The position numbers were made by a program, and so were the translations under genes. The notes under the pieces were generated by a model that searched no databases, was not told where the DNA came from, and saw nothing but the letters and a program-made list of their open reading frames with translations. A stretch of DNA of 64,000 nucleotides from an uncultured Christensenellaceae bacterium (GTDB taxonomy: Bacteria > Bacillota > Clostridia > Christensenellales > UBA3700), in contig CALWHE010000010.1 of assembly GCA_944380295.1 (NCBI GenBank), positions 1-64,000 of the forward strand, given 5' to 3'. The stretch's first letter is position 1, and each line of letters opens with the position of its first letter. Of the stretch, positions 1 through 64,000 are shown one piece after another.

Positions 1-1660
1 GTTCTAAAACTGTTGATATTGCCACAAAACGCGCTCACAAATTTTAGTGCCATATGAAACCACATCGTTCTAAAACAAAGGCAACCGCAAGTTTGACGTG
101 TTCTATATTTTAGTGCCATATGAAACCACATCGTTCTAAAACAGATGCCACACGTCAAGAGACTTATCATAAATTTTAGTGCCATATGAAACCACATCGT
201 TCTAAAACTTGCCATATCAACGCTATGCGTATCACCTGATTTTAGTGCCATATGAAACCACATCGTTCTAAAACATAAGATACAATTCAAAATCTTCCGG
301 AAAAATTTTAGTGCCATATGAAACCACATCGTTCTAAAACGATTGCTGTTTCTGCCTCTCTTGCTGTTCAATTTTAGTGCCATATGAAACCACATCGTTC
401 TAAAACTGACAGTTTACGCACAAAGTTGCTTGTCCAATTTTAGTGCCATATGAAACCACATCGTTCTAAAACAGATACTCCGGAATCATAGAACGGCTGT
501 CAATTTTAGTGCCATATGAAACCACATCGTTCTAAAACGAAACACTCAGAAGCTATATTGATGAATATATTTTAGTGCCATATGAAACCACATCGTTCTA
601 AAACTCCGTTGGTGTTGCTTCCGGTTTTTCTTCAATTTTAGTGCCATATGAAACCACATCGTTCTAAAACCGTCGCCAATGGCAATATCGGGATTGCTGT
701 ATTTTAGTGCCATATGAAACCACATCGTTCTAAAACGATACCATTTCGGCGAAGAAGATGAATTGAATTTTAGTGCCATATGAAACCACATCGTTCTAAA
801 ACACGATCAGGGTATCCCATGCCATATTGTAGATTTTAGTGCCATATGAAACCACATCGTTCTAAAACGGATATTGAAGATTCTGATCACGGAACCATAT
901 TTTAGTGCCATATGAAACCACATCGTTCTAAAACGGAGTATGAAAAGACTTTTATCTTGGAGTTATTTTAGTGCCATATGAAACCACATCGTTCTAAAAC
1001 ATCGAAAAGGTTGATACAAACACTGACATAATTTTAGTGCCATATGAAACCACATCGTTCTAAAACTCGGCGCGATTGCGGCGGGCATAGTTGCGGATTT
1101 TAGTGCCATATGAAACCACATCGTTCTAAAACGCAAAAGCTCTATATCTTTTTTGGTAGCGTATTTTAGTGCCATATGAAACCACATCGTTCTAAAACGA
1201 AGTTATACACAAGATCAATCCAAATAATATTTTAGTGCCATATGAAACCACATCGTTCTAAAACGATTTCGGCTTGACTTCGGCGGTCGTCAGAATTTTA
1301 GTGCCATATGAAACCACATCGTTCTAAAACACATTTTCAAACACCTTAAAATCAACATTTATTTTAGTGCCATATGAAACCACATCGTTCTAAAACTCGA
1401 AAATCTGCTTGCACTAACGGCGTGTAATTTTAGTGCCATATGAAACCACATCGTTCTAAAACACTCTCCGTTTGTAATCTTAATTTCATACAATTTTAGT
1501 GCCATATGAAACCACATCGTTCTAAAACCAAATATCGGGTCTAATTCAACTTTTTCTTATTTTAGTGCCATATGAAACCACATCGTTCTAAAACAGTGTC
1601 TTGAATAAGATCTGATTGATAATAATTTTAGTGCCATATGAAACCACATCGTTCTAAAAC
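1..1660 (-). CRISPR. Type II-A CRISPR array, 25 spacers visible
   Basis: A 36-base repeat alternates with 30-base spacers at a strict 66-base period. Repeats end at 10, 76, 142 and so on up to 1660, giving 25 full repeats plus the last 10 bases of another at the window edge, so the array continues to the left. On the minus strand the repeat starts GTTTTAGAACG, as is usual for type II. All repeats read look identical, and the 25 spacers (first 11-40, last 1595-1624) look different from one another. Transcription is on the minus strand: the leader and csn2 lie on the right, and the tracrRNA anti-repeat pairs with the minus-strand repeat. Spacers near 1595 are therefore the youngest. No degenerate terminal repeat is seen because the old end is outside the window. 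Confidence 0.98.
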
Positions 1661-1723
1661 CTCAAATTCATGAGTATAGGTCGATGACGACTTGTGAGGT
1701 CGCTGTTTCTTACTATGGCAATG
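1661..1723 (-). promoter_or_regulatory. CRISPR leader with ATTTGAG end
   Basis: These 63 bases lie between the csn2 stop and the first repeat. Read on the minus strand the leader ends in ATTTGAG (1667-1661) directly against the repeat. This is one of the conserved leader-end motifs known to direct spacer insertion in type II-A systems. A TATACT box (1678-1673) is a possible -10 for the pre-crRNA; no good -35 is seen. Confidence 0.8.
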
Positions 1724-2398
1724 TTATTTTAACGTATCGCAATAATCTTTGTCAACCATTATCTTTTTTTCGTATTCCGTTTGCCCGCAGGATATGGAAT
1801 TTTCCAACATGATAAGTCCCAATCCGTTTGCCAAAGCCCGGCGGCTAAGCGCGGCTCGCTCTTCTTCACTCAAAAAAGCGCGCGCCTGCACGAGCACGAC
1901 CAGCTGATACAATTTGAGTTCACGGCAAAGATCGAAAAAGTTTTCCAACCGTTGACAAACATTTCCCTCCGCAAAGAGAGGCTGCACTTTGAGCGCGGAC
2001 AGAATGTCTTTAACGTCTGCGCTTTCGCAAATGTCAAAGTCCACATTCACGTTTTCCAGCGCTTGCAATACGCATTTTTTTGCTGCACATATTAAGTTGT
2101 CAAATTTCATGCGCTCGTCTATGTCGGAATAGACGGCGGCTTCTATATGCTTATAAATTTTGGTTAGCAGCGGACGGGAGTTTATCTCAAAGTTCCACGC
2201 GTCGCTTATCACGCATATCTCCGTTTGTTTGACGCGCTTGTCGCCTTGATAAACGCTCAACTCTGCCGGGGCTTCGGGGAAAGCGCACAGATCTTCCAGC
2301 ATGTTGCAAAATATCTTTTGCGGTTCTATCTCCAAAAGCGCGGCGTTTTGCGTCAGATCTATCTGCGCAAATTCGCAATTATACAACCTCAATATCAT
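1724..2398 (-). CDS. csn2: Csn2, type II-A CRISPR adaptation protein
   Basis: 224 residues, close to the short Csn2 form. Csn2 proteins form a tetrameric ring that slides on double-stranded DNA ends and works with Cas1-Cas2 and Cas9 in spacer acquisition. The call rests on overall resemblance: an N-terminal MILRLYN strand, a central VDFDI acidic segment with SALKVQPLF, the hydrophobic LVVLVQARAFLSEEE strand-helix and a C-terminal VDKDYCDTLK close to the VDEDYxxI end of the family, together with its place after cas2. The reading frame is open further upstream to 2581, but that part overlaps cas2; the ATG at 2398 overlaps the cas2 stop by four bases and fits the family length. Last gene before the array. 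Confidence 0.88.
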   Translation of the reverse strand: MILRLYNCEFAQIDLTQNAALLEIEPQKIFCNMLEDLCAFPEAPAELSVYQGDKRVKQTEICVISDAWNFEINSRPLLTKIYKHIEAAVYSDIDERMKFDNLICAAKKCVLQALENVNVDFDICESADVKDILSALKVQPLFAEGNVCQRLENFFDLCRELKLYQLVVLVQARAFLSEEERAALSRRALANGLGLIMLENSISCGQTEYEKKIMVDKDYCDTLK

Positions 2399-2718
2399 AA
2401 TATCACCAACTTGCTGTCTGTGTCTACTATCGCGCTTTGCCTTTTTCCCAAACAAAGATCCATATTGGAAAATTGCTTTTCCGTTATCAACATAAGTATC
2501 ACGCTGCCCGACGGCGGCAGATACTTTTTTACCCTTTCTTTCACATATTCCGCCGCCGTGGCGTTGAGCGAAAGTTTGCAATAAACGGATTCTTGCAGCA
2601 TCAAAAAGCCGTCTTTGACCAACGCCTTCCTGAAACCCGCCGCCGCCTTACGCTCTGCCGCCGTGAGCGTGGGAAGATCGAAAAATACCAATGTCCGCAT
2701 ATACCTATACCCGCTCAT
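2395..2718 (-). CDS. cas2: Cas2, CRISPR integrase subunit
   Basis: 107 residues from MSGYRYMRTL. Cas2 dimers bridge two Cas1 dimers in the spacer integration complex. The ferredoxin-like fold signature is clear: MRTLVFFDLPT with the conserved Asp, then FRKALVKDGFLMLQESVYCKL, as in other type II Cas2 proteins. Two ATG codons are adjacent (2721 and 2718); the first overlaps the cas1 stop as ATGA, so translational coupling is likely whichever is used. The frame is open to 2760, but the extra residues would lie inside cas1. Confidence 0.93.
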   Translation of the reverse strand: MSGYRYMRTLVFFDLPTLTAAERKAAAGFRKALVKDGFLMLQESVYCKLSLNATAAEYVKERVKKYLPPSGSVILMLITEKQFSNMDLCLGKRQSAIVDTDSKLVIL

Positions 2719-3587
2719 CATACAAAATCGAATAACTTCATCTTGGCGGTGCTGCCGCAATTGAGCGCGTCCAGCACGCTTTTGACCACCGCGCCCACGG
2801 CGTCATGAAAATCACACTCGCAGCCCGCCCGCACGCGCTTGTTGAGCAGCGCGGTAAGCTCATGCTTGTAATCCTTATCCAACTGCCGCTGCCGGTTGTG
2901 GTAAACATATTCGTCCACCACCACGCGGAACGGCTCCATCAGATCGCAGGAGAGGTTGAATTCGTTGAACTCGTTGCAATGGTTGATCCCCAGCTGCGTT
3001 ATGCAGCCGTTGACCACCACTTCCCTGTTCACGCACGACAAGAGCACGGCGTAACCGTAATTGAGCGCGGCGTTGACGTTGTTGTTTTCGTCGCGCACAA
3101 AGCCCATGCCGAAGAGGGAATTGAAATACACCTTTGCCGCCAGCCCCTCACGGTTGGTGACGTCGTCAAGCTCCAACTCCGCCAGATAGCCGTCCAGCAT
3201 TGCCGCGCGCTCTTCAAAGCCGCACTTTTTGAGCAAGCGCGCCTGATTTTCTATCTTTTTGGCAATCACGGCGGTGTTGACCGCCTGCATGACGTCCTTT
3301 TTCCATTCCGCTTGTTGCCGCACCTTTTTGGCGCAATTATGACTGCCGTAATAGGGCGCCAACTCGCCGTAAGGAGTGTGGCGTTCGTCACAAAAAACCA
3401 CCTTTATCTTGTTGCGATTGAGCTCGCAAAGCGCCACGCCGGTCAAACTCACGGCGGGGGAAGCTATCATCAAATAATATATCTCGGAGAGGTGTATCTT
3501 TTTCACCTCGTCGCCGCGGATTATCAGATAGTTTCCTCCCGCACTTATTTTACACGGCGATTCCACCACCACGCCGCGCCAGCCCAT
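2718..3587 (-). CDS. cas1: Cas1, CRISPR integrase catalytic subunit
   Basis: 289 residues, the usual size for type II Cas1. This is the metal-dependent nuclease-integrase that cuts and joins new spacers at the leader-repeat junction. The three metal ligands are recognisable: Glu in TNREGLAAKVYF, His in GINHCNEFNEFNLSCDLMEPFR and the acidic DLMEP of the same block. The C-terminus ends MKLFDFV at the cas2 start. The gene starts one base after the cas9 stop, so cas9-cas1-cas2-csn2 form one tightly packed operon. Confidence 0.96.
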   Translation of the reverse strand: MGWRGVVVESPCKISAGGNYLIIRGDEVKKIHLSEIYYLMIASPAVSLTGVALCELNRNKIKVVFCDERHTPYGELAPYYGSHNCAKKVRQQAEWKKDVMQAVNTAVIAKKIENQARLLKKCGFEERAAMLDGYLAELELDDVTNREGLAAKVYFNSLFGMGFVRDENNNVNAALNYGYAVLLSCVNREVVVNGCITQLGINHCNEFNEFNLSCDLMEPFRVVVDEYVYHNRQRQLDKDYKHELTALLNKRVRAGCECDFHDAVGAVVKSVLDALNCGSTAKMKLFDFV

Positions 3588-3588
3588 C

Positions 3589-6500
3589 TCAAACTCCCTT
3601 TTGCGTGCGGACGAACAGTCCGGTGATGGATTTATCTATCCATTCCACTTGGTCAAGATCAATACTTTTTTGCAATCTGCCATACTCTTTTCCGCCCAAT
3701 TTTTCGCTCAATCTTCCTCTACCCGCACCCGAATGCGTTATTATCATCATTTGCTGCAATAATTTGACTTCCTCTTCCGGCGTAAGCGTTGCCAATATTC
3801 CGTCCGCCGCCTTGGCAGTCAGATCTTCTGCAACATTTCCCAGCAACGGCATTTTTTCCTTGACCAGATAACAATAATGCTTAACAAATTTTTCGGTAAG
3901 CTCTTGATGATCGGGAACTTTGTCGATAAACTTTGTCAAATCGCCTTTTTCCGCATAATAAAGCAATTTTTCAAATTCCGGCTTGACATAGATCTCCACG
4001 GCGTTTTGCAGATCTTTCAATCCCGATATATAACACAAATGCCCGTTGTAATCGATCAATTGGAATTTTGATATCCTGCGCACCATCTCGGCGTCTTCTC
4101 CGTATTCTCGCCGGATATATTCCGCCACGGCGTCCGCTCCTTTGATAAGCACGCGCACGGGCACGCTGTCGAAAGCGTAAACCGTTTTGCCCTTTTTCTT
4201 ATATCTTATCACCGCAAAATATGCGGGCTTTTCAGACGAATAGCCGCCGAATAATTGTGTGGGCAGAGCCGCGCCGCCCGCACTTTTGAGCGGTATCAAT
4301 CCTTTTTTGCCGCTCTTGGGGCTGTATATGGTCTGATCGTAAAAAGCGCTTTCCGCCATATATTTCTTTTTCATAACGACATGGCAAGTGTTGCGCGCAA
4401 TGGTGTGCAAAATGTTGTCCAGTCGCTCTTCCGACCATAAAACTTCGCCCGTTTCCTCGTCTGCCGCCAAAAGAGAGTTGTCAAACTCTTCCATCAGGTC
4501 TATGATAAAGCCGAAGCGCCTCTTGACCAGCGCCTTATGTTTGGCGGAAAGCTCTTCTTCACTCATCGTTCTCTCTTTTTGATAGAGCTTTTCTATCTCG
4601 CCTTTGAGATATCTGCTCTCTTCCGCCTGACCCCAATACGGGCAGGCAACGGAAGTGAACTGCCCCAAAACGGCGGCGAGATACGCGTCTTTGGCGTGGT
4701 GGAAGCTGTTCAGATTTCTTATCTTATAAAAACCTGCATAGCCTTGTTCGGCATATTTTGCGCGCATGATGTTGCCCAATTTGGGTTTTACGCCGCGCAC
4801 ATGCGCCTGCGGGAAACGGCGCTTCAACAAATTTGTCACCGTCTTCACGATATAGCCCGTATCGTTGAGCTGCCTGTTCGCAAAACCGCTCAATTCCGCC
4901 GGAGTATAATCGGTTTTTTGCAAGGCGCCGAACTTCTTCGATCCGATCAATTTGTTCTTATACAAAAATTCCCAAAAATCCCTCATTTCCCGGATCACCA
5001 CGGGCGACATGCCCAAGGCGGCGCCCTTTGCCTGATTTTTCTTTTTGAGCACGAGCGCCTTGTTTTCCATGCTGTCGTCTGCAATAGCCTTTGCGCTGCG
5101 CGGCACGATGTGATCGATCTCGCAATTGCCCAGATCCGTTATATCTATCCTCTCTCCGCTATACATGCACCTGCCCAACTGCGTGAGCCAAAGATAGAGC
5201 TTGTCGCTGTCCAAAGCGCTCTTATTGTCTTTATGACTGCCCAAAACGGCTTTGCACTCCTTCAAATCGCTTGCATATTCGCCGCTCTTTATTTGGCGAT
5301 AAAGCTCGCTTACCCTGTCGTATCTGCTCTTGGTGCGCTTTTTATCGCCCACTTCCGCGGTGTTTTCCAGATAAATGTGCGCGGGCGGACCGCCTGCCGC
5401 TTTGACTATTTCTTCAAACAGGCAAAGCGCGTTCCACACGCTGCGCCGCACCACGGGCGACAAGCGCAGATCTTTGACGTGTTTTTCATAAGAAAACCTC
5501 TCTATTTCCTCTTCCTCGCGCGCGAATTTTTCTTTGAAGCCGTATTCCTCGCTCCACAAGATCTCATTGATATGCAGATTGGTTTCAAACATGAGGTCCA
5601 AAATGCACTTGCCGCCCTTGCCCAGCGTGCCAAACAACGCCTTGCGCGAATATTTACCCCAGCCGGAATAATTCTTTTTGGCAAGTTTTTCTTCATGATC
5701 CGCAAAAACTTTAAGCGCTTTTATGCGTTTTTTGCGTATGTCGACATCGTTGAACACGGTGAGCACGCGCACGACCTCTTCGCACGCGTCAAAATTCTTT
5801 TCAACAAACTCCTCCCCGAACATCTTGACAAAGTCGATATAGGTGGACATGTTCGCCGTCAGCTTTTTCTCGTCGGAAATGCCGCCCACCTTTTCCGCGG
5901 ACGTCTGCATGCCGAATTTTTTTATCATCAAATTGGCGATATCCGTCTTTTTCACGCTCTTGCGCTGCAAACACAGCGCGTATATCGCCTGTTTCTGTTC
6001 CACGGAGATGGGTTTTTCGCCTACCTTTATCTTGTTGATCTCATTGAGCGTCATATATTTCTGATAGAGCATGGAATTGAGGGGCAGCGCGTTTTCTCCT
6101 TCTATCAAAATGCAATCGTTGGTCATGCGGACAATGAAGTTTTCCGCCAACTTGTCCAAACGCTCCTCGCCCATGACTTCGCGGAAATTCCACGGCCTTA
6201 ATGGCTGCTGCGGCAAATCGATGCCGTCCGTCCAAGAGTATTTTCCTTTGAGCGTACCCACGTAATACGGGCGGCGGAAAGTGAGCAGCGCGCGTATTTT
6301 ATCCGCGTTTTTTGCCAGGCAGGGGTGGAATTTTCCCTGATTTTCCAATATCGCGTCCAGCTCTTTCAAGTTGAGCTGATAAGGGATATAGGAGTTGTCT
6401 TTGGACGTTATCAGCGGCAAAAAGTCCTCCCGCTCCATCTCATCCAAAACATATTGCTTGTCTTCTCCGTCCGGCACGTATTTTGTCAAAAGCTCTTTGA

Positions 6501-7689
6501 CGCGCTTGTAAAGATCTTCACGGCTCGTCTTGATGCACCTATCCGCGGCGCCGTAAAAACCGAACCTCTTGTCGCCCACATAACCCGTGTAACTCGCGCC
6601 CTTGCTCCTGCGGAAAAAACCGTTGTAAATGTCCGTGTCGCCTATCCCGCGTATCAGCTTGCGCAAAACGCGCAGATCGCGCCCGTGCTTGTCGAATTTT
6701 TCCGTCATGGCTTGGCAAAGCAGTTTTCTGCCGCGCAGCACTCTGTCCAGCGCCAAGGCGGAATAAAGTTTTTCCGCCGCTTCGAATACGGGCGCGTCAT
6801 CTCCGCACATGTCCAGCCATGCTTCCCTTTTTCCTTCAAAGTCGCCGTCGGCAAAACTCAACGACACGGCTTTGCCGTTTTCGTCTTTTATGTGCTCGCT
6901 CTCTTCCGTCCTGCCCAAAAGGTCGGAAAGATCGAACTTCAAGCCTACCGCCGCTTTGGCAACGGCGGCAACGCATTTTTTGTTATCCGCCTGCCCCAGC
7001 GCCGCGCAGGCGCTTTCACTCCTCTTGCTCCGGCTTTCTTTATTGTTTTTCAGCGCGGCTACAAACTCCTGCGTTTTGCCTACATAACGCAGATCGCTCC
7101 CGCTCTCCTCGCCGTCTTCATCGGACGCCAAAAGCGCAAACAGCTCTTCCGCCGCGGCTTCGGGACTGCCGCCGGAGGAACTTGCTCCGCCTTCGTTCAA
7201 AAAGTGCCCGCGGTATTTAATTATATGGTGCAACGCAAGATAGACAAGCCTGAGATCCGCCTCGGAGGCGTCCTCCACCAGGCGCTTGCGCAAATGATAT
7301 ATGGTGGGATATTCGTGCAGATAGTGCGCGTCCGTATACTCCTTGTCCTCAAACAGGTTATATCTGTTTGCGCGCATATACTGCCCTTCTCCCCTGTGAT
7401 AAGAGCTTTCTTTCAGCCTGATGAAAAAGCCTTGGTCAAGCTCCGCCATGGCGGGAGCAAACAGCTCTTGTAGCAGTCTGATCCTTTCTCTGCGGCGCTC
7501 TATCCTGCGGCGCATGCAGCGGAAACCGCGGCGTTCCTGCGCCGTTTTCGCATTTTCGAACAGCACCACGCCCCAGGCGTCGCGCCCGTTTATTTTCAGC
7601 AAGTTGTAGTCCTCGTCTATTGCCGCCCAACCCACGGAATTTGTGCCCATATCAACGGCGATCGCATAATTTTCGATTTTCTTTTTCAT
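3589..7689 (-). CDS. cas9: Cas9, type II-A RNA-guided endonuclease
   Basis: 1366 residues, near the size of the Streptococcus pyogenes enzyme. RuvC-I is AIAVDMGTNSVGWA with catalytic Asp13. The arginine-rich bridge helix spans about 53-77. RuvC-II IYLENTAE gives Glu775. The HNH domain has EIDHIVPRS with His860. RuvC-III HHAKDAYLAAVLG gives His997/His998 and Asp1001. The last 270 or so residues should form the PAM-interacting part, so all nuclease residues appear intact. The start ATG at 7689 follows AAAGGAGAA at a normal distance. It is the first gene of the operon and its 5-prime side faces the divergent tracrRNA, which has its promoter only six bases from the cas9 start codon. The PAM cannot be read from sequence. 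Confidence 0.97.
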   Translation of the reverse strand: MKKKIENYAIAVDMGTNSVGWAAIDEDYNLLKINGRDAWGVVLFENAKTAQERRGFRCMRRRIERRRERIRLLQELFAPAMAELDQGFFIRLKESSYHRGEGQYMRANRYNLFEDKEYTDAHYLHEYPTIYHLRKRLVEDASEADLRLVYLALHHIIKYRGHFLNEGGASSSGGSPEAAAEELFALLASDEDGEESGSDLRYVGKTQEFVAALKNNKESRSKRSESACAALGQADNKKCVAAVAKAAVGLKFDLSDLLGRTEESEHIKDENGKAVSLSFADGDFEGKREAWLDMCGDDAPVFEAAEKLYSALALDRVLRGRKLLCQAMTEKFDKHGRDLRVLRKLIRGIGDTDIYNGFFRRSKGASYTGYVGDKRFGFYGAADRCIKTSREDLYKRVKELLTKYVPDGEDKQYVLDEMEREDFLPLITSKDNSYIPYQLNLKELDAILENQGKFHPCLAKNADKIRALLTFRRPYYVGTLKGKYSWTDGIDLPQQPLRPWNFREVMGEERLDKLAENFIVRMTNDCILIEGENALPLNSMLYQKYMTLNEINKIKVGEKPISVEQKQAIYALCLQRKSVKKTDIANLMIKKFGMQTSAEKVGGISDEKKLTANMSTYIDFVKMFGEEFVEKNFDACEEVVRVLTVFNDVDIRKKRIKALKVFADHEEKLAKKNYSGWGKYSRKALFGTLGKGGKCILDLMFETNLHINEILWSEEYGFKEKFAREEEEIERFSYEKHVKDLRLSPVVRRSVWNALCLFEEIVKAAGGPPAHIYLENTAEVGDKKRTKSRYDRVSELYRQIKSGEYASDLKECKAVLGSHKDNKSALDSDKLYLWLTQLGRCMYSGERIDITDLGNCEIDHIVPRSAKAIADDSMENKALVLKKKNQAKGAALGMSPVVIREMRDFWEFLYKNKLIGSKKFGALQKTDYTPAELSGFANRQLNDTGYIVKTVTNLLKRRFPQAHVRGVKPKLGNIMRAKYAEQGYAGFYKIRNLNSFHHAKDAYLAAVLGQFTSVACPYWGQAEESRYLKGEIEKLYQKERTMSEEELSAKHKALVKRRFGFIIDLMEEFDNSLLAADEETGEVLWSEERLDNILHTIARNTCHVVMKKKYMAESAFYDQTIYSPKSGKKGLIPLKSAGGAALPTQLFGGYSSEKPAYFAVIRYKKKGKTVYAFDSVPVRVLIKGADAVAEYIRREYGEDAEMVRRISKFQLIDYNGHLCYISGLKDLQNAVEIYVKPEFEKLLYYAEKGDLTKFIDKVPDHQELTEKFVKHYCYLVKEKMPLLGNVAEDLTAKAADGILATLTPEEEVKLLQQMMIITHSGAGRGRLSEKLGGKEYGRLQKSIDLDQVEWIDKSITGLFVRTQKGV

Positions 7690-7694
7690 AAGTA

Positions 7695-7723
7695 TTGACT
7701 TTTCTCCTTTATCATGTTATCAT
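7695..7723 (+). promoter_or_regulatory. tracrRNA promoter
   Basis: TTGACT (7695-7700), a 17-base spacer and TATCAT (7718-7723) place a start near 7730, just ahead of the anti-repeat. It lies in the cas9 5-prime untranslated region on the opposite strand. Confidence 0.7.
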
Positions 7724-7729
7724 TTTGAC

Positions 7730-7816
7730 GTAGCCATTTGAAACCACATCGTGAAGTTAAAATAAATGGTAAACTATAAGCTTCTTTCGAAGCCCGCCGC
7801 AAGGCGGATTTTTTTT
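7730..7816 (+). ncRNA. tracrRNA
   Basis: The anti-repeat at 7733-7751 matches the complement of the crRNA repeat at 18 of 19 bases. It is followed by TGAAGTTAAAATAA, the bulge and lower-stem pattern also seen in streptococcal tracrRNAs. Then come a short nexus (about 7764-7779), hairpin GCTTC-TTTC-GAAGC (7780-7793) and hairpin CCGCC-GCAA-GGCGG (7794-7807) with eight T as terminator (7809-7816). It is transcribed away from cas9. It should pair with the pre-crRNA, recruit RNase III and form the Cas9 guide. Confidence 0.9.
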
Positions 7817-7989
7817 GCCCGCACACCCATCAAACCAAGGTAAAATTCCCTCCTTATCCTTATTTCATTGTTTTTTTGCATTTATGTTTTTATTCTATCA
7901 TATTTAATATGACAAGAAAAGGGGGTATTTGAAAATTCTTTCATTTTTTCTGCGCCGAACCGCACTCGCAATAAATTTGCACCTTAAAA
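7817..7989. other. Intergenic, probable cas9 promoter region
   Basis: No gene is seen. The sequence is AT-rich. A perfect 15-base palindrome TCATATTTAATATGA (7898-7912) sits beside a possible minus-strand -10 (TAGAAT, about 7896-7891). Any cas9 transcript from here would run through the complement of the tracrRNA gene. Confidence 0.4.
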
Positions 7990-8032
7990 AACAAAAAAGC
8001 GCCTCAAAGCGCTGCAAAGCGATTTGAGGCGC
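7990..8032 (-). terminator. Terminator of the rhamnose operon
   Basis: The stem GCGCCTCAAA (7999-8008) / TTTGAGGCGC (8023-8032) is followed on the minus strand by a T-run (complement of 7990-7998). It lies 22 bases past the fucO stop. Confidence 0.88.
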
Positions 8033-8053
8033 GAGGTAAGTTTGTCCGGCTCT

Positions 8054-9202
8054 TTACAGAAGCGATCTGTAAAGGGCGATGATGTCTTCTTTGGTGGGGT
8101 CTTTGGGGTTGCCGGGGCGGCAGGCGTCGTCCATGGCGGACTGCGCCAAAAAGTCGAGGTCCTCTTCTTTGGCAATACCCTTCAAGTCTTTGGGGATACC
8201 AACGTCGGCGGAGAGCTTTGCCACGGCGTCGCAGGCGGCGGCGCGGGCTTGTTCCACGCTCATCTCTTCCGTCCCCGAAACGCCCATAGCTTTGGCGATG
8301 TCGCGGTATTTATCGCCCGTGGCGTTGGCATTGTAACGCATGACGGTGGGGAGCAAAATGGCGTTGGCAACGCCGTGTGGCGTATCATAAAGCGCTCCTA
8401 GGGCGTGCGCCATCGAATGCACGATGCCCAAGCCCACGTTGGAAAAGCCCATGCCGGCGATATATTGACCGAGCGCCATTCCCTCTCTGCCCTGCGTCTC
8501 GTTTTTGACGGCGGAGCGCAATGAACGGGATATTATCTCTATCGCTTTCAGGTGGAACATATCGGTAAGCTCCCATGCGCCCTTGGTGATATAGCCTTCT
8601 ATCGCGTGAGTGAGCGCGTCCATTCCCGTGGCGGCGGTCAGACCTTTGGGCATGGTGGACATCATCTCGGGATCTATCACCGCCACAACGGGGATATCGT
8701 GGGGGTCGACGCAGACGAACTTGCGCTTTCTCTCCGTGTCCGTTATCACGTAATTTATCGTGACTTCCGCAGCCGTTCCCGCGGTGGTGGGCACGGCGAT
8801 GATGGGAACGGAAGGATGTTTGGTGGGAGCGGTGCCTTCCAGACTGCGCACGTCGGCGTATTCGGGATTGGCGATTATTATGCCCACCGCCTTGGCGGTA
8901 TCCATGGACGAGCCTCCGCCGATGGCGATGAGATGATCCGCGCCGCTGTCTTTGAACGCCTTGACGCCCGTGAGCACGTTTTCTATGGTGGGATTGGGCT
9001 TGATCCGGCTGAACAGCTCGTAAGGTATCCCCGCCTCTTTGAGCACGTCCAGCACCTTGTCCGTGACCTTGAATTTGACAAGGTCGGGATCGGAACACAC
9101 GAACGCCTTTTTCAGAGCGCGCCTTTTTATCTCGCCGGGTATTTCCCTGATGGCGCCCGCGCCGTGATAACTTGTTTCGTTCAACACTATTCTGTTTGCC
9201 AT
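8054..9202 (-). CDS. fucO: Lactaldehyde reductase (iron-dependent alcohol dehydrogenase)
   Basis: 382 residues, the typical FucO length. It reduces L-lactaldehyde made by the aldolase next door to 1,2-propanediol with NADH, balancing redox in anaerobic rhamnose use. The NAD-binding GGGSSMD motif is at 95-101. The iron ligands of the family are present as Asp195, His199, His262 and His276 in ATGMDALTHAIEGY and GIVHSMAHALGALYDTPHG. It is the last gene of the rhamnose operon, followed by a strong terminator. A general propanediol oxidoreductase would look the same; the rhaD neighbour decides the call. Confidence 0.93.
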   Translation of the reverse strand: MANRIVLNETSYHGAGAIREIPGEIKRRALKKAFVCSDPDLVKFKVTDKVLDVLKEAGIPYELFSRIKPNPTIENVLTGVKAFKDSGADHLIAIGGGSSMDTAKAVGIIIANPEYADVRSLEGTAPTKHPSVPIIAVPTTAGTAAEVTINYVITDTERKRKFVCVDPHDIPVVAVIDPEMMSTMPKGLTAATGMDALTHAIEGYITKGAWELTDMFHLKAIEIISRSLRSAVKNETQGREGMALGQYIAGMGFSNVGLGIVHSMAHALGALYDTPHGVANAILLPTVMRYNANATGDKYRDIAKAMGVSGTEEMSVEQARAAACDAVAKLSADVGIPKDLKGIAKEEDLDFLAQSAMDDACRPGNPKDPTKEDIIALYRSLL

Positions 9203-9217
9203 GATATATCCTCCTTA

Positions 9218-10057
9218 TTATTTCAGATCCAAAAAGTCTTTGCGATAATTTTTCACGCCGAAAAGCTGCAAAAGTTTGAGCATGTCCTCGTCCTTTATCG
9301 TGTTTTTGCGCGGCAGATGGGCGGTAAGCATGTATATCTGCGCCGCTTTTTCCACCGTTTCTATCAGCCCGAAAGTTTCGTCAAGCGTCTTGCCGGCGCC
9401 GTATATGCCGTGCATCGCCCAGACGACCAGGCGGAATTCCTCCATCTTCCTTGCGGTGGCGGCGCCTATCTCGCTTGTGCCGCACAGCATCCACGGCAGC
9501 ACGCCCACTCCTTCGGGAAAGACGACTATACACTCCGTGCACATCTCCCAGAGCGTGTGCGTGAACGATTTTTCGTCCAACTCGTGCACAAAGTTCATCG
9601 CCAGCGTATACGTGGGGTGGGAGTGCATGATCACGCGGTTCTCCGGGTCGACTTTCAGGCGGGCGATATGGCTCATCATGTGGGCGGGAAATTCGCTGGT
9701 AGGTCTGCCGCCGTCTTCAAAGCCCCAAAGCAGCCGCACGCTTTTTCCGCCCTTGCCTATTTTTACTATGCCCAGATTGACGGCGGGATCTTTTTCCACG
9801 TTTTTGAAATATTTGCCCGTGCCCGTGACCAGGAATATCCTTCCTTCCAGGGGCGAGAGGTCCGCTTCCACGCTGTTCACGCCCATAACGGGGATCTCGC
9901 GCAGCGCTTTTTCCGTGTCCAAATACTCCGCGACTTCGCGCTCTTCGAGCATATAACTGATATTGCCGCCGTTGCGTTCGTCCCAGCCCAAACGATACAT
10001 GTTTGACGCGGTCGCACACATCTCCCGCATGAACTTTGCCTTCAAAATATCCTTCAT
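9218..10057 (-). CDS. rhaD: Rhamnulose-1-phosphate aldolase
   Basis: 279 residues. This class II zinc aldolase splits L-rhamnulose 1-phosphate into dihydroxyacetone phosphate and L-lactaldehyde. Candidate catalytic and zinc residues are Glu122 in TSEFPAH, His145 and His147 in MHSHPTY and His216 in WAMHGIYG, matching the Escherichia coli RhaD pattern. The start at 10057 overlaps the rhaA stop as ATGA; the frame is open to 10144 but that part lies in rhaA. The fucO gene follows after 15 bases. Confidence 0.94.
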   Translation of the reverse strand: MKDILKAKFMREMCATASNMYRLGWDERNGGNISYMLEEREVAEYLDTEKALREIPVMGVNSVEADLSPLEGRIFLVTGTGKYFKNVEKDPAVNLGIVKIGKGGKSVRLLWGFEDGGRPTSEFPAHMMSHIARLKVDPENRVIMHSHPTYTLAMNFVHELDEKSFTHTLWEMCTECIVVFPEGVGVLPWMLCGTSEIGAATARKMEEFRLVVWAMHGIYGAGKTLDETFGLIETVEKAAQIYMLTAHLPRKNTIKDEDMLKLLQLFGVKNYRKDFLDLK

Positions 10058-11292
10058 CTCTTGCCAAGCTCCTCTATCTCGTATTTGCGTATTTGCGGAT
10101 AATATTCCGCTTCTTTGCCCTGCCTTTTCAGATACTCTTCCCACACGGCGGAAAAAGGCAGATCTTTTATCCGCTCCTGCTCTGCCATCAGCAGGGTGAA
10201 GTTGCCCTCGTCCTGCAACTTTGCCAGTTTTTCATGCGGCGTGAGCAGCGCTTGCAGCAGCGCCTTTTGCACGCTGCGCTGACCGGTGACCCAAGCGGAC
10301 AGCCTGTTTATGCTCGCGTCGAAGTAGTCAAGCCCGATCCTCACCTTGTCCAAGGCGCGGCAGCGCACTATCTCCGCGGCGATGTCTTTTATCTCGTCGT
10401 TGCAGAGCACCACGTGGTCGGAATCCCATCTCACGCCGCGCGTGACGTGCAGCGCCACTTTGTCGTAAAACGCCAAAAGCGCGGGTATCTTGTCCGAAAC
10501 GTATTCGAGCGGATGATAATGTCCGTTGTCAAGCAGGCAGCATATATCGTTTTTTGCCGCGTAATTTTGATAAAATTCATTGGAGCCGACCGTGTAACTT
10601 TCCACGCCTATGCCGAACACCTTGCTCTCCACCGCCACGTCCACTTTGCTTTTATCATAGCCGCACGCAAGTATTTTGTCAAGACTGTCCTTCAATCTCA
10701 AACGCGGCGTGAACCTGTCTGCGGGCACGTCTTTAAGCCCGTCGGGGATCCAGATGTTCACAAGGCAGCGCGTTTTGAATTCGTCCGCAAAATACTCCGC
10801 GATTTTCAGGCATGCCATGCAATGCTCCACCCAAAACGTCCTCACCTTTTCATCGGAAGAAGACAGGGTCAAGCCGCTTGCCGCCATGGGGTGCGAAAAC
10901 ATGGTGGGATTAAAATCAATGCCGTCCAACCCCAGCCGTTTGGCAAAATCCACCCACGGCGCAAAATGTTCGGGACGATAAGCATTTCTGTCAACTTTTT
11001 CCCCGTTCAGGATCGCGTAACTCGCGTGCAAATTCAGCCTGAGCTTGCCGGGCATCAGGGAAAAAGCCTTTGCGATGTCCTTTTTCAGCTCTTCAAAGTT
11101 TCTCGCCCTGCCCGGGTAATTGCCCGTGGTCTGAATGCCGCCCGAAAGATCGCCGCCGCCGTCAAAACCGATCACGTCGTCGCCCTGCCAGCAGTGCACC
11201 GATACGGGCACCTGCGCCAGCCTTTCCATAGCGCGCTCCGCATCTATCCCTTCTTTTGCAAATTTCTCTTTTGCCAAATCGTATGCCGTCAT
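10054..11292 (-). CDS. rhaA: L-rhamnose isomerase
   Basis: 412 residues against about 415 for the family. It interconverts L-rhamnose and L-rhamnulose using Mn2+ or other divalent metals in a TIM barrel. Family signatures are HCWQGDDV at 33-40, DGIDFNPTMFSHP, LDNGHYHPLEYVSDK and, near the C-terminus, IGLDYFDASINRLSAW. It overlaps the rhaB stop by four bases upstream and the rhaD start downstream, so rhaB, rhaA and rhaD should be translationally coupled. Confidence 0.97.
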   Translation of the reverse strand: MTAYDLAKEKFAKEGIDAERAMERLAQVPVSVHCWQGDDVIGFDGGGDLSGGIQTTGNYPGRARNFEELKKDIAKAFSLMPGKLRLNLHASYAILNGEKVDRNAYRPEHFAPWVDFAKRLGLDGIDFNPTMFSHPMAASGLTLSSSDEKVRTFWVEHCMACLKIAEYFADEFKTRCLVNIWIPDGLKDVPADRFTPRLRLKDSLDKILACGYDKSKVDVAVESKVFGIGVESYTVGSNEFYQNYAAKNDICCLLDNGHYHPLEYVSDKIPALLAFYDKVALHVTRGVRWDSDHVVLCNDEIKDIAAEIVRCRALDKVRIGLDYFDASINRLSAWVTGQRSVQKALLQALLTPHEKLAKLQDEGNFTLLMAEQERIKDLPFSAVWEEYLKRQGKEAEYYPQIRKYEIEELGKR

Positions 11293-12650
11293 ATGCTTAT
11301 CTCCTTTATGTCGAAAGATCTCTTTATCATCTCGCGCGCGGCTCGGATATCCGTTATCTCCCCGCTTGCGATCATCTGCATGATGATATTGCCCGTTGCC
11401 GTGGCTTCAACGGGACCCGCCGTCACTTTTTTACCGGTGGCGCGCGCGGTCAGTTCGTTGAGCAGCCTGTCCCTGCTCCCGCCGCCGATGATGTGTATGC
11501 TCTCAAAAGTCTGCCCCGTGCCCGTTTCCAGTTCCTTGATCGCCGCGGCGTAACACGCCGCAAGACTATCATAGACCGTGCGCAGAAGTTCGGGCATATG
11601 CATGACCTTCCCCGCCGCCGAGCAGATCTCCCTGCACATGTTTTCCGGGGATAAAAACCGCTTGTCGTTCACGTCGATGACCGTGCCCTTGGCGCCGCGC
11701 GCCCACCTTTCCATCTGCGCAAAAGTCGGCTCTCCCGCCTCCTTTCTCACGCTTTGCAGCATCCACAGCCCCGTAATGTTTTTTTGATAACGGAAGGTGA
11801 AGTTTATGCTGCCTTCATTGGAATAATTGGCAGCCATGCTGCCCTTATCTGTGTGCGCACGCTCCTGTTCCGCGCCCAAAAGCGACCACGTGCCCGAGGA
11901 GATATACGCCGAACCGAATTTTATCGGCGCCGCCAGCACCGCGGACGCCGTGTCATGCGTGGCGGGAAGCACCACTTCCGCGTCGTAGCCGACAAAATCC
12001 CGCACCTGCGCCGTAAACCTTCCCACGCTTTCTCCCGGCTGCGCAAGCGGCTTGAATAAGCGCCTGTCATAGCCCAGAGCGGATATTATCTCCTCGTCCC
12101 AGTCGTGAGTGCGCGCGTTCACCATGCCCGTGGAAGTGGCGTTTGTATACTCCTGTTTCGCCACGCCCGTCAAGCGGAAATTCAGATGATCGGGCAGCAT
12201 TAAAAAGCCGTCCGCCCGGGCAAGTTTGCCGCTTTCTTTGTCGCACATGAGCTGATAGATCGTGTTGAACGGCTGGAATTGTATGCCCGTGCGTTCATAG
12301 AGCTTTTCAAAGGGGATAAGCGCGTGCACCTTGTCCGTGACGGGGACCGTGCGCAGATCGCGGTAGCAGGCTATATCTCCCAAGAGTTCTCCGCCGCGAA
12401 GAAGCGCATAGTCCACCGCCCAGGTATCTATGCCGACAAAATCCGGAGCAAGCCCCGCCTGCCCCGCCGCTTTCAAGCCGTTCAGCACTTCCTTGAAGAG
12501 CCGCTCCGCGCCCCAGACAAGTCCGCCGCCGCTCTCCCCCGCGCCGTTTGAGAAGCGATACACTTCCCGCAGCTTTATCCTGCCGTCCTCCGCCTCGCCC
12601 ACGATATGTCTGCCGGACGAGGCGCCTATGTCTATTGCCAAATATCTCAT
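11289..12650 (-). CDS. rhaB: Rhamnulokinase
   Basis: 453 residues, FGGY carbohydrate kinase family. It phosphorylates L-rhamnulose at C1 with ATP. The N-terminal phosphate loop MRYLAIDIGASSGRHI and the C-terminal IIGGGSRDRLLNELTA adenosine site are both present, as is the LPATHDTASAV block. It starts eight bases after the lipoprotein stop in the same operon. Confidence 0.96.
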   Translation of the reverse strand: MRYLAIDIGASSGRHIVGEAEDGRIKLREVYRFSNGAGESGGGLVWGAERLFKEVLNGLKAAGQAGLAPDFVGIDTWAVDYALLRGGELLGDIACYRDLRTVPVTDKVHALIPFEKLYERTGIQFQPFNTIYQLMCDKESGKLARADGFLMLPDHLNFRLTGVAKQEYTNATSTGMVNARTHDWDEEIISALGYDRRLFKPLAQPGESVGRFTAQVRDFVGYDAEVVLPATHDTASAVLAAPIKFGSAYISSGTWSLLGAEQERAHTDKGSMAANYSNEGSINFTFRYQKNITGLWMLQSVRKEAGEPTFAQMERWARGAKGTVIDVNDKRFLSPENMCREICSAAGKVMHMPELLRTVYDSLAACYAAAIKELETGTGQTFESIHIIGGGSRDRLLNELTARATGKKVTAGPVEATATGNIIMQMIASGEITDIRAAREMIKRSFDIKEISI

Positions 12651-12657
12651 ATCTCTT

Positions 12658-13188
12658 TTAATGCGCGTCCGCCCCGCCGCTCTCCGCCGTCACTTTGTCT
12701 GCGCCGGGATCCAATTCGAACGCAAGCCCCACCGCGGAAGGGAAGTCCACTTTTATCTCGTATTTGCCTTCTTCATTCGGCTCATACGTCTTGGCAACGC
12801 CGCTCTGCGCGTCCGTAAGTTTGGTGATATTGTCGCCGTCCTGCCAATTCGCGGTTATGGTGAGCGTGCCGAGCGTTCCCTCTTCACTTATTTCCAGATC
12901 CCAAGTGCCCGTGAGCCAGGGCGTGGGAGGGTTGCTGTCCCCGGTGGCGTATACTTTGAACACATTGCCGTAAAGTTCCCCCTCAACGGGCTGGGCGGGC
13001 TGAGGTATCTTTTCAAACGACAAATACGCCTCTCCCACGATCACCCAAATGGCTCTGCTCTCCGTTTTGAAAGTATCGTTTTCCGTGACGGTTGCCGCGC
13101 CTTCGGGATCGTCGCAGGCGGCAAACGCCGCCGCGCAGCATATCACGCACAGTGCGGCAAGCGCCGCGATAAGCAACTTTTTCTTCAT
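12658..13188 (-). CDS. Small lipoprotein of the rhamnose operon
   Basis: 176 residues with a charged MKKK start, a hydrophobic stretch and a lipobox FAAC, so it is probably exported and lipid-anchored. The rest is rich in beta-strand-forming residues with two Trp-containing segments (WLTGTWDLEI, ITANWQDGDN) that look like a small sandwich domain. No family is recognised. Its place between the GH78 enzyme and rhaB suggests a role in catching rhamnoside fragments at the surface or in holding the enzyme there; this is inference from context only. Confidence 0.75.
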   Translation of the reverse strand: MKKKLLIAALAALCVICCAAAFAACDDPEGAATVTENDTFKTESRAIWVIVGEAYLSFEKIPQPAQPVEGELYGNVFKVYATGDSNPPTPWLTGTWDLEISEEGTLGTLTITANWQDGDNITKLTDAQSGVAKTYEPNEEGKYEIKVDFPSAVGLAFELDPGADKVTAESGGADAH

Positions 13189-13225
13189 GTTTTCCTCCCT
13201 TCACGGCTCATGCCGCTGCCTTTTG

Positions 13226-15781
13226 TCAAAATTTGTATTCGCCCGCATTGAGGCTCTGCTCTCTGCCGTCCGGCAGGATAAGCCGCGCGGTGGTGTTCGC
13301 GGGCACGCGCACTTCGTATACATAGCCGCCGTCCCTCTTTTCCCAGCCGCAGGAAACCGTGCCGTAAACGCTCTTGTATTCCGCTTTGGCAAAAGCGAGG
13401 CTGCCGCCGGGCAGAGGTTTGATGACGAATTTATTCTCTCCCGCCACGTTTATGCCGCACATGGAAGAGAAAAACCACTCGCACACCGCGCCTTTGGAAT
13501 AATGATTGAGAGAGGCAAGCCCCTTTGCTTTGACGGTGTTGCCTTCCCACGCTTCCCAGATGGTGGTGGCGCCGTTTTTGGGCATGGCGAGCCAGCCGGG
13601 GAGCTCCTCGTTTTCCAGCAGACGATAGGCATATTCCACGTCAAGCTCCGCCAGCACTTCCAAAATGAAAGGCGTGGAGAGAAAGCCCGTTCCCAGCCGC
13701 CAGCCATAATTGTCCAACGCCTCGATCAGGCGTTTTTTTGCATATTCGCTCTGCTCTTTATCCAAGAGGCGCATATAAAGCGGTCTGACCAGCTTTGCCT
13801 GCCTGTCCGTGTCCAGGCTGAACTTGGGCAGCGTGACCAACTCGCGGTATGCGCGCCTTGCGCCCTCGCTGTATTCTTCAATGCGCTCCAAGCGGGCGTC
13901 GCGCGGCTTGCCGAGGATATCCGCCACTTCCAGCACGCGTTTGAGCGTGAAAAAGGTGTAAGCGGTGGATTCTTCATGGTGGGGAGAAGCAAAGTCATAC
14001 CATTGAAAAGCGCACACGTCCTCCGGCTCCGCCCACTCGCCGTAAGACTGCCCGCGGTTGACGAAATACTTCTTGTTTTTGCGCGAAATGCGCACATGTC
14101 TTGCGTAAGGTCCGCCCCACTTACCGGCGCGGCTTATCATGAAATCGGCATAGCGGAGCATGCCTTGATAATTTTCTTCGAGAATGCGTCTGTCGCCGTA
14201 TTTGCGATACATGTAAAGCGGGATATAAACGCCCGCGCACGCCCAGCCCACCGAGCCGTTCATCACCCACATGAACCAGTCTTCATTGGCAAAAGGCGCG
14301 ATCTGCGGCAGTCTGCCGCTCTTCCATTGCCTGTCATAGATGTCGCGCACGTGCTTGCGCGCAAACGCCGCATAGTCCGTCATATAAGAAGCGGTGTTGA
14401 AAAAGACTTCGCTGTCCCCCGTCCAACCCATGCGCTCACGCGTGGGACAGTCGGTGGGGATATCGATGGAATTGCTTTTCAGCGACCACTTGGTTATCTC
14501 GTAAAACTTGTTGATGAGCGGATGCGAACACTTGAAAGAGGAAGTTTCCTCAAACGCGCTGTAAACCGCAACGGCGGCAAAGTCGTCGTCCTCAAAGGGC
14601 ATGTCCGCCATCACTTCCGCATATTGAAAACCGCCGAAGAAAAACTTGGGAGCATATTCGTTCACGCCCTCTTTGCAGATATAGTCTATCTCTTGCAGGG
14701 GCGTTTTTTTGCCCTTGTGGATACATTGGATATTTTTGAGCGTAAGTTCGCCGTTCTCGTCCAACATCTCGCCCAAAGTGACGTGCACGCGCTGCCCCGC
14801 CCTCGCCTTCACACGGAAGGAGATATACCCCGCAAGGTTTTGCGGGAATTTGAGCACCGTCCTGCCGCTCGGCGTAATGATGCGCTCTGCGGGCGCAAAG
14901 CGCTCCATCTCCCGCACCGCCACATTGTCGGACGCGGTGATTTCCGCCTCGAATTTTGCAAGTTTGACTTTGCCCGCATAAGAAGGGGCCAGGCGCGCGT
15001 CCACCATTTCGCCGTCTTTGAGGTCGGCAAAGCGCACGGGCCCGTCGTTCGACCACGCCCAACTCTCGTCCGTGATAATGCGCGTTATCTTGCCTTCCGC
15101 GGAATAAAGTTCGAGCTGCGCCAGCAGTTTTGTCTGCGTGCCGAACGTGTTTCTTCTGCCCTTGGCGCCGTTCGAGCCTCTGAACCAGCCGTCCGCCAGT
15201 TGCGCGGTGACAATATTTTCACCCTCTTGCAAAAGGGGCGTGACGTCATATGTCTGATATTGCACGCGCTTGCGGTAATCCGTGGAGCCGGGCGCGAACA
15301 CAAAGTCCCCCGCCTTTTTCCCGTTAATGCATATCTCGTATAAGCCGCACGCCGTGGCGTAAAGGCGCGCCTTTACCACCTTTTTCGCCGCGAACGTCTT
15401 TTTGAAGCAGTCCACGGGATAGCGCAGCTTTTTCTTGGCGCGGTAATCGCCCGTTATCCACTTTGCCGTCCAATCTTCCGCCGCCAAAAGCCCGTATTCG
15501 AAGAAAGAGCAAGACTTTTCTCCCTCATTGTCCTCTTCGTCCCAGAGCGTTACGCTCCACTCCACTCTTTGCCGCGAGACGGGCTTGAGCGGATATTCCG
15601 CGCGCATGGAGGAAGAACTTACTTTTCCGCTGTCCCAAATCTCTTTGCCGTCCGCCGCGGCGACGATGCGGTATGCCGTCTGCCTTATCCCGCCCTCGCA
15701 GTTCCACATCAGCCTGGGGCAGGCAATGTCTATCCCCATGGGGTCTTTCAGATATTCCGTTTTTAAGTTTATCGCTTTCAT
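13226..15781 (-). CDS. Alpha-L-rhamnosidase, GH78
   Basis: 851 residues. It releases terminal alpha-L-rhamnose from polysaccharides or plant glycosides by an inverting mechanism. N-terminal beta domains are followed by the (alpha/alpha)6 catalytic barrel with the GH78 signature DCPTRERMGWTGDSEVF near residue 445, holding the acidic catalytic residues. A C-terminal beta domain ends at ILPDGREQSLNAGEYKF. No signal peptide is visible, so the enzyme probably acts in the cytoplasm on imported oligosaccharides. It lies 37 bases upstream of the lipoprotein gene. Confidence 0.95.
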   Translation of the reverse strand: MKAINLKTEYLKDPMGIDIACPRLMWNCEGGIRQTAYRIVAAADGKEIWDSGKVSSSSMRAEYPLKPVSRQRVEWSVTLWDEEDNEGEKSCSFFEYGLLAAEDWTAKWITGDYRAKKKLRYPVDCFKKTFAAKKVVKARLYATACGLYEICINGKKAGDFVFAPGSTDYRKRVQYQTYDVTPLLQEGENIVTAQLADGWFRGSNGAKGRRNTFGTQTKLLAQLELYSAEGKITRIITDESWAWSNDGPVRFADLKDGEMVDARLAPSYAGKVKLAKFEAEITASDNVAVREMERFAPAERIITPSGRTVLKFPQNLAGYISFRVKARAGQRVHVTLGEMLDENGELTLKNIQCIHKGKKTPLQEIDYICKEGVNEYAPKFFFGGFQYAEVMADMPFEDDDFAAVAVYSAFEETSSFKCSHPLINKFYEITKWSLKSNSIDIPTDCPTRERMGWTGDSEVFFNTASYMTDYAAFARKHVRDIYDRQWKSGRLPQIAPFANEDWFMWVMNGSVGWACAGVYIPLYMYRKYGDRRILEENYQGMLRYADFMISRAGKWGGPYARHVRISRKNKKYFVNRGQSYGEWAEPEDVCAFQWYDFASPHHEESTAYTFFTLKRVLEVADILGKPRDARLERIEEYSEGARRAYRELVTLPKFSLDTDRQAKLVRPLYMRLLDKEQSEYAKKRLIEALDNYGWRLGTGFLSTPFILEVLAELDVEYAYRLLENEELPGWLAMPKNGATTIWEAWEGNTVKAKGLASLNHYSKGAVCEWFFSSMCGINVAGENKFVIKPLPGGSLAFAKAEYKSVYGTVSCGWEKRDGGYVYEVRVPANTTARLILPDGREQSLNAGEYKF

Positions 15782-15814
15782 GCCATTCCTCCCGTTCTTT
15801 TCCTTTCCGCGCTT

Positions 15815-16579
15815 TTACGCCGCGATATTCGTCATAAACGCATTGAGATATTCTTCCATTTTCGGCGTCCACCATTTGAGATAGCCCGCCTGCGTGGGGT
15901 GTATCTTGTCCGCCATATAGAGATCGCGCTCTTCTTCGGAAATGTCGTTGAACTCCTTATCCGTATAAAGATCTATGACCCCTATGCCATATTGCTCCTG
16001 TATCTGTTTCAACGCCTGCACCATCGCCGCGTATTCCTCATTTTCGAAATAAGCGTTGGTGTAAAACACCACGGGACAATTCCATGTCTTTTCCGCATAG
16101 TCGATAATATACTCAATGGCGCCGCACACGGTCTTTGCGTCATGCTCTTTGCCTCTTCCGCTCACCTTGCCGAGATCCGTCTTTTTTGTCGCGTCATTGG
16201 TGGAAAGCTGCACCACGAACAGATCGAATCGTGCGTTCTTATCCATTTTTTTCATGCGTGCAATATAAGAGTTTGTGCCTCTGTCCGCCAAGGTGGTGCC
16301 GCTGACCGCCTCTTTCACGTATTCCGCCCCGGCGCGCACCGCAATGTAATCGGCAAAAGATGTGTGCAATGAAAAAGCGCCCAAGGTGACGGAGGAGCCT
16401 AAAAAAGCCAGCTTTTTGCCTTTGAGAACACTGTTTTCAAGCGGCTGCACGTTTTCAAGCGCATTTTCTTTTGCGTTGCCCGGCATTTTGGCAAACCTCT
16501 TGTCCGCCATAAACCCGAACGGACCAAACGCATAAAGGTATCCCGACGCTATCAGCCCTATCAGCACGGCTATCAGCAA
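15815..16579 (-). CDS. SGNH/GDSL-family hydrolase with membrane anchor
   Basis: 254 residues from the first possible start in frame (TTG). One N-terminal membrane helix is followed by an SGNH esterase domain: block I FLGSSVTLGAFS, block III region VVQLSTNDATKK with the Asn, and block V DKIHPTQAGYLKW with Asp and His. Such enzymes often remove acetyl groups from sugars, which fits this operon. The start is uncertain: the frame is open upstream to a TGA at 16635 without any ATG. A GTG with an A6 tract just there (about 16626-16636) would read into this frame if one A were skipped, giving a basic N-terminus before the helix. Either a TTG start or a frameshift is possible. Confidence 0.8.
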   Translation of the reverse strand: MLIAVLIGLIASGYLYAFGPFGFMADKRFAKMPGNAKENALENVQPLENSVLKGKKLAFLGSSVTLGAFSLHTSFADYIAVRAGAEYVKEAVSGTTLADRGTNSYIARMKKMDKNARFDLFVVQLSTNDATKKTDLGKVSGRGKEHDAKTVCGAIEYIIDYAEKTWNCPVVFYTNAYFENEEYAAMVQALKQIQEQYGIGVIDLYTDKEFNDISEEERDLYMADKIHPTQAGYLKWWTPKMEEYLNAFMTNIAA

Positions 16580-16641
16580 TATCCCCGCCGTTATTCCTAT
16601 CCCAAGCCCTATTTTTCCGCCCCTGCTCGTGTTTTTTCACC

Positions 16642-18603
16642 TCATTCCGCTTTCGGATCGGACTTTTTTGAAGCCGCGTGTTTTTCTTCATATTCGGCAA
16701 GCGCCGCCTGCATGGCATTGTAAATAACCTCTCCCGCGGCACTCTCTTCCGCCCATTTTTCTTCCGCCTTTTGCTCGCGCGCCTTTTGCCTGGCGTCTTT
16801 TTCGGCGAGTTGCTCGGGCGTCATTTCGGCGATTTTCGCCTCTCGCTTCAAACGGGCTTTTTCCGCTTTGGCGGCGGCTTTTTCCGCGGCTTTCTTTTCA
16901 TTCTCCGCCTGCTTTTCCGCCTTTGCCTGCATGGCGTCTATATGCTTTTGCAGTTCGGCTTCATAATCAAGCCCTTTCTTTTCGCACCGCTCTTTGAGTT
17001 CCTTGCGGAAATATTCTTCCGCCTCTTCATCCTGTTCTTTCTGCTCTTTCGCCGCCCTGATCTCCGGCTCTATCCACTCTTCGCCGCGCGCCTCGCACGC
17101 CGCCTTTTGGCGCATACGTATGACAAGTTGCTTCCTTCCCACCGTGTTTTCCACCGTCACGGGCATGAGCATGAGCGCATACGCTATACCGCCTATCGTT
17201 TCAAGTCCGACAAAGAAGAGCACGAACGCCGTGACGACGCTTTCCGGCTGATTGAATATTATCGAAAAAGTTCCGTCCGGATTTTCCATTATCTTCTGCA
17301 TGGCGTCGGTAAGTTCGGGCATTGCGTTCACCGTTTCCGGAGCCAGATACCCCGCGGCGGAAATGCCGCCGTTGAAGATGCCCGTGACTATGCCCGCGGC
17401 GGCGGTGATGATTACCGAATAGGCGGACATGGCAACGCCGTCGCAGCGGAAGCCGTTTTTCCATTCCAAATGGTCGAGCGTGTCCGCAAACAGTGCCATG
17501 AACACATAGGCGCAAGGCAGACCGCCGATATTTTTGATAAACTGCCCCACCAGCACCACATACATATTGGTGGGCGCTATCCAGCAAATGCCGCTGCCCA
17601 GAGCATAGAGCAAAAAGCCGATAACGGTTATGTTCTTTTTGCCGAACTTTTTGGCAAGCGGCCACACGGCAAATATGCCTATGCCCATGGGAATACCGCC
17701 GAGCACGGACACGAGCGTTTGAGTTATCCCGTCCGCATACTCGCCCAGAACATAGTTGCAATAATAAGGCAAGGATACGTTTTTCAGCTGGCTCGTGAGC
17801 GTGTAAAGCAGGAAATATCCGAGCAAAAGCAGCATATATTTATCGGTGAAAATGGCTTTGAGTTGCAAGATGAAGGGGACTTTTTTCTCCTCTTTGCCGT
17901 TGGTTTCGGCGGTGACGCGCTCCTTGGTGAAGTAGTATTCCAAAAGCACCAGCGGCAGAGATATGCACGAGAGCACGCACATGCAGATTATCCACAAATT
18001 CTTGCTCGTGCCCAAAGAAGGGATAATTGCCATGGGGAAGATGAGCGCGACCACAATGCCGCTCATCATGATGGTGCTGATATTGTTGAACACCGCCAGC
18101 ACGCCGCGCTGGGAAGTGTTGCGCGTGGAGAGCGGCACCATCAGGTTGTGACTCATATTATATATGGTATAAGCAACGGAATAATAGAGATTGTATGAGA
18201 GCATCACCCACACTATCTGCAACGCCTCGTTACCGCTCGGGACCACGAACAGCAGCACGCCCGTCACCGCCACCAGCGGAGCGGAGAGGAGCAGCCACGG
18301 GCGGGCTTTGCCCTGCCCCGTGCGCGTGCGGTCTATCACCGCGCCCATTATCACGTTTGTTATGGCGTCTATTATCTTGGACACGATGGGGAACACCACC
18401 AAAAACATGCCGCCCCAAACGGTGCCTAAGCCCAAAACGTCCGTATAATAGACGTTCAGATACGTAGCCATGACCGCGTTGAACAAAAGCGCGCCGCAGG
18501 GTCCCAAAAGATACCCCAGCCACTTTTCCTTGTTCGACACGTTCTGCGATCTTACCTTGCTGTTCCAAAACCTGCCCGAGAGCATTTTGCCGCTTGTGTT
18601 CAT
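16642..18603 (-). CDS. GPH-family sugar:cation symporter with long charged C-terminal tail
   Basis: 653 residues. About the first 500 form a 12-helix MelB-like transporter of the glycoside-pentoside-hexuronide family ([19 protein letters not shown] start, [13 protein letters not shown] loop). In this operon it most likely imports rhamnose or rhamnosides with a cation. The last 150 or so residues are unusual for the family: a Lys/Glu/Ala-rich stretch ([15 protein letters not shown] and similar) predicted as a long cytoplasmic coiled coil, ending KKSDPKAE. Related transporters normally stop near 450-500 residues. Confidence 0.9.
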
Positions 18604-18718
18604 AATTTCCCTCCGCGCCTTTTGATCGGCATTTCCCTTTTACACTTATATTTTACTGCCCGACCATGCAACATTTCTTGCATATCTGTTTTATTTTTAT
18701 CATATTTGTTGCGAATCG

Positions 18719-21148
18719 CTATTTTTCCTCCCTGGGGAGCGGCGGCACTTTTATGGTAGAGCACATATACTTTATTCCCTTGAAAAATTTGCCGTTGGCA
18801 AAGGCGACAAAGCCTTGCGCGAAATTAAAGGGCATATGTTTGCCTGCGCTCATGGACAGGCTGCTTAGAGAATTGCTCTCCAAGATCCTCTTTAAGAAAA
18901 AGGCGCCCTTGATCGCGTTGTCACGCTCCGTTCCTTCCGCCATTTTCAGCGCCTTTTTCATCTGCGCCGTTGACACGGAGAGCACTATCTTATAAAGCAG
19001 TCTGCCCATAAAACTCGCCTGCTCGAAATCGGAAAAGCGCGACTGCAAAGTAAACGGCTTTTTCGGCGGCAGAGGAGCGACCGCTCTGCCGAGCAATTCT
19101 TCAAAAGAGGCGTCTATGTCCGAAAAAGCCGCTTTTTGGTAACTTTGCATGATCTTTTCATCGTAAGGGGCGACCTCTTCCCCCTCGACAAGGATATTTT
19201 CACTCAAAAGCGGCGTGAGGCAGTCTTGGCAAAGCTGTAAAACATACTCGCCGCCCTCTCTCTTCCACTCGCCGGTGCGCCCGTCGAAAAAGCGCAGTTC
19301 GTCGATGTCAAAACATATCACCGCTTGTTTTTCTTCTCCCGGAGCAAGATAGAGCTTGCAAAAACCGCGCAACTCGCGCAAGGGGCGGAAAACTTTGTCG
19401 CTTTGCATGGAAGAATACAGCTGAACCACTTCGGAACCCGCCCTAAGTCCCGTATTTTTTACAAGACAGCTCACCGTTATTTTGCCGCCCGCGCGGCTTA
19501 CGCTCATATTTTTCCATTCAAACGACGTGTAACTCAATCCGTGCCCGAAGGGATAGCGCACCTTTTTTTGCGCCGTGGCATAGTAACGATAGCCCACGAA
19601 TATGCTTTCCTTGTAAACTTCCCGGCGCTCGCGCGAAAACTCCTTTCCGAAGGGGATATCTTCTTCACTCGTCTGCCAGGTCTCGGCAAGTCTGCCCGCG
19701 GGATCTGCCAGCCCGTAAAGCAGCTCCGCGCACGCCCTGCCGCCGCTCTGCCCGGGAAGATACATGTTGAGTATCGCCGCCGCCCCGTCCGCGAACGGCA
19801 GCTCCACGGGCGAACCGCCGAAGAGCACCACGCAAACCTTTTTGCCCGTTCCGATAAGCGCGTTGATGAGGGCGAGCTGATTTTCCGGCAGGCGCATGTT
19901 TTCCCTGTCGCAGCCCTCGCTTTCCACATAATCGGTAAGCCCCGCAAAGACGAGTATCTCCTCCGCGCTCTCCGCCTCTTTGACCGCCTGCGAGATAAGC
20001 TCGGCGTCTGTTTCAAAAGAATTTTCCTTATATCCGCGCACGAATTTGTAACGCGCGCCCATCTTGTTGAACGCGTCCTTGACCGAGCAGAGTTTGGTGG
20101 GATTTATCAGCGAACTGCCCGCGCCCTGATAGCGCATTTTCTCAAACAGATCTCCCGCCACCAGCATGGTCTTTTCTTTGTCGAGCGGCAGCATGCCCTC
20201 GTTTTTCATCAAAACGGCGCAGTCTTTTGCTATCTCGCAAGCCAGCTTGTCGTGCGCGTCAAAATCCGCGTCCTGCCTTTGAGCAAAGGCGTATTTATCC
20301 ACGACTTTCAAAACGTTTTCCACCGCTCTGTCCAAAACCTCTCTTTTCAGCGAGCCGTCTTTAAGTGCGTCGAGTATGCGCCTGCGGCAGACGGCGGTAT
20401 CGCCCGGCATTTCCAGATCCAGCCCCGCCTTTAATGCGCTTATCCTGTCCTGCATGGCGCCCCAATCGGTCATCACAAGCCCGTCAAAGCCCCATTCTTT
20501 GCGCAGCACATCCGTCAAAAGCCACTTGTTTTCGCAGCAATATGTTCCGTTTATCCTGTTGTAAGCGCACATGACCGTGGCGGGTTTGCCCTCTTTCACG
20601 GCTATCTCGAACGGTTTGAGATATATCTCCCGCATCGCCCGCTCGTCGGCGACGGAATCGCCCATAAAGCGGTAATTTTCACTGTTGTTGAGCGCAAAGT
20701 GTTTGAGCGATACGCCCACCCCTTTGCTCTGCACGCCCTCTATCTCCGCGGCGGCATGCCTTCCCGCGAGCAGCGGATCTTCGGAATAGTATTCAAAATT
20801 CCTGCCCGCGCGCGGATCGCGCTTGATATTCGTGCCCGGACCCAGCACTATCCCTATCCCGTAATGCCGCGCCTCTTCACCGATCGCCTCGCCTATCCTG
20901 CGCGCGTTTTCCTCGCGCCAACCGCAAGCCACCGTTGCCGCCGTGGGGAACGCCGTGGCGGGATCGCTCCCCGTCACGCCGTTATCGGCGTTCTCACCCT
21001 GCACGCGCAGCCCGTGTGGACCGTCGGACATGCGCAAAGACGGGATCCCCAAACGCGGCACGGGGTTGGTATACATAAAATTCGTGCCCGCGACCAGCGC
21101 CGCTTTTTCCTCAGGCGTAAGTTTTGCCAAAATTTCCTTGACGTCCAT
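18719..21148 (-). CDS. Glycoside hydrolase family 3
   Basis: 809 residues, retaining beta-glycosidase. The catalytic nucleophile is Asp228 in GFDGLVMTDWGAM. The substrate pocket motifs RMSDGPHGLRVQ and KHFALNNSE are present, followed by the alpha/beta sandwich and a fibronectin III-like domain (YPFGHGLSYTSFEW). Beta-glucosidase or beta-xylosidase activity cannot be separated from sequence. There is no signal peptide, so it is probably cytoplasmic. The ATG at 21148 follows GAGAGGGAAATT; the frame is open to 21211 but lacks a ribosome site there. It is the first gene of the rhamnoside operon, divergent from the AraC regulator. Confidence 0.93.
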   Translation of the reverse strand: MDVKEILAKLTPEEKAALVAGTNFMYTNPVPRLGIPSLRMSDGPHGLRVQGENADNGVTGSDPATAFPTAATVACGWREENARRIGEAIGEEARHYGIGIVLGPGTNIKRDPRAGRNFEYYSEDPLLAGRHAAAEIEGVQSKGVGVSLKHFALNNSENYRFMGDSVADERAMREIYLKPFEIAVKEGKPATVMCAYNRINGTYCCENKWLLTDVLRKEWGFDGLVMTDWGAMQDRISALKAGLDLEMPGDTAVCRRRILDALKDGSLKREVLDRAVENVLKVVDKYAFAQRQDADFDAHDKLACEIAKDCAVLMKNEGMLPLDKEKTMLVAGDLFEKMRYQGAGSSLINPTKLCSVKDAFNKMGARYKFVRGYKENSFETDAELISQAVKEAESAEEILVFAGLTDYVESEGCDRENMRLPENQLALINALIGTGKKVCVVLFGGSPVELPFADGAAAILNMYLPGQSGGRACAELLYGLADPAGRLAETWQTSEEDIPFGKEFSRERREVYKESIFVGYRYYATAQKKVRYPFGHGLSYTSFEWKNMSVSRAGGKITVSCLVKNTGLRAGSEVVQLYSSMQSDKVFRPLRELRGFCKLYLAPGEEKQAVICFDIDELRFFDGRTGEWKREGGEYVLQLCQDCLTPLLSENILVEGEEVAPYDEKIMQSYQKAAFSDIDASFEELLGRAVAPLPPKKPFTLQSRFSDFEQASFMGRLLYKIVLSVSTAQMKKALKMAEGTERDNAIKGAFFLKRILESNSLSSLSMSAGKHMPFNFAQGFVAFANGKFFKGIKYMCSTIKVPPLPREEK

Positions 21149-21228
21149 AATTTCCCTCTCTTTTGCCGCGTTTGACGCGCCGCAAACTTCTCTTTGATGA
21201 TATTGTAGCAAATACGCCGCCCGATTTA

Positions 21229-21257
21229 TTGCATTTTTGTAAGATAAATGATATTAT
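21229..21257 (+). promoter_or_regulatory. Promoter of the AraC-type regulator
   Basis: TTGCAT (21229-21234), 17 bases, TATTAT (21252-21257), 22 bases before the GTG start with AGGAGGA between. The divergent operon promoter should lie in the same 130-base gap (possible -10 TACAAT on the minus strand, 21209-21204). Confidence 0.65.
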
Positions 21258-21279
21258 TGTAACCGATAGGAGGAAGATC

Positions 21280-22479
21280 GTGAACAGCTCGAACTTGCAA
21301 TACCTGTGCGGCATAATAGGAGGATTGTGCGGTATTCCCACCCGCCTTTACGGCTCCGGCAAGCTCATCTTCATGCACAGCACGGCGGATCTGCCCGCCG
21401 ATCCCATTGCTCTGCACTTGGACGAGATCTTTCGGATCAAAGAACACGTGGGCTACTTTGTGACCCCCGACTTCTTTTATTACGGCGTGATAAATTACAA
21501 AAATTACAAGCTGGTGATAGGTCCCGCGCGGCAGGTCTACGACGACAGAACGCTTACGGACCTTGCCTTCCGCCTGGACGTTCCGCCCGAGCAGACGAAA
21601 AAATTCATCTCTTCCATGCGATCGGTCATCTGTATGCCCCTGGAAAGCATTCTGCAAGTGATGATAGCCATGAATTTTGTGCTGAACAACGAGCGGCTCG
21701 GGCTGGAAGACGTGGTCATATACGACGAAGACCAGGAGCGCATGCGCAAAGCGATGGAGCGCGAACGGCTTGACAAAACGATAAAACAATTCGACGCCGC
21801 GGCGGAGCCCGTTCAGCACAACACCCTCGCCACCGAACAGACGATAATGAACATGGTGCGCAAGGGCGACGTTCAGGCGCTGGAAGAATGGGCGAAAAGC
21901 GCGCCCTCTTCACGCGCCGGCATTATGGCGCCCGACCAGCTGCGCCAGGTGAAGAACACGCTGATAGTATCCGCCACCCTGACTTCCCGCGCCGCCATAC
22001 GCGGCGGTATGGACATAGAAGAAGCTCTCTCTTTGAGCGATTCGTATATCCAACAATGCGAACTCACGGGCAACATCACGCAGCTGACCAATCTGCAATT
22101 CCGCATGGTCCGCGACTTTACCGAACGCGTGAGCCGCGTGCGCTTCGGCAGCAGGTCAAAGCTCGCCCAAGAAGCGGCAAATTACGTCCGCCGCCACATT
22201 TCCGAACCCGTCACCACGGAAGACTTGGCGGCGCACCTCTATATGAGCCGCCCTTATCTGTCCAAAAAATTCAAGGAAGAAACGGGCGAATCTCTCTCCG
22301 ACTTCATTCAAAAAGAAAAGTTGCAAGAAGGCTGCCACCTTTTGGCGCACACGAAAAAACCGCTTGCCGCCATCGCCTCCTATCTCGGCTTTTCCTCACA
22401 AAGCCACTTCACGCACGCCTTCAAAAAATACCTCTCCCTCACCCCGCTGCAATACCGCCGCAAACACTCGTCCGATTGA
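21280..22479 (+). CDS. AraC-family transcriptional regulator of the rhamnoside operon
   Basis: 399 residues. The C-terminal 100 residues hold two helix-turn-helix motifs: EPVTTEDLAAHLYMSRPYLSKKFKEETGES and KPLAAIASYLGFSSQSHFTHAFKKYLSLTP. The long N-terminal part has no clear cupin signature and may sense the inducer. GTG at 21280 is preceded by GATAGGAGGAAGATC, so it is preferred over the longer open frame from 21163. It is divergent from the GH3 gene and most likely activates the operon with rhamnose or a rhamnoside. Confidence 0.9.
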   Translation: MNSSNLQYLCGIIGGLCGIPTRLYGSGKLIFMHSTADLPADPIALHLDEIFRIKEHVGYFVTPDFFYYGVINYKNYKLVIGPARQVYDDRTLTDLAFRLDVPPEQTKKFISSMRSVICMPLESILQVMIAMNFVLNNERLGLEDVVIYDEDQERMRKAMERERLDKTIKQFDAAAEPVQHNTLATEQTIMNMVRKGDVQALEEWAKSAPSSRAGIMAPDQLRQVKNTLIVSATLTSRAAIRGGMDIEEALSLSDSYIQQCELTGNITQLTNLQFRMVRDFTERVSRVRFGSRSKLAQEAANYVRRHISEPVTTEDLAAHLYMSRPYLSKKFKEETGESLSDFIQKEKLQEGCHLLAHTKKPLAAIASYLGFSSQSHFTHAFKKYLSLTPLQYRRKHSSD

Positions 22480-22490
22480 ATGCGGCGCAT

Positions 22491-22519
22491 AAAAAAATTC
22501 CGCCGGTGAGGCGGAATTT
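22491..22519 (-). terminator. Shared terminator of the rpsF operon and the AraC gene
   Basis: AAATTCCGCC (22495-22504), loop GGTGA, GGCGGAATTT (22510-22519). On the minus strand a run of seven T follows. It lies between convergent genes and may work in both directions. Confidence 0.8.
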
Positions 22520-22541
22520 CCCAACAATATACGGCTGTGGG

Positions 22542-22802
22542 TCAGTCTGCCACGTAAGGCAGCAGCGCCATGACCCTGGCTCTCTTGATGGCTTCGGCGA
22601 GCATGCGCTGATGTCTGGCGCAGGTGCCGGTCATACGGCGGGGCATTATCTTGCCGCTCTCCGTGATGTATCTGCGCAGCTTGGCAACGTCTTTATAATC
22701 GATCGCTTCCACTTTGTCCACGCAGAAATTGCAAACTTTTTTGTGCGGCACCCTCTTGGCGGGACGTGCCGGCTTTACGCTTTTTTCTTTTTCTTCACTC
22801 AT
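22542..22802 (-). CDS. rpsR: 30S ribosomal protein S18
   Basis: 86 residues. It binds S6 in the platform of the small subunit. The core [23 protein letters not shown] and [19 protein letters not shown] is typical; the Cys residues make this the zinc-binding C+ form. It is third in rpsF-ssb-rpsR, the arrangement found in many Firmicutes. Confidence 0.98.
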
Positions 22803-22819
22803 TTTTGTTACTCCTTAAA

Positions 22820-23254
22820 TCAGAACGGAAGATCGTCGTCATCCACGGGCGTGAGGTCCTGGACGGGACGGGGCGCTTCCTTGCGGGCAGGCGCTTCATG
22901 AGAACCGCCGCCGCTGTTTTCGCTGTTGCCTCTGTCGCCGGAAGGCAAAAATTCCACTTCGTCCGCCACAATGTCTATGGCTTGTCTGCGGGTGCCGTCC
23001 TGCGCTTCGTAATTGCGGATCTGGATAGAACCGCAAATTGCCACTTTTCTGCCCTTGGTGAGCACTCTGCCGCAAGAATCCGCCATGCCTCTCCAAGTTA
23101 CCACGTTGAAGAAATCGGCGGCGTTTTCGTTGCCGTCTTTGTTTCCGAATCTGCGGTTTACCGCCACGGTGAACTTGCACATGGACACGCCGCTGGCGGT
23201 GACGGAAGATTCCGGATCCCTGGTCAGATTACCAATCAAAAATACCTTGTTCAT
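22820..23254 (-). CDS. ssb: Single-stranded DNA-binding protein
   Basis: 144 residues. An OB-fold starts MNKVFLIGNLTRDPE, then a flexible Gly/Ser/Glu linker and the acidic tip DDDDLPF that binds partner proteins of replication and repair. It lies between rpsF and rpsR with short gaps. Confidence 0.98.
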   Translation of the reverse strand: MNKVFLIGNLTRDPESSVTASGVSMCKFTVAVNRRFGNKDGNENAADFFNVVTWRGMADSCGRVLTKGRKVAICGSIQIRNYEAQDGTRRQAIDIVADEVEFLPSGDRGNSENSGGGSHEAPARKEAPRPVQDLTPVDDDDLPF

Positions 23255-23264
23255 TTTTTCCCTC

Positions 23265-23546
23265 TTATTTTCTTACCGTCATGATGCGGACGGTTTCATC
23301 CATTATGCGCACAAGTCTGTCCAATTCCGCGGGAATGCTTGCCGGCGCGTTGAAGTTCATCAGAACATAGTAGCCTTCCGTTTTGAAGTTGATGGGATAA
23401 GCGTATTTACGCATGCCCCACTTGTCTACGTTCAGCACTTCACCGCCCGCGGAAGTAACGGCTGCGGAAAGCTTGTCGATCACGGCTTGCTTGCCTTCGT
23501 CCGTAACGTCTTTGTCGATAATGTAAAGCGATTCGTACGTATTCAT
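23265..23546 (-). CDS. rpsF: 30S ribosomal protein S6
   Basis: 93 residues beginning MNTYESLYIIDKDVTDE, with GMRKYAYPINFKTEGYYVL and the DRLVRIMDETVRIM helix. It is the first gene of the operon and starts after AAAGGAGGTATTT. Confidence 0.98.
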   Translation of the reverse strand: MNTYESLYIIDKDVTDEGKQAVIDKLSAAVTSAGGEVLNVDKWGMRKYAYPINFKTEGYYVLMNFNAPASIPAELDRLVRIMDETVRIMTVRK

Positions 23547-23780
23547 AAATACCTCCTTTCGGTCTTACGTCTCCCGCGCGCGAGGCGGGAGCAAGGATAT
23601 CGGATATTTCCGATGCGATATACATAATACCATACGTTTTGCGCCTTGTAAAGCGTTTTGAGCGCCGTTTTGCGCGCGAATATCACAAAATTTTTACTTG
23701 CGCGGCAAAAAAGCGCCGCAATACCTTTGAAAAAAAGCGCGGCGTATTGTATAATGAAAAAAAACTCGGAGGATGCAAAC

Positions 23781-24644
23781 GTGAGCATATTCATATTCAG
23801 CGATACAACGGCGGATTATCCCGCCACCGCGCCGCGCAAGGACTTGGAGATCCTGCCCATGGCGGTGCACATCGGCAACGACGATTACGACAACATCAGC
23901 ACCTTTATCTCCGCCAAGGAGTTTTATACCCGCATGCGTGCCGGCGAAATGGGCAATACCGCCATGGTCCAGCCCTATATGGCGGAGGCTAAATTCGAAG
24001 AAAAACTCAAAGCCGGCTACGACGTGCTTTATCTGGGCTTTTCTTCCGCCCTTTCCGGCACTTACGCCGGTTGCGCGCGCGTGGCGAAAGAGTTGGCGGC
24101 AAAATATCCGGAGCGCAAAATAGCCGCCATAGACTCCCTCAACGCCAGCATGGGCGAAGGGCTTATCCTGTGGTATACCGTCAATAAACGCGACGAAGGC
24201 GCAAGTTTCGACGAGCTTTGCGCATACGTCGATCATATTGTGGAAAAAGGCGTAGCCCTCTTCACCGTGGACGACCTCACCCACCTGGCGCGCCTGGGCA
24301 GGTGCTCCAAAGCCTCCGCGATGATAGGCACTTTGATGAACATCAAACCCGTGCTGCACGTGGACGAACAAGGCAGATTGATGCCCTATGCCAAAGTCAT
24401 GTCGCGCAAAAAGGCGCTCAAAGCCCTGGTGGACGGCATGGAAGAGCGCATGCTCCCCGCCGCCGAACAGAAAAAAGTTTATATCGGTCACGGCGATTGC
24501 ATAGACGACGCCAACCTGGTCAAAAAGATGGTGGAAGACCGCTTCGGCATCGCCGACGTGGAAGTGGGCGACATCGGTCCCGTCATCGGCACCCATACCA
24601 ACGCGGGCGTGGTGGCGCTGTTCTTCTTGGGCAACGCAAAATAA
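23781..24644 (+). CDS. DegV family fatty-acid-binding protein
   Basis: 287 residues. DegV (FakB-like) proteins hold a fatty acid that FakA kinases phosphorylate. The N-terminal SIFIFSDTTADYP and the STFISAKEFYTRMRAG, FSSALSGTYAGC and DDLTHLARLGRCSKASAMIG segments are typical. The C-terminal domain ends GPVIGTHTNAGVVALFFLG. GTG at 23781 follows CGGAGGATGCAAAC; the longer frame from 23658 has no such site. The context gives no further hint. Confidence 0.92.
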   Translation: MSIFIFSDTTADYPATAPRKDLEILPMAVHIGNDDYDNISTFISAKEFYTRMRAGEMGNTAMVQPYMAEAKFEEKLKAGYDVLYLGFSSALSGTYAGCARVAKELAAKYPERKIAAIDSLNASMGEGLILWYTVNKRDEGASFDELCAYVDHIVEKGVALFTVDDLTHLARLGRCSKASAMIGTLMNIKPVLHVDEQGRLMPYAKVMSRKKALKALVDGMEERMLPAAEQKKVYIGHGDCIDDANLVKKMVEDRFGIADVEVGDIGPVIGTHTNAGVVALFFLGNAK

Positions 24645-24650
24645 GAATAA

Positions 24651-24713
24651 GTGAAAGACGAAAAGGAAAAGGCTTTTCCCGTTACAAACGGGAACTGCCT
24701 TTCCGTCTTTCAC
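24651..24713 (+). repeat. Nested inverted repeat after degV
   Basis: GTGAAAGACG (24651-24660) pairs with CGTCTTTCAC (24704-24713); inside, GGAAAAGGC pairs with GCCTTTCC with one bulged A; innermost CCCGTT-ACA-AACGGG (24678-24692). It starts seven bases past the degV stop and has no T-run, so it may protect the mRNA end rather than terminate. Confidence 0.7.
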
Positions 24714-24753
24714 TTGTTTGAGGGAACACCCCGCCATTCAAAAATAAAACGAT

Positions 24754-24796
24754 AAACGGTGATATAAAGCGTAATATATCGCCGTTTTATTTTTTT
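24754..24796 (+). terminator. degV terminator
   Basis: A 13-base-pair stem (24754-24766 with 24775-24787), loop AAGCGTAA, then TATTTTTTT. Confidence 0.85.
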
Positions 24797-24864
24797 GAGG
24801 CGTAGTTTCCCCTCTTTTTGCGGAACACGTTATCTCGTATCACGCTTGGTCTTACCGCAAAAAT

Positions 24865-24938
24865 TCACCTCTTCCGCCCTCATTCGCTCCACAAGTTCCG
24901 CTCATTCGGAAAATGCGCACGGCGCATTTTAGAGGTGA
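24865..24938. repeat. Long-armed hairpin upstream of hairpin array A
   Basis: TCACCTCT (about 24865-24872) pairs with AGAGGTGA (about 24931-24938) around two inner hairpins, one of them AAATGCGC-ACG-GCGCATTT. The loop carries ATTCGCTCC / GTTCCGCTC, akin to the loop motif of the arrays that follow. No coding potential is seen in 24797-25405. Confidence 0.5.
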
Positions 24939-24961
24939 CGCTTGGCAAAAGTGCGATTTTG

Positions 24962-25338
24962 CCGCGCTTTATTACACTTTATTGTGTAAGCATTGCGAAG
25001 AGATTAGTCGGACAAACGAAAAAGTAACATCAAGGCGTGTAAGGGGTGGAGCGCCCCGCGCTCCGGGTGCAGCATTATACTCTAATAGCGCCGCAGGCAG
25101 CCGCCACGTTTGCGATGCGCCGCTTTGCGGCAGTATGAGCAAACATTTCACGTGCTCTTTCGTCGCGGAGCGGTTTAAGAGCACATTTCACGTTTTTGCC
25201 AATGTGTTGGCAAAAACATTTCACTTTTGCGCAGCAGTATACGTTCGCTTACCGCTCACTTATATCTGCGCAAAAATTTCACGTCCGGAGCAAGGGCGCA
25301 CAAGTTCGCTTATCGCTCATTGTGCCCTTGCGCAGGAC
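24962..25338. repeat. Multi-hairpin element, copy A
   Basis: No protein is encoded. A 5-prime part (24962-25105) carries hairpins TTACAC-TTTATT-GTGTAA and GGAGCGC-CCC-GCGCTCC. It is followed by five hairpins joined by ATTTCAC: H1 GTTTGC/GCAAAC (25108-25144), H2 GTGCTCTT/AAGAGCAC (25152-25184), H3 GTTTTTGCCAA/TTGGCAAAAAC (25192-25217), H4 TTTTGCGCAG/CTGCGCAAAA (25225-25275) and H5 (25283-25338), bounded by GTCCGGAG and CGCAGGAC. The loops of H4 and H5 share GTTCGCTTAYCGCTCA. A second copy lies at 26314-26695. Strand and function are unknown. Confidence 0.75.
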
Positions 25339-25405
25339 ATAAAGGGGCGCGCTCCCGCTGCCGATTTTGGACGGCGTGAAGTCACACTTTTAATTGGGCG
25401 GAAGG

Positions 25406-25795
25406 TCAATCTTCGTCGCTTTTTTCATGTTCGATCACCCATTGCAAAAGGTCGTTATAATCAATTGCGCCGGCTGCCATTTTTAGAAAAACCGACGACA
25501 GTTCATCTTGGGTATAGGAAAGGGAAATTCCGTTCAGCGCAAGGAAAACGAGCATTGCGTGTGCGCCGATTCGCTTGTTGCCATCCAGAAAAGGGTGGTT
25601 TTGCACAAGCCCGCACGCCAGACGAGCAGCTTTCTGATGCACCGATCGAAACAGTTCGGTTGCATCAAAGGTTTGGAAAGGGGCGGCGATAGCCGAATCC
25701 AAAAGCCCCTCATCCCGCAAACCATCCAAACCGCCCGTATCCGTTATCAGAGCATGGTGCATAGCGATGATTTGTTGTTTGGAAAGGACGATCAC
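25406..25795 (-). CDS. Doc-type toxin (death-on-curing, Fic fold)
   Basis: 129 residues. Doc toxins phosphorylate elongation factor Tu through a variant Fic motif; here it is HPFLDGNKRIG at 67-77. The N-terminal VLSKQQIIAMHHALITDTGGLDGLRDEGLL block is typical of Doc. The start overlaps the antitoxin stop as ATGA. It is paired with a RelB/DinJ-type rather than a Phd antitoxin, and flanked on both sides by copies of the hairpin element. Confidence 0.9.
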   Translation of the reverse strand: MIVLSKQQIIAMHHALITDTGGLDGLRDEGLLDSAIAAPFQTFDATELFRSVHQKAARLACGLVQNHPFLDGNKRIGAHAMLVFLALNGISLSYTQDELSSVFLKMAAGAIDYNDLLQWVIEHEKSDED

Positions 25796-26049
25796 TTTGC
25801 CAACTCCCTGTAAGCCGTCCGATTTTTTTCAATGAGCTGTTTGGAGAGTTCTTCCACGGAACTATCCGCCGCCATTTGAATCGTGGTGTTTGTGCGCTTG
25901 ACCTCAAAGGGAATACGTTGTTCCCGCACGGCTTGCTTGGCAAACATGGTGATGGCAGAACTTAAAGAAAGCCCGAGATCGGCAAACAGTTCGTCCGCCT
26001 GGGCTTTAAGCTGTTCATCCATACGGATCGTAACATTGATGTTAGCCAT
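25792..26049 (-). CDS. RelB/DinJ-family antitoxin
   Basis: 85 residues. The N-terminal ribbon-helix-helix MANINVTIRMDEQLKAQADELFADLGLSLSSAITMF binds its own operator; the C-terminal part should wrap the Doc toxin. It has a strong promoter and AGAGGAGGTATTCTT before the start. It is the first gene of a two-gene operon. Confidence 0.9.
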   Translation of the reverse strand: MANINVTIRMDEQLKAQADELFADLGLSLSSAITMFAKQAVREQRIPFEVKRTNTTIQMAADSSVEELSKQLIEKNRTAYRELAK

Positions 26050-26079
26050 AAGAATACCTCCTCTTCAAATTTCATCTAC

Positions 26080-26108
26080 ATTATACGGTAAAACGAATTT
26101 AATGTCAA
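26080..26108 (-). promoter_or_regulatory. Promoter of the dinJ-doc operon
   Basis: Minus strand TTGACA (26108-26103), 17 bases, TATAAT (26085-26080): a perfect consensus, 31 bases before the start codon. Confidence 0.88.
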
Positions 26109-26212
26109 TAATATTATATGAAATTATGTGCAAATTATGTGCAACGCAAGGAATAACGACAATAGATAAAACCGCTATCGAGAGTTATACGGCTCTGCAC
26201 GGCCGGACGAGC

Positions 26213-26280
26213 TGCCATTTCGCTTTTGCGCGGCAGTTATGTTCGCTTTTCGCTCACATATATCCCGCGCAGGACATAAG
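26213..26280. repeat. Partial hairpin-element copy
   Basis: Starts CATTTCGCTTTTGCGCGGCAG and ends CGCGCAGGACATAAGGGG, with the loop motif GTTCGCTTTTCGCTCA. It looks like H4 joined to the end of H5, as if by deletion between hairpins. The same downstream words (GGGCGC or AGCGCC plus GCGCTCCC) also follow copy A. Confidence 0.6.
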
Positions 26281-26313
26281 GGGATAGAGCGCCCCGCGCT
26301 CCCGTCACGCTGT

Positions 26314-26695
26314 CCGCGCTTTATTACACTTTGCTGTGTAAGCATTGCGAAGAGATTAGCCGGAAAAACGAACAAGTTACTTCAAGGCATATAATGGGTG
26401 CAGCGTCACGCTGCCGCCCCGCGCTCCGGGTTTAGCATTATACTCTAATAGCGCCGCAGGCAGCCATCACGCACGACGAGCGCGCAGCTGTATCGTCGTG
26501 CATTTCACGTGCCCTCTCGTCGCTTTGCGGTTTGAGGGCACATTTCACGTTTTTGCCAACTCGTTGGCAAAAACATTTCACTTTTGCGCAGCAGCATATG
26601 TTCGCTTACCGCTCACTTATATCTGCGCAAAAATTTCACGTCCGGAGCCGCCGAACATTGCTTTCGCTTATTGATTTTGTTCGGCGGCGCAGGAC
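26314..26695. repeat. Multi-hairpin element, copy B
   Basis: Direct repeat of 24962-25338 with the same order of parts. H1 GCACGACGA/TCGTCGTGC (26471-26501), H2 GTGCCCTC/GAGGGCAC (26509-26541), H3 (26549-26574), H4 (26582-26632), H5 stem GCCGCCGAACA/TGTTCGGCGGC (26647-26657 with 26678-26688) within GTCCGGAG and CGCAGGAC. H1 and H5 stems differ almost wholly from copy A yet pair fully, and H2 carries two compensated pair changes. It ends five bases from the argS stop codon. Confidence 0.75.
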
Positions 26696-26699
26696 AACA

Positions 26700-28385
26700 T
26701 CACATTTTTTCCGGCGCTTTGATCCCCAGCAGTTCCAATCCGTCTTTAAGCACGCCCTTCACCGCTTTGACCAACATCAAGCGCGATTTTTTTATGCCGC
26801 CTTCCGCCTTGGCAATGTTGCAGGCGAGATAAAACTTGCCGAACGCCTGAGCGAGATCCACCAAAAAGCGGGAGAGATAACACGGCTCGTATTTTTCCAC
26901 GGCGGAGAGGATGACGTCAGGATAAGAATCCAGCAATTTGAGCACCGCCACCGCTTCCGCGCCGGCAACGCCGGCGTAGTCCGGCTCGCAGTCCGGCTCT
27001 GCGCACTTTTGCAACAAAGAGCAGCAACGCGCGTGCGTATATTGCACATAAGGTCCCGTTTCACCGTCGAAGTTGAGCGCACGCGCATAGGAGAAGGTCA
27101 TGTCCTTGATGCGGTTGTTATAAAGCACGCCGAAGATGACCGCACCCACGCCTATCTGTTCCGCCACGGCGTCAGGATCGGGCAGGTCTTCCGCCTTTTC
27201 CTTGATTATTTCCCTGCTTTTGCTCACCGCCATGTTGAGCACGTCGTCCAGATAGACCACGTTGCCGCTCCTGGTGGAGAGAGAGCCTTCTTCCAACGAA
27301 ACCATGCCGTGCGCGACGTGGATCAGATCTTTATACCACTCTTCTCCCGCCAGTTCCAGCACCTTGAACCATTGCTTGAAGTGCAGGTTCTGCTGGCTTG
27401 CCACCACATAAAGGCACTTGTGGAAATCGTAAGTCTTTTTGCGATAAAAAGCGGCTGCCAAATCGCGGGTGGCGTAAAGCGTGGCGCCGTCCGAGCGCAC
27501 CAGCAGGCAGGGCGGCATATCTCCGCCCAATTTGACCACTTTGGCGCCCTCGTCGTCCACCAGCAGCCCTTTTTGCGTGAGCATGTCCAAAACGGGCTGC
27601 ATTTTGTCGTTATAAAAACTCTCTCCCGCGTAAGAATCGAAGGTGACGTTGAGGCGCTTGTAGATCTTTTCCACTTCCGCCAGCGTAGCGGACTTGAAGC
27701 GCTCGAATATGCCCAGCGCCTCCTTGTCCCCGTCTTCTATCTTTTTGAACCAGGCGCGCGCCGCGTCGTCCAGAGAAGGGTCTTTTTCCGCCTCTTTATG
27801 GAAGCGCACGTAGATGTCCACCAGGGCGCGCACGCCCCTTTTTTCTATGTCTTTATCGTCGCCCCACAGCTTGTAAGCCACGATGAGTTTGCCAAACTGC
27901 GTGCCCCAATCTCCCAGGTGGTTTATGCCCACCGTGTGATAGCCCGCCTTTTTATGCAGGCGGTAGAGCGCCGCGCCCAGCACGGTGTTGAGCAAATGCC
28001 CGATATGGAAGGGTTTGGCGATGTTCACGGACGAATAATCTATGCACACCGTTTTGCCCGCGCCCGCGTCGCTCGCCCCGTAAAAACTGCCCGCGGAGAG
28101 CACTTTTTCCAGCACGTCTTTGGCGTAAGCGGACTTTTTAAGGGTGAAATTGACAAAAGGTCCCGCCGCTTCCGCTTTTTCCAAAAAGTTGAAGCACCCC
28201 ACTCTGCCCGCCACTTCTTTGGCAAGTTCCGCGGGGTTTTTGCCCAGCTGTTTGGCAATACGGAAGCAGGGCAAGGCGTAATCGCCGTGCGCTTCGTCTT
28301 TACTCTGCGTGATCTGTGCGGCTATCTCTCCGCTCTCCACGCCCTCTATTATCACCGTGTCGGCAAGTAATTTTTTATAGTCCAT
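26700..28385 (-). CDS. argS: Arginyl-tRNA synthetase
   Basis: 561 residues. Class I synthetase charging tRNA-Arg. The N-terminal additional domain is followed by the HIGH site (127-130, in VNIAKPFHIGHLLNT). The KMSKS region is replaced by LSTRSGNVV, common in ArgRS. The C-terminal DALR anticodon domain ends near the LGIKAPEKM tail. It follows ychF by six bases in asnA-ychF-argS. Confidence 0.97.
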   Translation of the reverse strand: MDYKKLLADTVIIEGVESGEIAAQITQSKDEAHGDYALPCFRIAKQLGKNPAELAKEVAGRVGCFNFLEKAEAAGPFVNFTLKKSAYAKDVLEKVLSAGSFYGASDAGAGKTVCIDYSSVNIAKPFHIGHLLNTVLGAALYRLHKKAGYHTVGINHLGDWGTQFGKLIVAYKLWGDDKDIEKRGVRALVDIYVRFHKEAEKDPSLDDAARAWFKKIEDGDKEALGIFERFKSATLAEVEKIYKRLNVTFDSYAGESFYNDKMQPVLDMLTQKGLLVDDEGAKVVKLGGDMPPCLLVRSDGATLYATRDLAAAFYRKKTYDFHKCLYVVASQQNLHFKQWFKVLELAGEEWYKDLIHVAHGMVSLEEGSLSTRSGNVVYLDDVLNMAVSKSREIIKEKAEDLPDPDAVAEQIGVGAVIFGVLYNNRIKDMTFSYARALNFDGETGPYVQYTHARCCSLLQKCAEPDCEPDYAGVAGAEAVAVLKLLDSYPDVILSAVEKYEPCYLSRFLVDLAQAFGKFYLACNIAKAEGGIKKSRLMLVKAVKGVLKDGLELLGIKAPEKM

Positions 28386-28391
28386 AATCCC

Positions 28392-29483
28392 TCACACGTT
28401 AAAGCGGAAAAGTATCACGTCGCCGTCTTTGACCACGTAATCCTTGCCTTCGCTCCGCACCTTTCCTTTTTCTTTGGCGGCGGCGTAAGAACCGCATTCG
28501 AGCAGCGTGCGCCAATCCACCACTTCCGCGCGGATAAATCCCTTTTCAAAGTCGCTGTGTATTTTGCCCGCTGCCTGCGGCGCCTTGGTGCCTTCCTTTA
28601 TCGTCCAGGCGCGCGTTTCCTTTTCTCCCGCCGTCAGATAACTGATAAGCCCGAGCAGCTTGTAACACGCCTTGACCAAAACGTCCAAACCGCTCTCTTC
28701 CAAGCCCAGCTCCTGCCTGAACATCTCCTTGTCCTCTTCATCCATGCCGGCAAGGTCTTCTTCTATTTTGGCGCACAGCACGATGGCGTCCGAGCGGTGC
28801 TCTTTTGCATACTTTTTCACTGCCGCAACATGCCTGTTGTCCGGCGCGCCTATCTCGCCTTCCGCAATGTTGGCGGCATAAATAACGGGCTTTTCCGTGA
28901 GCAAAAAGCAGTTGTCTATCACTTCGCGCTCTTCCTCGTCAAACTCCATCATGCGCGCGGGGACGCCCTGTTCCAGCTTTGCATACACCCTGTCCAAAAG
29001 ATCGGCTTCCCAAATATACTTTTTGTCGCCACCCTTTGCCGCCGTGCGCGCCTTGGCGCTGCGCTTTTGCACCGTGTCCATATCGGCAAAGATAAGCTCG
29101 TATTCTATGGTTTCTATGTCGCGCAAAGGATCTATGCTGCCGTCTACGTGCGTGATGTTTTCGTCCTCAAAGCAGCGCACCACATGCACGATGGCGTCCG
29201 TTTCGCGTATATGCGAGAGAAATTTGTTGCCCAAACCTTCCCCGTGCGAGGCGCCTTTGACAAGCCCCGCTATGTCCACGAATTCCAGCACGGTGGGCGT
29301 GACCTTTTTGCTGTTATAAAGCGCCGCCAGCTTGTCCAGCCGCTCGTCCGGCACCGCCACCACGCCCACGTTGGGCTCTATGGTGCAAAAAGGATAATTG
29401 GCGCACTCCGCGCCCGCCTGCGTTATGGCGTTGAACAATGTGCTTTTGCCCACGTTGGGCAGTCCCACAACACCCAGTTTCAT
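28392..29483 (-). CDS. ychF: Ribosome-binding ATPase YchF
   Basis: 363 residues, the usual size. Obg-family P-loop GLPNVGKST at 7-15, switch region and DIAGLVKGASHGEGLG. The C-terminal TGS domain ends VVKDGDVILFRFNV. It lies 13 bases after the asnA stop. Confidence 0.97.
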   Translation of the reverse strand: MKLGVVGLPNVGKSTLFNAITQAGAECANYPFCTIEPNVGVVAVPDERLDKLAALYNSKKVTPTVLEFVDIAGLVKGASHGEGLGNKFLSHIRETDAIVHVVRCFEDENITHVDGSIDPLRDIETIEYELIFADMDTVQKRSAKARTAAKGGDKKYIWEADLLDRVYAKLEQGVPARMMEFDEEEREVIDNCFLLTEKPVIYAANIAEGEIGAPDNRHVAAVKKYAKEHRSDAIVLCAKIEEDLAGMDEEDKEMFRQELGLEESGLDVLVKACYKLLGLISYLTAGEKETRAWTIKEGTKAPQAAGKIHSDFEKGFIRAEVVDWRTLLECGSYAAAKEKGKVRSEGKDYVVKDGDVILFRFNV

Positions 29484-29496
29484 TTCTCCACCTCTC

Positions 29497-30489
29497 TCAA
29501 AGCAAGGTTATACCGCGCGCCGCGCAGTCGTTTCTTTCCCATTCCGGCCAAATGCTTGCCTGCACCTCGCCGATGTGCGCACGGTTGAGGATATACATGC
29601 AAAGGCGGGACTGACCTATGCCTCCGCCTATGGTCAGGGGCAGATGCCCCGCCAAAAGTTCCGCATGATAAGGCAGCTTTGCCCTGCCCTCCACGCCCGC
29701 CGCGGCAAGCTGCTCGGCAAGCGATCTGGCGTCTACCCTGATACCCATGCTGGATATTTCAAACGCCCTGTCCAAAAGCGGATAATAGAGCACGATGTCG
29801 CCGTTGAGCGCCCAGTCGTCGTAATCGGGCGCCCTGCCGTCGTGCGGTTTGCCCGATCTGAGCGGCGCGCCTATGCCGCAGATGAACGCCGCGCCGTGCT
29901 CGCGCACAAACGCCGTTTCCCGCTCTGACGGCATGAGCGAAGGATACCTGTCTTCCAGCTCCTGCGTGGTGACAAAGGTTATCTCCTTGCTCAAAAAGTT
30001 TTGCAGCACGCCGAATTTTTCACACGCCTGCTCCGCCGTTTCCCTGATGACGCCGTATATGCGCTCCACGGTGCTTTTGAGATAATCAAGCGTCCTGTCT
30101 TCCGCCGTGATGACCTTTTCCCAGTCCCATTGATCCACATAAATGGAGTGCAGCGCGTCGCATACCTCGTCGCGTCTGATGGCGTTCATGTCCGTATAAA
30201 GTCCCTTGTGCACGGCAAAACCGTATTGCCTGAGCGCATACCTCTTCCACTTGGCAAGGCTGTGCACCACCTCCGCCGTTTTGCCCGTCTGCAAGATGTC
30301 GAAAGACACCGCCCGCTCATAGCCGTTGAGATCGTCGTTGAGTCCGCTGTCGCGCAGCACGAACAGCGGCGCGGAAACGCGCGTGAGATCGAGCGCCTGC
30401 GCCAGGTTGCGCTCAAAGGTGTCTTTGGTGAATTTGATCGCCTTTTGGGTGGTGATAAGATCCATAGGCGCCGTGTATTTGCCCTGCAT
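29497..30489 (-). CDS. asnA: Aspartate-ammonia ligase (asparagine synthetase A)
   Basis: 330 residues, as in the AsnA family. It makes asparagine from aspartate, ammonia and ATP, in a class II synthetase fold. Typical blocks are TTQKAIKFTKDTFERNLA, APLFVLRDSGLNDDLNGYER, VDQWDWEKVI and the C-terminal TIGGGIGQSRLCMYILNRAHIGEVQ. It is the first gene of a three-gene operon with ychF and argS. Confidence 0.97.
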   Translation of the reverse strand: MQGKYTAPMDLITTQKAIKFTKDTFERNLAQALDLTRVSAPLFVLRDSGLNDDLNGYERAVSFDILQTGKTAEVVHSLAKWKRYALRQYGFAVHKGLYTDMNAIRRDEVCDALHSIYVDQWDWEKVITAEDRTLDYLKSTVERIYGVIRETAEQACEKFGVLQNFLSKEITFVTTQELEDRYPSLMPSERETAFVREHGAAFICGIGAPLRSGKPHDGRAPDYDDWALNGDIVLYYPLLDRAFEISSMGIRVDARSLAEQLAAAGVEGRAKLPYHAELLAGHLPLTIGGGIGQSRLCMYILNRAHIGEVQASIWPEWERNDCAARGITLL

Positions 30490-30690
30490 ACTGCCTCCGA
30501 AAAGTAAAAATACATACTAATACTAATACAAGCGCGCGATAATGTCAAACATGTGAGGCAATTTGCCCGCAAACGGACGCGTCACGCTGTAATTGCACAG
30601 ACAAAGAGCGCAACTTTCTGCCCACGTGACTTGCAAAAGCGCGGCTTTCCACAGGCGCGGCTTTGCACCGCAAAAATTTTTCCGAATATA

Positions 30691-30741
30691 TTGACATTGT
30701 GTCAGAATGGCGCTATAATATCATTGCTGACAGAGTGTCAG
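30691..30741 (+). promoter_or_regulatory. Promoter with two TetR-type operators
   Basis: TTGACA (30691-30696), 17 bases, TATAAT (30714-30719): perfect consensus. Two copies of TGACA-N3-TGTCA lie here, at 30692-30704 (over the -35 and spacer) and 30728-30740 (about the start site). The TetR-family protein encoded second in the operon is the likely binder, giving autoregulation. Confidence 0.8.
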
Positions 30742-30769
30742 AATAAAAACGGCGCAGGAGGACGCGACA

Positions 30770-31237
30770 ATGACAAAAAAGATATTGGTTGCATATTTTT
30801 CCGCAAGCGGCGTGACGGCGCGCGCGGCAAAAGAGATAGCCGCGGCAACGGGCGGCGACCTTTTTGAGATAAAGCCCGCCCTGCCCTATACGGCGGCGGA
30901 TCTGTATTGGACGAACAAACACAGCCGTTCGAGCAAGGAGATGAATGACGAAAACTGCCGCCCCGCCATCGCCGGCGAATTGCCGGACATGAGCGGATAC
31001 GACCTCATATTTATCGGTTTTCCCGTGTGGTGGTATGTGGAGCCGCGCATAATAGACACCTTTTTGGCAAGCGCGGACTGCGCGGGCAAAAAGCTGATTC
31101 CCTTTGCCACTTCGGGCGGCAGCGGGATCGCCGGCGCGGAAAGACATATGAAGTCCGTCTGCCCCGCCGCAGATTGGCAAAAGGGCAAATTGGTGAACGG
31201 CGGAGCCGCCGCCTGGGCGAAAAACCTGATAAAGTGA
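30770..31237 (+). CDS. Flavodoxin family protein
   Basis: 155 residues. FMN-binding fold: phosphate loop VAYFSASGVTARAAKEI at 8-24, YDLIFIGFPVWWYVEPRII and the PFATSGGSGI loop. It is probably an electron carrier or quinone/FMN reductase. The ATG follows CAGGAGGACGCGACA. The tetR gene begins eight bases after its stop, so it is likely derepressed by a redox-active or xenobiotic inducer. Confidence 0.92.
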   Translation: MTKKILVAYFSASGVTARAAKEIAAATGGDLFEIKPALPYTAADLYWTNKHSRSSKEMNDENCRPAIAGELPDMSGYDLIFIGFPVWWYVEPRIIDTFLASADCAGKKLIPFATSGGSGIAGAERHMKSVCPAADWQKGKLVNGGAAAWAKNLIK

Positions 31238-31244
31238 GGCGCGT

Positions 31245-31880
31245 ATGCCCAAAGGATCGGAACAACTGACCAAAGCGCGCAAAGACGAGATAATCTCCGC
31301 CTGTGCCCGCCTTTACGACGTTTTGCCCTTTAAGGCGGTCACGCTGCGGAAGATAGGCGAAAACACCACTTTTTCCCGCACGTCCGTTTACAATTACTTC
31401 AAAACGCGGGAAGAGATCTTCCTCGCCCTGCTGCAACGCGAATACGAAGAGTGGACGGCGGACATACTCGCCCTTGCGGCGCAAGCGCGGACGGACGCGG
31501 ACGGGTTTGCGGAAAAATTTTCCGCCCTCACGGCGCGCCGCAGCCGCATGTTCAAGCTGCTTTCGTTGAATATTTACGATATGGAAGCAGGTAGCCGCGA
31601 AGAAAATCTTACGCAGTTCAAGCGCGCTTACAAAAACGCCATGCTGGCGCTGCGCTCCTGTCTGTCCGCGCACTTCCCGCAATTGGGCGAGAGGGGCGAA
31701 GAACGCTTTGTATACGCCCTTTACCCCTTCCTGTTCGGCGTTTATCCCTATACCCACGCCACGGAAAAACAGCGGCGCGCCATGGATGCGGCGGGCATGC
31801 AAGTCCCGCAGTTCGACGAATACGAGCTGACGCGCTCCTTCACCGCCGCCCTACTGCACGGACTTTTGCGCGGAGAATAA
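31245..31880 (+). CDS. TetR-family transcriptional repressor
   Basis: 211 residues. The N-terminal helix-turn-helix is ACARLYDVLPFKAVTLRKIGENTTFSRTSVYNYFKTREEIF; the rest is a helical ligand domain. It is cotranscribed with the flavodoxin gene and probably acts on the two TGACA-N3-TGTCA sites upstream. Confidence 0.92.
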   Translation: MPKGSEQLTKARKDEIISACARLYDVLPFKAVTLRKIGENTTFSRTSVYNYFKTREEIFLALLQREYEEWTADILALAAQARTDADGFAEKFSALTARRSRMFKLLSLNIYDMEAGSREENLTQFKRAYKNAMLALRSCLSAHFPQLGERGEERFVYALYPFLFGVYPYTHATEKQRRAMDAAGMQVPQFDEYELTRSFTAALLHGLLRGE

Positions 31881-31905
31881 GGGGCGCGCCTGCGCCCCTG
31901 CGGCG

Positions 31906-32000
31906 CGGCGTCTTGTGTATTTCATGCCGTCCGCACGATTATTTCACGTTGCTTTCACGCTATTTTCACAATTTGTTTACAATGTTTTCACGCCTTGTTC
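31906..32000. repeat. Intergenic run of TTTCAC words
   Basis: Between tetR and comEC there is no gene. Six words close to ATTTCAC occur within 75 bases (from about 31919 to 31999: ATTTCAT, ATTTCAC, TTTCAC, TTTTCAC, TTTTCAC, GTTCAC), like the linkers of the hairpin arrays but without the hairpins. Confidence 0.45.
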
Positions 32001-32036
32001 ACATAAATGCGCGCCGCTATCACGGCGCTTTTTCTT

Positions 32037-33563
32037 TTACACGGGCAGCGTGACAAGGCACGCGGCTGCGCATATGCACAGGCACAGAACGCCGCACGTC
32101 CTCTTCACCGCCGCGGGAGCACGGCAGTAAACGGACGCGCAGGCGAACAAAGGATAATAAAAAACGCAGAGCAGAGGCGAAAAAACCGCGTTGAACGCCG
32201 CGGAAGAAACCTTTGCCGCAGCCTGCACAAAGAGCACGGAAATGTATGTGGGCACGCTCAGCAAGGTGAGCAGCCCGCCCAGCGGCGGCAAGACGACGGC
32301 GATCGCGAGCGACGCCAGCAAAAAGGGATAAAACAGCGAAGTGAGGGGCACCACCACCAGATTTACCGGCACGGTGAGCAGCGAGATCGTGCCGAAATAG
32401 GCAAACATCAGCGGCAGCAGACCCAGGTTGGACGCCACGCTGATCGCCACCGCCTCGGCTATCGGCTTCCACAACACCTTTTGCAGCACGCCCAACAAAG
32501 GCTTGTAAGCGCACAAAATACCCGCCACCGCGCCGTAACTCATCAAAAAGCCCGCGTCCAACAAAAAATACGGCGCGCACAGGAGCAGCACGGCGGCGGA
32601 AAAGCCCATGGCGGAGAGCGGTTCGTAACGCACGCGCAGCGGCTTGCACACCTCCGCCGTCATGATCATCACCGCGCTGCGCACTACGCTGGGTGAAAAG
32701 GAGCACAGCGCGCAATAGCCGACCATGATGAAAGCACCGCCGGCAAAGCGCGCGAGTTGCGGCATTTTTATCTTGTCCAAAAGCGCGGTGCAGGCGTAAA
32801 ACAGCAGCGCCACGTGCAAGCCGGAAACGGCAAAAAGGTGCGCCGTGCCCGTATCGCGGAAGGGCTGCGCCACATCTTCCGACATATACGCCACATCGCC
32901 GAAGATCATGGCATACAAAAATGAGGCGGTGCCCGTGGAACAGTTGTCGAAAATCGTCTTTTTGAAGGCGAGCCGCACGCTCTCCACCGCCGAGGGAGAG
33001 CCGGATATGACGCTTATGTTTTGCGGCTCGAAGCAGACTATCTCATAATAAAGGCGATATTTGGCGGCGCTCAGAGAAGAATAAGCGTCCGGGGAAAATT
33101 CGCTTGCGCCCGCGCTGCCGTAAAAGACGAGCGTGTCGCCCACCTTCAAATTTGCCGGCGCACGCAAAGAAAGCTCCAAACTGCCCTTGCCGGAGAGTTG
33201 AACGCCGTCTGCGCTCAACTTGTCCAACTGCAACACAAACACTCCCTCGCGCGCCATCAACATGCCCTCGTCGTCGCACACGGAAGCGTCGGTTATTCTG
33301 CCCGAGATAAGCCCCTGAACGGAGCGGTCGGGAAAGAGCGCTACAAATATGTCCGCGGCTGCCGCACCCGCCAGCACGGCGGCGCAGAATATCGCCGCGC
33401 CCGTTTTCTTTTTGCAGATGAAAAGCACGAGCGCCGCGGCAAAAAGCACAATTAGGGCGGCTCTCAAACCGATGGGCAAGAAAAAAGCCGCGGCAATTCC
33501 CGCAGCCGTGCCGGCGGCAAGGTAGAGCGCCGGACGAAAATTTGTCAGGCGCTGCCGCGACAT
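32037..33563 (-). CDS. ComEC/Rec2-type competence membrane channel, short form
   Basis: 508 residues. An N-terminal DUF4131-like region with three helices and an OB-like part (GRITDASVCDD, LELSLRAPANLKVGDTL) is followed by the polytopic competence domain (GTAHLFAVSGLHVALL, FSPSVVRSAVMIM). This is the channel through which single-stranded DNA enters. The C-terminal metallo-beta-lactamase domain of full ComEC (about 750 residues) is absent, as in many Clostridia. It is four bases downstream of ppa. Confidence 0.88.
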   Translation of the reverse strand: MSRQRLTNFRPALYLAAGTAAGIAAAFFLPIGLRAALIVLFAAALVLFICKKKTGAAIFCAAVLAGAAAADIFVALFPDRSVQGLISGRITDASVCDDEGMLMAREGVFVLQLDKLSADGVQLSGKGSLELSLRAPANLKVGDTLVFYGSAGASEFSPDAYSSLSAAKYRLYYEIVCFEPQNISVISGSPSAVESVRLAFKKTIFDNCSTGTASFLYAMIFGDVAYMSEDVAQPFRDTGTAHLFAVSGLHVALLFYACTALLDKIKMPQLARFAGGAFIMVGYCALCSFSPSVVRSAVMIMTAEVCKPLRVRYEPLSAMGFSAAVLLLCAPYFLLDAGFLMSYGAVAGILCAYKPLLGVLQKVLWKPIAEAVAISVASNLGLLPLMFAYFGTISLLTVPVNLVVVPLTSLFYPFLLASLAIAVVLPPLGGLLTLLSVPTYISVLFVQAAAKVSSAAFNAVFSPLLCVFYYPLFACASVYCRAPAAVKRTCGVLCLCICAAACLVTLPV

Positions 33564-33566
33564 ACC

Positions 33567-34100
33567 TTATTTACCGCAATAGCGAAGTTTGTATTCAGTC
33601 ATCGCCTTTTGGATCACTTTGTCCGTTTCTTTTCTGCCGTATATCTCCAAAACCTTCATCACCTTGCCTTCAAGCTGCTTGTAAACGCCGAAAAAGTGCT
33701 TTATCTCGCTCAAAATGTGCGGAGGCAGTTCGGAGATGTCTTCATAACAGTTCATGTTCGGTTCTTTGAAGGGCACCGCCACCACTTTGATGTCCTCGGC
33801 GCCTTCGTCTATCATGGTGATGTGCCCGATGGGATAACAGCGCACCAAAGAAAGGGGCACCAGCGGTTCGCTGCACAGCACCAGCACGTCGAGCGGGTCG
33901 CCGTCGTCGGCAAAGGTGCGGGGAATAAAGCCGTAATTGGCAGGATAATGGGTGGAAGTGTAAAGTATCCTGTCCAAAATCAGCATACCCGTGGCTTTGT
34001 CCACCTCATACTTGTTCTTACTGCCTTTGGATATCTCTATGCAGGCAATAAAATCTTCGGGAGCCACCCTACTTTCTTCTAAATCGTGCCAAATGTTCAT
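33567..34100 (-). CDS. ppa: Inorganic pyrophosphatase, family I
   Basis: 177 residues from MNIWHDLEES. It hydrolyses pyrophosphate. Family signatures are EISKGSKNKYEVDKATGM, YPANYGFIPRTFADDGDPLDVLVL with the metal-binding Asp residues, and FFGVYKQLEGK. The frame is open to 34145, but the ATG at 34100 fits the family start. Confidence 0.96.
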   Translation of the reverse strand: MNIWHDLEESRVAPEDFIACIEISKGSKNKYEVDKATGMLILDRILYTSTHYPANYGFIPRTFADDGDPLDVLVLCSEPLVPLSLVRCYPIGHITMIDEGAEDIKVVAVPFKEPNMNCYEDISELPPHILSEIKHFFGVYKQLEGKVMKVLEIYGRKETDKVIQKAMTEYKLRYCGK

Positions 34101-34116
34101 ATTTCTGCTTTGCGGA

Positions 34117-35151
34117 TCACCATTTGTTGTAGACCTTTTCCGCAAACCCCCTTTGTCCGTTCAAAGTTATTTCCTTGCCGTCGTCCAGCACGGCAGTGCC
34201 GTAAAATCCGCCGAACACCTGATGCTGTTTGGTGCATAAAAAGCCCAAACTCATGCCGTCTTTCCTGTCCAGATCGGGACGGAAAACAAGGTCGAGCCTG
34301 CCCTTGTCGTCTTTTATCTTCCACTCCTCTTCAAAGTCTTCCGTCTTGCCGCCCGGGACCATGGGTATTTCAAACTTCACGTTGTCCAGTTTGTGCGCCG
34401 TGCCGTCATAAAAGAGCATGTTTTCCGAAGCGGCGGACGTATCTCCGAAGCCGTATCCCAGGTTGAATCCGAACTTCACCCCGTCCACATAGCAGGACAG
34501 GCTGCCCCAATACCAGGTGTTTTCATACGTCCACACCCCTCTGCCCCAGTCCAGCACGGCAAGCGCGCTCTCCGGCTTGAAGTCCAGGCGCGCGCCGCCC
34601 AGCTCCATATAGCCGGAAGCGGTAAGGCAGTTGAGTTTGGCGTTGTAATAAAAAGCCGTATCCTTTTCCTTGAAAGGAGTGGCGATGACCATGTTGTCTT
34701 TCTGCGGATCGGAAAGCGTGATGTCCGCCACCAGCGTTTTGCCGTCTTTGAATTTGGGAAATTCGCAATAAAGCCGCCTGTATATGCCGTCGTTGACAAA
34801 GGAAAGTTTGCGCTTGCCCACGCGCAGCGTCACGTCGCCGCGCTCGTAAGAAGAAGGAAAGCCCGTCTTGCCCAGCGGCAGCAGTCCCACCGCCACGCCC
34901 GTGGTGCATTCGCGCGCGGGCGTATCCACCAGATTCACGCTCGCCATGGAAATATAGCCTATGTCCGCGATGGTCAGACACAAAAAGATCTTCCCGTCCG
35001 TAACGGCATAATAATCCCATTCCTTTATCCTCAATTTTGAAGCCTTGATTTTGCTGCGGTCGTATTTTTTGACCAAAGATGTGGCATAGCCCGCCTGAAC
35101 GAGTTTGCCGTTTTCGTCCAACAGATCCCCTTCGGTAAGCAAAGTTTGCAT
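34117..35151 (-). CDS. DUF2804 family protein
   Basis: 344 residues from MQTLLTEGDLLDENGKLVQAG. DUF2804 proteins are beta-rich and of unknown function; typical features are the paired Trp segments (GVWTYENTWYWGSLSCYVDG) and GFNLGYGFGDTSAASENMLFYDG. No signal peptide is seen. It reads into ppa-comEC after a 16-base gap. The start at 35151 follows GGAGGAGAAT. Confidence 0.85.
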   Translation of the reverse strand: MQTLLTEGDLLDENGKLVQAGYATSLVKKYDRSKIKASKLRIKEWDYYAVTDGKIFLCLTIADIGYISMASVNLVDTPARECTTGVAVGLLPLGKTGFPSSYERGDVTLRVGKRKLSFVNDGIYRRLYCEFPKFKDGKTLVADITLSDPQKDNMVIATPFKEKDTAFYYNAKLNCLTASGYMELGGARLDFKPESALAVLDWGRGVWTYENTWYWGSLSCYVDGVKFGFNLGYGFGDTSAASENMLFYDGTAHKLDNVKFEIPMVPGGKTEDFEEEWKIKDDKGRLDLVFRPDLDRKDGMSLGFLCTKQHQVFGGFYGTAVLDDGKEITLNGQRGFAEKVYNKW

Positions 35152-35278
35152 ATTCTCCTCCAAACCGCACGGAAAAACAGAGCGCTTCCGCCCCATCACC
35201 CGTATATACCCAGTATATCATACGCAAAAATATTTGTAAATACCCAATTTTGCGGATATCGTGAAAATGCCGCCGCGC

Positions 35279-35307
35279 AAAAAAATTGCCGGACCTTGCG
35301 GTCCGGC
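35279..35307 (-). terminator. adhE terminator
   Basis: GCCGGACC (35288-35295), loop TTGC, GGTCCGGC (35300-35307); on the minus strand a T-run follows (complement of 35279-35287). Confidence 0.9.
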
Positions 35308-35329
35308 GTGTTTTTGGTTTTACCCGTTA

Positions 35330-37930
35330 TTACTTGCCGTAATAAGCGTTGAGATACATCTGCTTGATCTCGGAGATGAGAGGATATCTGGGGTTGGCGC
35401 CCGTGCACTGGTCGTCGAAGGCGTCCTCGCTCATCTGATCCAGCCTGTTGAGGAAATCCTGCTCGTCTATGCCGTATTCCTTGATGGTGGGCTTGATCTC
35501 TATCTCCGCTTTGAGTTTGTCGATGGCTTTGATGAGGTTCTCCACCTTTTCCGCCTCGTTTTTGCCGCCCAGTCCGAGCACGTCGGCAACGCTTGCGTAT
35601 CTCTTCATGCACTCGGGATACTTGTATTGAGGGAAGGTGCCCATCTTGACGGGATTTTCCGCGGAGTTGAAGCGGATCACTTCGTCGATCATCAGCGCGT
35701 TGGCGATGCCGTGAGGCAGATGATGATAGCTGCCCAGCTTATGCGCCATGGAGTGGCACACGCCCAGGAAGGCGTTGGCAAAAGCCATACCCGCCATGCA
35801 GGACGCGTTTGCCATTCTCTCTCTTGCCTCCGCGTCGTGAGCGCCCAGCTTGTAGGCGCGAGGCAGATAAGTGAAGATCAGTTTGATCGCCTCGGTAGCG
35901 ATGCCGTTGGTATAATCGGTCGCCATCATGGAAGCCAGCGCTTCGAGCGCATGGGTGAGCGCGTCTATACCGGAAGCGGCGGTAAGTCCCTTGGGGATGC
36001 TCATCATCAGATCCGCGTCGATGATCGCCATGTCGGGGAGCAGTTCATAGTCTGCCAGCGGATACTTGGTGCCCGTCTTTTCGTCCGTGATAACGGCAAA
36101 AGGCGTAACTTCCGAACCGGTGCCCGCGGTGGTGGGGATGGCGATGAAGTAAGCCTTGTCGCCCATGTGCGGGAAGGTGTAAACTCTCTTGCGGATATCC
36201 ATAAATCTCATGGCAAGGTCTTGGAAGTCCACTTCCGGATGCTCGTAAAGCACCCACATTATCTTGCCCGCGTCCATGGCAGAACCGCCGCCGATCGCCA
36301 GGATGACGTCGGGTTGGAAAGCCGCCATCGCCTTGGCGCCCTCTTTGGCGCAAGCCAGGGTGGGATCGGGAGCCACTTCAAAGAAGGTGGTGTGGGCAAT
36401 GCCCATCTCGTCCAGCCTGTCGGTGATGAGCTTAGTGAAGCCGCTCTTGAAGAGGAAGCTGTCCGTGACCACGAACGCCCTCTTTTTATTCATGACCTGT
36501 TTCAGCTCTCTGAGCGCCACGCCCAGGCAGCCTTTTTTGAAATACACCTTTTCAGGCGCTCTGAACCACAACATATTTTCTCTCCTTTCCGCAACCGTTT
36601 TGATGTTAATAAGATGTTTTACGCCGACGTTTTCGCTCACGCTGTTGCCGCCCCAGCTGCCGCAGCCCAAAGTGAGGGAGGGAGCCAGTTTGAAGTTGTA
36701 AAGGTCGCCTATACCGCCCTGGGAAGAAGGCGTGTTGACCAATATGCGGCAGGTGTGCATGAGATGGGAGAATCTTTCTATCTTGTCGCGTCCGGTCTCC
36801 GGATTGGTGTAAATAACGGAAGTGTGACCCAAGCCGCCGTCGTCTATCAGCTTGTAAGCCTTGGCAAGCGCGTCGTCAAAGTCCTTTGCCTTATACATGG
36901 CAAGCACGGGGCTGAGTTTTTCGTGAGCGAAAGGCTCTTCAAGCTCCACGCTCTCCACTTCGCCGACGATGACTTTTGCCCATGCGGGAGCTTCCACACC
37001 CGCCATGGCGGCTATCTTGACGGCGGGCTGACCCACTATCTTGGCATTAAGCGCGCCGTTGATGAGAATGACGGAACGCACCTTTTCCGTTTCTTCCGCG
37101 GTGAGGAAGTAAGCGCCGCGCGCCTGCATTTCCTTTTTGAATTCGTTATAAACGCCTTTGAGCACCACCACGGACTGCTCGGAAGCGCAGACCATGCCGT
37201 TGTCAAAGCTCTTGGAGTGGATTATGGAAGCAGCCGCCGTTTTCAGATCAGCCAGATCGTCGATGATGGCGGGAGTGTTGCCCGCGCCCACGCCCACAGC
37301 GGGTTTGCCGGAGCTGTATGCAGCCTTGACCATGCCGGGACCGCCCGTTGCCAGGATCAGATCCGCCTCTTTCATGATCATACCGGAAAGCGGCACGCTC
37401 GGCTCGTCTATCCAGCCGATGATCCCCTCGGGAGCGCCCGCAGCCACTGCCGCGTCAAGCACCACTTTCGCCGCCGCTATCGTGCACTTTTTGGCACGGG
37501 GATGGGGGGAGAAGATCAAACCGTTGCGCGTCTTCAACGCCAGCAGAGATTTGAAAATAGCCGTGGAGGTAGGGTTGGTGGTGGGAACTATCGCCGCAAG
37601 CACGCCCACGGGCTCGGCTATCTTGGTGATGCCAAAGCTCTCGTCGCGCTCGATAACGCCGCAAGTCTTGGTGTCTTTGTAAGCGTTGTAAATGTATTCA
37701 GACGCAAAGTGGTTTTTGATCACCTTGTCTTCCACAATGCCCATGCCGGTCTCTTCCACCGCCATCTTGGCAAGCGGGATCCTCATCTTGTTGGCAGCCA
37801 TCGCCGCCGCGAAAAAGATCTTGTCTACCTGTTCCTGCGTAAACTCGGCATACTTTTTCTGCGCTTCCCTTACTTCGGCAAGGCGCGCGTTCAAGCTCTG
37901 TTCGTCGTTCACTACCGTTACTGTTGCCAT
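35330..37930 (-). CDS. adhE: Bifunctional acetaldehyde-CoA / alcohol dehydrogenase
   Basis: 866 residues. The N-terminal aldehyde dehydrogenase half reduces acetyl-CoA to acetaldehyde (catalytic Cys248 in DNGMVCASEQ). The C-terminal iron-dependent alcohol dehydrogenase half makes ethanol (AIGGGSAMDAGKIMW, CHSMAHKLGSYHHLPHGIANA). Such proteins form spirosomes. The start MATVTVVNDEQ at 37930 is preferred over the open frame to 38050. It is a monocistronic unit with its own promoter and terminator, under Rex-type control (see upstream). Confidence 0.97.
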   Translation of the reverse strand: MATVTVVNDEQSLNARLAEVREAQKKYAEFTQEQVDKIFFAAAMAANKMRIPLAKMAVEETGMGIVEDKVIKNHFASEYIYNAYKDTKTCGVIERDESFGITKIAEPVGVLAAIVPTTNPTSTAIFKSLLALKTRNGLIFSPHPRAKKCTIAAAKVVLDAAVAAGAPEGIIGWIDEPSVPLSGMIMKEADLILATGGPGMVKAAYSSGKPAVGVGAGNTPAIIDDLADLKTAAASIIHSKSFDNGMVCASEQSVVVLKGVYNEFKKEMQARGAYFLTAEETEKVRSVILINGALNAKIVGQPAVKIAAMAGVEAPAWAKVIVGEVESVELEEPFAHEKLSPVLAMYKAKDFDDALAKAYKLIDDGGLGHTSVIYTNPETGRDKIERFSHLMHTCRILVNTPSSQGGIGDLYNFKLAPSLTLGCGSWGGNSVSENVGVKHLINIKTVAERRENMLWFRAPEKVYFKKGCLGVALRELKQVMNKKRAFVVTDSFLFKSGFTKLITDRLDEMGIAHTTFFEVAPDPTLACAKEGAKAMAAFQPDVILAIGGGSAMDAGKIMWVLYEHPEVDFQDLAMRFMDIRKRVYTFPHMGDKAYFIAIPTTAGTGSEVTPFAVITDEKTGTKYPLADYELLPDMAIIDADLMMSIPKGLTAASGIDALTHALEALASMMATDYTNGIATEAIKLIFTYLPRAYKLGAHDAEARERMANASCMAGMAFANAFLGVCHSMAHKLGSYHHLPHGIANALMIDEVIRFNSAENPVKMGTFPQYKYPECMKRYASVADVLGLGGKNEAEKVENLIKAIDKLKAEIEIKPTIKEYGIDEQDFLNRLDQMSEDAFDDQCTGANPRYPLISEIKQMYLNAYYGK

Positions 37931-37989
37931 AATAGACTCCTTTATATATAAAAATTTTTTCGCTTGTGTCATCCGCTCTCGCGGGGTGA

Positions 37990-38074
37990 TTGTTAAATTT
38001 CTAACAATCGTTTGTGATACCATTATATGATACGCGGCAGATATTGTCAAGCAAAATTGTTAAAAAAATAACAA
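37990..38074 (-). promoter_or_regulatory. adhE promoter between two Rex operators
   Basis: Minus strand TTGACA (38050-38045), 17 bases, TATAAT (38027-38022): perfect consensus. A Rex-like site TTGTTA-N6-TAACAA is upstream at 38057-38074, and a second, TTGTTAAATTTCTAACAA, downstream of the start site at 37990-38007. Rex senses the NADH/NAD+ ratio and represses fermentative genes; two sites across the promoter could allow looping or road-block. Confidence 0.85.
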
Positions 38075-38240
38075 AAATTTTCTTTTCCGCTAAAATCTCG
38101 CTTATATGTCCAAAATAACCGCCGTTTATCTTTTTCCGCCCCTGCCCGCCTTGCCGCGGCGGCATGTAAAAAAAGTTTTTCTTGCTAAATATAAATAAAA
38201 AGGGTATAATAAAAGAAATCAACTTTATCATTGGTGAGTT

Positions 38241-38726
38241 ATGGCTGAAAAGATCGATATCACGCTGCACACGAGCAAGGGCGACATTCGCGCGGAACTT
38301 TATCCGGACGTTGCGCCCGTCACGGTGAAAAACTTCACCGACCTCATCAAACGGGGCTTTTACGACGGACTTACTTTTCACCGCGTGATAGCCGGCTTTA
38401 TGATACAGGGCGGCTGCCCCAGGGGCGACGGCACGGGCGGACCGGGCTATCACATCAAGGGCGAATTTGCCGCCAACGGCGTGAAAAACGCGCTCAAACA
38501 CACGCGCGGCGTGCTCTCGATGGCGCGCGCCATGGATCCGGACAGCGCGGGCAGTCAGTTTTTCATCATGCATGCCGACGCGCCGCATCTGGACGGACAA
38601 TACGCCGCCTTCGGCAAGGTCACGAGCGGCATGGACGCGGTGGACGCCATTGCCGCGGTGCGGACGGACTATTACGACCGCCCTCTGGAAAAAGTGACTA
38701 TCGTGAGCGCGGAAATAAACGACTGA
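38241..38726 (+). CDS. Peptidyl-prolyl cis-trans isomerase, cyclophilin type
   Basis: 161 residues. Catalytic pattern DGLTFHRVIAGFMIQGG, then SMARAMDPDSAGSQFFIMHADAPHLDGQYAAFGKV. There is no signal peptide, so it is cytoplasmic. TATAAT near 38203 serves as -10. It lies upstream of a SLOG protein and a phosphatase. Confidence 0.95.
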   Translation: MAEKIDITLHTSKGDIRAELYPDVAPVTVKNFTDLIKRGFYDGLTFHRVIAGFMIQGGCPRGDGTGGPGYHIKGEFAANGVKNALKHTRGVLSMARAMDPDSAGSQFFIMHADAPHLDGQYAAFGKVTSGMDAVDAIAAVRTDYYDRPLEKVTIVSAEIND

Positions 38727-38781
38727 GCATATTATATATCAAACAACGTGAGGCGCGTCCGCAAAGCGCCGGGAGGTGGAC

Positions 38782-39342
38782 ATGAGAAAGATCATCGCCG
38801 TGATAGGCGACGCCAAGATAGACGAGTCTTCACCCAAATACGACATTGCCTTTCAAACGGGCAAACTTTTGGTGGACAACGGTTTCCGCGTGCAATCGGG
38901 CGGACATTCGGGCGTGATGGCGGCGGCTTTTGCCGGCGCGCACGCTTCGGAAAAATACCGCGAAGGCGACACGGTGGCGATACTCCCCGGCTGGAAGGCG
39001 GACAACGGCAACGCCTGGGGCGACATCTGCATCCCCACGGGACTGGATCTTTACCGCAACGCCATCGTGGCGGGCGCGAGCGCGGTGATCGCCGTGGGCG
39101 GCGGCGCGGGCACGCTTTCGGAAATATCGTTTGCCTGGACTTATAAGCGCCTGGTGATCGCCTACGACTGCGTGGACGGTTGGAGCGCCAAGGTGGCGGG
39201 CACCAAGCTGGACGACAAATTCCGCTATCCCTTTGAGGATAAAATATACGCCGCCTCTTCTCCCGACGAGGCGATAAAAATACTTTTGGAAAAACTGCCC
39301 CTCTATACCGCCGAGTATACGGGCATCAGGTTCGGAGAATGA
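38782..39342 (+). CDS. SLOG/TIGR00725-type nucleotide-binding protein
   Basis: 186 residues from MRKIIAVIGDAKIDE. Rossmann-like LOG superfamily: SGGHSGVMAAAFAGAH, the GLDLYRNAIVAGASAVIAVGGGAGTLSEI phosphate loop. The family is related to cytokinin-activating LOG enzymes, but these members have no proven role. The ATG at 38782 follows GGGAGGTGG; an in-frame GTG two codons earlier lies inside that site. The next gene overlaps its stop. Confidence 0.88.
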   Translation: MRKIIAVIGDAKIDESSPKYDIAFQTGKLLVDNGFRVQSGGHSGVMAAAFAGAHASEKYREGDTVAILPGWKADNGNAWGDICIPTGLDLYRNAIVAGASAVIAVGGGAGTLSEISFAWTYKRLVIAYDCVDGWSAKVAGTKLDDKFRYPFEDKIYAASSPDEAIKILLEKLPLYTAEYTGIRFGE

Positions 39343-39827
39343 AAATACTTTTTGTCTGCTCTTCCAATATCTGCCGCAGCCCCTATTGCGAATTCGTCTT
39401 CAAGCGCATGTGCGCCGGTAACGCCGCGCTTGCCGAGCGCGTGACGTGGGTGCAAAGCGGCGCGGTGTTCCACCAATGCAAAAAACTGCACCCCAAAGCG
39501 CGCGCGGCTCTGCTGGCGGAGGGCTTTGCTCCCGAGGAGCTGGACAAGCACTCCCCCGCTTTTTGGCGCCGCTTTCCCGAGCGCTTTGAAGAGGCGGACA
39601 TCATCATCGGCATGACGCGCTGGCACAAATATTTTATCCCCAAAAAGTGGCGCGGCAAATACATAGACCTTGCGGAACTGGCAACGGGAGTTTACACGCC
39701 CGTTCCCGATCCCTTTCTTGCCAAGACTCAGGAAAAATATAACGAGGTCATGCGCGTTCTGGACAAGTATCTGCAAGAGGTCGCGCAAAAGATAATATCC
39801 GGAGAAATCGCGCCCGCGCGGAAATAA
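39339..39827 (+). CDS. Low-molecular-weight protein tyrosine phosphatase family
   Basis: 162 residues. The CX5R phosphate loop is CSSNICR at 7-13 in MKILFVCSSNICRS, and the general acid is probably the Asp in VPDPF. It may act on phosphotyrosine or on arginine phosphate. The start overlaps the previous stop as ATGA, so the two are translated together. Confidence 0.9.
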   Translation: MKILFVCSSNICRSPYCEFVFKRMCAGNAALAERVTWVQSGAVFHQCKKLHPKARAALLAEGFAPEELDKHSPAFWRRFPERFEEADIIIGMTRWHKYFIPKKWRGKYIDLAELATGVYTPVPDPFLAKTQEKYNEVMRVLDKYLQEVAQKIISGEIAPARK

Positions 39828-39852
39828 CGCCGCGCCTTCCGAGCGTTCTCAC

Positions 39853-39875
39853 GGCGCCCTTTGCGGCGCCTTTTT
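39853..39875 (+). terminator. Terminator after the phosphatase gene
   Basis: GGCGCC (39853-39858), six-base loop, GGCGCC (39865-39870), TTTTT. Confidence 0.75.
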
Positions 39876-39953
39876 ATCGCGTTTTAAGAAAGCGTATTGA
39901 CTTACTCTTGCTTATTTTGTATGATAAAGATGCAAAAAGATGAGGAGAAGAGG

Positions 39954-40946
39954 ATGAAAAAATTTGTCACCGCGGTTATTGCCGTGCTTTCTATCGCCAT
40001 GATATGCGCGCTGGCGCTCGCCGCCTGCGCCGACGACGCCCTGCCGCTGCCGGAAGAAGAAAGTCTGTCCGCCGTGCTGGAAGAGGGCGGCTACGAGCTT
40101 GTCTGGGGCGACGAATTCAACGACGACAGCATAGATCACACCAAGTGGAGAGTGGGATACGATACTCCTGCGCGCCGCGCGGGCTGGTATACGGACGCTT
40201 CCGACGTGGTTTTTGAAAAAGACGGCGCCCTCACCATACGCACGCAGTATAAGCAGGACGGCGAATACGGCGCGGGCTGGTATACTTCCTGGCTGGACAG
40301 CGCCACCGGCTATACGCAGGAAACTTCCCAAATGGTGCACAGCGCGGATTATCAAGGCTTTGCCGCCAAATACGGTTACTTTGAGATCCGCTGCATCGCC
40401 CCGCCCTGCACGGGCATTTGGTCCGCCTTTTGGATGATGCCGGACGGCGACGCCGCGGGCATGAGCGAAAACGACGTTAAAGGCACCGGCGCGGACGGGC
40501 TGGAAGTGGACGTGATGGAATCGCCTTACCACGACGCCTGGGGCAACTCTTACAACGTGCACGTGGTGCACGGAGAGGGCTATTCCGACACCCGTTCCGA
40601 CCGCTCCGCCACCTATGAAGTGCCGAACATGTATTCCGAATATCACACATACGGCGTGCTGTGGACGGAAAAAGAATACGTCTTCTTCATCGACGGACGC
40701 GAAACCTGGCGCACCTCTTATTCCCCGGACGGGGAAACCTTGGGCGTGGCGCAGGTGGAAGAATATCTGCTGCTCACGGTGGAAGTTGCCGGCTATGAGG
40801 ACGAAAACGGCGCGCTGCACCCCGGCGTGACCTTGGAAGACGGCGTGGAAGTCCCCTACTGGTGCGGCGATCCGAACGAAAACGACAAGAGCAAAACTTA
40901 CGACTTTGTGATAGATTACGTCCGCGTCTATCAAAAAGCAAACTAA
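39954..40946 (+). CDS. Glycoside hydrolase family 16 lipoprotein
   Basis: 330 residues. Lipoprotein signal with lipobox ALAAC (Cys25). The catalytic motif ExDxxE is Glu184, Asp186 and Glu189 in LEVDVMESP. GH16 enzymes cut beta-1,3- or mixed-linked glucans, agars or related galactans at the cell surface; FWMMPDGD and the C-terminal YDFVIDYVRVYQ strand are typical. The start at 39954 follows GAGGAGAAGAGG. It is convergent with the GH2 pseudogene, which might have acted on the same glycan. Confidence 0.92.
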   Translation: MKKFVTAVIAVLSIAMICALALAACADDALPLPEEESLSAVLEEGGYELVWGDEFNDDSIDHTKWRVGYDTPARRAGWYTDASDVVFEKDGALTIRTQYKQDGEYGAGWYTSWLDSATGYTQETSQMVHSADYQGFAAKYGYFEIRCIAPPCTGIWSAFWMMPDGDAAGMSENDVKGTGADGLEVDVMESPYHDAWGNSYNVHVVHGEGYSDTRSDRSATYEVPNMYSEYHTYGVLWTEKEYVFFIDGRETWRTSYSPDGETLGVAQVEEYLLLTVEVAGYEDENGALHPGVTLEDGVEVPYWCGDPNENDKSKTYDFVIDYVRVYQKAN

Positions 40947-41014
40947 CGCTTACTCCCCCTACTTATTTTCATACTTATCTTATCGAGCCGCTCCCGCGAG
41001 GGGGCGGCTTGATA

Positions 41015-43177
41015 TTACTCGCTCTTTTTTATCGTCTGCAAAAATCCGTTCACCACGTCTGTGAGCTGCGGGTCGATATGAGCTATTTTGAGCAAGGTGC
41101 TTACCTTGAACGGCCTCACGAGGTTGACAAACCACTTGTCGATGATGTCGCCCGCGAGCAATTTGAGCGCGTCGTGCGCCTCCTTGTCGTCAAGGATATC
41201 CCGCACTTTGTCGTTTATGGAAAAGCGGTCGGGCTTTATCTCGCCGTCGGTGCCGAACCAGTTGCGGATCTGCGAGGGCGCGCCGTCTGTGAGCGCATAG
41301 CTTTCGGGCAGCTTGTCCACGCCCTGCAAAGTCAGCTCGTCGGCATATTCACCGGCGCTTGCCTTGACAAGGTTGCCGCCCGCCTTGACGGGAACGTCGT
41401 CAAAGATAAAAACTCTGTCCGCCTTCACCGTCTTTTCATAGCCGTCGGCGATCAGCGTGACTTCGGGAAGATTGGAATAGACCTTGATCCTCGTTGTGCC
41501 GATCACGCGGCAGGGATAGCGTTTTGCGGTGATATAGACGAATTTTTCCTCGCTCCACGTCGCTTTATAGATATAAAAGGCGTCTTTCTTTATCTTTCTG
41601 TCTATCGTGACCAGCCCTTTGTTGTTCCTGCCGCGCACGCCGCCTTCGTTCCTCGCCGCGGAGCCGAAATCGAACATGTTCCAGACAAAAGAGCCCCACA
41701 GCCAGTCGCGCGCGCCGACGGCGTCTATATAGTGCTCGTGATAAAGCGCCTGATAGCCTTCCGAATAATCGCCCTGCGCGGGATCTTCGCTGTAATAGCC
41801 GAGCACCGCGTCCGCGCCGTATTCGGAAAGACACAATTTTGCCTGCGGAGCCACCGCGTGGAAGTTGTCCAGCCACTTGTCGAGGGCGTTGACCGTCTGC
41901 ACATACCAGCCGAAATAATGATTGTATCCCAAAAGATCCGTCAATTTGTTGAGCGCGGTGTCCGGCTTGGTCATTGCCACCTGCGCGCACGCGGTGGGAC
42001 GGGACGGATCGAGCCTGTGCGCGATGTCGTTCAGCCGCGTAAGCCCCGCCACCATCTTTTTGTTGCGGACGCCGGAGAGCGTTATCTCGTTTTGTATGCC
42101 CCAGCAGAAGACGGACGGGTGGTTCATGTTTTGTTTGACAAGCGAGATCAGCTGCTCTTCCGCGTTGAGCTGGCGCGCCTTGGCATAAACGGAGATGACG
42201 GGCACTTCCGCCCAGACCAGCAGTCCCTTTTTGTCGCAGAGCGTATAAAAATCCTCCGATTGCTGATAATGCGCAAGGCGGACCGCATTGGCACACGCTT
42301 CCAAAATCAGCGCGATATCCTCCTCATGCTCCTTCAACGTCAGCGCGTTGCCTATCCCCTCTCTGTCCTGATGACGGGACACTCCGTGCAATTTGATGTG
42401 CCTGCCGTTCAAAAAACAGCCCTTTTCACTTGAAAATTCTATCTCGCGGAAGCCGACCGGAATATTCCTCTCGTCCACCGGCTTTTCGTTTTTGACCAGC
42501 GTGCAGCAAAGCGTATAAAGATACGGGTCTTTAAGCCCGTCCCACAGTCTGGGCGAGCTTACTTTAAGCACGCTTTCCGGCGTGTCGGACGGGCGCGTAT
42601 CGCGCGCCACCGTGTTGCCCGCGTCGTCTTTGAGTTCGAACACGCAGACGGCGTCTTTGCCTGCGCCCGTCACGTTTGCCTTTATTCCAAGCTCCCAGCC
42701 GTCGCCGACGCGCTTGGAAAGAACGGACACCCCGTCGCGGCTGCCGTCGTCGAGGGAAAACCTCGTCTCTTCCGCGTATATCAAATTGACGTCGCGGTAA
42801 ATGCCTCCGTAAAACGTGAAGTCCGCCGAAGTGGGGAACACTTCCGGGATCACCGTGTTGTCCACATATACTTCGAGGAGATTGCTCTCTTCCGTCAAAA
42901 AAGCGTCTATCCTGAAACGGAACATCGAATATCCGCCCCTGTGCGTGCCCACCTGCTTTTTGTTTACGAACACCTCGGTCACGCTGTTGGCGCCGTTGAA
43001 TTCTATATAACACACGCCGTGCGCCTTGTCCAATTTTTTGCGGTAAACGCACTTGCCTTTATAGTAGTCCTTCCTGCTCTGCCCGTCTTTCCCGTTTCAG
43101 GTGTGCGGCAAAGATATAACGCTTTTCACGCCCTCTTTTTCAAATTCCCAATCTTTGTTGATGTTGATTTTTTGCAA
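41015..43177 (-). pseudogene. GH2 beta-galactosidase family, interrupted by TGA at codon 27
   Basis: The frame runs from a TTG at 43177, preceded by GGGAGGGAAAGG, to 41015 (720 codons) with a single stop: TGA at 43099-43097. It falls in LPHT-stop-NGKDGQ, where GH2 enzymes have Trp in LPHTWN, so TGG to TGA is the simplest explanation. After it the frame is intact to the end, with the GH2 acid/base block CWGIQNEI and the nucleophile block LCLSEYGAD. Initiation again inside (for example near 43033) would lose part of the sugar-binding domain. TGA ends many genes here, so recoding is unlikely. Confidence 0.85.
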
Positions 43178-43356
43178 AACCTTTCCCTCCCTATATCATA
43201 TTGTGTTGATTTTATTATACAATATTTTTTGGACGAGGGCCAATACCTTGAAAAATTTGTTAATTACTTTGTTATCGAAATAAACATAACAAATTTACTG
43301 AATGATATTGATTTTCGCCAGTAAGTTTGATATAATAAAACCAACAGGAGAAAATA

Positions 43357-43947
43357 ATGATTCTAACCTTTGACAGTTTGGCGTTACGCTATAAAGATTA
43401 TACCGATGTAAAAGGAAAGATCCGACGCGAAGTGCAATCTGGGAGATTAACGCAAATTTCGCGCGGATTGTATGAAACGGACGCTCATACAGACGGCAAA
43501 TATCTTGCAGGCACAATCTATGGTCCGTCCTATCTTTCTTTCGATTACGCTTTATCTATGTATTCGCTGATTCCGGAAGCGATTTTTCGGACATATACAT
43601 CCGCAACTTTTCAAAAAGGAAAAATGAAACAATACAGCAACGCATTCGGCGTATTCACATACAGAGATGTTCCTGCCGCAGTTTATTGTTTTGGTGTGGA
43701 AATTCGCGAAGAAAATGGTTATTCCTATCAAATTGCCACACCTGAAAAAGCCTTGTGTGATAAACTATACACAATATCCCCCATCGGCTCGATCAAAGCA
43801 TTACGTACATTGATGTTTGAAGATCTGCGTATTGATGAGAATGACTTTTGGCGACTAAACTTGGACGATGTCAAACAGCTTGCATTGCTCTATAAGTCGA
43901 CTAATCTACACTATTTGATAAAATTTATCAAAGGAGAATCCAAATGA
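43357..43947 (+). CDS. AbiEi-family antitoxin-like protein
   Basis: 196 residues. An N-terminal winged-helix (VKGKIRREVQSGRLTQISRGLYET) and the AbiEi core GPSYLSFDYALSMYSLIPE, TYRDVPAAVYCFGV, IATPEKALCDKLYT. AbiEi proteins repress their own operon and neutralise AbiEii toxins. It is the first of three genes, overlapping the next as ATGA. The region from 43200 to 46650 is visibly richer in A and T than its surroundings, suggesting recent arrival. Confidence 0.88.
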   Translation: MILTFDSLALRYKDYTDVKGKIRREVQSGRLTQISRGLYETDAHTDGKYLAGTIYGPSYLSFDYALSMYSLIPEAIFRTYTSATFQKGKMKQYSNAFGVFTYRDVPAAVYCFGVEIREENGYSYQIATPEKALCDKLYTISPIGSIKALRTLMFEDLRIDENDFWRLNLDDVKQLALLYKSTNLHYLIKFIKGESK

Positions 43948-45767
43948 TACCGGAAAAATACAACCCAAATTCATTGAGTGTAAGCGCCATTTTAGGTCTG
44001 ATTTCTTCAGGAGATATTGCCATACCCGAAATTCAAAGACCTTTTGTATGGAAAAAAACGCAAGTCCGCGATTTGTTGGATTCCCTTTATAAGGGATATC
44101 CCACGGGATACTTGATAATCTGGAAAAATCCGAATGTCAAATTGAAGGACGGATCTTTTTCCGCCGGTAAAAAGATTTTAATTGACGGACAACAACGAGT
44201 TACCGCTTTAATGACCGCTATTGCGGGAATTCCTGTTGTGAACAACGAATATAAGAAAGAACGAATCAAAATCGCTTTTAATCCGTTTGAAGCGCTTTCA
44301 ACAGACAAAGAAGCAGAAATTTTTGCAGTTCAGGATCAAAGACATTTAAAAAGTAAAATGTGGATCCCTGATATCGCTGAAGTATTTAAAAATGATTTTT
44401 CCGTCTTTTCATTTATAAATAAATATTGCAGCGAAAACCCGGAAATGGCTCCTGATACACTTGATAAAATCCTAACTAATTTACGTGCAATCGGAAATAG
44501 ACTGGTCGGAGTAATAGAGTTATCCGAAAATTTAGAAATAGATATCGTAACAGATATATTCATCCGTATCAATTCAAAAGGCACCGCGCTAAGCCAAGGC
44601 GATTTCGTTATGTCGAAAATTGCTGCAGACGATGAATTTGGTGGTAACATGTTAAGAAAAGCCATCGATTATTTCGCTCATTTATGCGTTGAGCCTTCAT
44701 TTTACGATCACATAAAGGAAACCGACAAAGATTTTGCGAATACGGAATATCTATCTAAAATTGCGTGGCTTAAAGACGATAACAATAATATTTACGATCC
44801 GGAGTGCGACGATATTCTACGTGTGGCTTTTATGCATATGTATCCGAGAGCAAAACTCGCCGATTTGGTGAATCTGTTGTCCGGACGAGATTTTCAGACA
44901 AGAGAGTATAAAATCGAAATCGCACAAGATACATTCGAAAAATTGAAGCAAGGCGTTCTAAACACAATTAACAAAAATAATTTTAATCAATTTTTACTCG
45001 CTATCAGAGGCGCGGGCTTTGTTTCTCATAAACAAATCAATTCATATATGGCGTTAGATTTTGCTTATGCGTTATATTTAAGATTATCAACAGCCAAAGA
45101 AATACCGATTGGTGAAATAAAAAGGATCGTTCAAAAATGGTATGTTTTATCGGTTTTGACGGGACGATACAGTTCTTCGCCCGAAACTGCGTTTTACAAA
45201 GATATTCGCCAAATTAACGAAATCGGTATAAATAAAACACTTGAAGGAATTGAAGCAGCAACGCTTTCCGATAGCTTTTGGAATGTGAAAGTCGTTCAGG
45301 ATTTGGAATACACCTCCACGATCAATCCTACATATCTTGTTTATTTGGCGGCACAGGTAGCAAGTAACGATAAATCGTTATTATCTAATAATATAGCCGT
45401 GAAAGATTTGATCGAGATTGCAGGAGATGTGCACCACATTTTTCCCAAGGAATATCTTAAATCAAATGGTTTTGAAAAAAACCTATATAATCAAGAAGCA
45501 AATTTTGCTTATTTGGACGCACAAGTCAACAAATCGATTGGTAAAAAAGCTCCTAAGGAATACTTTTCCCAAGCCATTTTGCAATGTGAAACAAAATCGG
45601 CAACATGCGGTTCTATAACCGACATCGACTTGCTTAAAGAAAATCTTGAAGCAAACTGTATTCCTTTTGAAGTAACAAACATGACCTTTGAAGACTACCC
45701 GGACTTTCTTAAACAACGGAGAAAGTTAATGGCTCAAAAAATAAAAAATTTCTATTATAGTTTATAG
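43944..45767 (+). CDS. DUF262 protein with C-terminal HNH motif
   Basis: 607 residues. The N-terminal DUF262 (ParB-like NTPase fold, as in GmrS) shows IPEIQRPFVWKKTQVRDLLDSL at 28-49 and ILIDGQQRVTALM with DGQQR at 81-85. Near the C-terminus GDVHHIFPKEYL (His497, His498), then NQEANFAYLDAQVNKSIGKKAPKEYF, fits a DUF1524-like HNH nuclease. Single-chain DUF262-HNH proteins occur in modification-dependent restriction and other phage defence. It lies between AbiEi and AbiEii, overlapping the first and 12 bases before the second. Confidence 0.88.
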   Translation: MIPEKYNPNSLSVSAILGLISSGDIAIPEIQRPFVWKKTQVRDLLDSLYKGYPTGYLIIWKNPNVKLKDGSFSAGKKILIDGQQRVTALMTAIAGIPVVNNEYKKERIKIAFNPFEALSTDKEAEIFAVQDQRHLKSKMWIPDIAEVFKNDFSVFSFINKYCSENPEMAPDTLDKILTNLRAIGNRLVGVIELSENLEIDIVTDIFIRINSKGTALSQGDFVMSKIAADDEFGGNMLRKAIDYFAHLCVEPSFYDHIKETDKDFANTEYLSKIAWLKDDNNNIYDPECDDILRVAFMHMYPRAKLADLVNLLSGRDFQTREYKIEIAQDTFEKLKQGVLNTINKNNFNQFLLAIRGAGFVSHKQINSYMALDFAYALYLRLSTAKEIPIGEIKRIVQKWYVLSVLTGRYSSSPETAFYKDIRQINEIGINKTLEGIEAATLSDSFWNVKVVQDLEYTSTINPTYLVYLAAQVASNDKSLLSNNIAVKDLIEIAGDVHHIFPKEYLKSNGFEKNLYNQEANFAYLDAQVNKSIGKKAPKEYFSQAILQCETKSATCGSITDIDLLKENLEANCIPFEVTNMTFEDYPDFLKQRRKLMAQKIKNFYYSL

Positions 45768-45779
45768 TGAGGACAATAG

Positions 45780-46646
45780 ATGCAGACCATTTTAAGTCAA
45801 ATGCTGGCCTTATATCACACGCAGTCGCAAAGCGATGAAAAAAATGCGTTGACTGAAGTCATACAGGAAGTTGCATTATGCGGCCTGTCACGTGCGGGCT
45901 TCTTCAAAGAAGCCGCATTTTACGGCGGAACAGCACTTCGTATTTTTTACGGAATTGATCGATTTTCCGAAGATTTGGATTTTTCTCTGATAATGCCCAA
46001 CGCCAATTTTGAACTGAAAAAATACTTTTCAGTCTTAGAGAGAGAACTGCACGCAGTCGGTCTAAACTTTAAGATAGAAGAAAAAGTCAAAACGACTGAC
46101 TCCAATATCAAATCAGCTTTTTTGAAAGGCAATACAAAAGAACACCTTTTAAGCGTTTACAATAACGCTCAAAACGCAACACTCATCAATCCGTCCGAAG
46201 TAATTAAAATCAAGTTTGAGGTCGACATCAATCCTCCGTCTTTTGCAACGTTTGAAACCAAATACCGTCTGCTGCCATCACCCTATCAGGTAAAACTTTA
46301 CGATATGCCCTCGTTGTTCGCAGGAAAACTCCACGCCGTTATCTGCCGTGCGTGGAAAACCCGTGTCAAAGGTCGGGATTTATATGACTATATTTTCTAT
46401 CTCTCACGCAACATCGCAGTAAATATGCCCCATCTGAAAGCACGGCTCGTGGACTCAGGATTTATCGACGAACGCTTTAACCTTACACGCGAAACTCTTA
46501 TTGCTCTGTTAAACGAACGCTTTGCCAAAATCGACTATGAGCAAGCCAAGCAAGATGTGCTCCCTTTCATTAAAGATAAAACAAAGCTGGATATTTGGAG
46601 CAAGGATTTCTTTGTTGAAATAACAAAGACACTTAACATCGTCTAA
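45780..46646 (+). CDS. AbiEii-family nucleotidyltransferase toxin
   Basis: 288 residues. The nucleotidyltransferase signature is FYGGTALRIFYGIDRFSEDLDFSL with Gly49-Gly50-Thr51 and the metal-binding Asp65 and Asp67. Further family blocks are IKIKFEVDINPP and LFAGKLHAVICRAWKTRVKGRDLYDYIFY. AbiEii toxins add nucleotides, probably to tRNA, and stop growth. It is last in the AbiEi / DUF262 / AbiEii operon. Confidence 0.9.
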   Translation: MQTILSQMLALYHTQSQSDEKNALTEVIQEVALCGLSRAGFFKEAAFYGGTALRIFYGIDRFSEDLDFSLIMPNANFELKKYFSVLERELHAVGLNFKIEEKVKTTDSNIKSAFLKGNTKEHLLSVYNNAQNATLINPSEVIKIKFEVDINPPSFATFETKYRLLPSPYQVKLYDMPSLFAGKLHAVICRAWKTRVKGRDLYDYIFYLSRNIAVNMPHLKARLVDSGFIDERFNLTRETLIALLNERFAKIDYEQAKQDVLPFIKDKTKLDIWSKDFFVEITKTLNIV

Positions 46647-46920
46647 TAGTCATTAGCAACGATCAACAAGCGAAAGTTGAAAATACTTAATAATACTCAG
46701 ACGCATAACCTCAACGCGCCTCAAATCGCTTAAATTGCGATTTGGGACGCGGGATCGGCATTTAAAAAGCACTCTGCAAATGTCGATAATGACTTTTATA
46801 CAGAGACTTTTGTATTGCCGAAGCAGCAAATGCCGTCCGTGCACAGAACGAATAAGCGCAACCGCTCCCTCCTCTCGCGAAATGTCGTATCTCCCACCGA
46901 CTGTGCCAGATGAAAAGCAC

Positions 46921-47424
46921 TCAGATTATATCACGCGAACGCTCTATCTTGCGCATCATATTGTGCGAACGCGCTTCAAAGCCCTGCGCAAGATAAAATC
47001 CGCACGCGGAAATATTGGGCGCAAACACGGTGAGTTCAAGGCGATCGCACCCCTTTGAGGCAAAATACTTTTCCGCCGCCGCGATCAACGCCTTGCCCAC
47101 GCCCTGCCCGCGCATATCCTTTGCAACAACGAGGTCGGAGATATAGCCGCTCTTGGGCGGATCCATCATAAACGCGTCGTCGCCCTCGCCGAAATATATC
47201 ATGCACGAAGCCAATCCGATCGCTTGCCCGTCCGCAACGGCAAGGAACATCTTGCCGTCCTGCTTTTCGACTTTGTCCAGAAGGTAGGGCAAATACTCGT
47301 CGCGGAACAACGGCTTGTGCACCAGTCCGCCCAGCGACTCTATGTGCATTTGCAGAGCCATGAGCAAATCTTTGGCGCCCTCCGCGTATTTATCGGAATA
47401 TTCCGTTATCTCAAATTTTTCCAT
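46921..47424 (-). CDS. GNAT-family acetyltransferase
   Basis: 167 residues. Acetyl-CoA binding motif A is DLVVAKDMRGQGVGKALIAAAEKYF, followed by LTVFAPNISACGFYLAQGFEARSHNMMRKI. The substrate is unknown. It stands alone upstream of tRNA-Arg on the other strand. The 270 bases between abiEii and this gene hold no gene I can support. Confidence 0.92.
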   Translation of the reverse strand: MEKFEITEYSDKYAEGAKDLLMALQMHIESLGGLVHKPLFRDEYLPYLLDKVEKQDGKMFLAVADGQAIGLASCMIYFGEGDDAFMMDPPKSGYISDLVVAKDMRGQGVGKALIAAAEKYFASKGCDRLELTVFAPNISACGFYLAQGFEARSHNMMRKIERSRDII

Positions 47425-47622
47425 GCCTTTATTTTATCATAATCGTTGCAGTCTTGCAAGTCCGAATTCCCGCCCAAACCCGCTCCGTTTCCACCAAAAA
47501 AGCCGTTCCCCCTGTGTTTCGGCGATAAAAATTCCCGGCGCCACTCAAAACATCGCCGAACAAGTTATTTTGCTTGATTTTCCGCACGACAATGGTATAT
47601 AATTACTTTCACCGATATCCTG

Positions 47623-47699
47623 TTTCCGTAGCTCAGTAGGATAGAGCGTTCGCCTCCTAAGCGAAAGGCCGTGGGTTCGACTCCCGCCGGGAACGCCAG
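47623..47699 (+). tRNA. tRNA-Arg (anticodon CCT)
   Basis: 77 bases with encoded CCA. Acceptor GTTTCCG/CGGGAAC, anticodon stem TTCGC-CTCCTAA-GCGAA, T-arm with GGTTCGACTCC. It is followed by a hairpin and by partial copies of its own 3-prime end. Confidence 0.97.
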
Positions 47700-47704
47700 A
47701 GATT

Positions 47705-47731
47705 AAAAGCGCACCTCAATGGTGCGCTTTT
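47705..47731 (+). terminator. tRNA-Arg terminator
   Basis: AAAAGCGCACC (47705-47715), loop TCAAT, GGTGCGCTTTT (47721-47731). The same hairpin with compensated loop returns at 47876-47903. Confidence 0.75.
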
Positions 47732-47744
47732 AAGGTGCGTGAAT

Positions 47745-47903
47745 GTGAGCACTCCCGCCGAAAGCACAGCACCCGGCGGGCAAGGCGCGTGATCGTGAGC
47801 ACTCCCGCCGAAAGCGCAGCAACCGGCGGGCAAGGCGCGTGAATGTGAGCACTCCCGCCGGGAACGCCAGAGATCAAAAGCGCACCTCGATGGTGCGCTT
47901 TTT
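47745..47903 (+). repeat. Tandem partial copies of the tRNA-Arg 3-prime end
   Basis: Two units of about 52 bases (GTGAGCACTCCCGCCG, then AAAGCRCAGCA, CCGGCGGGCAAGGCGCGTGA) are followed by a copy of the last 19 tRNA bases at 47851-47869 (identical to 47681-47699) with the terminator hairpin again. Confidence 0.75.
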
Positions 47904-48014
47904 AAGGCGCGGGTGAATTATACTTTCAAGTGCACCACTTTAACAAAATAAAGAGTTCATACAAAAACTGCTGTATAATGGAATTGCAACAAATAAAAAA
48001 ACAGGAGTTAATGT

Positions 48015-48065
48015 ATGAACTATACACATCTTAGCATAGCAGAGCGCTGTTGTCCACGAAAATAA
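48015..48065 (+). pseudogene. IS30-family transposase, N-terminal remnant
   Basis: MNYTHLSIAERCCPRK then stop: the first 16 residues of an IS30-type transposase. A TATAAT box (about 47972) and a likely terminal repeat with GTGCACCACTTTAACA (about 47930) precede it. The rest of the element is gone. Confidence 0.7.
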
Positions 48066-48185
48066 TTAATACTGTCAATTTAGAATTCAAAAAGTTTAAT
48101 ATCTTTTTAATTATTTCAAAGCGTTGCAAGATAACGGTCCGAATGAAAAATAAACGTTGATATGCATAAAACGATCCTCCGCTCC

Positions 48186-49766
48186 CTATAAATATTCTAT
48201 CTTTATTTGAGCGTTTCCGTCATCAACTGTTGCTCCGTGTGAAATATCGCTTGTCTTTGGCGCTTCCAAGGAAAGCGTCATCTCTATTTGCCCACTCAAT
48301 GTCGTCCCTTGGATATTTACCGCCCCTATCATCCCGCATGCCACGCCGGAGGACGTTATCTTAACGATCAAATCCACATCGGATATCTTGTTCTTGCCGC
48401 CCGTGATCGTGCCTATCAAGCCGCCGGCTACCGATCTCTCCCCGCTCGATGTTATCTCAACGCTGCCCGTCACGCCGGATATTTCTCCGCCGCTCTCCAT
48501 GCCGGCTATCCCGCCAGTCCCTTCACTCACTCCTTCCGCGGTCATGTTGAGATCAAGCGTTATCCCCGTTATCTTCCCCTTGTTCACTCCGCATATGCCG
48601 CCAAAATAATTTATCGCTGCCGCATGGATATTCCCGCTTATGCTTATGTTTTCCAATGTGCCGAAGTTTACTCCGCATATCGCGCCGAACGCCGTGCCGC
48701 CGTTTTTCTCCTCTTTTGACATATCCGTAACGGCTTGCGCGTTATCCGCTTCCGCTTCTATATGCAGATTTCTTACGATCCCGCGATTTTCCTTGAACAG
48801 CGCTTGGTTTTGCAACCTCACCGTGCCGCCTTTCCCGTCCAATTCGCCCGTGAATACTATATCGCTGCCTGCCAGCAATGCCAGCGCCTGCGCGTTGTTC
48901 ACGATATATTTCGCATCGGGGTTACATCTCAATATCTCTATATCTTCTTCGCTGTTTATCTCTATGATCGTGTCTTCGCCTATCTCTTCCCAGCCCGCAT
49001 AAAGGTGTGTATTTCCGCAGACGCCCTGCCGTTCATACTTGTGCGTGCACTCTTCGTCCGTATACCAGCCCGTAAACAAAAGACCTTTCGCATAACATTG
49101 CGGCAATTCCGGTATATCCCCGTGCTTTATCTCGTCTATATACTCCGTCTGTGGTTCGTTTACATGTAAGGCAATGGTGTATCTCCGCTTATACGCTTCC
49201 AGCCTTAGCTCCGTATCCGCGTTCACTATGATATCGTAATCGCTGTCTGCGGCATACTCCCCCTTTATCTCATACCCTTCCGGCAACAGCTCCTCCACCT
49301 TTTCCATATCCACCGCGGAAGACAGCAATCCCCCTTCCGCGCACTCATATCTTCTTTCTATCTCCGCTCCCTCTTCCAAATCTATCTTCACCACTATCTC
49401 GCACCGCCGCGCATATTTCGCCGTGCATTCCATATCCCCCACGACCACCTCCACGCCTTCCGTTATCTCCCCGGCGGCGTCCCTTACTTCCCATTCCCGG
49501 AACACATATCCCGCATATTCTTTGGGTTCGGGATATTCCAGCGCCGCGCCTTCCTCATAAACCTCGTGCGTGCTTTCTCCGTTCAAAAATATAAAAGTGA
49601 CCGTATACTCTTCCGGCGAGATCTCCGGCGCCTCGGGAACGTCCGGCTGCACGATCGTCTCCTCTTCCCGCTCCGGATCGCCTTCCTCACAGCCGCATAA
49701 AATATAGGGACAGAGACATATAAGCAATATCACCATCCCTATAAATATGCGTTTTATCCGCATCAT
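48186..49766 (-). CDS. Large lipoprotein with Flg_new-type repeats, copy 1
   Basis: 526 residues. Signal peptide with lipobox ILCGC. A Glu/Pro-rich linker is followed by InlB-like (Listeria-Bacteroides, Flg_new) repeats, seen as YTVTFIFLNGEST, FREWEV and LLFTGWYTDEECTHKYERQG, then a GLUG-like beta-solenoid (FGAICGVNFGTLENISISG, FGGICGVNKGKI, GGIAGMESGGEISGV, GGLIGTITGG). It is probably a surface adhesin-type protein. The copy at 56963-58543 differs at only four residues, all near the C-terminus. Confidence 0.88.
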   Translation of the reverse strand: MMRIKRIFIGMVILLICLCPYILCGCEEGDPEREEETIVQPDVPEAPEISPEEYTVTFIFLNGESTHEVYEEGAALEYPEPKEYAGYVFREWEVRDAAGEITEGVEVVVGDMECTAKYARRCEIVVKIDLEEGAEIERRYECAEGGLLSSAVDMEKVEELLPEGYEIKGEYAADSDYDIIVNADTELRLEAYKRRYTIALHVNEPQTEYIDEIKHGDIPELPQCYAKGLLFTGWYTDEECTHKYERQGVCGNTHLYAGWEEIGEDTIIEINSEEDIEILRCNPDAKYIVNNAQALALLAGSDIVFTGELDGKGGTVRLQNQALFKENRGIVRNLHIEAEADNAQAVTDMSKEEKNGGTAFGAICGVNFGTLENISISGNIHAAAINYFGGICGVNKGKITGITLDLNMTAEGVSEGTGGIAGMESGGEISGVTGSVEITSSGERSVAGGLIGTITGGKNKISDVDLIVKITSSGVACGMIGAVNIQGTTLSGQIEMTLSLEAPKTSDISHGATVDDGNAQIKIEYL

Positions 49767-49903
49767 TACCGGTCCCTCTTTTGCAGTATTTTCTTGCCTT
49801 TATTATACCACCGACCTGCCTCTTTGGCAATACCAATACGAAAATTTTCTTGTATATCTATAATAAATGTGTTACAAGCTCCACGGAAACAGCAGTTTAA
49901 CCT

Positions 49904-50160
49904 TTAAAGAAACACGGATCGGGAGATGCCGGCATCTATTTTTATAGATCGCGCCACACATTTTCCAACACGCTCTTAGAAGCACAGGAGAACCCTAAGA
50001 TCATCCAATTGCTGAAGAAAAATCTTCCGGACGCGGAGACGAGTTTTTGCAAAACATCGCCCGTCTGATGGACGGCTACGGTGTGTCGTCCATAGACGAA
50101 TTGATAAAGACGGTGGACGAAGGAGGCGCCGACCCGAAAAAGAGAAGACGACGCCACTAA
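49904..50160 (+). pseudogene. Possible tyrosine recombinase C-terminal remnant, frameshifted
   Basis: One frame (49904 onward) reads IYFYRSRHTFSNTLLEA and then QENPKIIQLL, which resembles the RHTFATxLLExGxNPKxIQxLL block of phage-type integrases, but the following GH box is missing. Near 50030 the coding potential shifts frame to DEFLQNIARLMDGYG and ends in KKRRRRH at 50160. The strings are short, so the family call is tentative. The position, at one edge of the element whose other edge is tRNA-Thr, fits an integrase relic. Confidence 0.4.
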
Positions 50161-50344
50161 TTTTCAATAAGCCGTCGCGGAAAATGCGGCGGCTTAGGGC
50201 GATTTAATGAGAAGGCTCAGATTTTTCATGAAAAGTGTAATCTAAGAGGCAATATTGTTTTTCCGGAGAATTGAGTTCACTCGTCTACCATTATATCAAT
50301 CTATATCCGCATACGCTATATATGGATATATCTTATCAAATGCC

Positions 50345-50413
50345 TTATGTGAATTCAAGTTCGTGACCATAGTGCAAAAGATTTACGAGCTCTCCATATT
50401 CGGAATCTGTCAT
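50345..50413 (-). pseudogene. Truncated third cassette partner gene
   Basis: 22 codons, MTDSEYGELVNLLHYGHELEFT then TAA, behind a strong GGAGGAAGAAT ribosome site and 24 bases after the preceding stop. It resembles the N-terminal region of the 96-residue partners at 50438-50728 and 51118-51408 (VNEF...L..G.E..), so it looks like the start of a third copy that lost its end. The rest of 50161-50437 holds nothing recognisable. Confidence 0.45.
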
Positions 50414-50437
50414 ATTCTTCCTCCCAAACATTTGTAT

Positions 50438-50728
50438 TCAATCGTCGACCCATTCCATTTCCTGTTCGGCTTGCCAAAACGTCTTGCCGCCCCATATGGG
50501 CGCGGAAAGAAAATCTTTAACGATTTCTTGTTTCCGGTCGTAACTGCATGTCTTTGTCCATAATGGGCTATTCTGCTTAGGCTCCGGTTCCATTTGTTCA
50601 AGTTCCAATGTAAACTCTTCGTTTTTTACCCATCCTTGGATAAAATATTTTACGCCGTGAAACATAAACCACCGCTCGTCACCGTAATAGAGACCGTCTA
50701 CAAATTCATTCACATTGCCGTTAATCAT
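50438..50728 (-). CDS. Cassette partner protein B (unknown function)
   Basis: 96 residues. No known family is recognised. It begins MINGNVNEFVDGLYYGDERWFMFHGVKYFIQGW and ends with the block SAPIWGGKTFWQAEQEMEWVDD. The last part is almost identical to the paralogue at 51118-51408 (about 20 of 23 residues), while the middle differs strongly. It is acidic and soluble. The start overlaps the stop of the MGGRG protein as ATGA, so both are made together. A toxin-immunity or toxin-antitoxin pairing is possible but unproven. Confidence 0.75.
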   Translation of the reverse strand: MINGNVNEFVDGLYYGDERWFMFHGVKYFIQGWVKNEEFTLELEQMEPEPKQNSPLWTKTCSYDRKQEIVKDFLSAPIWGGKTFWQAEQEMEWVDD

Positions 50729-51102
50729 TGTTTTAGCACTCCTTTCAAATATTTTCGGTATCGTCTTAATTCTTCGTCGGTAAGCCGTCTGGCATCAGTT
50801 CTATCAAATTTTCTGTTATACTCATGAACATGCAATACTTTCTCATGCCTGTTACCAGTCAATTTCGGCTCCGGGTGATATGCTATCTCTTTAACAAGAT
50901 AATGATCTTTGTCATATATTCGCATCTCATGGAACGTGCCGTTTGGTTTCAGTTTGATGTATGCCAAGCTCGAATGCGCTTCTTCAGGCAAAGAATGCTT
51001 GCCGTTAATACCTTTCAATACTTTCACGCCTGCTATTTTACCGACTGTTTCGTAACTGAATGCGACGTTTTTGCCGCTTGCAAAAGTTCCTCGTCCGCCC
51101 AT
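50725..51102 (-). CDS. MGGRG-type cassette protein A (unknown function)
   Basis: 125 residues from MGGRGTFASGKNVAF; a second ATG lies one codon before, but the paralogue uses this one with AAGGTGG at the same place. Conserved parts with the paralogue 51405-51782 are MGGRGTFASG, GVKVLxGxNG, EAHSSxAYI, EIAYHPEPKLTG, VLHVHEY and the C-terminal LKGV. Several conserved His and acidic residues (HSS, YHPEP, LHVHEY) could form an active site. Proteins starting MGGRG are often found near phage head genes; no function is known to me. Confidence 0.75.
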   Translation of the reverse strand: MGGRGTFASGKNVAFSYETVGKIAGVKVLKGINGKHSLPEEAHSSLAYIKLKPNGTFHEMRIYDKDHYLVKEIAYHPEPKLTGNRHEKVLHVHEYNRKFDRTDARRLTDEELRRYRKYLKGVLKQ

Positions 51103-51117
51103 CATCTCACCACCTTG

Positions 51118-51408
51118 TCACCAATCGACCCATTCCATTTCCTGTTCGGCTTGCCAAAACGTCTTGCCGTCCCATATGGGGGCGGCATAAAATTTCTCCA
51201 GCAACTTATCCGAAGTATCTGCTGTTTCTTGAAAAACAAATTTAACATGCTCTCCGTTTGTATCCCATTGTGCGATATCATACGAATACACCTCCATGTT
51301 TTTATGGAATAGCATCCCATAAAAGAAGTATTTCTTTCCGTGATATATGACGGCGCATTCTTCATATGTGGTATGATCTAAAAATTCATTGACGTTGTTG
51401 TTTTTCAT
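51118..51408 (-). CDS. Cassette partner protein B', paralogue
   Basis: 96 residues, MKNNNVNEFLDHTTYEECAVIYHGKKYFFYG at the start and AAPIWDGKTFWQAEQEMEWVDW at the end. Same length as the other partner, conserved at both ends and different between. It overlaps its A' gene as ATGA and is 15 bases before the second A gene. DNA in the shared C-terminal segment is nearly identical between copies, suggesting recent exchange. Confidence 0.75.
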   Translation of the reverse strand: MKNNNVNEFLDHTTYEECAVIYHGKKYFFYGMLFHKNMEVYSYDIAQWDTNGEHVKFVFQETADTSDKLLEKFYAAPIWDGKTFWQAEQEMEWVDW

Positions 51409-51782
51409 TGTCCGGGCACTCCTTTAAAGAATTTCTTGTACTTGTTATACTCAGCTGCCGTCAGTAATCTGCTCGAACGATTCTTGAAATCGTTGCGTGG
51501 ATATTCGTGAACATGCAAAACAGGCTTTGCATGTCCTGTGAGTTTTGGTTCCGGATGATATGCAATCTCTAAGGTCAGGTATTTTTCTTTGTCAAATTCT
51601 CGGTACATTTTAAATGTTCCGTCCGGATGCAGTTGTATATATGCGCCGCTCGAATGCGCTTCGCCAGGAAGTCCTTTAACGCCGTTGCTCCCTTCTAGCA
51701 CCTTTACTCCTTCTATTGTTCCAACCGTTCTATACTTAAACGGCACAATATTGCCGCTTGCAAAAGTTCCTCGTCCGCCCAT
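51405..51782 (-). CDS. MGGRG-type cassette protein A', paralogue
   Basis: 125 residues, the same length as the A protein downstream and well over half identical to it. It starts MGGRGTFASGNIVPFKYRTVG; the ATG overlaps the stop of the DUF4417 gene (TAATG) and follows AAAGGTGGTGAG, so the operon is DUF4417-A'-B'-A-B. The function is unknown. Confidence 0.75.
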   Translation of the reverse strand: MGGRGTFASGNIVPFKYRTVGTIEGVKVLEGSNGVKGLPGEAHSSGAYIQLHPDGTFKMYREFDKEKYLTLEIAYHPEPKLTGHAKPVLHVHEYPRNDFKNRSSRLLTAAEYNKYKKFFKGVPGQ

Positions 51783-52399
51783 TATCTCACCACCTTTCTC
51801 GAAGAGAGATAGTCTACAGGAATGATGTTTCCGCGCATTTCGGCAAAAGGGGTGCCGAAGCAGATGATCGCTTGAGGCTCCAGTCTTTCAAGCATAGCGT
51901 CATATCCTCGCATGAACATCAACTTATTCCTCTTGCATCCTATCATACCCACCGCAACAACGGCGTTTTCCTCCACACCGTCAAAGCAAAAATCATATGT
52001 CAGCGCAAGCCCCCAACTTACGGTAGGATAGACCGTAAGTCCGTGCGCCTGCCAATACGCTCCGCACCAGCGGTTTTTTGCCACATTCCCCATCTGCAGC
52101 CAACGAGGCATATCGGCATAGAGAGAATATTCGGGTGTGAGAAGAAACTTGTATTGCGAAAGTTTGCGTAAACTTCTTTGCGGATAGTTATAGATATGCT
52201 CAAAGCGATAATCATCCACAAAAAAGTGCACTCCGCATTCACGATTGTGTTCTTCTCTCGATTTTGTGTCGGAACATGCGATGAGTTTAATATCGTTTAC
52301 GATCGGCTGATACTCGACCATGGGGATGTTCCATTCCCCCGTGCAACGATACTCGTTGCGCAGGAAAGTTTGCTCTTGTCTTGCTTCTTTAGAGTGCAT
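51782..52399 (-). CDS. DUF4417 protein
   Basis: 205 residues from MHSKEARQEQ. DUF4417 proteins are common on phages and integrative elements and have no known activity. Family landmarks are CGVHFFVDDYRFEHIYN, FLLTPEYSLYADMPRWLQMGN, GLTVYPTVSWG, FCFDGVEENAVVAVGMIGCKRN and ICFGTPFAEM. The ATG at 52399 has AAAGGAGGTG seven bases ahead; the GTG at 52408 lies inside that site. It is the first gene of the cassette operon. Palindromes like the repressor operator lie just upstream. Confidence 0.85.
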   Translation of the reverse strand: MHSKEARQEQTFLRNEYRCTGEWNIPMVEYQPIVNDIKLIACSDTKSREEHNRECGVHFFVDDYRFEHIYNYPQRSLRKLSQYKFLLTPEYSLYADMPRWLQMGNVAKNRWCGAYWQAHGLTVYPTVSWGLALTYDFCFDGVEENAVVAVGMIGCKRNKLMFMRGYDAMLERLEPQAIICFGTPFAEMRGNIIPVDYLSSRKVVR

Positions 52400-52422
52400 A
52401 TTTTGCACCTCCTTTTGATAAT

Positions 52423-52455
52423 GTCAACCTTTGGTTGCCGTCAAATTTGTTGACA
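52423..52455. promoter_or_regulatory. Two palindromic operators between DUF4417 and the small RNA
   Basis: TCAACCTTTGGTTG (52424-52437) and GTCAAATTTGTTGAC (52440-52454). The first is the same word, apart from one base of spacing, as TCAACCCTTTGGTTGA (53535-53550) over the repressor promoter. The second overlaps the -35 of the small-RNA promoter. This links the cassette operon and the small RNA to the XRE regulator. Confidence 0.75.
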
Positions 52456-52560
52456 TAAAAGACGGGAGCGTGCTAATATATACTTGTAGCTGTGCCTTGG
52501 CACACGTCCCGAAAGGCTTTGATCCGATTGTTGCAGCAATCTCATCGAAGCTTTTCTTTT
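52450..52560 (+). ncRNA. Predicted small RNA with own promoter and terminator
   Basis: TTGACA (52450-52455), 18 bases, TAATAT (52474-52479) with an extended TGC in front, giving a start near 52486. The RNA would hold hairpin TGTGC-CTTG-GCACA (52491-52504), then a long hairpin GCTTTGAT (52516-52523) / ATCGAAGC (52544-52551) with inner GATTG/CAATC, followed by TTTTCTTTT (52552-52560). About 75 bases. It has no open frame of note. It faces the immA 3-prime end. Confidence 0.6.
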
Positions 52561-52580
52561 ATGTAAAAATTCAAGTTGAT

Positions 52581-53117
52581 TTATTGTTTTGCCTTTTCGC
52601 ACGCCAATGCGCGCAATTGCGCATTTGCGCATTGCAATGATACAACACAACATTCATGTATTTGCTCGGCAGACATTCCTTCTATCAAGTAGGTCGGGGC
52701 AAGCAATTCACCCCCAAAAACGTCAGCCTGCCAATCCGAGTCGCGGTATGCGGGCAACTTCTCGCCGGGAGCTGTCCTGCAATATTCTATTGACGCATTC
52801 CCATGCATAAAGAAATGCCCCACTTCATGAGCAATGGTCAACCGATCGCGTCCGTTACCAGTGCAAGCTCCTTCATATACATCCTCTCTGATGTAGATCT
52901 TTTTTTCATCAGGGATAGCCTTGCCGTGTTGCTTGCCCAGTTCCTCATTTGGTAAAACGGCAAAAGTAAAATCCGTAAATATCTGAGGCATTATTTTTTC
53001 GACAAACCAAATTATGTCAAAATACAGTTCATTGTCAATGTCCAGTGCCCTCCGAATTTTATGAACAAGCGTCCATATCATCTGCCTAGATGCAGGTTTC
53101 ACCGGAATTCCGCTCAT
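52581..53117 (-). CDS. ImmA/IrrE-family metallopeptidase
   Basis: 178 residues. Zinc motif HEVGH at 97-101 in LTIAHEVGHFFMH and the third-ligand region DWQADVFGGELLAP. ImmA-type proteases cleave their partner repressor when a signal such as DNA damage or a mating cue arrives, as in ICEBs1. The start overlaps the XRE gene stop as ATGA, the usual pairing. Confidence 0.93.
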   Translation of the reverse strand: MSGIPVKPASRQMIWTLVHKIRRALDIDNELYFDIIWFVEKIMPQIFTDFTFAVLPNEELGKQHGKAIPDEKKIYIREDVYEGACTGNGRDRLTIAHEVGHFFMHGNASIEYCRTAPGEKLPAYRDSDWQADVFGGELLAPTYLIEGMSAEQIHECCVVSLQCANAQLRALACEKAKQ

Positions 53118-53473
53118 CTATTTACTTCCTTTTGCATTAGTTTTTTGATAGCATCCAGCTGTTCGTCGGACAGATCCTCAAAAGATCGCGCGAAAGATAC
53201 AGCTGTTTTTTTTGCGTCGGGTGACGCATTTTCTAAATCTATGATTACCGCCTTCTCGGATGCGGCAATGGCAGCGTCCAACTCCTCTTCTTGAGAAGGA
53301 GAAAGATGGTATACAGAGCGAATCTTGACATTCCACTCATATGGCATTTTTTTCTTGCCAAGTTCCACCGCAGACAAAAACGATGACGTAACGCCAAGCT
53401 TTTGTGCCATAGTGAAAAGAATTTCGTTGTTATCGATCCTCAACTTTTTGAGGAATTTTCCGACTTCAGTCAT
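53114..53473 (-). CDS. XRE-family repressor (ImmR-like)
   Basis: 119 residues. Helix-turn-helix near the N-terminus: GKFLKKLRIDNNEILFTMAQKLGVTSSFLSAVELGKKKMP. The C-terminal part with DLENASPDAKKTAVSFARSFEDLSDEQLDAIKKLM is likely helical and may be where the protease cuts. It is autoregulated by an operator over its own -35 and should also act at 52424-52454. Confidence 0.92.
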   Translation of the reverse strand: MTEVGKFLKKLRIDNNEILFTMAQKLGVTSSFLSAVELGKKKMPYEWNVKIRSVYHLSPSQEEELDAAIAASEKAVIIDLENASPDAKKTAVSFARSFEDLSDEQLDAIKKLMQKEVNR

Positions 53474-53509
53474 GTTGTATCTTCTCTCCTTGCATTGTTT
53501 TTTACCGAC

Positions 53510-53550
53510 ATTTTAGCACAAGAAAAACCGCTTGTCAACCCTTTGGTTGA
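53510..53550 (-). promoter_or_regulatory. Repressor promoter with operator
   Basis: Minus strand TTGACA (53538-53533), 17 bases, TAAAAT (53515-53510). The perfect inverted repeat TCAACC-CTTT-GGTTGA (53535-53550) overlaps the -35. Confidence 0.82.
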
Positions 53551-53631
53551 AAAAATATACAAAAATGTTAAAATATTACGATGCAGAGTTGACAAACCCA
53601 ATTAGAAATCAATATAGCTACCTACTTAAAG

Positions 53632-53885
53632 TGTTTGCTATTTGTTTGCTATTGCGCTCAAAAACGGGGCAAAAGAAAACAGTGGCGAAAACGCTGTTGA
53701 AAACAAAAAATTTTTCGCCGTCGAAGAACGGTCGTGGCAGTTGTTTGCTATTGTTTGCTATTACGACCGAAAAAGGCAGTTTTTGACCATCTCAGACAGT
53801 CAAAAAAGAGAGGTGATCGAGTCGGTCGCTTGACACCTTGAAAAACGAAGAAAACTCGTAAAAGTGTTTGCTACCGTGTTTGCTA
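53632..53885. repeat. Three pairs of TGTTTGCTA direct repeats
   Basis: The 9-base word lies at 53632, 53643, 53742, 53752, 53865 and 53877: three pairs with 10-12 base spacing, the pairs 110-123 bases apart. There is no gene in 53551-53966. Such direct repeats beside a tRNA resemble the arm-type sites of tyrosine integrases. Confidence 0.6.
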
Positions 53886-53966
53886 CAACTTTTGCTTATA
53901 AGGCGCTCTTGTGGTTTTTCAGCTCTGAAATAAGAGAAAAACCACAATATCTTGTGGTTTCTCGTC

Positions 53967-54250
<284 letters not shown>

Positions 54251-54544
54251 GTCTTTGGCTACAAACTTGCCGCCGGCAAGTTTGCTTAACGCGTCGACTC
54301 TACTGAGCCGGGCGACGTGTCGATTTTGTGCCGCTCAGCCACATGATGGCGCCACGTATACGATTTGGCGGTATTCCAATCGCCTAATTATTATAATGTA
54401 TAAACTTGCACGTGTCAATTATTTTACGCTCATAAATTTATTTTGCCGCGAGCCCGGCGACGGCTAGTATGCCGGCGGAGCCAAAATAACTCAAAGCGCT
54501 TGCGGAAGCTCAAAAAAAGCGGTAAAATAATGCGGAGGTGGAAC

Positions 54545-55366
54545 ATGCCGGAATTACCCGAAGTGGAAACGGTGCGGCGCGTGCTGCTACCGCATCTGAA
54601 AAACAGAGAGATCGAACGCGTGGAAGTATGCTCCGCCGGAGTTATCGCGTGCCCGGGCGCGGAAGAGTTTACGCGAAGCGTCACGGGCGCGCGCATCACC
54701 GATCTGAAACGCCGCGGCAAATATTTGCGCTTTCTGCTTTCCGACGGCGGCATGATGGTCCTGCACTTGCGCATGACGGGCTGTCTGACGCTGCAACCCG
54801 CGCAAAGCGAAAGAGAAAAACATACGCATGTGGCGATCGCACTGAACGGCGGCGAGGAACTGCGATATGAAGATGTGCGCAGATTCGGGAAATTTTGGTA
54901 TATCGGCGCCGGCATGGCGGACGTAAGCGGCGCGGAAAACCTGGGAATAGAACCGTTTGACGCCGCCCTAACAATGCAATATTTGCAAGACAGGGGCGCA
55001 AAAAGAGCGGTAACGATAAAGCAATTTTTGCTCGACCAAAGAGTTATCGCAGGCATAGGCAATATTTATTCAAACGAAATACTCTTCTCCGCAGGAATAC
55101 TTCCGCAAAGGGCGTGCGGCACGCTTACAGCAAGCGAATGGGCAAAATTGGCGGTAACGATCCCCGAAAGACTGCAATATTTTATCGATACCAACGCCAT
55201 AAGTTTTGACGAATACAACGCCGGCAAAGGCAAAGATTATCGCAATACCCCCTATTTGCAAGTTTACGGCAGAGCGGGAAAACCCTGCCGCAAATGCGGC
55301 GCAACGCTTGTACACTTGACCATAGGCGGCAGGAGCAGCGTGTTCTGCCCGCATTGCCAAAAATGA
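54545..55366 (+). CDS. mutM: Formamidopyrimidine-DNA glycosylase
   Basis: 273 residues. It removes 8-oxoguanine and formamidopyrimidines and cuts the strand. It starts MPELPEVETVRR with the catalytic Pro and Glu directly after Met. Then come RRGKYLRFLL with the Lys, the helix-two-turn-helix KQFLLDQRVIAGIGNIYSNEILF and the zinc finger CRKCG...CPHCQK. The ATG at 54545 follows GGAGGTGGAAC; the frame is open to 54443 but without signals. It reads away from tRNA-Thr. Confidence 0.97.
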   Translation: MPELPEVETVRRVLLPHLKNREIERVEVCSAGVIACPGAEEFTRSVTGARITDLKRRGKYLRFLLSDGGMMVLHLRMTGCLTLQPAQSEREKHTHVAIALNGGEELRYEDVRRFGKFWYIGAGMADVSGAENLGIEPFDAALTMQYLQDRGAKRAVTIKQFLLDQRVIAGIGNIYSNEILFSAGILPQRACGTLTASEWAKLAVTIPERLQYFIDTNAISFDEYNAGKGKDYRNTPYLQVYGRAGKPCRKCGATLVHLTIGGRSSVFCPHCQK

Positions 55367-55635
55367 TGATAGCCGCCCTAAGAATCCGGTTTTTCTTTCA
55401 CTCAATTTTATATGCCGGATAGCATCATTGTTATTGGCAAATTGTCGCAGCTCGGATTTTAATGGCAGCCGCCCTTAATTTGCGATATTCATACATTATA
55501 TTAAAAACAAGCCGCAAAAGATTTCCCCGTCGCTCTGCATGGATATTTGAAATGTTTGTTTCTCCGCCCTGTCCAGACGATACACCGATGCCGTCTTTAT
55601 TCTGTCTTTTTCAACGTGCAAGGCGCGCCCGGCGC

Positions 55636-55664
55636 TTGCCGCAGTGCTTATAAAATGTTATAAT
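55636..55664 (+). promoter_or_regulatory. Promoter of the MFS transporter gene
   Basis: TTGCCG (55636-55641), 17 bases, TATAAT (55659-55664). The rest of 55367-55635 shows nothing else. Confidence 0.7.
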
Positions 55665-55700
55665 TATCAAAGCTCGATGTGCTTTTTGAGCGGAGGACAA

Positions 55701-56912
55701 ATGTATTCGTTGCTTTTAGTGCTTATATATATCGCTTTTATCAGCCAGGGTCTTCCCGATTCGCTGCTGGGGTCGGGCTGGCCGGTAATGCATGCGGAAT
55801 TGGGTGTGCCCGTTTCTTATATGGGCATCGTGACCATGGTGATTTCCGGCTGCACGATAATTTCCAGCCTGTTTTCCGCCAAACTTTCCCGCAAACCGGG
55901 CACGCGCTGGGTGACGGTCATCAGCGTTTTTCTCACCGCCGGCGCGTTGCTGGGGTTCTCATTTGCAAACGAATTCTGGCAACTCATCGTTCTTGCGATC
56001 CCTTATGGTTTGGGCGCGGGCGCGATAGACGCCGTTCTCAATAATTTTGTGGCTCTGAATTATAAGTCCAAACACATGAGCTGGCTGCACTGCTTCTGGG
56101 GCGTGGGGACGATAGCCAGCCCGTTTGTGATGAGTTACGCCCTCTCCTCTTCGACTTGGAACATGGGTTTCCGCATAATAGGTTTTGTCCAGCTGGGGAT
56201 AGGCGTGCTGTTGCTTATCACCCTGCCCGTGTGGAAAGCAACCAAAAAAACCGAACTGACCGCCGCCGCTCCCGAACAAACGCAAAAACCGCTCGGTCCC
56301 CTCAAAGTGTTGCGCATCAAGGGCGTGCCCTTCTTATTGCTGGGCTTTTTTGCCTATTGCGCCGCGGAGGCCACCACCATGCAATGGGCAAGCACGTATT
56401 TTGTATCCGTCAAAGGGCTGTCCGAAGATCTTGCCGCGCAGCTCGCCTCGCTGTTTTATATCGGTATTACCGCGGGGCGTTTGCTCAGCGGTTTTGTATC
56501 CGACAAGCTGGGCGATCGCAAAATGATCATCGTAGGCACTTGTATTTTACTTTGCGGAGTGGTGCTTTTGGCTCTGCCCATTGCCGGATACGGCGCCGCC
56601 GTGGCGGCGTTTGTGGTGATAGGCGTGGGCTGCGCGCCCATCTATCCGTGCATCATACATTCCACGCCCGCAAACTTCGGCGCGGAAAACTCCGGCTCCA
56701 TCATCGGCATTCAAATGGCGAGCGCATACCTCGGCTCCACCTTTATGCCGCCGCTGTTCGGGCTGATAGGCGGCAAGACGGGCTTTTCCTTTATGCCGTA
56801 TTATCTGCTTGCATTTTTCCTGCTCATGATAGTGATGACGGAAATAACCTTCCGCAAGACCCAAAAACCGCTTTCTCTGCCGGAAAACTCGAAACCGGGC
56901 GGCAAAGAGTGA
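55701..56912 (+). CDS. MFS transporter
   Basis: 403 residues with about 12 membrane helices; the family signature loop GRLLSGFVSDKLGDRKMI lies between helices 8 and 9. It resembles FucP/YfkF-type sugar or drug permeases; the substrate cannot be read. The start at 55701 follows GCGGAGGACAA, so the first helix is LLLVLIYIAFISQGLPDSLLG. It is followed by lipoprotein copy 2 on the other strand. Confidence 0.9.
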   Translation: MYSLLLVLIYIAFISQGLPDSLLGSGWPVMHAELGVPVSYMGIVTMVISGCTIISSLFSAKLSRKPGTRWVTVISVFLTAGALLGFSFANEFWQLIVLAIPYGLGAGAIDAVLNNFVALNYKSKHMSWLHCFWGVGTIASPFVMSYALSSSTWNMGFRIIGFVQLGIGVLLLITLPVWKATKKTELTAAAPEQTQKPLGPLKVLRIKGVPFLLLGFFAYCAAEATTMQWASTYFVSVKGLSEDLAAQLASLFYIGITAGRLLSGFVSDKLGDRKMIIVGTCILLCGVVLLALPIAGYGAAVAAFVVIGVGCAPIYPCIIHSTPANFGAENSGSIIGIQMASAYLGSTFMPPLFGLIGGKTGFSFMPYYLLAFFLLMIVMTEITFRKTQKPLSLPENSKPGGKE

Positions 56913-56962
56913 CGGCAAAAAATATCCGCTTTGTTTATTCAACTTTGGTTATCGAGATCTCC

Positions 56963-58543
56963 CTATAAATATTCTATCTTTATTTGAGCGTTCCTGTCAT
57001 CAACTGTTGCTCCGTGTGAAATATCGTTTGTCTTTTGCGCTTCCAAGGAAAGCGTCATCTCTATTTGCCCGCTCAACGTCGTCCCTTGGATATTTACCGC
57101 CCCTATCATCCCGCATGCCACGCCGGAGGACGTTATCTTAACGGTCAAATCCACATCGGATATCTTGTTCTTGCCGCCCGTGATCGTGCCTATCAAACCG
57201 CCGGCTACCGATCTCTCCCCGCTCGAAGTTATCTCAACGCTGCCCGTCACGCCGGATATTTCTCCGCCGCTCTCCATGCCGGCTATCCCGCCCGTTCCTT
57301 CGCTCACGCCTTCCGCGGTCATGTTGAGATCAAGCGTTATCCCCGTTATCTTCCCCTTGTTCACTCCGCATATGCCGCCAAAATAATTTATCGCTGCCGC
57401 ATGGATATTCCCGCTTATGCTTATGTTTTCCAATGTGCCGAAGTTTACTCCGCATATCGCGCCGAACGCCGTGCCGCCGTTTTTCTCCTCTTTTGACATA
57501 TCCGTAACGGCTTGCGCGTTATCCGCTTCCGCTTCTATATGCAGATTTCTTACGATCCCGCGATTTTCCTTGAACAGCGCTTGGTTTTGCAACCTCACCG
57601 TGCCGCCTTTCCCGTCCAATTCGCCCGTGAATACTATATCGCTGCCTGCCAGCAATGCCAGCGCCTGCGCGTTGTTCACGATATATTTCGCATCGGGGTT
57701 ACATCTCAATATCTCTATATCTTCTTCGCTGTTTATCTCTATGATCGTGTCTTCGCCTATCTCTTCCCAGCCCGCATAAAGGTGTGTATTTCCGCAGACG
57801 CCCTGCCGTTCATACTTGTGCGTGCACTCTTCGTCCGTATACCAGCCCGTAAACAAAAGACCTTTCGCATAACATTGCGGCAATTCCGGTATATCCCCGT
57901 GCTTTATCTCGTCTATATACTCCGTCTGTGGTTCGTTTACATGTAAGGCAATGGTGTATCTCCGCTTATACGCTTCCAGCCTTAGCTCCGTATCCGCGTT
58001 CACTATGATATCGTAATCGCTGTCTGCGGCATACTCCCCCTTTATCTCATACCCTTCCGGCAACAGCTCCTCCACCTTTTCCATATCCACCGCGGAAGAC
58101 AGCAATCCCCCTTCCGCGCACTCATATCTTCTTTCTATCTCCGCTCCCTCTTCCAAATCTATCTTCACCACTATCTCGCACCGCCGCGCATATTTCGCCG
58201 TGCATTCCATATCCCCCACGACCACCTCCACGCCTTCCGTTATCTCCCCGGCGGCGTCCCTTACTTCCCATTCCCGGAACACATATCCCGCATATTCTTT
58301 GGGTTCGGGATATTCCAGCGCCGCGCCTTCCTCATAAACCTCGTGCGTGCTTTCTCCGTTCAAAAATATAAAAGTGACCGTATACTCTTCCGGCGAGATC
58401 TCCGGCGCCTCGGGAACGTCCGGCTGCACGATCGTCTCCTCTTCCCGCTCCGGATCGCCTTCCTCACAGCCGCATAAAATATAGGGACAGAGACATATAA
58501 GCAATATCACCATCCCTATAAATATGCGTTTTATCCGCATCAT
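56963..58543 (-). CDS. Large lipoprotein with Flg_new-type repeats, copy 2
   Basis: 526 residues, like the copy at 48186-49766: lipobox ILCGC, InlB-like repeats, GLUG-like solenoid. Residue differences are few and only in the last 70 or so: DVDLTVK for DVDLIVK, AQKTND for APKTSD, DDRNA for DDGNA. DNA similarity continues about 90 bases upstream of the start (to about 58640), so the promoter is duplicated too. An IS30 remnant borders it on the right. Confidence 0.88.
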   Translation of the reverse strand: MMRIKRIFIGMVILLICLCPYILCGCEEGDPEREEETIVQPDVPEAPEISPEEYTVTFIFLNGESTHEVYEEGAALEYPEPKEYAGYVFREWEVRDAAGEITEGVEVVVGDMECTAKYARRCEIVVKIDLEEGAEIERRYECAEGGLLSSAVDMEKVEELLPEGYEIKGEYAADSDYDIIVNADTELRLEAYKRRYTIALHVNEPQTEYIDEIKHGDIPELPQCYAKGLLFTGWYTDEECTHKYERQGVCGNTHLYAGWEEIGEDTIIEINSEEDIEILRCNPDAKYIVNNAQALALLAGSDIVFTGELDGKGGTVRLQNQALFKENRGIVRNLHIEAEADNAQAVTDMSKEEKNGGTAFGAICGVNFGTLENISISGNIHAAAINYFGGICGVNKGKITGITLDLNMTAEGVSEGTGGIAGMESGGEISGVTGSVEITSSGERSVAGGLIGTITGGKNKISDVDLTVKITSSGVACGMIGAVNIQGTTLSGQIEMTLSLEAQKTNDISHGATVDDRNAQIKIEYL

Positions 58544-58657
58544 TACCGGTCCCTCTTTTGCACTATTTTACACTACTATCTTACCTATATTATATCACTT
58601 ATCCGCCTCTTTGGCAATACCAATACGAAAATTTCCTCGTATATTGGGAAATGCAAC

Positions 58658-59059
58658 TTAAAATGTCACACATTTAGAAAAAGTGATCACTCCTTGTTTT
58701 GCCAATTCGTCTTCCGCCATCAGCGGTGTTTTGCCTCCCGATATTTTTCGTGGATAATTGTTCATCCACCTCATTATTTTCGATGCGTCTTTCGCATAGT
58801 CTTTTATGTCCGCTCCTTTCGGCATGAACCTTCTTATCAACTTGTTCGCATTTTCGTTGCTTCCGCGCTCATATGCGCTATATGGATAATATATCTTCGT
58901 CCTTTTGGCTTTGGTATATAAAGACCTCTCCATCCCTTTGTAGTCCAAATTCTCGCACCCGTTATCCAAAGTTATCCGTAACATGCAGTCCCATTCCACG
59001 CGACCAACTATCTTTTGTCCACCGCAAACAACGTTTTGACTGATCCTTTCGCAAAACAA
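58658..59059 (-). pseudogene. IS30-family transposase, C-terminal remnant
   Basis: About 133 codons. The IS30 catalytic end is clear: RITLDNGCENLDYKG (second Asp), YYPYSAYERGSNENANKLIRRFMPKGAD with the Glu and a C-terminal KTPLMAEDELAKQGV. The first half with the DNA-binding domain and first Asp is missing. A likely terminal repeat with TGCAACTTAAAATGTCA lies just left of it (about 58649-58668). It is on the opposite strand to the remnant at 48015, so the two are not halves of one insertion without an inversion. Confidence 0.85.
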
Positions 59060-59287
59060 AGAGTGATAATAGCGATGATCGCAAAAAATATTGCATTATT
59101 AAAAAAATATTTGCGAAAATACTTGCGCTTTTTGAACGACATCGTTATAATGAAATCAAGCTTGAAAAAGCGGCAAAACAGTCCGCTCATCGGACGATCA
59201 CCAGGGTGACAAATGCAAAAAAGGCGCTTATGTGCTTGTTATTTTGCATGCCCTTTTTCGGCGAAAAACACACAAAGAGGAAGAACG

Positions 59288-60175
59288 ATGTTTGATTACA
59301 ACAAAAGATTGAACCGCGCGTTGGAGTTTTTTGACGAATGCACCCACATTTTGATATTGGGCGGACCGGGACTTGGCTATGAAGTCGGATTGTTCACTTA
59401 CGGAGCAGACATGGATCCGGATCTGCACCCGTATATGGCAAAATATCTGCTCTTCAACATAGAGAACGGATTTCAGGTGCTGCCCGACCCCGCGCTCCCC
59501 GCTTTTTACGCCAAATACCGGAAGGTCTTTTACGACAATATCCCGGACAGCAAAGTGCATGCGGACTTGTTCGACCTGGTGCGCCGCAAACATTATTTTG
59601 TCATGCAATGCAACCCGGACCGCACTTTTGAAAAAGCCAAATTCCCGCCCGAGAACATCTTTTACATGGCGGGCGACGCCCATCTTTTGCAATGTGCGAA
59701 CGCCTGCTGCGCCAAAGTTTTTGAAATGCCGTCCGCGGAAGAGCTGCTGAGCGGCACGCCCCTGCCCGTCTGCCCCGAATGCGGCGGCAAGACACGCATA
59801 AATCTGGACACTTTCCCCGACAAAAACTTCGTCCCCTCTCCCACCTTTACCGAGCAGATACAAAAGCATCACTCCTTTGTGCGCCGCGCCCGCAAGCGCA
59901 AATTGCTCATCCTGGAATTGGGGTGCAGTATCCGCAATCATTTCGGCTTATGCGCAATGCAGATAAGCGAATACCTTGCCCGCCGCTTCCCCGGCGTGCG
60001 CGTCATCAGGATAAACCGCCACGAAGCCCTCTCCTTTGAACGCACGAGCGAACAGACCGCGCTTTTCGACGAACCCATCGCCAGAGTGGTGGCAGACATG
60101 CTCTCCGCCCGCCCCGCGCCCAAGCGCGGCAGACCCAAAGCGCCCACGCCTTCCGTCCGCCCGCGGCAAAGATAA
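59288..60175 (+). CDS. Divergent SIR2-family protein
   Basis: 295 residues. A Rossmann NAD-binding fold of the sirtuin type with an inserted zinc ribbon: CANAC-C (136-141) and CPEC (162-165). The usual GAGxSxxSGIPDFR is replaced by LGGPGLGYEVGL at 24-35, and the HG motif with catalytic His is replaced by FYMAGDAHLL at 126-134, so deacetylation is doubtful. The part LILELGCSIRNHFG is the GTS/GxS region of sirtuins. A basic Pro-rich tail follows. The ATG at 59288 has GAGGAAGAACG before it. It could be a mono-ADP-ribosyl or NAD-cleaving relative. Confidence 0.8.
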   Translation: MFDYNKRLNRALEFFDECTHILILGGPGLGYEVGLFTYGADMDPDLHPYMAKYLLFNIENGFQVLPDPALPAFYAKYRKVFYDNIPDSKVHADLFDLVRRKHYFVMQCNPDRTFEKAKFPPENIFYMAGDAHLLQCANACCAKVFEMPSAEELLSGTPLPVCPECGGKTRINLDTFPDKNFVPSPTFTEQIQKHHSFVRRARKRKLLILELGCSIRNHFGLCAMQISEYLARRFPGVRVIRINRHEALSFERTSEQTALFDEPIARVVADMLSARPAPKRGRPKAPTPSVRPRQR

Positions 60176-60262
60176 GCAGCCGCCGCCAACCGCAAAACAA
60201 GCAAAAACCATCCGCTCGCCACGCGGATGGCTTTTTTGTTTGCACCCGACGAACGAACAACC

Positions 60263-60784
60263 GCCTTTCAGCGAACGGACCGCTATTGCTTGAATAAATA
60301 GAAAAACTATGTTTCCGTTCGCGTGCAGCCCGTGTTATGCTCGCCATATCACGGTGGTGCACGCCCTGCGCTTCCGTTATAAGCACAAGAGGCCGTCCTG
60401 CAACCTCTTTTGCTTATGGCACAAGCGGAGGGATTCGCCTTTCAGCGAACGGACCGCTATTGCTTGAATAAATAGAAAAACTATGTTTCCGTTCGCGTGC
60501 AGCCCGTGTTATGCTCGCCATATCACGGTGGTGCACGCCCTGCGCTTCCGTTATAAGCACAAGAGGCCGTCCTGCAACCTCTTTTGCTTATGGCACAAGC
60601 GGAGGGATTCGCCTTTCAGCGAAGGGACCGTTATTGCTTGAATAAATAGAAAAACCTTGCTTCCGTTCGCGTGCAGCCCGTGTTATGCGCTCGCGCATAT
60701 CACGGGAGTGCACGCCCTCCGCCTCCGCCATAGCAAAAAAGGACCGCTATGCGACCCTTTTTTGCTATGGCGGAGGCGGAGGGA
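60263..60784. repeat. 174-base tandem repeat, three units, beside tRNA-Ser
   Basis: Units begin at 60263, 60437 and 60611 with GCCTTTCAGCGAA. Each holds hairpin CGAACGG/CCGTTCG, hairpin CCCGTG...CACGG (in the third unit CCCGTGTTATGCGC/GCGCATATCACGGG, changed on both arms) and a long hairpin ending CGGAGGGATTCG, which is the start of the tRNA-Ser T-arm on the complement. No protein is encoded. Confidence 0.8.
60715..60783 (-). terminator. 28-bp perfect inverted repeat overlapping tRNA-Ser 3-prime end
   Basis: Arms 60715-60742 and 60756-60783, loop of 13. The right arm contains the tRNA-Ser T-arm end, acceptor and CCA. The inner part CAAAAAAGG/CCTTTTTTG gives a T6 run on the minus strand, so it may also terminate the tRNA transcript. 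Confidence 0.7.
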
Positions 60785-60856
60785 TTCGAACCCCCGTGGG
60801 CTTTCACCCAAACGGTTTTCAAGACCGCCTCGTTATGACCGCTTCGATACGCCTCC
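60768..60856 (-). tRNA. tRNA-Ser (anticodon TGA)
   Basis: 89 bases with encoded CCA. Acceptor GGAGGCG/CGCCTCC, anticodon loop CTTGAAA, long variable arm and T-arm GGTTCGAATCC. Confidence 0.97.
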
Positions 60857-60926
60857 GCGTGCAAAGATTATAGCACGAGCGGCGGGGAATTTGCAAGCCG
60901 TGCGGCGAATTTGTGTTGCCGGAATA

Positions 60927-62234
60927 TCAATTATAGCGTTTTGCGAGGTTTTTCTCCCATTTTTCCACCTTTTTTTCAGAAAATTCCGCGGGTATGCGGC
61001 GGGCGTGAGCGCTTGCGGAACGCGCTTTTGCCAACAAAAGCGCCACGGGCAGCAGGGACGGGAGTTTCACGCCGGCGGCAAGCGCCATACGCGCGAGATC
61101 TTTGAGTGCGGGGCGCAAAAGTTTACCTTTGGCAAGGTCGCAGATCTGCGCATTAGAGAGCACCTTTGAGGTGAGAATGAATGAGAGCGTTTTGTCAGGC
61201 AACGCCAGCACGCCGCGCTTGATCGCGTCCACGCCGCAATGGTCGGCATAGCGGCGGAAAAACGCAGTTTGGTAATTCCACAAATTGAGGCGTGATGAGG
61301 CAAAATTTGCATCCTTGCCCGCCCTAAGAGCACTCAAAACGCAGTCGGACAGCATTTGCGCCGCAGTAAGCGAAGAGGCGATGCCGCTGCCGAGCATGGG
61401 TATTGTCATGTAAGCGGAATCTCCGATCAGCGCCAACCCGTCAGCCACCATACGCGTGGCGGGATAGCGCACGGGGATCAGGTATTTTCCGCCGCCGCAC
61501 GTGATTTTATCGGAGATGGTGGGATTTTCTTCTTGCAGGATGGTCAAGGCGGTTTGCAGATCGTCCCGGCTCAACTCTCCCACTCTGCCCACGAGCACGT
61601 CCACTTCCGCGCCGTCCTGTATGACCCAGGATATTCCCGGCTTGCTCAGGTGTTTAAGATAGACCTTGTTGGAATATTCGGCGGCGGGAGCGTCCTCTTT
61701 TCGCGCGTAAAAGGCGCGGTAAACGCAAAAGACCTCGTCTTCTTGATGCCGCGTCACGGCGACGGAAGGCGGCAGAGCGGCTTTTAAGGCGGAACGGGCG
61801 CCCGAGCTGTCCACCACCAGATCGGCGCGCTCTTCTTTTCCGTCCACGAGCACTCCGACGACGCGCCCGTTTTCCGTGAGCGGAGCCTGCACCCGCGCGG
61901 AAAAAACTATTTGTGCGCCCGCCTTTTGCGCCTCTTCCGTCAGCATGCGGTTGAGCGCGGGTCGCATCACGGAGATGTCCGTGTCTTTTTCATGCATGCC
62001 GCGCGCGCCGCCGTTCGGAGCGATGAACGTCCAGTCTTTTTTGGGAAAACTGCCCGCCGGCACGGGCAGAGCGTTTTGCTCAAAAGCGAGCGGAGCAACG
62101 TCGTCGTGCCAGGGATAGCGCATATCTTCAACGCTCGGCGCGCGCTCGAACACTTTGACCTGCACGCCGCCCGCCGCCAGCAGACGCGCCGCCGCCAAAC
62201 CGCCTATACCCGCTCCCGCAACGATGACCCGCAT
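60927..62234 (-). CDS. FAD-dependent oxidoreductase, geranylgeranyl-reductase-like
   Basis: 435 residues from MRVIVAGAGIGGLAAARLL, a GxGxxG dinucleotide site. Second FAD motif GLALIGDSAYMTIPMLGSGIASSLTAAQML. It belongs to the group 2 flavoprotein monooxygenase / geranylgeranyl reductase superfamily; the substrate is unknown. The gene follows the HAD phosphatase by four bases, and the open frame to 62297 overlaps it. The C-terminal hydrophobic segment LPSLLPVALLLAK may touch the membrane. Confidence 0.87.
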   Translation of the reverse strand: MRVIVAGAGIGGLAAARLLAAGGVQVKVFERAPSVEDMRYPWHDDVAPLAFEQNALPVPAGSFPKKDWTFIAPNGGARGMHEKDTDISVMRPALNRMLTEEAQKAGAQIVFSARVQAPLTENGRVVGVLVDGKEERADLVVDSSGARSALKAALPPSVAVTRHQEDEVFCVYRAFYARKEDAPAAEYSNKVYLKHLSKPGISWVIQDGAEVDVLVGRVGELSRDDLQTALTILQEENPTISDKITCGGGKYLIPVRYPATRMVADGLALIGDSAYMTIPMLGSGIASSLTAAQMLSDCVLSALRAGKDANFASSRLNLWNYQTAFFRRYADHCGVDAIKRGVLALPDKTLSFILTSKVLSNAQICDLAKGKLLRPALKDLARMALAAGVKLPSLLPVALLLAKARSASAHARRIPAEFSEKKVEKWEKNLAKRYN

Positions 62235-62238
62235 CGAT

Positions 62239-62907
62239 TTATCCTCCCTGCCGCAAACCCGCTCCCACGAGCAGCATTTGCAATAATTCTTCCGCATTTT
62301 CCGCCACCGCTTCCGCGCCGTTTTGCCACAGCTCCTCTGCCGGGCGAAAGCCCCATGCCACGCCGAGGGCGTGCGTGCCGGCGGCTTTGGCGGTGAGCAT
62401 ATCGTTGGCGCTGTCCCCTATCATGGCGGCGTGCGCCGCGGCTGCGCCGGCGTTTGCGACCAACTCCGTCAAGGCGTCCGGGAAAGGTTTGAGCCTGCAC
62501 CCTTCTCTGCCGCCGCGCACCTCGTTGAAAAGCCCCGGATAAAATTCGTCTATCAAAAGCCGCGCCGCGCGCTCATGCTTGTTGGTGAGCACGGCGGTCT
62601 TAACGCCGCGAGCGCGCAATTCTTCCAACAACCTCTTTATGCCGGGATAAGGGCGCGTCCGCTCGCAGATATGCCCTTCGTAATACTCCTTGAACCGCTC
62701 CAACGCCGGCGCGCACAACTGCTGCGCGTCCTGCGGCAATGCTCTGCTTATCAATTTTGCCACGCCGTCGCCTATCATGCTCCGCACTTCTTCTTGTGTG
62801 CGCAAAGGTTTGCCGAAGGCGTGCAACGCATGGTTCACCGCCGTATGCAGATCGCCCAGCGTATCAAGCAGCGTGCCGTCCAGATCGAATACCGCGCACT
62901 CAATCAT
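62239..62907 (-). CDS. HAD-family phosphatase (phosphoglycolate phosphatase-like)
   Basis: 222 residues. HAD motif I DLDGTLLDT at 8-16, motif II TAVLTNK, motif III Lys in RLKPFPDAL and motif IV MIGDSANDMLTAKAAG. The cap helices fit Gph/PpaX. The start overlaps the thiamine pyrophosphokinase gene end by eight bases. Confidence 0.92.
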   Translation of the reverse strand: MIECAVFDLDGTLLDTLGDLHTAVNHALHAFGKPLRTQEEVRSMIGDGVAKLISRALPQDAQQLCAPALERFKEYYEGHICERTRPYPGIKRLLEELRARGVKTAVLTNKHERAARLLIDEFYPGLFNEVRGGREGCRLKPFPDALTELVANAGAAAAHAAMIGDSANDMLTAKAAGTHALGVAWGFRPAEELWQNGAEAVAENAEELLQMLLVGAGLRQGG

Positions 62908-63496
62908 TGACTATCACCAAAACAACGCCCTCATGCACGACCACGCGCGCGCTGTTTTCCTCTATCACATTGCTCACGCCCAGCCCGGGATTGTCTGCCG
63001 GCATGAGGTGCTTTTTCAGCGGATATTTCACGCCGCTTATGCTCACCGTGACCCGCTCGCGCACGGGTATGAGTGAAATTATCCTGCCCCTGCCCGCAAA
63101 ATCGCGTTCTCCCGCCGCCATGGCGAATATGGTGCAATCCGGGCAGACCATGCTTGCCCTCACGCCCCCGTCTGCCAGCATTGCCAGATATTGCAGGTTG
63201 GCAAGATAATGATCCGCTCTGCCGCCGCCCGCGCCGAACATGACTATCTCTTCCGCGCCGCGCGCCAGGGCGATATTCACCGCTTCGCCCGTATCCGTGA
63301 AGTCCTTTTCCACGGGCAGCGTGACGGTTTTCACGTCCTGCGGAATGCGGCGCAGAGAGTCCCAATCCCCCACGGCGATGTCCGCGCGTGCGCCCGCATA
63401 GGCAACGCCCGCGTCGGCGGCGATGACCACGTCGTCCTTTTCCGGCTTGAATTTTTCCTGCGCGAATTCTCCCGCGCCCACGATGTAATATTTCAT
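62900..63496 (-). CDS. Thiamine pyrophosphokinase
   Basis: 198 residues from MKYYIVGAGEF. It transfers pyrophosphate from ATP to thiamine. Family blocks are VIAADAGVAYAGARADIAVGDWDSL, LPVEKDFTDTGEAVNIAL and MFGAGGGRADHYLANLQYL, then a C-terminal beta domain with SLIPVRERVTVSISGVKYPLK. The open frame to 63532 lacks a ribosome site. It is the first of three minus-strand genes. Confidence 0.93.
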   Translation of the reverse strand: MKYYIVGAGEFAQEKFKPEKDDVVIAADAGVAYAGARADIAVGDWDSLRRIPQDVKTVTLPVEKDFTDTGEAVNIALARGAEEIVMFGAGGGRADHYLANLQYLAMLADGGVRASMVCPDCTIFAMAAGERDFAGRGRIISLIPVRERVTVSISGVKYPLKKHLMPADNPGLGVSNVIEENSARVVVHEGVVLVIVND

Positions 63497-63706
63497 GGCT
63501 TTATGATAGCACTCTTTGCCGCAAAGTGGCAAACAAATGCGGCAGCAGCCGCAAAACTTGCGCCGCGCTCCTTTTGTTCCGGGCGCTTTTGCGCCGCGCC
63601 GCCCATCTTGCTTTTGCGGAAAGCCTGCCGAAATTTATCGCGCCCGATAAAAAAGACCGCTGAGCGCCGAAAAATTTTTGCAAAAATTTTTATAACATAC
63701 CACCCG

Positions 63707-63727
63707 TTGACAGCTTTTGGCTGTCAA
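63707..63727. promoter_or_regulatory. Palindrome upstream of the last gene
   Basis: TTGACAGC (63707-63714), five bases, GCTGTCAA (63720-63727), 48 bases before the start codon at 63776. It could be an operator over a -35 (TTGACA). AAAAATTTTTGCAAAAATTTTT-like symmetry lies just left (about 63671-63691). The remainder of 63533-63706 holds no gene. Confidence 0.5.
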
Positions 63728-63775
63728 ACTGAAAATACAAAAACGCGCACGCAAGGGGCGCACAAGGAGGAAAAT

Positions 63776-64000
63776 ATGAACATTTCAATCTCAAAACACG
63801 CAAACGAACGCATGAAAGAGCGCCTGCCCGGCATGAAGAGCGCCGCCCGGCGATATGAAACGGCGTGCAAGGCGTTTTTCTGCGGCGCGCGGCAAGACAG
63901 CTGCCGCGGCGCGGAGGCGGCGTATCTCGCCTCTTATATCAAGCAAGAACCGGAATATTTTTGCCGCGATCTGCTGCTTTATATGGATCGCATTTTTGTG
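63776..64000 (+). CDS. Unidentified protein, N-terminal part
   Basis: 75 codons are visible and the frame runs off the window. The ATG follows AAGGAGGAAAAT, a strong ribosome site. It starts MNISISKHANERMKERLPGM and has HANERMKER, a short motif also found at the start of phage and small zinc-linked proteins, then Cys-containing segments (CKAFFCGARQDSCRG). The family cannot be named from this part. Confidence 0.7.
   Translation, partial: MNISISKHANERMKERLPGMKSAARRYETACKAFFCGARQDSCRGAEAAYLASYIKQEPEYFCRDLLLYMDRIFV

What the first reader, a model, noticed from the sequence alone, without database searches (positions are those of the whole stretch)
49904..53966. XRE/ImmA-controlled DUF4417 cassette operon: possible undescribed element-encoded system
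An XRE repressor and ImmA protease operon carries TCAACCCTTTGGTTGA over its own -35. The same word (TCAACCTTTGGTTG) plus a second palindrome lies upstream of a DUF4417 gene that overlaps two tandem pairs of co-translated genes. This shared operator ties the DUF4417-A'-B'-A-B operon and a predicted small RNA to one switch. ImmA/ImmR pairs are known to release genes on DNA damage or cell-cell cues. The cargo is not a normal phage lysis or head set, so an inducible toxin, defence or transfer function is plausible. The function is inference.
Basis: partly seen in the sequence, partly recalled or inferred. Interest (0 to 1): 0.8.

Follow-up and report, generated by a model that had tools for sequence, protein, structure and literature searches.

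The report
Toxin-immunity cassette with dedicated small RNA
This stretch is a compact, mobile bacterial weapon-type cassette: two small toxin and immunity gene pairs, a never-explained partner protein (DUF4417), an on/off repressor-protease pair, and a previously uncatalogued small RNA that occurs almost only in front of this partner gene and looks built to keep it silent.

Summary
XRE-ImmA, DUF4417 and two tandem A-B pairs lie where described. A recurs in 79 contig loci across several phyla, nearly always as DUF4417-A-B; the regulator upstream is XRE-ImmA (47 of 68) or a Fic protein (8). In other genomes DUF4417 is followed, in A's slot, by different small proteins that share a Gly-rich N-terminal tag (MGxGxxGxFGNTxGS), several carrying known polymorphic-toxin domains (Ntox50 E 1e-28, Ntox37). 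One locus has DUF4417-A-B and DUF4417-Ntox50-immunity side by side. So this is a polymorphic toxin-immunity cassette with DUF4417 as constant partner; A is a new toxin type and B its likely immunity protein. The 'small RNA' is also real: about 75 nt, on the strand opposite the operon, with a consensus promoter and a strongly covarying terminator hairpin, absent from Rfam. A covariance model of it hit only 5 of 148 genomes, once each, always beside DUF4417 (four held out, with other toxins). Its 5' half pairs with its own DUF4417 start region better than with others' (p<0.0001). The shared XRE operator holds only in the window's subclade. Toxicity, immunity, RNA action, delivery and DUF4417's role are inferred.

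The parts
53114..53473 (-). XRE-family repressor (119 aa), first gene of the regulator pair
   Evidence: HTH_19 E 6e-4, PADLOC capH E 1e-3; homologue at the same place in over 20 A-loci by phmmer and a second, divergent XRE cluster in about 26 more
52581..53117 (-). ImmA/IrrE-like metallopeptidase (178 aa, HEVGH), overlaps XRE by 4 nt
   Evidence: Peptidase_M78 E 4e-5, over cut-off; PADLOC capP E 7.5e-11; upstream of DUF4417 in 47 of 68 evaluable A-loci
53510..53546 (-). XRE promoter TTGACA-17-TGnTAAAAT with palindrome TCAACCCTTTGGTTGA (53531-53546) over the -35
   Evidence: related AACCAAA palindromes at the XRE -35 of L026, L021, L057
52424..52454 (.). Operator region: near-copy TCAACCTTTGGTTG (52424-52437) and palindrome GTCAAATTTGTTGAC (52440-52454), the latter over the small RNA's -35
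   Evidence: CAACCAAAGGTTG conserved 5' of the DUF4417 start in L005, L017, L018, L026, L030, L035, L083
52450..52479 (+). Promoter of the small RNA: TTGACA-18-TGnTAATAT
   Evidence: mean best score over 34 loci 10.7 against 8.5 (sd 0.7) for shuffles, sense strand 8.6
52482..52560 (+). Small RNA of about 75 nt, opposite strand to the operon: 5' hairpin, linker, intrinsic terminator hairpin with U-run
   Evidence: covariance model hit 54.9 bits; fold z -4.7; terminator covariation 93 cells changed on both sides against 30 (sd 4.6), 0 of 500 shuffles; no Rfam match
51782..52399 (-). DUF4417 protein (205 aa; ATG at 52399, SD AAAGGAGG)
   Evidence: PF14386 E 2e-52; phrog_940 and phrog_8680; adjacent to A in nearly all A-loci
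51405..51782 (-). A1, MGGRG-tagged toxin candidate (125 aa), starts inside the DUF4417 stop
   Evidence: no Pfam, PHROG, NCBIfam or PDB family; occupies the slot of Ntox50/Ntox37 toxins elsewhere
51118..51408 (-). B1, predicted immunity protein of A1 (96 aa, acidic)
   Evidence: ATGA overlap with A1; B follows A in 76-78 loci, tandem B arrays in L020
50725..51105 (-). A2, second MGGRG toxin candidate (125-126 aa)
   Evidence: 61% identical to A1
50438..50728 (-). B2, predicted immunity protein of A2 (96 aa)
   Evidence: 45% identical to B1; ATGA overlap with A2
53967..54042 (-). tRNA-Thr(GGT) that borders the cassette upstream

Best explanation
The locus is a stand-alone polymorphic toxin-immunity cassette. 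DUF4417 is the constant protein. It is translated together with a small exchangeable toxin that carries a short Gly-rich N-terminal tag (here A1, MGGRG), followed by its immunity protein (B1); A2-B2 is a duplicated second pair. XRE represses its own promoter, and in this subclade probably the intergenic promoters too; ImmA is expected to remove XRE after a stress signal such as DNA damage. As a second lock, a dedicated small RNA made from the opposite strand between regulator and DUF4417 pairs with the DUF4417 ribosome-binding/start region and holds back translation of the coupled genes. When the locks open, DUF4417 and toxin are made; B protects the producer. Shown: gene order, constancy of DUF4417, exchange of the toxin domain, immunity arrays, existence and specificity of the RNA as a conserved sequence element. 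Inferred: transcription of the RNA, toxicity of A, neutralisation by B, RNA-mediated repression, induction by ImmA, and that DUF4417 handles the tag (chaperone, adaptor or loader).
For: DUF4417-A-B recurs in nearly all of 79 A-seeded loci from diverse bacteria, with ATGA or 1-nt junctions. DUF4417 loci without A carry other MGxG-tagged proteins in the same slot, with Ntox50 (E 1e-27, 7e-28, 3e-20) and Ntox37 (E 3e-6, 9e-8) domains over the Pfam cut-off. L017 holds both module types side by side, the Ntox50 toxin followed by small ORFs, two of them paralogues. Tandem A-B and B arrays in L014, L020, L018, L042, L046. Small RNA: promoter, covarying terminator, model hits in 148 genomes only beside DUF4417, present with XRE-ImmA and with Fic. 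RNA 5' half against own versus other DUF4417 start regions: -15.8 vs -13.4 kcal/mol, z -4.3, p<0.0001; dereplicated p 0.004; reversed control p 0.23; A and B start regions and ORF interior not significant. XRE-ImmA resembles CapH/CapP.
Against: No experiment shows toxicity of A or immunity by B. A has no named family, and its only confident fold matches are phage proteins including a minor capsid protein, so A could be a structural or accessory protein in phages. No secretion signal or long trafficking domain. RNA-mRNA complementarity is moderate, and for the window's own pair (-15.0 kcal/mol) it is not the best among loci. About a quarter of A-loci show neither RNA class. The shared operator is not conserved outside the subclade.
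Confidence: 0.66

Rival explanations
1. Toxin-antitoxin or abortive-infection module: A poisons its own cell when DUF4417 or the XRE-ImmA/Fic part senses phage or damage, B is a classical antitoxin, and nothing is delivered to other cells.
For: No secretion or delivery gene in the module; small cytoplasmic-looking proteins; CapP/CapH-like regulator pair as in CBASS; an AbiEi-GmrSD-AbiEii gene set lies about 4 kb away; sporadic distribution (7 of 391 genomes) is typical of defence islands.
Against: Extra B genes without a toxin (L020, L005, L043) and exchange of toxin domains behind a constant tag are hallmarks of inter-cell polymorphic toxins, not of ordinary TA pairs. DUF4417 constancy is not explained.
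Confidence: 0.22
2. The genes are remnants or exapted copies of a phage packaging-region set (DUF4417 plus MGGRG protein beside terminase) with a structural rather than toxic role.
For: Roseburia phage Jekyll has DUF4417, a GGRGGSSG protein, an MGGRGASSG protein and terminase in a row; Streptococcus phage phiNJ2 has DUF4417, an A-like protein and terminase; the A fold matches a phage minor capsid protein.
Against: The chromosomal modules have regulator, RNA and immunity genes and no recurring phage genes. The RNA model finds nothing at the phage loci tested. Scans of viral contigs find no close A; the one 'phage' record is a chromosomal fragment. Ntox50/Ntox37 occupy the slot.
Confidence: 0.07
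3. The cassette is as described, but the small RNA is not an antisense repressor: it is a protein-bound RNA (for DUF4417 or for the toxin, as in type III systems), or its apparent complementarity only reflects sequence shared between the RNA promoter spacer and the start region.
For: The terminator loop sequence is unusually constrained (UG-N6/7-CA); duplex energies are moderate; the promoter spacer itself resembles the DUF4417 SD region.
Against: The own-versus-other test is significant only for the DUF4417 start region; the reversed-RNA control is negative.
Confidence: 0.3

Closest known systems
Polymorphic toxin systems (Zhang et al. 2012, PMC3482391), especially MuF phage-linked toxins (Jamet et al. 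2017, PMC5576092)
   Same: Exchangeable toxin domains (Ntox50, Ntox37) with small immunity genes immediately downstream and immunity arrays; Ntox50 is also known from MuF toxins and phage phiC2.
   Different: No MuF or other trafficking domain. Toxins are about 70-190 aa with only a Gly-rich tag. A separate constant protein, DUF4417, precedes them. A dedicated small RNA and an XRE-ImmA or Fic gene are part of the module.
CapH/CapP (CBASS) and ImmR/ImmA (ICEBs1) regulator pairs
   Same: XRE repressor overlapping an HExxH metallopeptidase gene; PADLOC capP E 7.5e-11, capH E 1e-3.
   Different: Sits before a toxin cassette, not a CBASS operon or an ICE; the pair can be replaced by a Fic protein.
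Type I toxin-antitoxin antisense RNAs
   Same: Small RNA with its own promoter and terminator encoded on the opposite strand at the toxin operon, complementary to a start region.
   Different: The RNA does not overlap the coding region it would silence; it lies upstream and its complementarity is to the DUF4417 start. Toxin and companion are soluble-looking proteins, and a protein immunity factor is also present.
Phage DUF4417 and ParB-DUF4417 proteins (PMC12704722; Streptococcus phages, PMC8066415)
   Same: Same DUF4417 domain; phage copies also precede MGGRG-type proteins next to terminase.
   Different: The phage copies examined lack the RNA, the XRE-ImmA pair and immunity genes; some are fused to ParB.

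Membership tests
Polymorphic toxin system | Variable toxin domains exchanged behind a constant element | tested here: met
   DUF4417 and the MGxG tag constant; A, Ntox50, Ntox37 and others in the same slot
Polymorphic toxin system | Immunity gene directly downstream, with immunity arrays | tested here: met
   B after A in 76-78 loci, ATGA overlap in 38 pairs, nine B genes in L020
Polymorphic toxin system | N-terminal trafficking domain | tested here: not met
   Only a short Gly-rich tag; Pfam finds no trafficking domain
Polymorphic toxin system | Toxicity neutralised by the immunity protein | not testable with these tools
   needs expression assays
MuF toxin family | MuF domain in a phage head module | tested here: not met
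   No MuF domain in the module; no recurring phage genes around it
Type I toxin-antitoxin | Antisense RNA complementary to the toxin mRNA start | tested here: inconclusive
   Own-versus-other duplex test p<0.0001, dereplicated p 0.004; no expression data
Type I toxin-antitoxin | Small hydrophobic toxin peptide | tested here: not met
   DUF4417 and A are soluble-looking folded proteins
XRE-ImmA (CapH/CapP-like) switch | XRE repressor plus HExxH peptidase in one operon | tested here: met
   HEVGH in the sequence
XRE-ImmA (CapH/CapP-like) switch | Repressor cleavage and induction by DNA damage or signal | not testable with these tools
   needs induction experiments
tRNA-guanine transglycosylase (lead for DUF4417) | Sequence-profile homology | tested here: not met
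   Foldseek hits weak, E 0.05-0.2, TM up to 0.44; hhalign E 0.61

The most novel reading that the evidence does not exclude
DUF4417 plus the Gly-rich MGxG tag are a new trafficking or loading pathway for minimal polymorphic toxins, possibly into phage particles (phage copies sit beside terminase and portal), with a dedicated small RNA as an obligatory lock. This would be a further route beyond the eight or more delivery modes listed for polymorphic toxins in 2012.
Probability: 0.25. Interest if true: 0.92.

Novelty: new variant of a known kind. Interest (0 to 1): 0.78.

Why it matters
It gives a likely context to DUF4417, found in 29 of 291 sampled genomes of the class and in 474 of the searched phage records, which until now had only a domain number or an untested 'nuclease' label. 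It links XRE-ImmA and Fic genes, an uncatalogued small RNA and many small toxins into one recurring unit. It also makes a clear question testable: how do toxins with a 15-residue tag and no secretion domain reach their target, and is DUF4417 the carrier?

Tried and rejected
Reading the intergenic region as a sense-strand riboswitch or attenuator (P1-P2-P3 with anti-SD): set aside once the -10/-35 hexamers and the U-run proved to lie on the opposite strand; a sense-strand role of the same complementarity is not excluded. Leader-peptide attenuation (mini-ORFs before the RNA in some loci): seen by eye, not pursued. Shared XRE operator as a general rule: rejected. TGT or DpdA-like enzyme for DUF4417: weak fold lead only, not supported by profiles. 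A homology to the L103 toxin: not supported. Close A homologues in viral contigs and plasmids: none; the single phage-record hit is a mislabelled bacterial fragment. The apparently long A proteins of L058/L061 are runs of N. Synteny of the tRNA-Thr site in relatives was uninformative.
Full report
What is there. The minus strand at 53473-50438, just downstream of tRNA-Thr(GGT), carries XRE, ImmA, a 170-nt intergenic region, DUF4417, A1, B1, A2, B2. XRE/ImmA and both A/B pairs overlap by 4 nt, DUF4417/A1 by 1 nt. A and B match no Pfam, PHROG, NCBIfam or PDB family. ImmA has an HEVGH motif and scores as CapP-like, XRE as CapH-like. The XRE promoter has a consensus -35 covered by TCAACCCTTTGGTTGA.

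The module recurs. A scan of 84,980 species genomes with A gave 79 loci, in Clostridia but also in contigs named Succinivibrio, Fibrobacter, Selenomonadaceae and Opitutales. DUF4417 lies directly upstream of A in nearly all, and B directly downstream in 76-78 of the 84 sources counted. Of 68 loci with enough upstream DNA, 47 have ImmA before DUF4417, 8 a Fic protein instead (Fic E 6e-23), 13 something else. No phage or recombinase gene family recurs in the neighbourhoods. In whole genomes of the class 7 of 391 have A and 29 of 291 have DUF4417.

A is in a toxin slot. In DUF4417 loci without A, the gene at DUF4417's stop codon encodes another small protein starting with a Gly-rich tag such as MGAGTGGNFGNTRGS (roughly 22 of 30 loci, counted by eye). 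Pfam identifies Ntox50 and Ntox37, both named toxin domains, above cut-off. In L017 the order is XRE, ImmA, RNA, DUF4417, A, B, RNA, second DUF4417, Ntox50 toxin, then small ORFs, two of them paralogues. L014 and L020 carry A-B arrays and extra B genes. This is polymorphic-toxin organisation, with DUF4417 constant. That A is toxic and B protects is inferred from position.

The small RNA. The intergenic region was first read as a sense-strand structure. The strand opposite the operon, however, has TTGACA-17/18-TGnTATAAT promoters (mean score 10.7 against 8.5 for shuffles in 34 loci), followed about 75 nt later by a hairpin and U-run. The terminator hairpin covaries strongly (93 cells changed on both sides, 30 expected; 0 of 500 shuffles; slid controls far lower). 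The window's RNA folds with z -4.7. Rfam has nothing, even at E 1. A model (R1) searched over 0.99 Mb of fetched loci gave 49 hits, nearly all antisense just upstream of DUF4417. In 148 whole genomes it gave 5 hits, one per genome, each beside DUF4417; four were not in the training set and have other toxins. It is absent from the phage DUF4417 loci tested. A second RNA class (CTACCAA hairpin, CTCCAAAYAAG) takes its place in 16 loci.

What the RNA may do. Its first 44 nt pair with their own DUF4417 start region better than with those of other loci (-15.8 vs -13.4 kcal/mol, z -4.3; dereplicated p 0.004; reversed control p 0.23). Earlier versions of the test gave p 0.0015 and 0.005, with A, B and ORF-interior regions negative. 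Hence the proposal of translational silencing; it is an inference.

Operator. CAACCAAAGGTTG is conserved before DUF4417 in seven relatives of the window's subclade. Only in the window and L026 is a near-copy visible at the XRE -35, differing by one spacer nucleotide in both. Across 47 loci there is no general sharing. The single-switch idea is plausible locally, not general.

Structures. AlphaFold models: A pLDDT 85, DUF4417 pLDDT 89. A has no PDB match but matches parts of phage proteins including a minor capsid protein (E 1e-5 to 2e-4). DUF4417's best PDB matches are TIM barrels of tRNA-guanine transglycosylase, weak and without profile support.

Phage link. DUF4417 occurs in 474 phage records. 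In Roseburia phage Jekyll and Streptococcus phage phiNJ2 it precedes A-like proteins (MGGRGASSG or HTHHGY) next to terminase. With MuF toxins as precedent (PMC5576092), loading into particles is a possible delivery route. This is the most novel reading and is untested.

Literature. Only three papers in the library name DUF4417, none as part of a toxin system.

Noticed in passing
window 43357-46646: AbiEi, a GmrSD/DUF262-type protein and AbiEii in one + strand run: a GmrSD-like gene sits between the two AbiE genes, an unusual defence arrangement, in low-GC DNA.
   Followed up: partly
window 48186-49766 and 56963-58543: Two near-identical copies of a 526-aa lipoprotein-like gene with Listeria-Bacteroides repeats, about 8.8 kb apart in direct orientation, flanking the cassette and mutM; recombination between them could delete both.
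   Followed up: no
window 54001-54229: Three tandem copies (101-bp period) of part of the tRNA-Thr gene and its 5' flank just upstream of the intact tRNA.
   Followed up: no
window 49942-50167: Broken reading frame(s) downstream of B2, possibly a decayed gene at the end of the cassette.
   Followed up: no
window 60262-60688: Tandem 174-bp repeats (two perfect copies plus part of a third) that include short ORFs.
   Followed up: no
L016, L022, L031, L046, L047, L063, L073, L081: A Fic protein replaces XRE-ImmA upstream of the same RNA-DUF4417-A-B module; its role there is unknown.
   Followed up: partly
L012, L019, L022, L031, L034 and others, upstream of DUF4417: A second, different conserved RNA element (CTACCAA-loop hairpin, GGGGATACGAATRCYCTCCAAAYAAG, RBS-enclosing GGGG..AAAGGAGGCCCC hairpin) in place of the R1 RNA; not in Rfam at gathering threshold.
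   Followed up: partly
L084 (GenBank MT835546.1): Record labelled 'Bacteriophage sp.' is a bacterial chromosome fragment (phosphoglucomutase, ComM, PSP1 and similar genes) carrying the module.
   Followed up: yes
L106, L108, L109: DUF4417 followed by an HNH-type protein instead of a tagged toxin in small-genome members of the same order.
   Followed up: no
several A-loci, e.g. L022, L031, L047, L063, L075, L081: Very short ORF with a strong SD (MIV*, MIVKNKTH*, MLVKMKTH* and similar) at the end of the regulator gene, overlapping the RNA terminator on the other strand.
   Followed up: no
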